IMG/VR virus record: IMGVR_UViG_3300002460_000110
Coordinates: 1 to 33,315 of that record
Source of the DNA: a virus
DNA length: 33,315 nucleotides
Strand: one strand, 5' to 3'
Shown here: positions 1 through 33,315 of the stretch, one piece after another
Numbering within the stretch: position 1 is the first letter of the stretch
Layout: each line of letters starts with the position of its first letter
Translations under genes and position numbers: made by a program
The notes under the pieces: generated by a model
Seen by the model: only the letters and a program-made list of their open reading frames with translations
Told to the model about the DNA's origin: nothing
The model's database searches: none

Positions 1-178
1 TTGGGGAAATTCCTCTGTCATGGCTCGGGAAAATTCCTCTGTCGAGGCTTGGGGAAATTCCTCTGTCGTGGCTTGGGAAAATTCCTCTGTCGAGGCTTGG
101 GAAAATTCCTCTGTCGTGGCTTGGGAAAATTCCTCTGTCGAGGCTTGGGGAAATTCCTCTGTCGTGGCTTGGGGAAAT
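1..178. repeat. 24-bp tandem repeat, seven full units plus a partial one
   Basis: Seven consecutive 24-bp units fill positions 1-168, and the first ten bases of an eighth follow. Units differ at a few sites: GGGGAAA or GGGAAAA near the start and GTCGTGG, GTCGAGG or GTCATGG near the end. They alternate partly as an A/B pattern, which suggests 48-bp duplications. In the open frame each unit codes for eight residues of the type W-(G/E)-N-S-S-V-(V/E)-A. The array runs off the left edge, so its full length is unknown. Confidence 0.95.
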
Positions 179-667
179 GTTGGGGTGCATCTTTTTTCTA
201 GTGTAAGCACTGTTACTCTTTTTATGTTTTCAGTTTGTTGGAAATTAGCAAAAGGGAAAATAAACAAAAAATCAAAGAACTGCACAGTTATTGAACTAGA
301 AGAAATAGATTGGTTTGAAAACAATGGGATTGAAAAAATAAAAACTATAACTCTATATAAAAAAGTATCCAAAGATTTCAAAACACAAGAAGGAACTAAA
401 AACGAAACAGTGTGGACTGTAGGTTCTACAGTGAAACACCCATCATGGAAACCTACACAAGAAGAGTGTGGTGAAAATAAATATCACGCTTGTTCTCGCT
501 CTTATTTTTGTGATGAGTTTAGAAATAAAAAAGGAGACAAATATATAGCCTTAGAAATTGATATCAAAGATATATATGCGTGGCCAAAACCAACATACCC
601 ACACAAAGTTGCTTTCAGAAAAGGAAAAGTTATAGGAGAAGTTACTAAATTTGGGAAAAAAATATGA
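2..667 (+). CDS. DUF7666-like repeat protein, 5' truncated by the window edge
   Basis: The frame is open from base 2 with no true start in the window, so this is the 3' part of a longer gene. The first ~58 residues are the eight-residue repeats (W/E-N-S-S-V-x-A), ending in GNVGVHLFS. A Lys-rich globular part of about 150 residues follows, with paired Cys (EECGENKYHACSRSYFCDEF). Ala-x-Gly-Asn-Ser-Ser-Val repeats leading into a short globular domain resemble proteins I recall as DUF7666, common in phages and of unknown function. The label is from memory and tentative. The repeats probably form a regular beta solenoid. The stop overlaps the next start (ATGA at 664-667), so the two genes are translationally coupled. 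They are on the strand opposite to the late genes. Confidence 0.7.
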   Translation, partial: WGNSSVMARENSSVEAWGNSSVVAWENSSVEAWENSSVVAWENSSVEAWGNSSVVAWGNVGVHLFSSVSTVTLFMFSVCWKLAKGKINKKSKNCTVIELEEIDWFENNGIEKIKTITLYKKVSKDFKTQEGTKNETVWTVGSTVKHPSWKPTQEECGENKYHACSRSYFCDEFRNKKGDKYIALEIDIKDIYAWPKPTYPHKVAFRKGKVIGEVTKFGKKI

Positions 668-1119
668 AAATAAAAGTGATAGACAACCGCCGATCTATTG
701 TAGATAAATGTCTGGCTAAAGGAATCCCAGCGCTATGGGGAGATTATTTTGAAGAAGCCTCTAAAATTCCACATCATGTTTTATGCACCGCTTCCAATCC
801 AAACTTCACTTTTGGTGGGGGAATCGATAAAGACTTCCAGTATAACTTTCCTTTCTATTGCAAAGTAAAACAATCTCGAAGATTCACAGGGAATGAAAGA
901 ATTGGAAATATTTGTTTTGTCATTTCAGTTGATCATAAGATGACTTCAAATGAAATTCTAGTGGGAAAAGCGATACAGTTTGCAATAGAAAATACAAAAC
1001 CACACGAAACTCTATGCCTCACCGCGATTGGCACAGGTCTTGGTTTGATGGATGAAACAATCTTTGTCGAAATTTTATGGAAAAATACAGTCTATCCCTT
1101 GGGAGATAGACTGGGTTGA
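664..1119 (+). CDS. macro-domain-like protein (possible ADP-ribose binding)
   Basis: This 151-residue protein has the landmarks of a macro domain: an N-terminal GDYFE-like strand, an SNPNFTFGGGIDKDFQ segment at the position of the usual N-x-x-L-x-x-GGG-hydrophobic-D ligand loop, and TAIGTGLGLMDE matching the second G-T-G-L-G-G phosphate loop. Macro domains bind ADP-ribose or its derivatives and some remove ADP-ribose from proteins or nucleic acids. Phages use such enzymes for NAD metabolism or against ADP-ribosylation defences. Which of these applies here cannot be told. It is coupled to the upstream repeat protein by an ATGA overlap. The last residues lie inside a palindrome (1088-1113), and the domain seems slightly short at its C-terminus. 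Confidence 0.6.
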   Translation: MKIKVIDNRRSIVDKCLAKGIPALWGDYFEEASKIPHHVLCTASNPNFTFGGGIDKDFQYNFPFYCKVKQSRRFTGNERIGNICFVISVDHKMTSNEILVGKAIQFAIENTKPHETLCLTAIGTGLGLMDETIFVEILWKNTVYPLGDRLG

Positions 1120-1177
1120 GGGTTACTATAGACACCTACGTGTCTATATTGAAGTTACTTTGATAGCTATAGCTATC
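1088..1177. repeat. cluster of three palindromes sharing CTAT/ATAG arms
   Basis: Three inverted repeats follow each other. 1088-1113 has 9-bp arms CAGTCTATC/GATAGACTG and covers the 3' end of the macro-domain gene. 1128-1147 has 8-bp arms ATAGACAC/GTGTCTAT with a CTAC loop. 1162-1177 is a perfect 16-bp palindrome, GATAGCTATAGCTATC. None is followed directly by a T tract, so they are not classical terminators. Binding sites for a regulator or recombinase, or a structured 3' end for the plus-strand genes, are possible. Confidence 0.6.
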
Positions 1178-1403
1178 AGTGATTCAATTTTTGCAGTTCC
1201 AGTTGGAACTGAATGTCCGCGTGCGGTGAAATAGGAATGGAATGCGCCATTTTGTATACTTGTTTACAGAAAGCTGAACAAAAATGGAGTTGTCCGTGTT
1301 CTTCTTGACACGCTCCATATCTTCTTTCGGTTATCCATATAGCAGGAAACGCTTGAGCGCACGCTCCGTTATCGCACCTTCGTAGATTTGCTATCATTTT
1401 CAT
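1176..1403 (-). CDS. small putative zinc-finger protein
   Basis: The 75-residue ORF has an N-terminal C-D-N-G-A-C pair, then about 25 residues, then HGQLHFCSAFCKQVY. That is a C-x4-C...H-x6-C-x3-C arrangement like small zinc-binding modules of the TRASH/MYM or FCS type. The following 25 residues look unstructured. It starts at ATG 1403, has no clear ribosome binding site and stands alone between plus-strand genes and the end of the late operon. Its function is unknown. The ordered Cys/His spacing is the main reason to keep it. A chance ORF is possible. Confidence 0.4.
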   Translation of the reverse strand: MKMIANLRRCDNGACAQAFPAIWITERRYGACQEEHGQLHFCSAFCKQVYKMAHSIPISPHADIQFQLELQKLNH

Positions 1404-1463
1404 ACTGTCTATGTTGAGGGGTTACTGTGGTGAATTGTAACTTTCAAAAAGCGTTGAATCCCC

Positions 1464-1513
1464 CTCCCAACAACCCTGTTTTTAGTGTTCCAAAAACATC
1501 TGGTTGTTGGGAG
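1464..1513. other. strong hairpin, 12-bp stem with nested inner stem
   Basis: The arms CTCCCAACAACC (1464-1475) and GGTTGTTGGGAG (1502-1513) are perfect complements. Inside them TGTTTTT and AAAAACA make a second stem around an 8-nt loop. The element lies between converging transcription units, just beyond the last late gene. It has no adjacent T tract on either strand. It may act as a Rho-type or structural transcript end, or as a recombination site. Confidence 0.65.
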
Positions 1514-1558
1514 CGAGATTCATTTTAGTTTCCGTTTATCGGAGAACTCGAATCTCGC
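1513..1558. other. second strong hairpin, 9-bp outer stem
   Basis: The outer arms GCGAGATTC (1513-1521) and GAATCTCGC (1550-1558) are perfect complements. An inner stem AGTT-TCCG/CGGA-(G)-AACT closes on a TTTAT loop. It abuts the 1464-1513 hairpin and lies 14 bp beyond the amidase stop. On the minus strand the late transcript would fold into both hairpins in series, which suggests a transcript-end structure. Confidence 0.65.
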
Positions 1559-1571
1559 ATGATTTAAAATC

Positions 1572-2207
1572 CTACCACTTCTTAAATATACCGCCAAGCA
1601 ATTTTTTAATTTGTAAAAGTTCCAAGACTTTTCGGAGCGCGTTGACAAGTTGTGTGAGGAGTGAGACTTGTTTTTCGAGAGCGGGAATATCGTTTTGAAG
1701 TTGTCCGATAGCCCCAGCGATTCCTTCCGCCGCATTTTTCTGCCAGATTCCTTGTGTTATTTTCGCTCTGTCCATAAAATTAGTTAAATAACAAATCTCA
1801 ATCACAAGTCCGTTAAGTTGCCGGCACCAGCCAAGACTGCCGACTGCCGCATTGGTGTCCGGTATCGCTCCGCGATTTTGAATATCGAGAGAGCTGGAGA
1901 CGTATCGCGCGAAAACATTGGCGATCTTTTCGTTGTTGTAATGATACACTTCCGTGCCTCGAATTTGATTGTTGTTATGGGCATTTAGATGCAAATCGAG
2001 GCATAAATCCCCTGTTTTCCACCCATTCTTTTTCACCCACGCTATCGAATCTTTAAGGTTAAGTTCATCGGGGACATAGAGAGCTTCTCCAATCATTTTC
2101 GCCAGCTCGTCTCTAATTATTTTACAAAGCTCATTTTCTTTATACTGGCCGACAACAACACCCGAATCATCTCTAAAGTGGCCACTATTTACAAAGACTG
2201 TTTTCAT
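1572..2207 (-). CDS. N-acetylmuramoyl-L-alanine amidase endolysin (Amidase_3 type)
   Basis: The 211-residue protein carries the zinc and catalytic signature of Amidase_3 hydrolases: NSGH at the N-terminus (His10), a Glu near residue 24-26, LHLNAH (His73) and VIEICYLTN (Glu137). The enzyme cuts the amide bond between N-acetylmuramic acid and L-Ala in peptidoglycan, so it is the likely lysis enzyme. After about residue 165 the chain becomes a Leu-rich helical tail (PALEKQVSLLTQLVNALRKV), perhaps for oligomerization or membrane contact. No signal peptide is visible, so release would depend on a holin; two small membrane proteins are encoded just upstream. It is the last gene of the late operon, one base from the preceding stop. 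The start has an A/T-rich leader and no ribosome binding site. Confidence 0.9.
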   Translation of the reverse strand: MKTVFVNSGHFRDDSGVVVGQYKENELCKIIRDELAKMIGEALYVPDELNLKDSIAWVKKNGWKTGDLCLDLHLNAHNNNQIRGTEVYHYNNEKIANVFARYVSSSLDIQNRGAIPDTNAAVGSLGWCRQLNGLVIEICYLTNFMDRAKITQGIWQKNAAEGIAGAIGQLQNDIPALEKQVSLLTQLVNALRKVLELLQIKKLLGGIFKKW

Positions 2208-2208
2208 T

Positions 2209-3000
2209 TTATTTATATAATTTATTTATAAACCACGTTATAAAGGACATCAGCCAGTTGTCCTTTTGTTTTGGTTTCAAGGATAAAAAGACACTCTTAG
2301 CCATTTGGATATTATGGTCGGGAGAAAGGAGTTTTATAGATTGGTCGTATGAATCAAATATCTTGAGGAATATATCGTTTCCGTGTTCTTCATAACCATA
2401 ACACATGCACCAATGCGTGTTAGGAAGTTCGTTATCAACATACACTCCGTCCTTTAGAAACCATGCTGTAACGGACACTCCAATAGGGCCATAAGGCAAG
2501 TTGTCCTTTATAATCTTTATTTTGTCCTTTATGTCCTTTTGTCCAGTCCACAGCCATTCGTGCTTTACTTCGTATTTTTGCAACCATTTCTGGCCTTCTG
2601 CGAGGAGGCTCCCATTCATGGGGTTAGGCATGAGAAATTCCTCATAAGTAATAGTCATTGGAAGATGGTCATCGAGAATTAGACCGTCATGTCGGATACA
2701 TTGTAAGACATCATGGGGATCACCACCCGGTGGTTCTATATGAGCGAGAATGTAGGTAAATCGTTCGCTAAAATTTGGCTCAATCTTTGTGATGTATTTT
2801 TGGATTGTCTCAATTAAGTTTTGACTGCCCCACACGGTGCATCCATAGGAATCCCAGTCTCCGCCAAACTGCGGTTCGTATTTTGGAAGAAAGATATCGT
2901 ACTGTCCGTCCTCTCGGAGAATCTTTTTAGTAGTAACAGCTCCAAGAGTGTAGTGGTCAGGTTGGATTTCTTTTAATCTAAGGCCGTAATCTTTAAGCAT
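2209..3000 (-). CDS. papain-like cysteine peptidase
   Basis: This 263-residue protein shows the layout of a papain-fold cysteine peptidase. GGDWDSYGCTVWGSQN carries the putative nucleophile Cys54 at the start of a helix. NTHWCMCYGYEE gives the catalytic His196. The following strand KIFDSYD gives an Asp or Ser at the position of the third triad residue. Proteins of this type occur in phage lysis and tail modules and may cleave peptidoglycan cross-bridges or process virion proteins. The position right before the amidase favours a cell-wall role. The C-terminus (NWLMSFITWFINKLYK) is amphipathic and could touch a membrane. No signal peptide is seen. The papain-like fold is fairly clear; the substrate is not. 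Confidence 0.65.
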   Translation of the reverse strand: MLKDYGLRLKEIQPDHYTLGAVTTKKILREDGQYDIFLPKYEPQFGGDWDSYGCTVWGSQNLIETIQKYITKIEPNFSERFTYILAHIEPPGGDPHDVLQCIRHDGLILDDHLPMTITYEEFLMPNPMNGSLLAEGQKWLQKYEVKHEWLWTGQKDIKDKIKIIKDNLPYGPIGVSVTAWFLKDGVYVDNELPNTHWCMCYGYEEHGNDIFLKIFDSYDQSIKLLSPDHNIQMAKSVFLSLKPKQKDNWLMSFITWFINKLYK

Positions 3001-3001
3001 G

Positions 3002-3304
3002 TTATTCCGGTGTTATCGTTTGTAATGTCTTAGTTTCCGGTAGCTTTATTCCCTGCTTGGCCGCCATTGCCGCCACAGTTTCTTTTATAATAGCGATATT
3101 GGCGTTTTGCTCTTTTAGAATCATACGAATTTCCCTTTTTTCTTCTTCAAGATTGGTAACTCTCGTTTCATGAACAGCAACAGTTGTTTCTATTCCCCCC
3201 ACTTTTGAAAAATACAAAGTCAGAGGAGTGGCAATACCTCCGATAAGGCCGATAATTCCCATGAGGGCGTTGATTGTTATTTGGCCGCGTGTTGAACCTT
3301 TCAT
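3002..3304 (-). CDS. small membrane protein with coiled coil, candidate holin or lysis accessory
   Basis: The protein has 100 residues. Residues ~10-33 (ITINALMGIIGLIGGIATPL) form one membrane helix. Residues ~45-85 are a heptad-like charged helix (RVTNLEEEKREIRMILKEQN). The C-terminus is short and polar. One transmembrane helix plus a coiled coil recalls XhlA-type lysis accessory proteins, although XhlA usually has its membrane helix at the C-terminus. Its place between the HExxH protein and the protease/amidase pair supports a lysis role. It overlaps the preceding gene by 4 bp (ATGA). Confidence 0.6.
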   Translation of the reverse strand: MKGSTRGQITINALMGIIGLIGGIATPLTLYFSKVGGIETTVAVHETRVTNLEEEKREIRMILKEQNANIAIIKETVAAMAAKQGIKLPETKTLQTITPE

Positions 3305-3690
3305 TTTAATGAATTATAAATTATATGCGCCATCGCGTGCGTGGTAACTTCTTCAGTTTCGTCATTTATGTTTATTCCAGCCCATTCAAACAGTTTGAAG
3401 GTGGCGTGTAAACATTCGTGGGCGAATGTAGCATGTTCTTTCGCGGTTCTCGGCTTTTTAGGAACCCAGATACAAGGAATATATCCTTTACGAAAAAAGC
3501 ACTTCCCTCTGGGAATATAATCATGATCGAACTTTGTGAAATCAGTTTTTTCATCATCGAACTTCCATGCCACAAATTTGCATGTTTCTTTATAGTCGCC
3601 AAAAATAGTGATGACAGCGAAATCAAATAATCCCATTTCGGTTCTTATCATTTTTAATTTTCCTTTTTTGAGTCTTTGTGCTTCGTTCAT
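3301..3690 (-). CDS. HExxH zinc metallopeptidase-like protein
   Basis: The 129-residue protein contains AHECLHATF with the zincin motif H91-E-C-L-H95, followed 18-19 residues later by acidic DETEEVTTH that can supply a third ligand (Glu). It fits the small phage proteins with a minimal zincin core. Substrate and role are unknown; it could process virion or host proteins. The start at 3690 overlaps the stop of the tiny membrane ORF upstream (ATGA), and its own stop overlaps the next start, so it is locked into the lysis cassette. A second HExxH protein lies at 32287-32676 and shows no obvious similarity beyond the motif. Confidence 0.65.
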   Translation of the reverse strand: MNEAQRLKKGKLKMIRTEMGLFDFAVITIFGDYKETCKFVAWKFDDEKTDFTKFDHDYIPRGKCFFRKGYIPCIWVPKKPRTAKEHATFAHECLHATFKLFEWAGININDETEEVTTHAMAHIIYNSLK

Positions 3691-3839
3691 TTTCCGCTTC
3701 GCTTAAAAATAAAATCTATGACAGCATTCCATGTGTGGATAACTGCTTCGCGGTACAAAATGAGAATAATAAAAATAATCAATCCGGCTGTAGGCTTCCC
3801 TAACAAAATCAACCATTCATGTACTTCTTGTGGGGTCAT
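3687..3839 (-). CDS. 50-aa single-span membrane protein, candidate holin
   Basis: This short ORF fills the gap between the 392-aa virion protein and the HExxH gene exactly. Its ATG (3839-3837) overlaps the upstream stop as ATGA, and its TGA (3689-3687) overlaps the downstream start as ATGA. The product has a short polar N-terminus (MTPQEVHEWLILLGK), one strongly hydrophobic helix (GLIIFIILIL) and a basic end (FKRSGK). Size, topology and position next to lysis genes fit a small holin or antiholin. The double 4-bp overlap is strong evidence that the gene is real; the holin role is inferred. Confidence 0.7.
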   Translation of the reverse strand: MTPQEVHEWLILLGKPTAGLIIFIILILYREAVIHTWNAVIDFIFKRSGK

Positions 3840-5014
3840 TCTTCTTCAATAAAAAATATAATATCAGGGGGTTTGGTAATAACAGCTCCTGCCACTGCTG
3901 GCTCTGTGTAAGTTACAAAACAATCAATGGGGCCTGAAAGCACAGTTTTGTCTGCACTATGTGGATCGTCCGCTCCACCAGTCCACACATCATCTCCGTT
4001 CGTTACACGAAGACTTGCTGTTGCGTCTCTACTTACAGTCCAATTCATTGTTCCAGGGTCTTGAATATGAAAACCTATCCAATACTGTGTACCTCCCACA
4101 ACACTAATGGCGTTTGCTCCTGTAAAATTCAAAGTCTGGGCAGTTTCACTTGTGCTAGTAAATGAACCGTCATCAGTTACGGCTAAGAGATCATCAGGTG
4201 AGTCGGATGTGCTTGAATAAATAACTCCTCGCCAGTTTCCTGTCCCTGCACTTGATAGCCACAATCTACAAGTCATTGAATCTACAGTCCCGCTTGTACC
4301 TGGCGTACCTCTGCTAGTTAATTTGTTGTCTGCTGTAGCGGCAGTTGAACTAGCTCCGTCTGTTTCTTTTCCGAAGTTAGGGTCTACTCTGACAGGGTAA
4401 GTTGCCTTATCCAAAAAATCTTTAGGAATAGTAATGCTTAACTTTCCGTTTTTATAATTCAAGTCTCCCCACACTTCCATTCCGTTAGCGTCAATCGCTT
4501 TTGGCCGATAGATATGAAAAGCTTTACCAGTACCGTACTCATTCCCCGTCTTAGAGTAATAAACCGCATAAGAGTTTATGACATTCTCTGGTACACCCTC
4601 TTCTGCTGTTTGTTTATAGAAGTCAAGACCGTTCACTCCATCCAGAAAGAAGTCAAAAGTATCTTTGTTAGGTTTTTCATTCAAGACAATCTCAAACTCA
4701 AAGTTGTTGTCATCTATTGGGTAGGCATGAATTTCCTCTTTTCCTTCACTGTCTTTCCACTCAACACGACTGGTCAATAAGGTTCTTTTTCCTTGACCGT
4801 CTATATTGTAAGAGACACCCATCCTAACTTCGTTGTCCCACTTAGAGAAAACAATTTTAGATTCGTCTTTGACTATTTCCACTATGGCTTCTCCTCTAGA
4901 GTGTTCAAAGTAGAGTCCTTTATCTTGTAGCTGGTTTATTTGATCGTCGCCAAAAACGACACCACTAACTCCGAGTACAGCTATTGTTCCAAATGTTGCT
5001 AATGTTTTTTTCAT
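3836..5014 (-). CDS. secreted virion or surface beta protein
   Basis: The 392-residue protein opens with a Sec-type signal peptide (MKKTLATFGTIAVLGVSGVVFG, cut near residue 22). The N-terminal half (~25-210) is beta-rich and ends in LDKATYPVRVDP, a motif seen at the end of structural repeats in phage tail and surface proteins. The C-terminal half (~225-375) looks like a jelly-roll sandwich (RLWLSSAGTGNWRGVIY...YWIGFHIQDP), possibly carbohydrate binding. It is the last virion-type gene before the lysis cassette and overlaps the tiny membrane ORF by 4 bp. A receptor-binding or adhesin role is inferred. The signal peptide on a presumed phage structural protein is unusual. Confidence 0.6.
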   Translation of the reverse strand: MKKTLATFGTIAVLGVSGVVFGDDQINQLQDKGLYFEHSRGEAIVEIVKDESKIVFSKWDNEVRMGVSYNIDGQGKRTLLTSRVEWKDSEGKEEIHAYPIDDNNFEFEIVLNEKPNKDTFDFFLDGVNGLDFYKQTAEEGVPENVINSYAVYYSKTGNEYGTGKAFHIYRPKAIDANGMEVWGDLNYKNGKLSITIPKDFLDKATYPVRVDPNFGKETDGASSTAATADNKLTSRGTPGTSGTVDSMTCRLWLSSAGTGNWRGVIYSSTSDSPDDLLAVTDDGSFTSTSETAQTLNFTGANAISVVGGTQYWIGFHIQDPGTMNWTVSRDATASLRVTNGDDVWTGGADDPHSADKTVLSGPIDCFVTYTEPAVAGAVITKPPDIIFFIEEE

Positions 5015-5017
5015 ATC

Positions 5018-8000
5018 CTATTCTCTAGTATATACACCATACACTTGTACATATAGTTGATTCGGCGTTCCGGTAACTGTGCCGGTTTCAAGGATAACCG
5101 ATTCCCCTGCTGTCCATGTCGCATTAGTGGAAATACGGTTGACGGTAGAGGTTGAGGTAGTCGAACACGTTGCGGTTTCTGTATCATTAGCTCCATTTTG
5201 ATCTGAAAGGTTTATAACAATAGAAGTTCCACCCCACACCGAGCACATAATCTCGGTTACTCTAAAGCCGTCTCGTTTTGTACCGAGACCAACATGCTTC
5301 GTTGTTACAAATCCACCATTAAGGAATGGATAGGTTGTGGAAGACATTCCGAAGCTAATGAGTGATTTTGTGGTTGGAAAAACTGCAGGGAAAGAACTAT
5401 CCGTTGAAGTGGCAAGAATGAGTTGATTATCGGTAGTATCAAAAGCTATTTCTCCAGCATTATCTACGAATGGAGCCGCCCCGTTTGGAATCATCATATA
5501 GCCAGACACTCTCAAACTTGTTAATTGCGGAGATGGTGTCCATGCTGGAGTAGACCCATTGTTAGTTAAAACAGTTGAAGATGCTGAAATACTTAACTCC
5601 GCGATTGAGCCTGCTCCAGAACCATACAGCAAATCTCCTGCGCCGATAGCTCCGCCAGCAAAATTATTTAAATCTACAGTCCCTGTCCAATCTCCAGTGG
5701 CATTTAGAGTAAGAGCGCCGGATGTAACTTGTAATCCCGTCCCTACAAAATCAGTGAGTACATCTCCACCGAAGTTTATAGAGCCTCCAGTGATTGTTAG
5801 GCCATTTGAAGAAGATAGACCGGCGGTTCCTATTCCACCGGCAAATGTAGATGATCCGTATCCTTGACCGACTGTCAGTTTACCCGCACCCAAAAGACCG
5901 GCAACTGACAGTTGCGCATAAGGTGAAGTTGTACCTACTCCAATTTTACCGTCCTTATCAATCACAAAAGCGGTTGAAGTTGCGGTTGCGGTTGAGGTAG
6001 AAACTAGAAAAGCAGGAGAACTTGAAAGCGAATTATTGGCAACGCCTAACTGTGCGCCAATTGTGGAAGTTCCAATACCAAAGAATCCGTTGTAATTTAT
6101 TTGGAATCTTTCAAGAGATTTTCCTCCGGCGTTAGCCACCATCATAGTACAAGAAGTAAGAGCGAAACTTGCGCCAGGGGTACATCCAAATTTACCCAAT
6201 CCATTAGGGAAACTAGAACCAGCCGCCTGCATACCAAACCCAATACCAGAATACCCTGCGGCAAACGCGCCGTTTTGATTCAGCCAGAACATCGGTTCAA
6301 GAGCGGTTGAGAATGAACCAGTTAAAGTCAAACGAGTATCGGCAGAGGCCTGTGTAGAAGTACCGATACCAGTGAAGGCGGTGGTGAAGTCATTATCAGA
6401 AGTGAGATATGTGCCGCTATATCCCGTATCTATGATGTTTGTAGTATTTGCGCTAATAAGCGGGCCGGAAATGATTGTATGACTACCCGCATTGTTTATA
6501 CCAACTGTGTTGGCGGTGATTCGTCCTCCACCACTTATAACCGTATTCAATGCGCCAGCAAGAATTGAAATACCCGTTGCGTTTGATTCGAGCCACGGAG
6601 AATCAATGTTAATTCCAATCGAAGAACCGTCAATTTGAATTCCCACTCCTATAGTAGAGCTGGGTTCACTATTTGGTTGTACAAGTTTCCAACCTTCTGC
6701 CGCCACAAAGTTATATCCAACCCCATTTGAATCATCAACAATACATCTTGACATATACATAATATTGTCATTCGCAAGCGTTCCCGAAGCCTCAAAACAG
6801 TTAGAACCAGCGTATCGCATGTTGTTAAAACTTGAATAAAAGGAACGGTTTTGAGAGTCTTTAACAAGGTGTTGAATCAAGAAGTCGGTAATCTCAATAT
6901 GGTCTGTATAGACATTTGAAGTGTCGGAAGTAACAAGGCCAAGCCCGAAATGCGTGCCGTTCGTATTATCAATACTAAAATCTTCTAAAATAACGCGTGT
7001 CAAAGCGGATGTCGTGGCGACAGATACGCACATTCCATCTGTGGAAGCATCGCAGGTAATTATGGTTGAACCCATGCCAGCTCCGACAATTTTTGTATTA
7101 CTTGAAGTGATTGTAACTGGCCCAGCGTAACTTTCTTCTTTCAATCTAATATCTCTCCACCCCGCGTTTATCGCTGTTTGAATGCTCGTATATTCGCAAT
7201 CATTGGCGCAAACAGTTGTTGTTGTTGAAATAGCCCAGTTCTTATTATTTATTCCTGTAAACCATGAAGTTGAAGAGGCGGTAAGCCCTGTTTTCAATCC
7301 AATGAGGGTAGAGGTGGCATTTTCAGTTACACCGAAGTTTGTGCCAGTGGTAAATGGAAAAGCGCCTCCCCCCGCGCCTGTCGCGTCATTCCCATCACAA
7401 AGATCAGCGCTACCAGTAATTGTGGCGCAATTCGGCGTGAGCACTCCTGCTGTATTATCAAGACCAGTGCCGGTTAAGTCGGTAAAAGATTCATTATTTA
7501 ACCGAAACGCTCCTCCGGTTATGGTCAAACCGTTTGAAGATGACAGTCCAGCCGTGGAAACTCTACCTGAAAAGGTGGAAGTTGAATTTGCTTGACTTAC
7601 ATTTATAATACCGGCAAAAGTGGAAGTTCCTGTCGTTGAAGTCGCGGCGATGGTGTCAAAGATACCAAAGGTTGATTTTAGAAAAGTGGAAGCATCCAAT
7701 CCGCCTTTAGTCGTTACATTTCTCGTTTCTGTTGTTGTCCCTGCCGCGCTTATAAGAAAGCCTCCGGTGCTTTGAATATCAAGAAGGCCAGAGCCGGTGT
7801 ATTGGTCTGCCGCGTCAGAGCGAAGGAAAGAAGCTCCCTCGATTGAATCCACAGTCGCCGCATCGGTGCAATTTGAAGTTACAGCGACATCATTGGCATT
7901 GGCGGTTATACAAGTGCCCGCTCCCACCACAAGAGTTGTGCCAGAGGTTGTAAGACCGGCTCCTGCTAAATCGGTGTAGGTTGTAGTGGCTGAACCATTG

Positions 8001-8521
8001 CCGAGTGCGATTCTTTGAAGTGTGAGATAAGTAGTGTCTATGCCTAATTTATCAAATATCCCACCGAAGAACGTGGAAGTAGCGGTAGATTCTACTTGAA
8101 TAGGGATTGTGGTTGTAGGCCGGAGAGTTGAAACTCCAAATTGGCCTGTAAAGAGTTGCCACGATTCACCGAAGCCGCCAGAACCGCCGCCTGTTATACA
8201 ATTAGAGCCAAGAGAGGTGAGAATGCCGGTAGAGCCAAACTGCGCGCACCCAGAGGTTTGCGGAGAAAGAGTGAATGTACCATCTATTTGAAGCGAACCT
8301 CGGAAAAGAGAAGTATTCGTTGTCGAGGTGGCAGTAATAGAACCTACCGTTGGAGAAGTGGTAGCAGAAAGTTTGGAAACACCAGACGTTGAGGTCGCAT
8401 AAATGACACCGCCATATGGTTTTATAATTTCTTGCGACTGATTAAAAACTTGTCCTAGAGATATAAGCGGGACAAGAAAAATAGTTATAAATAAGAGTTT
8501 TTTAGTAAGCGTATTCCACAT
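5018..8521 (-). CDS. large tail spike/fibre with beta-helix domain and signal peptide
   Basis: A 1167-residue protein with a Sec signal peptide (MWNTLTKKLLFITIFLVPLI). ATG 8521 is preferred over 8536 because GGAG sits about 9 bases before it. A Thr/Ser/Ala-rich part follows, with recurring modules (SSTFAGGI, GLSSSNGLTITGG) found at ~310-360 and again at ~895-930. Around residues 430-700 lies a right-handed beta-helix like that of pectate lyases: CEYTSIQTAINAG, then KIVGAGMGSTIITC and many short strands. This is typical of receptor-binding or depolymerizing tail spikes. The C-terminal ~130 residues form a compact domain ending in YVQVYGVYTRE. Many cysteines, often in pairs, would suit disulfides outside the cytoplasm. 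It overlaps the upstream fibre gene by 20 bp. Confidence 0.8.
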   Translation of the reverse strand: MWNTLTKKLLFITIFLVPLISLGQVFNQSQEIIKPYGGVIYATSTSGVSKLSATTSPTVGSITATSTTNTSLFRGSLQIDGTFTLSPQTSGCAQFGSTGILTSLGSNCITGGGSGGFGESWQLFTGQFGVSTLRPTTTIPIQVESTATSTFFGGIFDKLGIDTTYLTLQRIALGNGSATTTYTDLAGAGLTTSGTTLVVGAGTCITANANDVAVTSNCTDAATVDSIEGASFLRSDAADQYTGSGLLDIQSTGGFLISAAGTTTETRNVTTKGGLDASTFLKSTFGIFDTIAATSTTGTSTFAGIINVSQANSTSTFSGRVSTAGLSSSNGLTITGGAFRLNNESFTDLTGTGLDNTAGVLTPNCATITGSADLCDGNDATGAGGGAFPFTTGTNFGVTENATSTLIGLKTGLTASSTSWFTGINNKNWAISTTTTVCANDCEYTSIQTAINAGWRDIRLKEESYAGPVTITSSNTKIVGAGMGSTIITCDASTDGMCVSVATTSALTRVILEDFSIDNTNGTHFGLGLVTSDTSNVYTDHIEITDFLIQHLVKDSQNRSFYSSFNNMRYAGSNCFEASGTLANDNIMYMSRCIVDDSNGVGYNFVAAEGWKLVQPNSEPSSTIGVGIQIDGSSIGINIDSPWLESNATGISILAGALNTVISGGGRITANTVGINNAGSHTIISGPLISANTTNIIDTGYSGTYLTSDNDFTTAFTGIGTSTQASADTRLTLTGSFSTALEPMFWLNQNGAFAAGYSGIGFGMQAAGSSFPNGLGKFGCTPGASFALTSCTMMVANAGGKSLERFQINYNGFFGIGTSTIGAQLGVANNSLSSSPAFLVSTSTATATSTAFVIDKDGKIGVGTTSPYAQLSVAGLLGAGKLTVGQGYGSSTFAGGIGTAGLSSSNGLTITGGSINFGGDVLTDFVGTGLQVTSGALTLNATGDWTGTVDLNNFAGGAIGAGDLLYGSGAGSIAELSISASSTVLTNNGSTPAWTPSPQLTSLRVSGYMMIPNGAAPFVDNAGEIAFDTTDNQLILATSTDSSFPAVFPTTKSLISFGMSSTTYPFLNGGFVTTKHVGLGTKRDGFRVTEIMCSVWGGTSIVINLSDQNGANDTETATCSTTSTSTVNRISTNATWTAGESVILETGTVTGTPNQLYVQVYGVYTRE

Positions 8522-9458
8522 AGAAGTCGTCTCCATTTGAAGCCATTAACACAGTGATAGTATTCCCTGAACGCGACCATTTTGTTGTTTCAGTCAGGAA
8601 CTGACCATTTTGAAATACACCAAGAACCAAAGTCCACGGATTCGCAAGTTGTGTCAGGTCAAGCGTTACGTCATCGCCAGATTGTGTGCCAGAAAGTTTT
8701 TCGATGGAAATAGACATACCGCCGCCAGCTCCGCCACTTCCTCCACGGATAGGAATTTTCTTTATTTCTTTTGGAATCCTCGGCTTATTTTTAAGACCTT
8801 TTTCATAATCGAGTTTGTTTTCAGGTTCGAGTGTTTCAATACCTCTGGCAATTTCTTCAAAAGTAGGCAGTATAATCTCCTTCTCCACTTCTTTGATTAT
8901 TTCCCGTTTCTCGATAATCCGGTCAACAATAGGAATATCAATCTGCGAAGCAATTTTTTGTTTATCCTGTTCACTTAGAATATAAGCATCGCCTTTGTCG
9001 CCTTTAATTGGAGGCGGAATTTCTTTAAGAACAGTTTCTAAAATTCTTTCAACAATTTCGTCTTCATCAGCATCAAGACCATCTATACCCGGGTTCCCTT
9101 GCGGAATTTCTTTAAGAACAGTTTCTAAAATTCTTTCAACAATTTCGTCTTCATCAGCATCAAGACCATCTATACCCGGGTTCCCTTTAAGCATCTCCAC
9201 CTTGCCAAAAAGTTCGCTGAATTTTGTATCTGAAAGTTTTTTATTTATATTTTCATTTACTATTTCAATCGCCTCTTTAAGTTCCTTTCCAACTTCATTC
9301 ATCATACGGTCAAATTCATAGCGAGTTTCTTCCTGAATCGTAGCGATAGAATTTTGTAATTTTTCTTCTGTTCTTTGTTCCAATTCTTTAACAAGTTCCA
9401 TAAGCCCCAATGTTGGAGATGCCCTAAGTTTGATATATTTTTTAAGGTCAATAGACAT
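8502..9458 (-). CDS. coiled-coil fibre protein with duplicated collagen-like segment
   Basis: The protein has 318 residues. Residues ~15-90 are a long charged coiled coil. Residues ~91-150 hold two identical 29-residue copies that begin GNPGIDGLDADEDE and end in a helix, then GDKGD, so short collagen-like Gly-x-y turns alternate with helices. Another coiled coil follows (~185-215), then a Gly-rich linker (GGSGGAGGGMS) and a C-terminal beta domain ending DDFYVEYAY that looks like a fibre tip. The design is that of trimeric tail fibres. It lies just upstream of the spike gene with a short overlap, so the two may form one receptor-binding complex. Confidence 0.7.
   Translation of the reverse strand: MSIDLKKYIKLRASPTLGLMELVKELEQRTEEKLQNSIATIQEETRYEFDRMMNEVGKELKEAIEIVNENINKKLSDTKFSELFGKVEMLKGNPGIDGLDADEDEIVERILETVLKEIPQGNPGIDGLDADEDEIVERILETVLKEIPPPIKGDKGDAYILSEQDKQKIASQIDIPIVDRIIEKREIIKEVEKEIILPTFEEIARGIETLEPENKLDYEKGLKNKPRIPKEIKKIPIRGGSGGAGGGMSISIEKLSGTQSGDDVTLDLTQLANPWTLVLGVFQNGQFLTETTKWSRSGNTITVLMASNGDDFYVEYAY
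9014..9187. repeat. perfect 87-bp tandem duplication inside the fibre gene
   Basis: Positions 9014-9100 and 9101-9187 are identical over all 87 bases, giving a 29-residue in-frame duplication. No substitutions separate the copies, so the duplication is very recent, is kept identical by conversion, or was introduced during assembly. Confidence 0.95.
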
Positions 9459-9459
9459 C

Positions 9460-10263
9460 TTATTTTATGGTCTCAATGAGTTTTTTTGCAGCCTCTAAAA
9501 TCTTTTCTTGTGTAAGAGAATTGACATCTAGCATTGTTTTTATTTTTTGACCTAATTCGGGAAATCCCCTTAATTCCATTGAACGTGAAGCATTGTTAAT
9601 TATCTGTTCGGCAATTTTTGGATGATAAATTCTATCAATAGGGTCTTTAAAAACGTCGGTTAATTTAGCATCTCCGCTTTCAATCAATTTATCATACATG
9701 GTAATTGTATTTGGCGTATCGCCATGTGGAGAAAAATTAGCTTTAAGGCCTGATAAATCACGAGTAATAGGGTTAATTGACAGTCCCGCGCTAGGTTTGA
9801 TTGCTATGTTTAATTGAGGAAATGCTTTTGACGCGATGGAAGCAAGCGCGGAAGTGTCTAGGATTCCTTGACTGACAGCTTTAATACCAGCCGCGAGAGT
9901 GCCTAGATTTGTAGGGTCGTAGGCTTTGTCTCCCGCTTCATTTAAGAATTGTCTGCCGTATCCTTCCACTTTTCCAAGATCAGGAAGAAAACGAGATTTT
10001 GGAATATCATAGCCTTTCGATGGTTTTTTGCCCTGTATTTGTTGTGTAAGATCATAAGCTGTATTAGCGAGACGGAGAGGGGATTTGATGAGACTTTTAG
10101 CGGCTTCGGAAGCTGTACTGACAAGATTTTTTCCAAAAACGCGAGGAAATTGGCCGAGAGTGGTTTGAGAGGTTTTTTCTGTTACATCTTGAATACGCTC
10201 TCGCAAAGACGAAACAATCATTCCTAATCTTTCTCTTAATGGTTTTTGAGCGGTAGATGGCAT
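9460..10263 (-). CDS. putative internal virion (ejection) protein
   Basis: The 267-residue protein has no recognised enzymatic motif. The N-terminal ~100 residues are basic and helical (RERLGMIVSSLRERIQDVTEKT). The middle has Ala/Gly-rich amphipathic stretches (LGTLAAGIKAVSQGILD). The C-terminus (KEKILEAAKKLIETIK-like) is helical. Long amphipathic helical proteins between the tail and fibre genes of podovirus-like phages are commonly ejected with the DNA to build a conduit across the envelope. It lies in line with the 555-aa and 663-aa helical proteins upstream, which fit the same role. The start ATG 10263 follows an A/T-rich leader with no ribosome binding site. Assignment is by composition and position only. 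Confidence 0.5.
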   Translation of the reverse strand: MPSTAQKPLRERLGMIVSSLRERIQDVTEKTSQTTLGQFPRVFGKNLVSTASEAAKSLIKSPLRLANTAYDLTQQIQGKKPSKGYDIPKSRFLPDLGKVEGYGRQFLNEAGDKAYDPTNLGTLAAGIKAVSQGILDTSALASIASKAFPQLNIAIKPSAGLSINPITRDLSGLKANFSPHGDTPNTITMYDKLIESGDAKLTDVFKDPIDRIYHPKIAEQIINNASRSMELRGFPELGQKIKTMLDVNSLTQEKILEAAKKLIETIK

Positions 10264-10297
10264 TGACTTATTTTGACAAATATGATAGTATACTACT

Positions 10298-10447
10298 ATG
10301 AAACGTTTTATTAAAAATATAGCGATTATTTCGAGCGTATTATTTATCCTCTATTTAGTGTGGCCAGTTTTGTTATTTTTGGTTGGATTATTGATAGCTT
10401 GGGTTATTTTACGCCTTCTTGTTGAATTAGCTCTCTCGCGCGCCTAA
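10298..10447 (+). CDS. 49-aa hydrophobic membrane protein on the opposite strand
   Basis: The ORF starts at ATG 10298 and ends at TAA 10445-10447. It codes for a basic start (MKRFIKN) and then about 35 hydrophobic residues (IISSVLFILYLVWPVLLFLV and on), enough for one or two membrane helices. It fills a 140-bp gap in an otherwise gapless minus-strand operon and overlaps the 3' end of the 555-aa gene by 44 bp in antisense. Upstream are TTGACT (10264-10269) and TAGTAT (10286-10291) spaced 16 bp, and a palindrome ATAGTA-TAC-TACTAT (10285-10299) that touches the start codon. There is no ribosome binding site, so any transcript would be nearly leaderless. It could also be a chance ORF. Confidence 0.4.
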   Translation: MKRFIKNIAIISSVLFILYLVWPVLLFLVGLLIAWVILRLLVELALSRA

Positions 10448-12071
10448 AACGTTCTTCGGGTGTATTATATTTTTTCACGATTTCATCCCACACTCTTCCT
10501 AAAATTCCTGTTTTTGTCATAGATGGGATGTTAAGTTGTTGAAGAAGACTTGCTTGCCGGGAATCACCGGCGATTTCCATCGTCATTCTTGCGAGAGTTG
10601 CTTCATCAACAAGATCAACCCCTGTTAGTTTTTTTACTTCCTCAAACATTTCTTTTGTTCGTGCATCAGAAGGACTGAAAACACGTTTCATTAAAGAACC
10701 TCCTCTTTCGCCTTCTTTACCTAATTTCAAATTTAATTCGTTTCTAACTTTGACCATAGAAGAGTAACTATCATTCAAAGAACGATAACTGTCAGGAAGT
10801 TGAGATTTTAGAGCTTCGTTTAGTTGTCCTGTAATCGGCCTTAAAATTTGTTGGGGAGCGTCAGTAATGGGAATAGTCAAATCCCTTGAACCTGTATAAA
10901 TTCTATCTTGGATAAAATCAATAAACTTATCTACTTGTTTTGCTGTTGGATTACTACCAAGTTTTGTCGCCTCTTCCAAAATATCCCTGTATAATTTAGT
11001 ATCTCCTTCAACACTAGTTAAATATCCTATAGCATTTTGTAATTGTTGACGGAATTTAACAACAATAGAGCCAACTGGTTTATTACCTACAGACGCTCGG
11101 TTCAAAACGGTGTTTTTTTGTTGGCCAACAGTATCAAGTTTTCTTTGAATAGTGTCTAAGGCTTTTTGAGCTTCTTTACCTGCCATTTCAAGAGGGGTCG
11201 CATTTTTGAAATCTTCGGCGGCTTTCTTTGCAGTATTCGCATATAAATCAAATTTTTCTGGGGTTGTCCTTTTGAGAGTTGTTATATACTGCGGTTGCAA
11301 AGGTTCTGCTACTATCTTTTCAACGCTTTGGTTGATTGTTTCTCCAGTCTTTGCTATACCTTTTTCAATCTTGCCGGTGATACTAGCAACAGTTTCTTTA
11401 CCTGCTTGTGCTCCAGTTTTCGCCACACCACCAATAGCTTCTTTTGCGGCTGTCGAGGCTAAAGATATACCTTTTTCAATCACTTTAGTAGCTGGTCGGC
11501 CTCCAATCGCCCACAAAGCAAGTTCAGCAGAATCGGCAAGAGATTGATATACATCTGGCGTTACTTTTTTCTTTATTTCTGCCAAAGCTCCTTCAATTCT
11601 CCCCGAAATATCTGCCGCGCCTGTTAAAACATTCGTGCCGAATTTCCCTTGCGCAATTTCCTGCACTAATTTATTTTGAGACAAAGTATCAGCCGCTTTT
11701 TTAACAAAGCCTATCATCGGTTCAGCAATTATTCGTCCACCGATTCTTGCGGCAGTGCCAGCCGCTTTTAATGGTAATCCTGCCACGGCCAGAGCTTTTT
11801 CACCCACTCCTTGCGCTTCCGAAAATTGTTTTTCAAGTTCACTCCCTGTCTTTTGAATTTCCTCACTGGCAATCCTTCCCGGCAAAGATTCTGATCCCTG
11901 TTTCATTCCTAGAAAAGTGTCCTCTACCGGCGTTTCAGGTTCAAAATTTACTTGCGAGGCATAAACGGGATATTTTTCAATCACTTTTTGAGCAAGAGTT
12001 ACATCATCAAGAGCGTCATAAGCGCCGGGATATTTCTCTCTCACTTTTTTTGCGAACTCTTGTGGGGTCAT
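10404..12071 (-). CDS. large helical internal virion/ejection protein
   Basis: The 555-residue protein begins with MTPQEFAKKVREKYPGAYDA and a repeat-like second copy (LAQKVIEKYPVYASQV), a short helical module I recognise from internal or tail proteins of podovirus-like phages. Residues ~60-260 are Ala/Gly-rich amphipathic helices (GIAKTGETINQSVEKI) like those of ejected membrane-active proteins. Residues ~270-540 are long charged helices. No transglycosylase motif was seen. It overlaps the upstream 663-aa gene by 4 bp (ATGA). A role in moving DNA through the host envelope is inferred from composition and place. Confidence 0.55.
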   Translation of the reverse strand: MTPQEFAKKVREKYPGAYDALDDVTLAQKVIEKYPVYASQVNFEPETPVEDTFLGMKQGSESLPGRIASEEIQKTGSELEKQFSEAQGVGEKALAVAGLPLKAAGTAARIGGRIIAEPMIGFVKKAADTLSQNKLVQEIAQGKFGTNVLTGAADISGRIEGALAEIKKKVTPDVYQSLADSAELALWAIGGRPATKVIEKGISLASTAAKEAIGGVAKTGAQAGKETVASITGKIEKGIAKTGETINQSVEKIVAEPLQPQYITTLKRTTPEKFDLYANTAKKAAEDFKNATPLEMAGKEAQKALDTIQRKLDTVGQQKNTVLNRASVGNKPVGSIVVKFRQQLQNAIGYLTSVEGDTKLYRDILEEATKLGSNPTAKQVDKFIDFIQDRIYTGSRDLTIPITDAPQQILRPITGQLNEALKSQLPDSYRSLNDSYSSMVKVRNELNLKLGKEGERGGSLMKRVFSPSDARTKEMFEEVKKLTGVDLVDEATLARMTMEIAGDSRQASLLQQLNIPSMTKTGILGRVWDEIVKKYNTPEERFRRARELIQQEGVK

Positions 12072-14059
12072 AGATTTAGATTAAGAGGATTATTTCCAAC
12101 ATCAGGAAGTTCTAATGGATTTGTATCTTCTAAAGACTTATCTGAATATAAAGGTATTCTACTTTCAGGATTGGTAATGTTATCTATCTGAAGAGAAGGC
12201 AAAGAGACCTGCGAACGAATTGCATTGTATCGAGTTAAAGGATTATCAATCAGTTCTTGCATTTTTGTCTTCCATGTTTGCGCGGCTTCTTTAACAGTTG
12301 GAACTGAAGGTGAAATCAATCTATCCCATTCTGTTTCAGTCAAAGCCGAACCAGCTCTTTTGTTTATCATGTTTGCCGTCAAGCTATTGAGTTTATTTTG
12401 AATGGAAGCAGATTGTCCAATACCGAATTTCCTAGAAATAAAGCTCGCCATGCTTCCTGTAAAAGCTCCCACTTCGTTATTCCATCCTTTGCCAAGCAGT
12501 TTTTCGATCTCATCAACTTTATTTTTCACATATAAAATATCATCTTCGGATACAAAATCTTCATTCCCCGTCAATTTACGAGCCTCACTAAAAGCGGATA
12601 TTTCAACTTTGCGTATTGCTTTCAAGTCTTCCCCTTGATTTATTAAGTTAGCCACTCCCGCAAGATCATAATCACTCAATCCTTTCTGGCCGTTGATGTT
12701 AAGCAGGGTATTACGGAGGCCAACCGCTAAAGGTTTGTTTCTACTTACATTAAATCCATACACTTGATCCGCAATCTGCCATACATCAAGACCTTGCACT
12801 TTACCGGCTAAATACATTTGTTGTCCAATCTCAACATCTTTGTCAGAAAGTGAACGTCCTGTACCAAAAGCGAGCCGAGCCACAAGAGTTCCCTGTGCTA
12901 AATCAGTAAAACTTAAATTGTCGCTAATTCCAGCAACTTTCTTAGGAGGGTATAGAATTTCGTTTTTTACGAATTTCAATTCTTCCGGAGTAAGAATTTC
13001 CGATAAGGATTTGCCACCCAATGCGTCAGATGGATTATATAAACCGTTTGAGTTAAGAGTATCTTGAAATGTCTGTACATCCGCACCGCTCCATCCAAGA
13101 CCTCCCAACATCTTCCCAGTATCTTCACTGGTAAATTTGAACGCGTTTTTTGAAATATCCGCGCTTTCTTTTGGTGTTGTATCTTCAATGAAGTTTTTTA
13201 TTTCATCCGTGCTCACTTTTCCACCAAGAGAAGCAAAAATTTTACTCACGTCAGACGTTTTGAGAGTTTTAACCGCGTCAAAAATCAAACCTTGATTGTT
13301 AAGTTTTTTGTCTTCTTCTTGAATCTTTTTTAATCCATCCACCTGCGCTTTCTGAATCGCGGCAATTTCTTTATCTCGCTCATCCCGAAGCTCTTTGACA
13401 CTCTCAAATTGTTTGAGCGCCAGAGACATTTCATTATTGGCAAAGGCACTGTTAATTTGAGCGATGGCGTCCTGTTCCTTTTGATTGATTTCCGCAATTC
13501 TGCCAATACCTTGATTCACCATGTCCATGACATTGTCCGCCGCGTGTTCCGGAGAATATCTTGATATGCCGCCTCGAATCTGTAGAGTTTCTTCCAGCTT
13601 TTCTCTCCTCCTATTCGCTTCCTGCTGTTTAATCCGTATCTGCTCAAATTGGGATTGAATGGTCGTAATTTGCGCTTTTCTGGCTGTATCTAATTGATTT
13701 TTATAATTGTCGAAAAAGGTATTGGCTTCCGAAATGCGAGCGTTCATCCTATCGTCAGACTCCTCGATGGCGGTTTTTATCGGTGTCTCACCTGTTATCG
13801 AAGACACTTCATCAGCAAGCGATTGTTTAGCCGGTTCAGTCTTTGTTGGTTTTGGTTCAGGTTGCGGTTGCGGCTCGATAGCGGTTTTAATATCATTGAT
13901 TGTTTTCTCACCCAATGAGGAAGAAAAAGTGGTTACTGGCGCAGGAGTTTTGTTATCTGCGATGGATTGAATATAGGAAGGCGTGCCGGTTGAAACTCTA
14001 ACGCCATCTTGAAGAAGTGTCGCAGTACCTTCGGGATTTTGTTGTACGGTATATGCCAT
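12068..14059 (-). CDS. coiled-coil internal virion protein
   Basis: The 663-residue protein starts at ATG 14059 (MAYTVQQNPEGTATLLQDG), 5 bp beyond the stop of the preceding gene; longer starts would run into that gene. Residues ~60-80 are a Pro/Gln/Lys-rich linker (PQPQPEPKPTKTEP). Residues ~100-260 are a long coiled coil (IRIKQQEANRRREKLEETLQ). The remainder is helical with a module near the C-terminus (SLTANMINKRAGSALTETEW) that recurs in phage internal proteins. It is most likely an inner-capsid or ejection protein that pairs with the next gene. There are no membrane helices and no enzyme motifs. Confidence 0.55.
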   Translation of the reverse strand: MAYTVQQNPEGTATLLQDGVRVSTGTPSYIQSIADNKTPAPVTTFSSSLGEKTINDIKTAIEPQPQPEPKPTKTEPAKQSLADEVSSITGETPIKTAIEESDDRMNARISEANTFFDNYKNQLDTARKAQITTIQSQFEQIRIKQQEANRRREKLEETLQIRGGISRYSPEHAADNVMDMVNQGIGRIAEINQKEQDAIAQINSAFANNEMSLALKQFESVKELRDERDKEIAAIQKAQVDGLKKIQEEDKKLNNQGLIFDAVKTLKTSDVSKIFASLGGKVSTDEIKNFIEDTTPKESADISKNAFKFTSEDTGKMLGGLGWSGADVQTFQDTLNSNGLYNPSDALGGKSLSEILTPEELKFVKNEILYPPKKVAGISDNLSFTDLAQGTLVARLAFGTGRSLSDKDVEIGQQMYLAGKVQGLDVWQIADQVYGFNVSRNKPLAVGLRNTLLNINGQKGLSDYDLAGVANLINQGEDLKAIRKVEISAFSEARKLTGNEDFVSEDDILYVKNKVDEIEKLLGKGWNNEVGAFTGSMASFISRKFGIGQSASIQNKLNSLTANMINKRAGSALTETEWDRLISPSVPTVKEAAQTWKTKMQELIDNPLTRYNAIRSQVSLPSLQIDNITNPESRIPLYSDKSLEDTNPLELPDVGNNPLNLNL

Positions 14060-14064
14060 GTTTT

Positions 14065-15618
14065 TTAATATACTTTCCAAAAGAAAGCGCGTTGTCCTCC
14101 GGGTGTAGAACATCCCGATCCGCTTCCACCGTCGTTGGTAATCCAATTAAGAGTAAAACTTGTTGAAGATAAAACAGTTAATTGCGCCTCCATGGCTAAA
14201 ACGGTTGTATTACTGTCTGTTACTTCACTGTAAATAATTCTGTTAGGAGAAGTTGAAGCTCGTGGGTAAGATTGAGCATTTGTATCGCTAGAAAAAGTTG
14301 CTATTGAATTCCACATTGAATACTGCGATGTTCCAACTGTTGAAGTGGCCGCGCCGGTTGAATGTACAATCGCGCAGGTATTAGCCGGCGAGTTGTCGGC
14401 ATAATTACCTGAAGCGGTTATTTCAATAAAAGATGGCAATCTTCCTAGTGTGTGATTCACCACTTGATTTCCTGTCGAGCCATTGGCGATAAATGCTGTT
14501 CCCATATCAACATTCGGAGGCATCAAACGTAGATTTCCATTTGAATCTACTGTGAGGGGAGAAGAAGAAGCGACAGAAGTTGTGCTAATTCTAAAACCTC
14601 CAGCAAAAATGGCAGAGTCATTAACTGTAAGTCCTCCGCCCGAAGATAAACTTCCATTGAAATAATGCGCGTTATCCCATCGCACTTCTCCGGCGGTTGT
14701 TGTGGTCGGCAGAAACCAGCGAGAAATTTGGCCTAAACCGTCAGTTGTCGAACCTGTCGGGAATAAGCCTCCTTGCCTGAATACAGACAAAGAATAAGGA
14801 GATGATGTGCCAAAGAGAGAAGAAACAACCAGAGGCCGTCCTTCTGTTGAAGTGCCAATGCCTGTGCCAAGTTGCGAACCTAGAGTCGCAAGTTGGACAA
14901 CTCCCATTCCGCTAAATGTGGAGGTTGGCGCGCCAGTTATTGTCAGCGAATCGGCGTAGCCTCTTGTGGCTAGTTGATTGGAAGAAGAGGCGGCAGTCGT
15001 GCCATTCCACCACGGAATATCATCAAAATTCCACAGTTGAGTGATTGTCTCGGTGTTATTTTTATTAGCATAGCCTTCATAGAAACAAGGCGGAGAATTT
15101 GAGATAACAAACTCTGACGCGCCCGCGTGAGCAGTTTGAAGCGTGGAAGAAGCGGTATAAGGTGGCACACGGTCAAGTCCTCTCGTTACTCCTGTTAATT
15201 GCGCCGTACCATCGGAGTTTTGAGTAACTCCAGTGAAAGAAACGAATTCTTGCTTGCCCGAAGTATTACCCGGTTGAACCGTGCCGCATCCCAAATCTCC
15301 GAAATTCGTTATGGTAAATGTATTATACGAACCGTTTGGCCTCGTATAGCCGAATTTTGTCAAAGAAATGGTCGTCTGCGAGGCAGAAATACCGGAACCG
15401 GAAAGAAAATATCTTTCTCCGCCCACCGCGTTTCGGGTATCTCCACCAAGCGACAGGACGGAATTAACTTTATCAATCGAACTTTGCATTAAATTTTCAA
15501 TTTGATTGATTCGCCTATTCAACTGTGAGCTTTTTGAATCGGAGAAGTAATAGGCTCCATAAATAGTAAGGAGATAGAGAGCGAGAAAAGAAATTATTTT
15601 TATTATGTGAGAGGACAT
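14065..15618 (-). CDS. membrane-anchored fibre-like virion protein
   Basis: The 517-residue protein starts with a membrane helix (MSSHIIKIISFLALYLLTIY) followed by a short coiled coil (SQLNRRINQIENLMQ). Residues ~60-170 include the FVSFTGVTQNSDGTAQLTGV type of segment found in phage receptor-binding proteins that carry TGVTRGLDG motifs. The rest is Thr/Ser-rich beta structure with TSTxG modules and four well-spaced cysteines, ending in a compact tip (AFFWKVY). Architecture and position say tail fibre. The N-terminal helix with extracytoplasmic-looking composition is unexpected for a virion protein, and a cell-surface product cannot be ruled out. No ribosome binding site precedes the ATG. Confidence 0.6.
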   Translation of the reverse strand: MSSHIIKIISFLALYLLTIYGAYYFSDSKSSQLNRRINQIENLMQSSIDKVNSVLSLGGDTRNAVGGERYFLSGSGISASQTTISLTKFGYTRPNGSYNTFTITNFGDLGCGTVQPGNTSGKQEFVSFTGVTQNSDGTAQLTGVTRGLDRVPPYTASSTLQTAHAGASEFVISNSPPCFYEGYANKNNTETITQLWNFDDIPWWNGTTAASSSNQLATRGYADSLTITGAPTSTFSGMGVVQLATLGSQLGTGIGTSTEGRPLVVSSLFGTSSPYSLSVFRQGGLFPTGSTTDGLGQISRWFLPTTTTAGEVRWDNAHYFNGSLSSGGGLTVNDSAIFAGGFRISTTSVASSSPLTVDSNGNLRLMPPNVDMGTAFIANGSTGNQVVNHTLGRLPSFIEITASGNYADNSPANTCAIVHSTGAATSTVGTSQYSMWNSIATFSSDTNAQSYPRASTSPNRIIYSEVTDSNTTVLAMEAQLTVLSSTSFTLNWITNDGGSGSGCSTPGGQRAFFWKVY

Positions 15619-15646
15619 ATTTTTTATGTTTATTAAATTATAACAT

Positions 15647-17557
15647 TTATTTCGTTATTTTCTGCGGAGCATTATTTGACATAATACTGTTGGGCCCGAA
15701 AGAAAGAATTTGGAAAGCGTTGTCATCCCCTTCGGTTTCAAAACGCACTTGATATTCAAAATAGTCCGTCGGTACCGTTGGTTTATATCTTCTATATTTC
15801 GGCGTGTTTTCTCCCTCTTCAAGCTGACCGCCGAGAGGATTGGTGCCAAGAGAGTTCACGCCAAGAGCCGCAGACGCATTAGGGATATAAAGAAAATCCT
15901 GCGAGGCTCCATCAAGTTCATACGTTGTGATATTTTTCGCTCCTTTCCATTCATAGAGGAGAGAGACATTCACTTTGGTATTGCCCGCGATATAGAGTTC
16001 GGTGAAAAACTTATCGAAATTTTTAAGCACATCCCGCCGTCCGCCATTTTGATACGAGAAATGAGCTTTGAAAGAAATAGGGTTGCCATTGTCGCTCAAT
16101 CCCGAAAAGAGCGTGTAGGATTCAGGAACAGAATTTGAATGGCCATAAAAAAGGTCGTTGTAGACGGTGATTCTGCGAATTCCCATCACCTGCGGCGGTT
16201 GCCAGAATCTTTTGGAGAGGTCAAAGATAAAAACCTTTGAATTAGACGGGTCAGTTATGAAAATGTTGTTGCGCCAGAATTCTATTTCGCCATTTGCAAA
16301 AGAAGCGTCTGTAAAATCAGGTTTAATCGGGTCGGAGATAGCCACAGCTTGCGGACTCGGAAGATTCTCAACCTGTCCTAATTCCACTAATTCTTTATTA
16401 TTCGATACCCAGACAACCGCCTTTTTAATCTTTGCTATTAGTTCCTGTGAAATCGCTCCTTGCCCGGAAGAAACAAGTAGAGGTCGTGTAACGGGAACTT
16501 CCCTGTCTGCCGATGAGCCGGGAGAAATTTCAAAATTAACTTGGTACACTCTGTCTTTGCCGGAGAACACCAACATACTTTTATCGTCTGGAGACTCAAA
16601 GCCGATAGTGATATCATCAAGAGTCAATAACGCTCCCTCTCCCGCTATGCGAGGCGAGGAATATGAAAAGTCCGTATATGAAGTGTCTTTAGAAATATAA
16701 ACTCTTCGTGAAGTAGCGGAGCCAAGCCAAACTTGATTTTGTAAAACTTTAATGGTGTCGTTGTCGAAATTTGAAGAAGGTGTATTGGTATTACTTCTCA
16801 CTGCCTGAACAACTAATGCCCCTGTGTTGAAAGTAAAGGTTGTTGGATCGGGTGTAACTCCGGTAAAGGTTTTGGCGCTTTGGCCTGTGTAGGTAAAGGT
16901 TTGCCATGTGCCATCCGCGTCTTTTACTCGTATCTGTCTCGTTCCGTTTATAAAGAATCTCTGTGTGGAAGAAGCTACGTCCTCATTCAAAACAATGGTA
17001 TTCGATGTATCGGAAGCAAAAGTGCCTTGCCCGCCGCTCCATTCATACATGGTTGGCGTGCCATTCACAAAGAGAAGAATATCAAGTTGTTCTGTTTGGC
17101 TCCATACTGTTGCGAATCGAATTGAGGATGTAGCTGTAGCATTTAATCCTCCTAAAAGATTCTCGAAATTCCGTAAATCTGTTGAGGTTGCGGTGGGGAG
17201 AAACTGAAGCACTCCATTTGCTTCCCGCGACACAATTTCTCCTCCTGTTGAATTTTTCCAATCAAAGTCGGATTGTATGGCTGTCGCGGTTGTTGAAGCC
17301 GCGCCAAAAAGCTCGATGCCGGCGCGAGTTTCCACTTTCTCATTATCTGAAATAAGAACATTTTGTGAACCAGCAACTAAAACATCCGAGGGTGTATTTG
17401 TAGGATCAACTTTTGTATAATAACCTTTGAAAGAATTGGTTAGTTGAAAATTAGCATCAGCCGTTCCGCCTAATGTGCTTGCACCGCCAACCGCGCCAAG
17501 AGCGAGGGTAGAACCTATCAGCCATTTTCCTAATTTTGTTTTGAGAAACTGAATCAT
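15647..17557 (-). CDS. tail nozzle-like beta-propeller protein with signal-like N-terminus
   Basis: The 636-residue protein begins with a hydrophobic stretch (KWLIGSTLALGAVGGASTLGG). FKGYYTKVDPTNTP, SQNVLISDNEKVETRAGIEL and many short beta strands follow, including (DILLFVNGTPTMYEW), (QVWLGSATSRRVYISKDTSY) and (NIFITDPSNSKVFIFDL). The opening resembles the tail tubular B/nozzle proteins of T7 gp12 and P22 gp10 type, in which a GYYTK...QNV...R-G segment leads into a beta propeller. Position next to the adaptor-like gene supports a nozzle role at the end of a short tail. A gp12-type protein would not normally carry a signal or membrane segment. Its start overlaps the upstream stop (ATGA). Confidence 0.6.
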   Translation of the reverse strand: MIQFLKTKLGKWLIGSTLALGAVGGASTLGGTADANFQLTNSFKGYYTKVDPTNTPSDVLVAGSQNVLISDNEKVETRAGIELFGAASTTATAIQSDFDWKNSTGGEIVSREANGVLQFLPTATSTDLRNFENLLGGLNATATSSIRFATVWSQTEQLDILLFVNGTPTMYEWSGGQGTFASDTSNTIVLNEDVASSTQRFFINGTRQIRVKDADGTWQTFTYTGQSAKTFTGVTPDPTTFTFNTGALVVQAVRSNTNTPSSNFDNDTIKVLQNQVWLGSATSRRVYISKDTSYTDFSYSSPRIAGEGALLTLDDITIGFESPDDKSMLVFSGKDRVYQVNFEISPGSSADREVPVTRPLLVSSGQGAISQELIAKIKKAVVWVSNNKELVELGQVENLPSPQAVAISDPIKPDFTDASFANGEIEFWRNNIFITDPSNSKVFIFDLSKRFWQPPQVMGIRRITVYNDLFYGHSNSVPESYTLFSGLSDNGNPISFKAHFSYQNGGRRDVLKNFDKFFTELYIAGNTKVNVSLLYEWKGAKNITTYELDGASQDFLYIPNASAALGVNSLGTNPLGGQLEEGENTPKYRRYKPTVPTDYFEYQVRFETEGDDNAFQILSFGPNSIMSNNAPQKITK

Positions 17558-18699
17558 TTTTTGTTATATCCAAAACGTCTCCATCGGTTCTGGGTTTTGA
17601 TTCCTTCCGGTGGTTTTAACGATTTATAGCGTTCATATCCGCCCACGCGCTGTCCTGTACCATATAGTTTGTTGTAGTATTTTTGCGCGTCATCCACTCT
17701 CGTCAGTCCGTCAGAGATAAGCACGCAACATTCATGGATAAAGAGATTCTCCGCGTCAGTATCGAGATTCACGATGTCCGTATCGGCTGTTGGCACATCC
17801 AGCCATATCCCTGCTGTAGAACGGAAAAGAAAATTTGAATGATAGAGATATTCCCGTGGAGTCGGCAGTTTTGACGAGAGTATCCCAATTCTAATATCTG
17901 TGTCGGCGGATGTTGTTACCAAAGCCAGACGGACATAATCAATATCAGTGATGGTGGCTGTACCTGTTTCAGACGCGCCATTCCAATCGAAACGATAGAG
18001 ATTCCAACCACTCCGCAGAGACCCGAAATGAATAGCTCCAGTGATTGAAAAATAATTTGAACCGTCAGAACCAATACGAAGTGTCAGTGAAGTAATGAGG
18101 GAAGAATCGGGACAATACACCCAGAGGAACAATGAGGCTTTATTTTCGTGGTCGGTAAGATCAACAACCGCATCTCCATTCCATGTGATGAGGTTCGAGC
18201 CAGAAGAAACATCAAACCGAAGCGAACGGTTATTCTCCGCGAACACAATCGTATCTTCCACGATATTTGATACTCCCGTGCCAGCCGTCCAATTATCGTC
18301 AATTGTTTCCGTGATATTCAAAGAGTTTCCTGAATCTTTTGAATAACGGAGAATTTTCGTGCCGTCCTCAAACTCAAGCGTAAATTCGTTGTCGTTTTTT
18401 TCTCTGTCGAAATCCTCGCTGAACCGTTTGGTAGGATTATCACTGACACTTCGCGTGGTTGTCTGTGGGCGAATATCCACGATGGATTTTACGTCATCAG
18501 CAGGGTCGTATGAATAGACCCCGCTAAAGATATTCAGAGTTGTTTTCCGCACTGTTTCTTGGGGGCTTAATTCCGAAAGCAAATTGACCGCCGCTTCGCC
18601 GAAAATAGAATAATCTGAGACACCAGAAACATCATCTAAGGACGCGCCCCGAAATTTTCTTCCAAGCGTCTCACGGACCTTTGTAATGTCAAATGCCAT
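17554..18699 (-). CDS. head-to-tail adaptor-like protein with inserted beta domain
   Basis: The 381-residue protein has a helical N-terminus (MAFDITKVRETLGRKFRGAS, then AVNLLSELSPQETV). Its C-terminal helices (ENLFIHECCVLISDGLTRVDD, then AQKYYNKLYGTG) are followed by a basic tail (RWRRFGYNKK). Helices at both ends are typical of connector/adaptor proteins of podovirus-like phages (T7 gp11 or P22 gp4 type). Between them, residues ~110-290 look like a jelly-roll carbohydrate-binding module (SLRFDVSSGSNLITWNG, SGWNLYRFDWNGASETG, TDIDYVRLALVTTS). It is the gene immediately before the nozzle-like protein. The adaptor assignment rests on order and helix layout. Confidence 0.5.
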   Translation of the reverse strand: MAFDITKVRETLGRKFRGASLDDVSGVSDYSIFGEAAVNLLSELSPQETVRKTTLNIFSGVYSYDPADDVKSIVDIRPQTTTRSVSDNPTKRFSEDFDREKNDNEFTLEFEDGTKILRYSKDSGNSLNITETIDDNWTAGTGVSNIVEDTIVFAENNRSLRFDVSSGSNLITWNGDAVVDLTDHENKASLFLWVYCPDSSLITSLTLRIGSDGSNYFSITGAIHFGSLRSGWNLYRFDWNGASETGTATITDIDYVRLALVTTSADTDIRIGILSSKLPTPREYLYHSNFLFRSTAGIWLDVPTADTDIVNLDTDAENLFIHECCVLISDGLTRVDDAQKYYNKLYGTGQRVGGYERYKSLKPPEGIKTQNRWRRFGYNKK

Positions 18700-19100
18700 T
18701 ATCTTGATGTGTTAAATTCAATTACACTAATTGGAGTTGAACTAGCCACCGCTATGCAAAGCACTGCGTCAGTTGAAAGATTCCCTTTATCCACACTCAT
18801 TTCATAAGTTGGAGTTGTTGATGAAAGATGAATACCGCTAAACATAGTCGCGATATTGCCATCATTGACATTGCAATACACGCTTGCTCCGCTTCCAACC
18901 AACGAAAGAAGTAAATGCGACCTCGTTGTCGAAGTCGCCACCGCCCGCGAGCCGGGACTGTATGTTCCAACCATAATAGCGCTTGAAGTCGCCGTAGCCG
19001 GTGAATTGACGGTATTCAAGCCACCAAGTTGCATCGCTCCTCCCGTTCCAGCAAGAGCTATAAGAATCGCCACCGCCCATTTTTTAATTGTGTCAAACAT
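18699..19100 (-). CDS. small exported beta protein with N-terminal membrane segment
   Basis: The 133-residue protein begins MFDTIKKWAVAILIALAGTG, a signal or anchor helix, and continues as a small beta domain rich in Thr/Ser (SPATATSSAIMVGTYSPG, SRAVATSTTRSHLLL) with exactly two cysteines (SVYCNV and AVLCIAV). The pattern matches the other signal-bearing virion-type genes here. It shares one base with the next gene. Its function is unknown; a minor decoration or fibre-attachment role is possible. Confidence 0.5.
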   Translation of the reverse strand: MFDTIKKWAVAILIALAGTGGAMQLGGLNTVNSPATATSSAIMVGTYSPGSRAVATSTTRSHLLLSLVGSGASVYCNVNDGNIATMFSGIHLSSTTPTYEMSVDKGNLSTDAVLCIAVASSTPISVIEFNTSR

Positions 19101-19124
19101 TTTAATAAAAATTAGATTTTTAAT

Positions 19125-19179
19125 GTCGGGAATCTTGTGCTTACCCGCTTCACAAGAACGGGCAAAGCAAGTCCCCGAC
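19125..19179. other. intercistronic hairpin with nested stems
   Basis: The outer arms GTCGGG (19125-19130) and CCCGAC (19174-19179) enclose a second stem (CTTGC/GCACAAG, imperfect) and a third one (CCCG/CGGG). The last base of the outer arm falls in the stop codon of the 219-aa gene (19179-19181). It occupies most of the 78-bp gap to the next gene. It may be an attenuator, a processing site or a mRNA stabiliser. Confidence 0.5.
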
Positions 19180-19838
19180 TAATTATCTCGAATGACCGTG
19201 ATTGAATAATCACAAGAACCATTCGTAATAAAACTTTGTATCGAAGCACTATCGTCATCGCCATTTCTCACAAATTGTCCAACAATATAGTCAGTTGGGC
19301 CAACTGTAAGATTAGGTTTTGTCGCTTGCATCGAGGTAGTTCCAAGAGCAATTAAGAGAGAATTTCTCCCAATTGGTTGTCCATTGAGAAAGGCCGTCGT
19401 TCCTGTCGCTGTTGGCGAAGTTGCCGATGTCGTACCGATAATAAACGAAGGATTCCCGCCTCCGCCATTAGTAATTTCCACAATCGAGCCACCACCAATA
19501 TCTATAGTTGATGTCGCTCTAAAAGGATTTTGGAAATTAAAAGCAGTTGTGGAAGCCGTACACGCTCCCGAAATTGGAAGCCGAGTCAAATCGTTCTGGG
19601 TGAATGAACCCTGTGTCGTTGAAGTTGCTTTATTACCAGAACCTAATTGTAAATCAGTGTAGTTGGTAAAAACACCTTCTGCGCCACCAAGAGAACCTTG
19701 ACTCACAATCTGTCTCACTTCATTAAGGAGACCTTGTGAATCGAACGAAGTCTGTGAACCGCCTTTGAATATCGCAACAACAGCAACAATAATAGCGATT
19801 GTTGCGATAACTCCTGAATACTTTTTTAAGAATTCCAT
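19179..19838 (-). CDS. exported or membrane-anchored minor virion-type protein
   Basis: The 219-residue protein starts MEFLKKYSGVIATIAIIVAV, a signal-anchor helix. A short amphipathic helix (SQGLLNEVRQIVSQGS) follows, then beta-rich Thr/Ser sequence with ATSTT motifs (GNKATSTTQGSF, NPFRATSTIDIGGG). It has two cysteines (SGACTAS near residue 93 and NGSCDYS near 210), suggesting one disulfide. It follows the capsid gene after 38 bp and ends in the 19125-19179 hairpin. The function is unknown; it belongs to the same exported family style as the 133-, 517- and 636-aa proteins. Confidence 0.5.
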   Translation of the reverse strand: MEFLKKYSGVIATIAIIVAVVAIFKGGSQTSFDSQGLLNEVRQIVSQGSLGGAEGVFTNYTDLQLGSGNKATSTTQGSFTQNDLTRLPISGACTASTTAFNFQNPFRATSTIDIGGGSIVEITNGGGGNPSFIIGTTSATSPTATGTTAFLNGQPIGRNSLLIALGTTSMQATKPNLTVGPTDYIVGQFVRNGDDDSASIQSFITNGSCDYSITVIRDN

Positions 19839-19876
19839 AGGGTTATTTTGTTGTTAGTTGCTAAAGTTACGATATA

Positions 19877-20821
19877 TCAAACGGTACCGTTTGAACCAGA
19901 AATGCCGCACCACGTTCCACAATACACAAGCTCGCGGAAGCGAGCGCGATAGAACGCCCGGCGTCGTCTGTCGTTTAGAGCGTCCGTCCATGCTGTTTCA
20001 AGAGGAATACGGACATCTCTTGCAATCGAGTGCATTTTCGATACCACGAAGTAGGACGTATTGGCGTTCGAGTTGAACGTGTTGTACGTCGAATCGAGAT
20101 ATTCAGACACTCCAAGCTCAAGACCCGGATACACGTTTGAAACGTAATTCGAGTCGTTGTTTCCCGTTCCCGGTTTCAATTCCGAAGCAAGCACCGCATG
20201 CGCTGTTGGGAAAAGATTAACTGGAAAGAGCGCGCCGTCTGCTCGCATTGAAGCCAAGTCTCCATCATGCGCTTTTTGAAGGCGCAATGATTTAATAAGC
20301 GTGGCAAAGGCATCCGCCGCCAATACGCCTGTTTCTAAGTTATCAATCGTGTCTCCGTTGATTGAGACATGGGAGTTGCTCACAAGCGCTATGCCATCAG
20401 GAGTAGTCGCGCCGGAGAATGCGTCCGCGTAGCTTCTTTTGAAAGCGCCTGCATCCCGCGTTGTTCTCGCGCGAATACCCATCTGTTCTACCCACTTATT
20501 TACCGTACCGTAGGATTCGGAATCTTCTCGGTATTCCTCGGTAATCGGCAAATCTTTTGCGAATTTCACGACATCTTTCGATGTTTTGTTTCCTACCCGC
20601 ACCGTTGCCTCGGACACTTCTTCGTCTGCGCCCGTTTCATCGAAGTTTCCCGGCCCTGCTGATTCCGCATACTGTACTGTTCCCCATGGAGTTGTGCCTT
20701 GACGGAAGAATAGCGGATTATCAGCGCGCACTTCGGACGGTTGCTGGTCTTGCTCGAAAGCTCCGTAGAAAATTTCGTCAAGACCTGCCTTTGATGTATT
20801 ACCTTGATCTATTACTGACAT
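19877..20821 (-). CDS. major capsid protein (HK97-fold type)
   Basis: The 314-residue protein sits right after a decoration protein and has the layout of an HK97-fold capsid subunit. The N-terminal arm includes SEVRADNPLFFRQGT. A spine helix and acidic strand region follow (FAKDLPITEEYREDSESYG, then KWVEQMGIRARTTRDAGAFK). A peripheral domain with DGIALVSNSHVSINGDTIDN is typical of the Mu gpT-like group (F-S-x-x-H). The A domain carries PGLELGVSEYLDSTYN and the chain ends in basic helix RRRRAFYRARFRELVYCG. The length is usual for the family. No prohead protease is recognisable nearby and no cleavage site can be assigned. The start has an A/T-rich leader. Confidence 0.75.
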   Translation of the reverse strand: MSVIDQGNTSKAGLDEIFYGAFEQDQQPSEVRADNPLFFRQGTTPWGTVQYAESAGPGNFDETGADEEVSEATVRVGNKTSKDVVKFAKDLPITEEYREDSESYGTVNKWVEQMGIRARTTRDAGAFKRSYADAFSGATTPDGIALVSNSHVSINGDTIDNLETGVLAADAFATLIKSLRLQKAHDGDLASMRADGALFPVNLFPTAHAVLASELKPGTGNNDSNYVSNVYPGLELGVSEYLDSTYNTFNSNANTSYFVVSKMHSIARDVRIPLETAWTDALNDRRRRAFYRARFRELVYCGTWCGISGSNGTV

Positions 20822-20840
20822 TTTAATTTCTAATTAGCTA

Positions 20841-21156
20841 TTAAACCGTCCCCATCCATAGATGGGAATTACACACACCGACATCCAAAGTTCCCTTTAC
20901 GATGTCGCCATTGAAGATACAGAGCGCCAGAGTTGCAGGAGTATCACTTTCGTTTTCATCAATCGTGAGCGCGCCGGCGACAGTTGCCGCCGAACGGTCA
21001 AAGTTGACGTAGTCAAAAAGAAGAGGAAGCAATTTTGCGTCCGTATCAATGTTCGCCGCAGTATTTGCTTTACCGCGAAGAACGGTGCCCGGGCCGACCA
21101 ATTCCACAAGCACATTGCCATTTGCAGTGGACGTTTCATCGGATTCAGATCGAGTT
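20841..21156 (-). CDS. head decoration protein, exon 2 (3' exon of intron-split gene)
   Basis: This is the C-terminal ~105 codons of the decoration protein. The reading frame is open upstream of the apparent GTG (21113) as far as a TGA at 21158-21156. That TGA is split or removed when the intron is spliced, because the intron ends at G21157 (or G21151) and the first exon ends in phase 2. The sequence SESDETSTANGN-VLVELVGPG then continues the first exon smoothly. The protein part is beta-rich (GTVLRGKANTAANIDTDAKL, then VDYVNFDRSAA-like) and ends CNSHLWMGTV. Its stop is 20 bp before the capsid gene. Read alone, this stretch would be mistaken for a separate 90-aa gene. Confidence 0.8.
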
Positions 21157-21989
21157 CAATTTGTTATCGTGAATCTCTTTATATTCACATCTGATAGTCG
21201 CCTATCAGTTCAGACTATATCATCACTTTCGTGAGCGGTTTTCGTGGGGATTTTATTGTTGGAACTCAATCCCTAGTCGTTACACCTTCCAGAATACCTA
21301 TGTCCATTCTGGGTTGGCTCGGTATTATCTCTTGTGAGACTTCCACCGAATTTACCGCTTTCTTTAGAAGTTCCTTAAAAAATTCTTCAAAAAGTTGTTC
21401 TTGGTTAAAGGTTTTACAATGACATTTTCTACAAAGAGTAATTCCATTCGAAAGTTCATATCTTAATTCAGGATTATTTACCCATTTTTTAATATGATGA
21501 ACTTCTTTATTTCCACCTAATTCACCACACCAAAGACAAGCGAATTTATCTCTTTCTAAGATATTTCTACTCCATAGTTTAGCGTCAATCCTTTTTCGTT
21601 CTGGGTCATGTCTTCCTTTTCCACCTTTCCAGTTCGGATGTTTTTCACCTCTAAGTTGTAAGTAGGGTTTCCCTTTATTCCACGGAATTCTTGTTTTCAT
21701 AGCACACGTTTTTGAACAGAATTTTTTTCCATTTGAAGGAAAATCTGTAAATTTTACGCCACATTTCTGACAAGATATTTCCCTTTTCAATCCACCTTTC
21801 CACATATTATTTGCAGAACCCGACCCATATCCTTTCATTCCAGTATTCCAAGTTTTATGTCCTTTTTTGAAAATCTGGGGGTTATTTTTTGCCCAAGGAG
21901 CAGGTAAACCTTTATTCCAAGCTGTTCTCATCGTTTAATTTTACGATAAGAACTAAGAATTTTCAAAGAGCTAATGGGACTAACCGTTA
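21157..21989 (-). ncRNA. group I intron in the decoration-protein gene
   Basis: About 833 nt separate two halves of one gene. Core elements on the minus strand: P1, GGGATT of exon 1/intron (21994-21989) pairs with AGTCCC (21981-21976), giving the U-G pair at the 5' splice site after T21990. P region ATACCGAGCC within 21311-21328. P3, AGTCTC with GGGATT. R element GTGTAACGACTAGGGAT (21285-21269). P8 TCAC-GAAA-GTGA (21234-21223). S element GATATAGTCTG (21221-21211), with P7 formed between ACGACTA and TAGTC. P9 CTGATAG-GCGA-CTATCAG (21208-21191). P9.1 GTGAAT/ATTCAC (21188-21169). The 3' end is G21157, or G21151 as an in-phase alternative. The layout resembles phage IA2-type introns. The exact ends are inferred. 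Confidence 0.88.
21266..21931 (-). CDS. HNH homing endonuclease with NUMOD3 motifs, intron-encoded
   Basis: The 221-residue protein has several NUMOD3-like DNA-binding motifs (WNKGLPAPW, GHKTWNTG, NMWKGG, IPWNKGKP, HPNWKGG) and a zinc finger (C54-x2-C57...C72-x3-C76). The HNH nuclease domain spans about 130-175: C132-x2-C135, EVHHIKKW (H145-H146), ELSNGITLCRKCH with C167 and C170. It would nick or cut intronless alleles of the decoration gene and so spread the intron. The ORF starts 58 nt into the intron, between P1 and the catalytic core. Its last ~20 codons (EIIPSQPRMD...GVTTRD) coincide with the P, Q and R core elements of the ribozyme. It appears intact. Confidence 0.88.
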   Translation of the reverse strand: MRTAWNKGLPAPWAKNNPQIFKKGHKTWNTGMKGYGSGSANNMWKGGLKREISCQKCGVKFTDFPSNGKKFCSKTCAMKTRIPWNKGKPYLQLRGEKHPNWKGGKGRHDPERKRIDAKLWSRNILERDKFACLWCGELGGNKEVHHIKKWVNNPELRYELSNGITLCRKCHCKTFNQEQLFEEFFKELLKKAVNSVEVSQEIIPSQPRMDIGILEGVTTRD

Positions 21990-22183
21990 ATCCCGACAAA
22001 AATATCCGTTCCCTGCGTTGGCATACCATCAAGTAGAAGTCCAACAAAACCACCCGTGTTTTTAATCACGGCATCACCCGGTTTGAGCGTTTCCGTCAAA
22101 GAGGTTGCGGTTCTGTCGTCAACTCGGAACTGGTACGAACCGTAGTTGTTATTCTTCAAAGCCTTTAGATCATTTGTTGCCAT
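21990..22183 (-). CDS. head decoration protein, exon 1 (5' exon of intron-split gene)
   Basis: The first 64 codons plus two bases of the decoration protein: MATNDLKALKNNNYGSYQFR, then TSLTETLKPGDAVIKNTGGF and PTQGTDIFVG. Unspliced, the frame would stop three codons into the intron. Spliced at T21990 it joins exon 2 in phase and gives a protein of 169 residues (167 if the alternative 3' site is used). A small beta-rich protein directly upstream of the major capsid gene is the usual place for a head decoration or stabilising protein. The start ATG 22183 has a run of A before it and no Shine-Dalgarno sequence. Confidence 0.8.
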
Positions 22184-22230
22184 TTTTTCAGAATTATGTC
22201 TTAATAATTCCGAACATGGACTTGTAAGAA

Positions 22231-22932
22231 TTATTTAGTTTTTTTCTCCTGAATCCATCCGTGATTCGCGTCGTACCGATATATAAAGAATTTTCCTTCA
22301 TATTTATCAGGCGCGACTTTTTTATATTTGAATCGTAATAATTCAGCTTCCTTTTCCGGCGAGAGCGCGATAATAGTTTTTTCAGGACTTTTCTGACCGG
22401 GGCCAGAACCGACACCCGGTGGGGGTGGACGATTTTTTAATTCGTTCAAAGTGTTCTGTGTTCTATGCCGATTGGCCAGCCACAGAGCCTCTTCCACGTC
22501 CCGAAAGACATTACCGGAAGGTTTGATGCGATTTTTATAAAAATACATCTTAAAACGGACTTCATCCTCCGATGTTGAGGTTTTGCGGATTTCCGCTTCA
22601 GCCTGCTGTTCAAGAAAATTATTTTGAAAGTCATCGAGAGGATTTTCGTTCAGGATAGGTGTTTCATCAACAGTCCCTCCTAAATCAACAATCCTTTTCT
22701 TGGTGCTTTCAAGGGTAAATTTTGCCTGACGCAGCTGTTCCTCTTTGCTTTTCGGCGGAGTATACGCTCGGTTAGAACCTTCAAGGGCTTCTAATTCTTT
22801 TATGTAGTCAATGTTCGGCGGAGTTGCCGGAGTTTCCTCCTTCTTCTCCGGTGGCGTTGGCTCCGAGGTTGGAGCAGGTGCCGGTTCCACCACAATTGGC
22901 GGAACAACCTCTTTTTTTTCCTCTAAATTCAT
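22231..22932 (-). CDS. putative scaffolding protein
   Basis: The 233-residue protein from ATG 22932 (MNLEEKKEVVPPIVVEPAPA) begins with a Pro/Glu/Lys-rich disordered segment, followed by helices (KSKEEQLRQAKFTLESTKKR, then NNFLEQQAEAEIRKTSTSED) and a C-terminal basic and aromatic part (YKKVAPDKYEGKFFIYRYD). GTGGA lies six bases before this start. A start at 22971 with AAGGA three bases upstream would give 246 residues. Low-complexity charged N-terminus, helical centre and location between portal and capsid genes match capsid scaffolding proteins. No protease domain is fused. The assignment is by position and composition. Confidence 0.5.
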   Translation of the reverse strand: MNLEEKKEVVPPIVVEPAPAPTSEPTPPEKKEETPATPPNIDYIKELEALEGSNRAYTPPKSKEEQLRQAKFTLESTKKRIVDLGGTVDETPILNENPLDDFQNNFLEQQAEAEIRKTSTSEDEVRFKMYFYKNRIKPSGNVFRDVEEALWLANRHRTQNTLNELKNRPPPPGVGSGPGQKSPEKTIIALSPEKEAELLRFKYKKVAPDKYEGKFFIYRYDANHGWIQEKKTK

Positions 22933-22999
22933 ATATATTCCACTAACGCGTGGCTTGCGGTCTTGCGACATTATTCCTTTGCGTAAGGCTAACGGCCGA

Positions 23000-23073
23000 T
23001 AGGCAAAAGAAAGGGGCGAGAGAGGTCTGCCTGCGCGTAACACGCAGACAGGTACGCCCCTTTCTTTTGCCTA
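23000..23073. other. long perfect hairpin, 19-bp stem, between two head genes
   Basis: The arms TAGGCAAAAGAAAGGGGCG (23000-23018) and its exact complement (23055-23073) flank a 36-nt centre. The centre can itself pair (CTGTCTGCG with CGCAGGCAG, one G-U pair). On the minus strand the descending arm ends CGCCCCTTTCTTTTGCC, so the GC core is followed by a T-rich arm, as in a bidirectional terminator. The stop codon of the 107-aa gene is the first base-paired triplet. It probably modulates expression of the scaffold/capsid part relative to the packaging part. Confidence 0.75.
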
Positions 23074-23394
23074 CCGACGTAATTTTTCAATAAAAAGTTC
23101 AATCGTTTCGATATTCAGAATCATCATCCGTCCCGCGAGTGTTTCTTCGTAGTTGGCGGCTTTGAGCATTTTGAAATTGGCAATCCAGTAGATATTATTT
23201 GTTATCATTTTCCATAAGAGGGAATTTTTGAATGATTCCGCGTCTTCTCGGAGAGCCGCAATTTCTTCTTGACTCAATTTCTTTTTGCCAAGATATAATT
23301 TTCCGCCGACATCGCGAAGCAAATCGTCAATCGTTACCGCTTTAAGCAGACGGTCAGTCAGAAATTTGATTAAGATGATTCGTATCTTCTTCAT
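23071..23394 (-). CDS. hypothetical 107-aa helical protein
   Basis: The protein is basic and helical, from MKKIRIILIKFLTDRLLKAV through KLSQEEIAALREDAESFKN to NIETIELFIEKLRR. No membrane helix or motif is seen and I do not recognise the family. It sits between portal and scaffold, shares one base with the upstream stop, and its TAG lies in the foot of the 23000-23073 hairpin. A small head-assembly factor is possible. Confidence 0.6.
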   Translation of the reverse strand: MKKIRIILIKFLTDRLLKAVTIDDLLRDVGGKLYLGKKKLSQEEIAALREDAESFKNSLLWKMITNNIYWIANFKMLKAANYEETLAGRMMILNIETIELFIEKLRR

Positions 23395-23666
23395 TATTCG
23401 TCTTTTTTACCTCTTTTCTTCTTTGTTTCTTCTGTTCTTCTCAATTTCAACTTCTGCTCCTCGGTAATTACCCGCCCCCCCAATTTCTCGTAAATGAAAC
23501 GCACTGCCGCTTCCGTATCTTTTGTATCAACACCCTGAAGATGGCGAGTCCAAATACCTTTTCGTTCCACTTCTTCCGAAGAAACGGCGGCTTTCTGGCC
23601 GAGTACCAATTTAAGAATGTCCTGTGCTCTTTGTTTTTTATCAGAGTTTTCTAAAATATAACTCAT
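23394..23666 (-). CDS. hypothetical 90-aa protein with basic tail
   Basis: An acidic-to-neutral helical N-terminus (MSYILENSDKKQRAQDILKL) is followed by VERKGIWTRHLQGVDTKDTE and ends in a strongly basic tail (KLKLRRTEETKKKRGKKDE). The tail could bind DNA or a capsid partner. The family is not recognised. It lies 35 bp after the portal gene and abuts the next gene. Confidence 0.6.
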   Translation of the reverse strand: MSYILENSDKKQRAQDILKLVLGQKAAVSSEEVERKGIWTRHLQGVDTKDTEAAVRFIYEKLGGRVITEEQKLKLRRTEETKKKRGKKDE

Positions 23667-23701
23667 GGTTTTATACGTTAAGTTTTAATATATTCGACCA
23701 T

Positions 23702-25681
23702 TTATGGATTCCCTACACCCGCCGAATCCATCGCGGCGCTTTGGCTTATTCTCTCCGTTACACTTCCTTTTCCCCCTTTTTGATAGGGAGAAGGAAGGAT
23801 GCCTTGTAAGGCTTTCATGGTGTCTTTGGGAATGTATTTTGCCGCGTCTCCGCCAACAGCTGGGGCAAAGAGAAAATCGCGGGTAACATCGGCAAGTTTT
23901 TCAGGGTCTTGTCCGATAAGCGGATTAGCAATCGCTCTGTCGTACGTTTCAAGTTTGATAACTCTCTCAAAGGAAGAGTTCTTGGGGAGCAGGGCATCGG
24001 GTTCGATAACACATTGAAAGTCTTTCATCCGCCATGACACCGGATCGGATTCATAAATAGTCCGGCCATATTTCACCCCTTCTTCATACAAGGCCACATT
24101 TTTTTCTTTTTTTTCTTTCTCTGTAAAGGAACGTCCACGCCAGACGTCGGTAAAACGCACGACAATATCCTGTTTCTTTCCGTCCATAACTTTATTATTG
24201 AGAATCATGGTCATATATTTCATTCCCATCGCGCCACCTGTCAGTTCGATCATCTCGCCTCTCGTCTGGTACCTCTGAATATCGTCAAGTTTCAATTCTC
24301 CAATTTGTTTCACCATCACCCCCATCATTTGCCCGATAATACCGAGATTGCGGATAGCATTTTCTTGGAGCAAGACGGCTTCGCCTCTGGTTTTATTACT
24401 CCCCGACACGCCAGAGAGTTGTGGGTCAAGAGAGGTTTCGTTCATCTTCTGCTCCGCTTCCGAGGCGGCGGTATATGAATAGCTTGGATTGGCAAAGCCA
24501 GTGGCCGGTGTTACTTTCGCATCTCTTGCTAAATCTGTGATAGTCGCGGGAATAAAGGCAGAACGGTCTAGTTTGCCCGCGCCAGAGGTGAAGATGGCGG
24601 GGAAGGTGGCGAAAGTCGAGGCATCCACGGCGTTCTGCCTCATTCTATCTACCAATTCTTTATCATTTGCCAATTTCGCGGCCAGAGACTTGTACCCCCA
24701 GAATCGCATGGCATCTATCGGCTCTGCTCCGAATTTCACAATGGGGTATTTTGGCTTATTCTTATTCGTCCGATGCTTCATCGGGTTATAATCCACATTC
24801 AGATTGGACATATAAATCCCGTTCACTTTCGTAAATTGCTGGTCGGAGCCGCGATAAGACCAAGTGATTTCCTCAACAAGACCGTTATCGTTTTCATCTC
24901 CCGCGTCGTAAAAAGAACCGTCCGTATTTAGTATAGAAATAATACCGGGACGGACATGCTCGAAATAAGGACACCAAGAATGAATAGCTTTTGCTTCCGC
25001 ATACGAAATACGGCGGCGATGAATGATGAAGGGCTGGCGCTGGATGTCAAAGACATAGGGATTGCCGATAAGCACTTCATCCGGCGGAAGCAGGTGATCT
25101 TGGAAACCAGAGATGACATCATCAACCACCTTCTTTTTCGTATAGTCGCTCCATGTGCCTTCAAGAATTTCTTGATAGCCTTCGCAATAGTCAACTTTGT
25201 AATATGAAACAGGGTTAACGAGGCCAGAGATAACAGCGTATAAAAAGGTTTGTTCATAGTTTGATTTGCGAGCATTCCATTCTAAAGAGATGCGAGCAAT
25301 ATACGCCGCCGCTTCATCATCGGGGTCGTCTTCATTCTGCGGAAAGACCGATGGAAAGATAATTTGTTTGGTCAAATGCGCCGCCGTTGAGATAATTTTA
25401 TTCCTTGTGGCCGCGCTTGTTCCCGTAAACATCCACGCTTCATCAGGGTCATCCGAGGGCGCGGGCGACCATGCCAACCAATCTTTCTGGTCAGTATTCA
25501 TCCGTTCAATGACAGACATATCATTAAATTCTCGGAAGGGCCGGTGAAGAATGTCATCTCCACTTTGTAAATCATTATGAAGAATGTTCTCCAGAGCTTT
25601 TATCTCCGAGCTTGGTTGGTACGGTGAAAGAGAGTTTTCAACTTTTCCGTCTTTGTTGTATGAAAGTGAGATGAGAGACAT
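23702..25681 (-). CDS. portal protein
   Basis: The 659-residue protein from ATG 25681 ([20 protein letters not shown]) has the size and features of a podovirus-type portal: a [20 protein letters not shown] region near the N-terminus, [20 protein letters not shown] in the wing, and a C-terminal stem and crown with helix-rich [20 protein letters not shown] and [18 protein letters not shown]. The portal forms the dodecameric ring at the capsid vertex through which TerL pumps DNA. It follows TerL after 76 bp, a gap that contains a promoter with TATAAT (25727-25755). Longer starts in the same frame overlap that promoter and are unlikely. Confidence 0.8.
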
Positions 25682-25726
25682 GTAATAAGAATTACTGCCA
25701 CGCCTCTCATTTCGTGAATTTCCCCG

Positions 25727-25755
25727 ATTATACCACACAATAAAAAATCACACAA
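25727..25755 (-). promoter_or_regulatory. sigma70-like promoter with extended -10 ahead of the portal gene
   Basis: On the minus strand TTGTGT (25755-25750) and TATAAT (25732-25727) are 17 bp apart, and TG one base before the -10 makes an extended -10 (TGGTATAAT). The spacing and perfect -10 fit a strong promoter. It lies in the only gap between TerL and portal, so the head and tail genes probably have their own transcript start about 45 bp upstream of the portal ATG. Confidence 0.65.
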
Positions 25756-25757
25756 AG

Positions 25758-27266
25758 TTATACACAGCGTTTCCGTGTCCACCTCTTTGAAACCCACGAT
25801 GGTGAATAGCGCGGCGCGGAATCATACGATTCACGATGATCGGTAACAGCCCATTCGCGTAAAGCATCGTTGACATGCGACGTAAAATTATGCAATGGCT
25901 TCGATTTGTATTCTCCTCTCTTGTCATCCCATTGTTTTCGATATAAAGCCATTTTTTCGAGAGCGTCTCTGCATTTATCCTTGTCCACCCATACTTCCTT
26001 GAAACGCCGCCTGACTGCCGCGATTCCTTCATTTATTCCTAATTTTGGCACAACATTAAAGTCAACACCAAGACGGCGCGCCGTTTCGATAAGCGAGTGG
26101 CCAGTTTGGAGACTTCGGTTTTCAATGTCGTGAGGGGCGTAATGACTGCCATAGACATATTTCTTATTTTGGAGCACCTCTACATAGTGTTCAAACCCTT
26201 CTCCGGAATTTTCATAAGTATCAAACCACCGCCACTCCTGTCCCACTTTTTGAAAAAAGAGGATGACAGTCGAGTCGGACATACCTAAATCCCACCATGT
26301 ATGTACTGGCCAGCCTTGTTTATACGGCACATTTGTTATCCGTCCTTCCTGTCTCGCGGTGGCGAGAATATCCCCATAATATGAGCCTTTAACAGAGGCA
26401 TCAAAGGCTTCTTCGATGGTAGTCGGGTACTCCTTCATCATCTCATCCATATCTCCACCGAGTGATTGTAGTTTCTGGTGATAGTACGTTATCTCTTTAT
26501 CCGTCAGATTGTATTTCTTCTGGTAGTCTCGAAGCACAGAGGGAACTTCCATAGGAGTGATGGTGTCTATTTCGGAATCCCACTGCCAGTTGTAGAAATG
26601 AGCTTTGAATTGTAAATCATGCTCCACCGCTCCCCGATTCCACGCTTCCATAAACATATCGTGAAATATCCCTTTAGCTCCCTGTGAAGTAGATTCAATG
26701 GTAATCATTCCTTCTTTTGGCACGGCCGGAATAGAGCCAGAGATGATTTCTCTGGCTCTATCGGGAAATTCAAGCGCAATCTTGGCAAATTCAGTGATAT
26801 GGAGCCGATGAAAGGTTCCAGCACGGCCGGTGGAGTCTACAGTCATGGACGAGAAGGTACCATCACCGAAGCCAACCTTCAAACGTCGAGCCGATTCCAT
26901 GTCTACATAAAAAAGTCCTTTAATCTTTTGCGGAAAGTTTGCCCATGATAGAAAGACTTTGTTGTCAAAAATATCTTTGGCGGTATCGAGGTCTTGAGCG
27001 ATAAAGAGACAATCAGTGTTCGGAGTCCAGAGCGTATCATCGAGCATGTCCACTGCACCAAAGGTTGTCGCTCCATGTTGCCGAGATTTAAGCACGATAT
27101 TCCTCTTTGCCCGATTTTCCATAAAATGCTTCTGCACTTTATTCAGCTTCATTTGCACCATTTCCGCTTTCTTATTCCGAATGAGATAGAGAGTCTCCAG
27201 ACGATAGAGCTTATCCCGAAGCCGAGGATAGATGAATGGAATAACCTTAGGAGTGCCTTTAACCAT
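25758..27266 (-). CDS. terL: terminase large subunit
   Basis: A 502-residue protein with the two parts of a phage packaging motor. ATPase: Walker A variant KSRQHGATT at ~60-68, Walker B FHRLHITEF with the catalytic Glu at ~159, and coupling motif TIESTSQG at ~189-196. Nuclease: WWDLGMSDST with acidic residues at ~326 and ~331, and further acidic/His motifs (SHYAPHDIENR; SHVNDALREWA near the end). It cuts concatemeric DNA and pumps it into the prohead through the portal. ATG 27266 is chosen because it overlaps the stop of the zinc-ribbon gene (27259) by 8 bp; the 18 extra codons upstream are hydrophobic and unlike TerL. Its partner TerS is upstream at 28004-28465. Confidence 0.92.
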   Translation of the reverse strand: MVKGTPKVIPFIYPRLRDKLYRLETLYLIRNKKAEMVQMKLNKVQKHFMENRAKRNIVLKSRQHGATTFGAVDMLDDTLWTPNTDCLFIAQDLDTAKDIFDNKVFLSWANFPQKIKGLFYVDMESARRLKVGFGDGTFSSMTVDSTGRAGTFHRLHITEFAKIALEFPDRAREIISGSIPAVPKEGMITIESTSQGAKGIFHDMFMEAWNRGAVEHDLQFKAHFYNWQWDSEIDTITPMEVPSVLRDYQKKYNLTDKEITYYHQKLQSLGGDMDEMMKEYPTTIEEAFDASVKGSYYGDILATARQEGRITNVPYKQGWPVHTWWDLGMSDSTVILFFQKVGQEWRWFDTYENSGEGFEHYVEVLQNKKYVYGSHYAPHDIENRSLQTGHSLIETARRLGVDFNVVPKLGINEGIAAVRRRFKEVWVDKDKCRDALEKMALYRKQWDDKRGEYKSKPLHNFTSHVNDALREWAVTDHRESYDSAPRYSPSWVSKRWTRKRCV

Positions 27267-27447
27267 AGTTTGAAGTGAATTTACAATCAGGATAACGAGA
27301 ACAAGAAATAAAAAAACCAAAAGAACCGTATTTTTTAATTAAAATTCCGCCTTTCGGTTTATCATACGCATTACACGCGGGACATTTCTGTCCCGGAGCA
27401 TATCTTTTTCGTAAAACGGAACCGTCCTTCCCCTTAACAAAACGCAT
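27259..27447 (-). CDS. small topoisomerase-type zinc-ribbon protein
   Basis: The 62-residue protein has CPACNAYDKPKG followed by FISCSRYPDCKFTSNYG. That is a C-x2-C...C-x5-C zinc ribbon of the kind repeated at the C-terminus of type IA topoisomerases. The first ~20 residues are basic (MRFVKGKDGSVLRKRYAPG). Alone it would bind single-stranded DNA or RNA. Its stop overlaps the TerL start, so the two are translated together. This suggests a packaging or DNA-end-related role. Confidence 0.7.
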   Translation of the reverse strand: MRFVKGKDGSVLRKRYAPGQKCPACNAYDKPKGGILIKKYGSFGFFISCSRYPDCKFTSNYG

Positions 27448-27509
27448 TTTGTGTTGTTGAAATAGTTATCCACATATTAAATATATTTTATTATATCAAA
27501 AAAGGAATA

Positions 27510-27716
27510 TACTTGTAGGTAAGAATTACACTTATAGTCCTATCGAACGTAGGAAGCGTGCCTTGACCAGTACGCCGATCGTCCTCGGAGGAGGAGTAAC
27601 GGATAAGTCTCACGGGAGGCGAAACAGTGGTTCATACAACTCCAATTAAATAGAAAAAATTAAAAATAGGGTGCTAGGGGTTTACCCACGGCTCTTAACC
27701 CAACACTCTTTTTCTT
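27510..27716 (+). ncRNA. candidate structured small RNA ending in a terminator
   Basis: This GC-richer patch in the A/T-rich gap between TerS and TerL shows hairpins in series on the plus strand: TCCTA-TCGAACG-TAGGA (27538-27554), GCGTG...TACGC (27556-27575) and TCCTC-GGAG-GAGGA (27582-27595). It finishes in a hairpin and T tract (27668-27716). The only ORFs are under 35 codons and unconvincing. It does not match tRNA or any RNA family I can name. The 5' end is arbitrary and the strand is chosen from the terminator. Confidence 0.35.
27668..27716 (+). terminator. Rho-independent terminator of the candidate RNA
   Basis: The arms AGGGTG (27668-27673) and CACTCT (27704-27709, one G-U pair) enclose an inner GGGT-TT-ACCC hairpin, and the sequence runs directly into TTTTTCTT. 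It points right on the plus strand where no large gene precedes it, which supports a plus-strand non-coding transcript. Confidence 0.45.
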
Positions 27717-27755
27717 ATCTGTCCATAGTTATACTGAAAAATAGAAAATTATTTC

Positions 27756-27862
27756 TGTCTATAGCAAGTTATGAAATGACAAAAATAAGTTGGAGAATGT
27801 GAATAAAATAATAATTACTGTTTGTCAATAGTACGTTACGAAATGACAAAAACATTTTGGAG
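27756..27862. repeat. imperfect 40-bp direct repeat downstream of TerS
   Basis: 27756-27795 and 27823-27862 match at 33 of 40 positions. They share TGTC, ATAG, GTTA, a 13-bp core GAAATGACAAAAA and the end TTGGAG; the copies start 67 bp apart. No ORF covers them. Repeats beside terminase genes can be packaging signals (TerS binding), origin iterons or promoters in duplicate. Confidence 0.7.
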
Positions 27863-27919
27863 GGGAGGGGTGGTGTATATACATACCCCCACCCCCCTAT
27901 GTCATGGGGTAGGTACCCC
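27859..27919. other. G-tract/C-tract element and GGGGTA palindrome
   Basis: Plus-strand G runs (27859-27873: GG, GGGG, GGGG, GG) are followed after TATATAC by long C runs (27885-27897), so the tracts can fold into an imperfect hairpin or the G tracts into a two-tier quadruplex. A second perfect hairpin GGGGTA-GG-TACCCC follows at 27906-27919. The rest of the gap to the TerS stop is A/T-rich and shows no gene. Confidence 0.5.
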
Positions 27920-28003
27920 ACCAATAATTATCTATATATAATAATATATCACTACCTACCGACAATATATGTTGTGCGACACTGTAGTATTGTATGGCTC
28001 TGT

Positions 28004-28465
28004 TTAGCCTTGGTTTGATTGCTCATCTGTATTGTTATCTATTTTATCCAGTTCTTGCAAGAATTGAGCCATTGAAATGTTTTGAGTTGATAGACCCCGT
28101 TCTAAACGCAACTGTTCATTCGTAACTGCTACAGCCTGTACCACATTTTGCATCCTTTCCTTACTAAAATCTCTATCTAACAAGTTCTTTACACCCTTAT
28201 TTCTCACGATTTCCAATCCCTTCTGCAAGTTGAAACCGTGTAATTCTTCCAATCGGAGCATCTCCTGCTTAAAAGCCAACGAGTTTACCGTTCTTTTTGC
28301 CATTCTTTCCGATGTAGATTGTTTATAACCAGCCAAAACCATAGCTTTTCCTATTGTCGGCTTTACTGTGTCTGTAGTAAGCATCATGTAATAAATACGA
28401 GCGCATCTCTTTGCGCGATCTTTCTGTGGCTCTACAACTTCGGTAACAGTATAGTTATTTGACAT
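28004..28465 (-). CDS. terS: terminase small subunit
   Basis: The 153-residue protein has a helix-turn-helix-like N-terminal part with TIGKAMVLAGYKQSTSERMA and AKRTVNSLAFKQEMLRLEEL, the pattern of small terminases that recognise the packaging site (A-G-Y ... S-P-x-x-F). A central oligomerization helix (NVVQAVAVTNEQLRLERGL) and an acidic polar tail follow. It would form a ring that hands DNA to TerL. It is separated from the zinc-ribbon/TerL pair by 556 bp of non-coding DNA with repeats. It starts 44 bp from a palindromic operator shared with a plus-strand promoter. Confidence 0.75.
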   Translation of the reverse strand: MSNNYTVTEVVEPQKDRAKRCARIYYMMLTTDTVKPTIGKAMVLAGYKQSTSERMAKRTVNSLAFKQEMLRLEELHGFNLQKGLEIVRNKGVKNLLDRDFSKERMQNVVQAVAVTNEQLRLERGLSTQNISMAQFLQELDKIDNNTDEQSNQG

Positions 28466-28498
28466 ATTATCTATATTATGCTATACTGTTATTTATAC

Positions 28499-28526
28499 TT
28501 GACTATATGTATACATTGTATACAAT
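28499..28526 (+). promoter_or_regulatory. promoter with overlapping GTATAC operator
   Basis: TTGACT (28499-28504) and TACAAT (28521-28526) are 16 bp apart on the plus strand. The spacer and -10 contain GTATAC-ATT-GTATAC (28509-28523), an inverted repeat of a palindromic half-site. A third GTATAC lies in GTGTATACAC at 28669-28678. A repressor bound here would cover the promoter and affect leftward TerS transcription. The XRE protein at 29214-29609 is a candidate. Confidence 0.55.
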
Positions 28527-28549
28527 CAGTTCTTACTTAGTAGTTTGAT

Positions 28550-28639
28550 ATGAACACTATGAACCTAGAAGAAATGGAGAAAGATATGCGAGCGTTGATC
28601 CTTGTTATCATAGGCTTCTTTGTGTTGATTGCATTATAA
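28550..28639 (+). CDS. 29-aa single-span membrane peptide
   Basis: The ORF MNTMNLEEMEKDMRALILVI... has an acidic N-terminus and one hydrophobic helix (ALILVIIGFFVLIAL), ending at TAA 28637-28639. It starts about 23 bp downstream of the promoter/operator at 28499-28526 and is on the strand opposite to the neighbouring genes. There is no Shine-Dalgarno sequence at the first ATG. A small membrane regulator or toxin-like peptide is possible; chance is not excluded at this length. Confidence 0.4.
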   Translation: MNTMNLEEMEKDMRALILVIIGFFVLIAL

Positions 28640-28772
28640 CATAGTACCTTCCTAGAGTGTATAGCTCTGTGTATACACTTTATGGAGAGCATTAGTATAA
28701 CCTAACCCCGTACAAATGTGAGTGAGATAAGAATCTCAAATAACTTATACAGACGTAAAAAACAATTAGTAT

Positions 28773-28943
28773 ATGACAAAACGAAAATCACTATCAATAA
28801 GCAGATTACAAGCCTTACTGGTTTCTTTTCAGCTTTCCCGCTCGGAGGACGTAACAATAGTCAAAGAACACGTCATCTTATTACACCAATTTCTCTCCTT
28901 TATAGAAAAACATAAAGATGAAGAAATAATAGAGTTTAAGTAG
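28773..28943 (+). CDS. hypothetical 56-aa helical protein, plus strand
   Basis: The sequence MTKRKSLSISRLQALLVSFQ continues with LSRSEDVTIVKEHVILLHQF and ends KHKDEEIIEFK: a basic start, a helical middle and an acidic end, like a small regulatory protein. It is preferred over the overlapping frame starting at 28718 because composition and helix pattern are better. It has no ribosome binding site and shares an orientation and probably a promoter with the 29-aa peptide. It is an orphan on the plus strand. The stretch 28640-28772 before it holds only the GTGTATACAC palindrome. Confidence 0.4.
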   Translation: MTKRKSLSISRLQALLVSFQLSRSEDVTIVKEHVILLHQFLSFIEKHKDEEIIEFK

Positions 28944-29005
28944 TCTTCCTTTTTATTTTATTTCCATACTTCACTTTGCTCCATTTCTTTGCAAGAGCGG
29001 GTTTC

Positions 29006-29224
29006 TTAGCGTACTTCTTTGTTTTGAACTGCGAGATTAAAACATTCCTTACATACAGCGCCATATTCATAACATATATCTGGTATCTCCCCCTTCTTCC
29101 CTCCCATCAAACATCGAGCTTTGTCTCGCATGATTATTTTACCACATTTATTACAATCAAACGGTTTCCTTGGGGCTGGCTCTGTTAGCTCCAGTTTTTT
29201 CGGTTGTTTTGGATCATTGCTCAT
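29006..29224 (-). CDS. small zinc-ribbon protein
   Basis: In the 72 residues, FDCNKCGKIIMRDKARC and AVCKECFNLA give two C-x2-C knuckles 30-35 residues apart, a zinc ribbon. The N-terminus is Lys/Pro-rich. It overlaps the XRE gene by 11 bp and is the last gene of the groEL operon. A nucleic-acid-binding or regulatory adaptor role is possible. Confidence 0.6.
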   Translation of the reverse strand: MSNDPKQPKKLELTEPAPRKPFDCNKCGKIIMRDKARCLMGGKKGEIPDICYEYGAVCKECFNLAVQNKEVR

Positions 29225-29609
29225 ATCGGACTTTATTATTGGCAGACGGGTAATAATATGGGTTCACTTGACGCAAATAATCATCAAGGGGGTTATCATT
29301 CTGCGGATAAGGCAATGTCTTGCCCTGATATTTATCTTTGTATGAGTCATAAAGCTCGCGGACATTTTTCTTTCCGCTTTCCGCCGCCGGTTTCTCTTTC
29401 TGATCGGAATTCAAAAAATCTCCATAAGAACAACTAAACGCCTCACAAAATTTGAGCAATTCTTCGACTGTAATCTTGCGTTTGCCTTGTTCTATTGAAG
29501 TAACAGCCCCGCGGGACAAACCGACTTTTTCCGCAAGTTCCTCTTGCGTCATTCCGGCCTTTTGGCGGAAATCCTGTATTTTTTTGTAGAGATTTGGTGG
29601 TTTCGTCAT
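29214..29609 (-). CDS. XRE-family (Cro/CI-type) transcriptional regulator
   Basis: Residues ~8-65 form a clear helix-turn-helix: KIQDFRQKAGMTQEELAEKV, then GLSRGAVTSIEQGKRKITVE and ELLKFCEAFSCSYGDFL. The remaining ~60 residues are polar with a Tyr/Pro-rich end (NPYYYPSANN) and no known ligand domain. XRE proteins bind palindromic operators as dimers. The GTATAC palindromes at 28509-28523 and 28669-28678 are the nearest candidates. Its start overlaps the groEL stop (ATGA), so it is made together with the chaperonin. It may control a lysogeny-like or timing switch. Confidence 0.85.
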   Translation of the reverse strand: MTKPPNLYKKIQDFRQKAGMTQEELAEKVGLSRGAVTSIEQGKRKITVEELLKFCEAFSCSYGDFLNSDQKEKPAAESGKKNVRELYDSYKDKYQGKTLPYPQNDNPLDDYLRQVNPYYYPSANNKVRYEQ

Positions 29610-31237
29610 CCTAAATTTATATCTTGGTTTTCATCGGCTCTCCAATCTGTTTCCGTTCCTCTAAACTGCTTCTTCACTATTTCCTCAAACTTATCAAGGA
29701 GTTCCACTCGCTTCTCCGCTATAACAATGTCAACGGTGATAAGTTTGGCAATAATAGAACAAGCATTTTGTACCGCCAACCTCGTTACCTTTGTCGAATC
29801 AAGCACTGTTTCAGGAATGATAAAGATACCACCTGCATTTTCCATGATTCTTTCATACGGCGCTCTTAGCGCCTTGTACAAGATATTATTTTCTCCGAGT
29901 TCCTCCGCTATTTCCATAAGACATTGACCACCTCCCTCTACCACACCTTCTTCCATAGCCGCTTTAGTCGCATTCTTAGCATCTTCCATTTTATCCTTTT
30001 TGAATGTTCGCTCCTGTTCAGTAGCGGCGCCGACGCGAATAATAGCCATGCCGGCCGCGAGAGCGCTGATTCTCTTTTTTGTCTTATTCTTAAACATCAT
30101 GTCCTTTTCCAAGTTCATATGTTCGGTAAGGACAGCAATTCGTTCGTCTACCTTACCCCTCCCGCCACTTATACTGAAATTATCTTCGTCCACAACCACT
30201 TTTTTAGCAAAGCCGAGCCATTCCGTAGTACATCGCACATCCGTTAGCTTCATACCTTTATTTCTATCAACAAATTTCGCATCGCAAAAACAGGCTACGT
30301 CTTCAAGTTCTTCCGATGTCAGCGCGGGACACTTCACCAAGAGAATGTGAGGGCGGTATGATTCTCCTTTATTTCGCGCCACGGTAGTATTAAGAATACC
30401 AACGATAAATGGTTTAGAAAAAGCGGTATTTTCATATCCGTTGAAAATAACAAGGTTTTTATTTACTACCTCCAGTTGTCCAAGGTCTTTAATGAGCTGT
30501 AATATGGCATTCGGTGAATCAATAGGGTCGTTACAAACCAAAATCTGCGTATCCACCCATATTGCCTCTTTATTATTATTGTTTGAAAAATATGGGCTGG
30601 CGTAAGTGCCAAGATGCCTCATCCCAAGAGAGAGTTCGGTATCCACGCTATATTTTGTGTACCAATTATCTTCAATGGACACATAGCCGTGTACTCCCAC
30701 TTTCTTCACCACTTCCGCGATAGCCATGCCGTCTTCCTCGTTTCGCATTGATGTAACGGCAACATTCTTCAAATCATCCGCTCCTGCCTCCCTGCTCCTT
30801 TCCTTAATCTTTTCCACGACTATTTTTGCCTCTTTTTGAATTTCATCTCCCAGTAAAACAACATTTGTTTCATTCCCTATGATATTTTTGTTTATCTTCT
30901 CGTAGACGGAACGTAATAAAGCGCCGGCGATAACGGCTGTAGTACTTGTCCCGTCTCCCGCCGTTTCGTTTGTCTTCATGCAGGCTTCCACCATCACTTG
31001 CGCTCCTAAATCCTCCACCTCGTCTTCTAGCGTGGTATGCCGAGCGACAGTAACACCATCATTGGTAATCGGCGGAGACTTGTAATTTTTATAAATAAGG
31101 GCGTTTCGTCCGCCGGGCCCAAGCGTCCGGCCTACCATATCGGCAACAGTGATCGCCCCTCGTGCCACGCGAGAACGAGTGTCATTCCCTTCCGGCATCT
31201 TGTCCTTTGTTTCAAATGAAATTATTTTTTTAATCAT
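29606..31237 (-). CDS. groL: phage-encoded GroEL chaperonin (HSP60)
   Basis: A full-length 543-residue group I chaperonin. ATP site: RTLGPGGRNALI (~37-48), ITNDGVTVAR with Asp60, TAGDGTSTTAVIAG with Asp95, and KMEDAKNATKAAMEEGVVEG with Asp419, the counterparts of E. coli Asp52, Asp87 and Asp398. All catalytic Asp are kept, so it should hydrolyse ATP. TLGPGG replaces the usual TLGPKG, and the C-terminus lacks the GGM tail, ending in TDWRADENQDINLG. No groES-like gene is seen in the window. Phage chaperonins in other systems help fold capsid or other viral proteins. The ring may work alone or with host GroES. It is followed by an XRE regulator in the same operon. Confidence 0.93.
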   Translation of the reverse strand: MIKKIISFETKDKMPEGNDTRSRVARGAITVADMVGRTLGPGGRNALIYKNYKSPPITNDGVTVARHTTLEDEVEDLGAQVMVEACMKTNETAGDGTSTTAVIAGALLRSVYEKINKNIIGNETNVVLLGDEIQKEAKIVVEKIKERSREAGADDLKNVAVTSMRNEEDGMAIAEVVKKVGVHGYVSIEDNWYTKYSVDTELSLGMRHLGTYASPYFSNNNNKEAIWVDTQILVCNDPIDSPNAILQLIKDLGQLEVVNKNLVIFNGYENTAFSKPFIVGILNTTVARNKGESYRPHILLVKCPALTSEELEDVACFCDAKFVDRNKGMKLTDVRCTTEWLGFAKKVVVDEDNFSISGGRGKVDERIAVLTEHMNLEKDMMFKNKTKKRISALAAGMAIIRVGAATEQERTFKKDKMEDAKNATKAAMEEGVVEGGGQCLMEIAEELGENNILYKALRAPYERIMENAGGIFIIPETVLDSTKVTRLAVQNACSIIAKLITVDIVIAEKRVELLDKFEEIVKKQFRGTETDWRADENQDINLG

Positions 31238-31273
31238 AGTGTGGTTAAAATAAGCCTATAAACGGACTTTCTT

Positions 31274-31447
31274 TTAAGTATTTATATGACCACTTACTTT
31301 CAGAGAAGAAAACCTAACGTATCCAAGTGATGCTTCTATTTCAATGTGCCCATCAAAATTAGTTACACTCTCTGTCCCAATGTAATCAGACCAATCGTTA
31401 CCTTCCAACTTTTTAACGTCTTTAGCTGTGATTCTTAAAATTTTCAT
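31274..31447 (-). CDS. hypothetical 57-aa protein
   Basis: MKILRITAKDVKKLEGNDWS, then DYIGTESVTNFDGHIEIEAS and LGYVRFSSLKVSGHINT form a small alpha/beta sequence with normal composition. It lies 36 bp upstream of groEL and directly after a 21-bp repeat (31451-31471). The family is not recognised. It is probably real, since it fills the gap before groEL without overlap. Confidence 0.6.
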   Translation of the reverse strand: MKILRITAKDVKKLEGNDWSDYIGTESVTNFDGHIEIEASLGYVRFSSLKVSGHINT

Positions 31448-31450
31448 AAG

Positions 31451-31760
31451 TTATTTTACATCTCGACAAATCGGAGAGGTGTTTAGATAGCACTTCGGGC
31501 ATATTTATCAAACCATTCCACAGCCTTCTTTTTGTCTGCCTTGCTCTCACTTGCTTTTAATTTCTTATAAATAAGAAACTTATCATCTTCCATATAGTAT
31601 GCCATCATATAAGCCCACGGGTCGCTATCAAACAGACTCTTACTTATTACACCGCCGCACATTCCGCCGCCGCCATTTTGGTAAGTGCTTTCTCCTTCTT
31701 CAAGTGTTTTGGGTTCTTCTTCCATATATTTTCCTAAATTTATTTTACATCTCGACAAAT
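31451..31760. repeat. 21-bp perfect direct repeat flanking the 80-aa gene
   Basis: 31451-31471 and 31740-31760 are identical over 21 bp. The right copy encodes the last codons (CRDVK and stop) of the 79-aa gene. The left copy lies before the 57-aa gene and repeats the same codons out of context. The repeats bracket the 80-aa gene, as left by a duplication or by insertion of a gene cassette. Confidence 0.9.
31483..31725 (-). CDS. hypothetical 80-aa protein
   Basis: From ATG 31725 (MEEEPKTLEEGESTYQNGGG) the protein is acidic, then Gly-rich (NGGGGMCGGVIS), then helical (DPWAYMMAYYMEDDKFLIYK), with a basic end. AGGA lies six bases before this ATG, so it is preferred over 31758, which would overlap the 79-aa gene. 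It is one of the few genes here with a Shine-Dalgarno sequence. It is flanked by 21-bp direct repeats. The family is not recognised. Confidence 0.6.
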   Translation of the reverse strand: MEEEPKTLEEGESTYQNGGGGMCGGVISKSLFDSDPWAYMMAYYMEDDKFLIYKKLKASESKADKKKAVEWFDKYARSAI

Positions 31761-31979
31761 ACGAACTGAATAGTCAATAAGCTCAATCGTACCTTCGCAG
31801 ACACAATCTGTGATGACTTCGTTCACCACACAAGGCCTTTGTTTTTCTTTCGGAATGTTCCTAATCAGAGAATCATTGCCCGATCTTTTATTATTTGTCA
31901 GCCAGCTAAGGGTTAGAAAGACGAGGCTGACGCCGATGATAAAGAGGACAGCTGTAATGATGATTTTGTTTTTGTTCAT
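31740..31979 (-). CDS. small membrane-anchored or secreted protein
   Basis: The 79-residue protein begins with a signal-anchor helix (KNKIIITAVLFIIGVSLVFL). A polar domain with four cysteines follows (RPCVVNEVITDCVCEG and VRICRDVK), suggesting two disulfides outside the cytoplasm. The function is unknown; small exported phage proteins of this kind can modify the host envelope or block superinfection. Confidence 0.6.
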   Translation of the reverse strand: MNKNKIIITAVLFIIGVSLVFLTLSWLTNNKRSGNDSLIRNIPKEKQRPCVVNEVITDCVCEGTIELIDYSVRICRDVK

Positions 31980-31980
31980 C

Positions 31981-32211
31981 TTATTTAGTTAAATCTTTTA
32001 CTAAAGTAATTTGGAATACTGCCTCGCCACTAAATTTATCAGCTTTCGTCGCAGTAAACATACACTCGCCGCCAATGATTAGCCCGTTCGTAAAAAGTGC
32101 AACATGACCTTTTTGGACTTTGGTATGTTGAGGACTTATCTTCTTTTTTTGGGTTGTCTTGGACATTTCAGGAATGTGAGGCTGACCGCATTTTGGATTT
32201 CGTAATTTCAT
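31981..32211 (-). CDS. hypothetical 76-aa protein
   Basis: A polar Lys-rich N-terminus (SKTTQKKKISPQHTKVQKGH) is followed by a beta-rich part (VALFTNGLIIGGECMFTATK, then GEAVFQITLVKDLTK). AAGGA lies seven bases before ATG 32211. An internal Met 16 codons in could also serve as start. It abuts the next gene. The family is not recognised. Confidence 0.55.
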   Translation of the reverse strand: MKLRNPKCGQPHIPEMSKTTQKKKISPQHTKVQKGHVALFTNGLIIGGECMFTATKADKFSGEAVFQITLVKDLTK

Positions 32212-32286
32212 GTTTTTCCTTTTCTATCGCTACTTTAGTTAATAGTAAAAATTGATTCCGATTATCACAATCAAAATCACAACTTT

Positions 32287-32676
32287 TCATAGTCTCGAAA
32301 TTAACTTTTTTGCTTCTGTGCGAGATACCACCTTTCCATATAAGTCTCCCGATAAGTCGAGAACTATTTTGTGCAGAAGCCGTGCGACTTGATTCCTATC
32401 TTTCCAATTCTTTTTTGCCCACTGATATTGATTCCGATATGCTTCAACCTCTTGGCTTATTCTAAATGGAATATCGGTAAAATATCTTTGCCACCACTCT
32501 TCGGGATGTACTTGCTGTTTAACATGTGTTTCTTCATGAATTAGAAGATCAGGAGTGATTGATAAACAATAACAGGTATCGCCATAAGTAAATAAAGTCC
32601 CTTTATAGAAGTCCGCTACGGGAAAATACTTCTTTATTTCTTCGTAATTTGGCGGCGGTTGATTTACTATTTTCAT
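32287..32676 (-). CDS. HExxH metallopeptidase-like protein
   Basis: The 129-residue protein carries LLIHEETHVKQQ (H47-E-E-T-H51), and RISQEVEAYRNQY provides a Glu (76 or 78) about 25 residues later as third zinc ligand. That is the common core of small phage zincins (HExxH...E-x-E-A-x-x-x-Q). The N-terminus is Pro-rich. A substrate cannot be named. It is one of two zincins in the window, the other being in the lysis cassette at 3301-3690. Confidence 0.7.
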   Translation of the reverse strand: MKIVNQPPPNYEEIKKYFPVADFYKGTLFTYGDTCYCLSITPDLLIHEETHVKQQVHPEEWWQRYFTDIPFRISQEVEAYRNQYQWAKKNWKDRNQVARLLHKIVLDLSGDLYGKVVSRTEAKKLISRL

Positions 32677-32717
32677 GTCTTTATAGATTCTAGGGTAGTG
32701 TTAAACATGATATTTCT

Positions 32718-32735
32718 CTGCCTAGGCCCAGGCAG
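32718..32735. other. short intergenic hairpin
   Basis: CTGCCT and AGGCAG are separated by AGGCCC. It lies just after the stop of the 114-aa gene and 42 bp before the HExxH gene. No T tract follows, so it is probably a weak attenuator or processing structure. Confidence 0.35.
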
Positions 32736-32740
32736 TCAGG

Positions 32741-33085
32741 TTAAATGTCCAATCTCTCTAAAATATCCTGTAATTGAGAACAACTTGCTAGCGTTACATA
32801 TTTGTTTTGGCGAATTGCATTTGCTAATGCGGGCAAACTTATTTCTACTTGTGCATCAGCTTCTGTTTTGGGAAGTTTTTGTCTTAGAACTGGAGCTAAT
32901 CTATCTCTTAATCGAAGAACTAATTTAGAAACTTCCGACACTGCTTCATTCAAAGCAACTGTTTCTTGTTCTGTTGCCGAAACTCTTTGTGGCTCGGCAG
33001 ATAATCCTATTTCTGTATGACCTGATAGGAATTTTCCGCTTACAGATGAACCTATTGGTTGAGAACCCATCTTATTATTGTACAT
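32741..33085 (-). CDS. hypothetical 114-aa helical protein
   Basis: A polar N-terminus (MYNNKMGSQPIGSSVSGKFL) is followed by helices (ETVALNEAVSEVSKLVLRLR, then DRLAPVLRQKLPKTE) and a C-terminal LASCSQLQDILERLDI. No motif is recognised. Coiled-coil-like heptads around residues 40-65 suggest oligomerization. It may start at Met6. It stands between the edge ORF and the HExxH gene. Confidence 0.6.
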   Translation of the reverse strand: MYNNKMGSQPIGSSVSGKFLSGHTEIGLSAEPQRVSATEQETVALNEAVSEVSKLVLRLRDRLAPVLRQKLPKTEADAQVEISLPALANAIRQNKYVTLASCSQLQDILERLDI

Positions 33086-33123
33086 ATATTTTAATTATAA
33101 ATTATTAGATTATTAAGAATTTT

Positions 33124-33315
33124 TTAATTTTTTTTTGTTTTCATATCACTTTCCAGACTTTCGACACGTCCCTTTAAGTCAGGAGACAAAGATTCAGAGG
33201 GTATAAATTTTGGGTTGCGCACCGCGAGGAACCGGCAGCCGCCACCCCAGCCACCGTCAAACCAACCGAGGTTGAGCTTGCGCAGCGAGCCATACCTGCC
33301 GAGGTAGAGGACGGC
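33124..33315 (-). CDS. partial protein, 5' end beyond the right edge
   Basis: The frame is open from the window edge to TAA 33126-33124 (63 residues visible): VLYLGRYGSLRKLNLGWFDG, then GWGGGCRFLAVRNPKF, then a helical charged tail ending KTKKN. The Trp/Gly/Arg-rich W-F-D-G-G-W ... R-F-L-A-V-R-N block is like a C-terminal module I associate with hypothetical proteins of CPR genomes and phages, function unknown. Positions 33215-33315 are clearly more GC-rich than the neighbourhood. Confidence 0.55.
   Translation of the reverse strand, partial: AVLYLGRYGSLRKLNLGWFDGGWGGGCRFLAVRNPKFIPSESLSPDLKGRVESLESDMKTKKN

Follow-up and report, generated by a model that had tools for sequence, protein, structure and literature searches.

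A group I intron with its own HNH endonuclease gene very probably interrupts a small head protein gene of an uncultivated phage

Group I introns of subgroup IA are known from several phages, including those in td, nrdB and nrdD of T4 and those of Twort, SPO1 and the Bastillevirinae (PMC2988022, PMC11878797), with nuclease genes that overlap ribozyme elements being known in other phage introns (PMC11878797). Phage head genes are also among the established hosts of group I introns. The capsid gene of the Cluster J mycobacteriophage LittleE holds an intron for which splicing was proven by RT-PCR, and that report also cites an intron in the capsid gene of the lactococcal phage Tuc2009 (PMC3706429). 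Here we analyzed a stretch of 33 315 nucleotides (IMG/VR record IMGVR_UViG_3300002460_000110, positions 1–33315; hereafter called the window), being a metagenomic contig of an uncultivated phage. Positions 21989–21157 on its minus strand very probably constitute a group I intron that interrupts the gene of a small head protein. This intron carries the gene for its own DNA-cutting enzyme and, judging by its anatomy, almost certainly self-splices. Its RNA core, its splice-site anatomy, the colinearity of the flanking exons with intronless relatives and the intact HNH open reading frame (ORF) were each established computationally, as described below.

The likeness to the phage IA introns extends to the core helices P3–P9, a P7.1-type insertion between P7 and P3, the P9.1 hairpin, a U·G pair at the 5′ splice site, a terminal G and an internal homing endonuclease gene of the kind that can overlap the core. 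The described IA introns, however, lie in genes for nucleotide metabolism or polymerases, whereas the present one lies in a small head protein gene of an uncultivated lineage. The LittleE intron resembles it in being group I-like, in carrying an endonuclease gene and in lying within a highly expressed head gene, but there the ORF is LAGLIDADG-related, lies on the opposite strand and resides in the major capsid gene, while in the window it is of HNH type, lies on the sense strand and belongs to the gene that precedes the capsid gene. In Tuc2009, as far as it is described in the citing report, a structural gene likewise hosts a group I intron. What distinguishes the window is thus its host gene and its lineage, and a small head protein gene of an uncultivated lineage would hereby join the known hosts of phage group I introns. 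Earlier reports of an intron in a decoration gene may exist, our literature search having been limited.

All window genes and RNA elements discussed here are on the minus strand. Exon 1 of the small head gene (22183–21990, 194 nt) runs from its ATG to DIFVG(I), and exon 2 (21156–20841, 316 nt) from (I)TRSESDETS to MGTV and the stop codon. When unspliced, exon 1 reads as an ORF of 67 aa (22183–21980) ending at a stop codon at 21980, and exon 2 as an ORF at 21113–20841 that is open upstream to 21155. Removal of the 833 nt at 21989–21157 joins the two exons in the same phase into 510 nt, encoding 169 aa plus a stop, with no internal stop codons and no frameshift in either exon. The original prediction, that two seemingly independent ORFs would form one protein of about 169 aa once about 833 nt were removed, with 194 + 316 nt giving 170 codons, was hence borne out in both frame and arithmetic.

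Relatives of the split gene gave a view of the same protein without any interruption. Full-length uninterrupted homologues were found in four other viral contigs, being 34–52% identical and aligning without gaps across the junction when G21157 was taken as the last intron nucleotide; no closer intronless allele was found, and the spliced protein had no match among annotated phage records. The uninterrupted homologues were those of L002/L031 (160 aa), L029 (171 aa, 52% identical), L030/L034 (170 aa) and L033, with L032 holding a partial or more distant one. The contig L034 (JAFCGI010000007.1) is binned as Candidatus Pacearchaeota, which reflects either a virus belonging to that group or an error in binning. 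A protein profile built from four intronless homologues and run on all 956 reading frames of the window matched exactly two of them, namely exon 1 (HMM positions 1–66, E 3.9e-8) and exon 2 (HMM positions 69–155, E 7e-23). The joined protein scored 118.6 bits, compared with 77.0 and 27.0 bits for the single exons. Homologues that align to only one half had been named as evidence that would speak against the split; the relatives instead aligned across the two halves with a single uninterrupted ORF.

At the 5′ splice site, P1 (21994–21976; fold −8.8 kcal/mol) is formed by exon GGGAU (21994–21990) and the adjoining intron UA, which pair with intron UAGUCCC (21982–21976). The helix thereby reaches into the intron by a U–A and an A–U pair beyond exon GGGAU and intron GUCCC, and it places a U·G wobble (U21990·G21980) at the splice site. 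At the 3′ end, G21157, G21151 and G21118 are the only Gs within 21200–21101 that keep a stop-free frame. G21118 was rejected as it would remove 13 residues present in the homologues, and the choice between the other two had been left open in the original prediction. Splicing after G21151 would give an intron of 839 nt and a protein of 167 aa, and being only 6 nt away this site is likewise in phase and stop-free, but its product aligns to each of the four full-length homologues only with a gap of two residues, and the profile score of the joined protein falls by 7 bits, to 111.6. Because G21157 gives the higher score and alone needs no gap at the junction, we favor it as the terminal (omega) G. 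Use of G21151 would also make the tail after P9.1 about 6 nt longer than that of the related L029 intron (see below), whose tail agrees with G21157, and no P10 pairing was found for the AUCUGA that would then begin exon 2. We consider the G21151 alternative quite improbable. With G21157, a possible P10 can be read from the sequence between exon 2 AACU (21156–21153) and intron GGUU (21985–21982), this pairing being weak, of 4 bp with one G·U and offset by one base from P1.

The catalytic core was matched by the Rfam group I model RF00028 at 21401–21191 with 62.7 bits, above its gathering score of 50, as had been proposed as a check; E was 3.5e-15 over 1.4 kb and 8.3e-14 over the whole window in permissive mode. 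A default fast-filter Rfam scan of the whole window with gathering filters missed the intron, which we ascribe to the filters since it was found both by scanning a restricted region and in permissive mode. Searches of the window, among them the permissive Rfam scan of its full length, revealed no further intron. Gene calling would break intron-split genes of this kind, and a fast whole-window Rfam scan can overlook them.

All RNA elements named in the original prediction (P1 with its U·G, P3, P7, P8 with a GAAA loop, P9 with a GCGA loop and P9.1) are present. Within the RF00028 match, P3 pairs GCGGU (21358–21354) with ACCGC (21239–21235) and encloses P4 (21349–21345/21323–21319), P5 (21340–21336/21331–21327), P6 (21318–21316/21286–21284) and P6a (21312–21306/21295–21289). 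P7 pairs GACUA (21278–21274) with UAGUC (21217–21213) in a pseudoknot with P3, and a P7.1-like hairpin (21273–21268/21252–21247) lies between P7 and the 3′ strand of P3. P8 (21234–21223) is supported by the RF00028 match and covariation, P9 (21208–21191) by these and by its fold, and the P9.1 hairpin GUGAAU/AUUCAC (21188–21169) by its fold and by an equivalent hairpin that occupies the corresponding position in L029. A P7.1-type hairpin set between P7 and the 3′ half of P3 typifies subgroup IA, and the helix plan of the window intron would correspond to that of the phage IA subgroups, Rfam having one general model and no subgroup model. Upstream, an 11-bp hairpin (GUUCUUAUCGU/ACGAUGAGAAC; 21953–21924) folds with −14.5 kcal/mol (z −6.4, reached by 0 of 200 shuffles) and is probably P2.

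To evaluate the core by covariation, a covariance model was made from the cores of the window and L029 introns, which gave at least 83 cores in at least 71 sources, most of these loci having been retrieved by exact matching to two patterns around P7; the family of the window intron is thus common in viral contigs. Among 67 distinct rows, 88.0% of the cells paired, compared with 61.2% upon shuffling and 33–47% when slid, percentages that are biased towards the model to which the alignment was fitted, with the gap to the slid controls being large. Two-sided changes were seen in 41 of 42 pairs across the 67 distinct relatives, none of 500 shuffles reached any of the observed measures, and compensatory changes occurred in each of P3, P4, P5, P6, P6a and the P7.1-like hairpin. 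The core helices between P3 and P9 are thereby backed by covariation with the exception of P7 itself, which stands outside the count because the model holds no pseudoknot and because the relatives were picked on P7-flanking sequence. In some contigs several matches to the intron model lie close together (four in L188:167–2620, three in L126:5138–6860 and two in L180:568–1233), which suggests multiply split genes or twin introns.

Reading the intron as a ribozyme was correct with regard to the core but incomplete, as the intron also holds an intact HNH endonuclease ORF of 221 codons that the original prediction lacked. This ORF (21931–21266, 221 aa) has its HNH domain at residues 132–173 and matched PF01844 with 27.4 bits (cut-off 21.4), phrog_1271 with E 4.6e-19 and other HNH families. 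It starts from the ATG at 21931, within the 3′ arm of the P2-like hairpin, and approximately its last 31 codons traverse P3 to P7, so that its 3′ end overlaps these helices.

Other readings of the region were weighed against an active intron. The exons could be separate, unrelated small genes flanking a free-standing HNH gene, their fit being due to chance. Such stand-alone HNH genes occur commonly in the late operons of phages, and the ten closest HNH relatives by sequence had no surrounding intron in a permissive scan. Yet a single profile matches the two halves in succession, with E values of 3.9e-8 and 7e-23 among 956 frames, and a complete group I core lies between them; we regard this reading as refuted by the RF00028 match together with the profile matches in both exons, leaving it a negligible probability. 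A degenerate intron that has lost splicing, leaving the gene broken or made as two separate polypeptides, would fit with the in-frame stop codon at 21982–21980 that follows exon 1 and with an internal GTG at 21113 that could in principle start exon 2. It fits poorly with intact core helices, an HNH ORF kept open over 221 codons, the U·G pair in P1, the terminal G and exons free of frameshifts, and we judge it slightly less likely still than use of G21151. We therefore retain the interpretation of a functional group I intron.

With such an intron, the small head protein gene of the late head operon would be the host of a mobile element. With an external guanosine, the ribozyme would cleave 3′ of U21990 and then ligate U21990 to A21156, restoring the 169-aa protein through the pair of transesterifications characteristic of group I introns. 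The HNH protein would presumably nick or cut the uninterrupted allele in a co-infecting relative, with repair of the cut allele copying the intron in, that is, homing. The P2-like hairpin might also, as a guess, occlude the AUG and thus limit translation of the endonuclease from the unspliced transcript.

A companion intron was found in a related phage, L029 (IMGVR_UViG_3300033407_000319), in which RF00028 matched 5225–5488 with 64.3 bits. There a 942-nt group I intron splits the major capsid gene (L029:4535–6421) directly behind codon 16, and splicing from 4583 to 5526, with G5525 as the terminal G, restores the frame of the capsid protein. The start thus restored (MAGPNTGLSPNTVKSGLDEVFY) is similar to those of the capsid proteins of L002 and of the window. 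Its P1 (GGGU|UA/UAGCCC) has the same design as that of the window, and its P10 (UAGAU/AUCUA), again a reading from sequence, is a perfect 5 bp. The two phages share a related ribozyme, an internal HNH ORF and the same gene neighborhood, but in L029 the intron is in the major capsid gene, the HNH protein has a different N-terminus and the homologue of the split gene is intact, whereas in the window it is the major capsid gene that is uninterrupted. Two related phages hence hold related introns at different sites in neighboring head genes. That these would be recent local copies was rejected, as the two cores are 68% identical and that of the window is nearer to L186 and L146 (75–76%), with L204 and L197 also close (71–76% for all four). 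At least the L197 and L186 introns lie in or at apparent capsid genes, as based on ORF content. In L186 the apparent capsid gene (988–3088, minus strand) is split by a related intron with an HNH ORF (1980–2759) opposite in strand to the intron, as in LittleE.

An intron serving as a weapon in phage competition has been shown for the RNA polymerase gene with PhiPA3 and PhiKZ (PMC11620839). By analogy, adjacent head genes in the present lineage might be alternative homes for related HNH-armed introns. In co-infections, the endonuclease of each might target the intact head gene in the competing phage, so that the introns would be reciprocal weapons against virion assembly, an idea that we find doubtful. 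The window and L029 form a natural comparison of related introns in neighboring head genes for tests of homing and competition.

The original prediction called the interrupted gene a head decoration gene. Its location immediately ahead of the gene for the major capsid protein agreed with this, whereas no significant family match did. The next gene (20821–19877) resembles an annotated major capsid protein (E 2e-5) and has the gene order of L002 and L029; in L002, L029 and L030, as in the window, the split-gene homologue lies directly before the gene in the major-capsid position. Neither PF02924 nor PF22758 matched at threshold, the best being PF22758 (Phage_cement) with E 0.072 for one of the seven sequences scanned. 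AlphaFold gave unusable models of an intronless homologue (mean pLDDT 36.1 alone and 31.5 with five sequences), searches of solved structures gave chance-level matches only, and a search for close relatives of the capsid protein in viral contigs found none. The main head proteins of this lineage have almost no Pfam or PHROG matches, and a decoration role is plausible from gene order.

Some further features of the window were observed. A GroEL-like chaperonin gene (29606–31237) scores well under the GroEL equivalog cut-offs and is for that reason taken as a divergent viral type. Short tandem repeats at the start of the contig (1–190), with repeated peptides in several frames, possibly represent an assembly edge or a repeat protein. 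Two long tail-region proteins (5018–8536 and 14065–15618) are rich in TSTS/ATSTS repeats, a repeat style seen in Patescibacteria-associated sequences. Another tail-region protein (8502–9458) has an internal duplication, with GNPGIDGLDADEDEIVERILETVLKEIP present twice.
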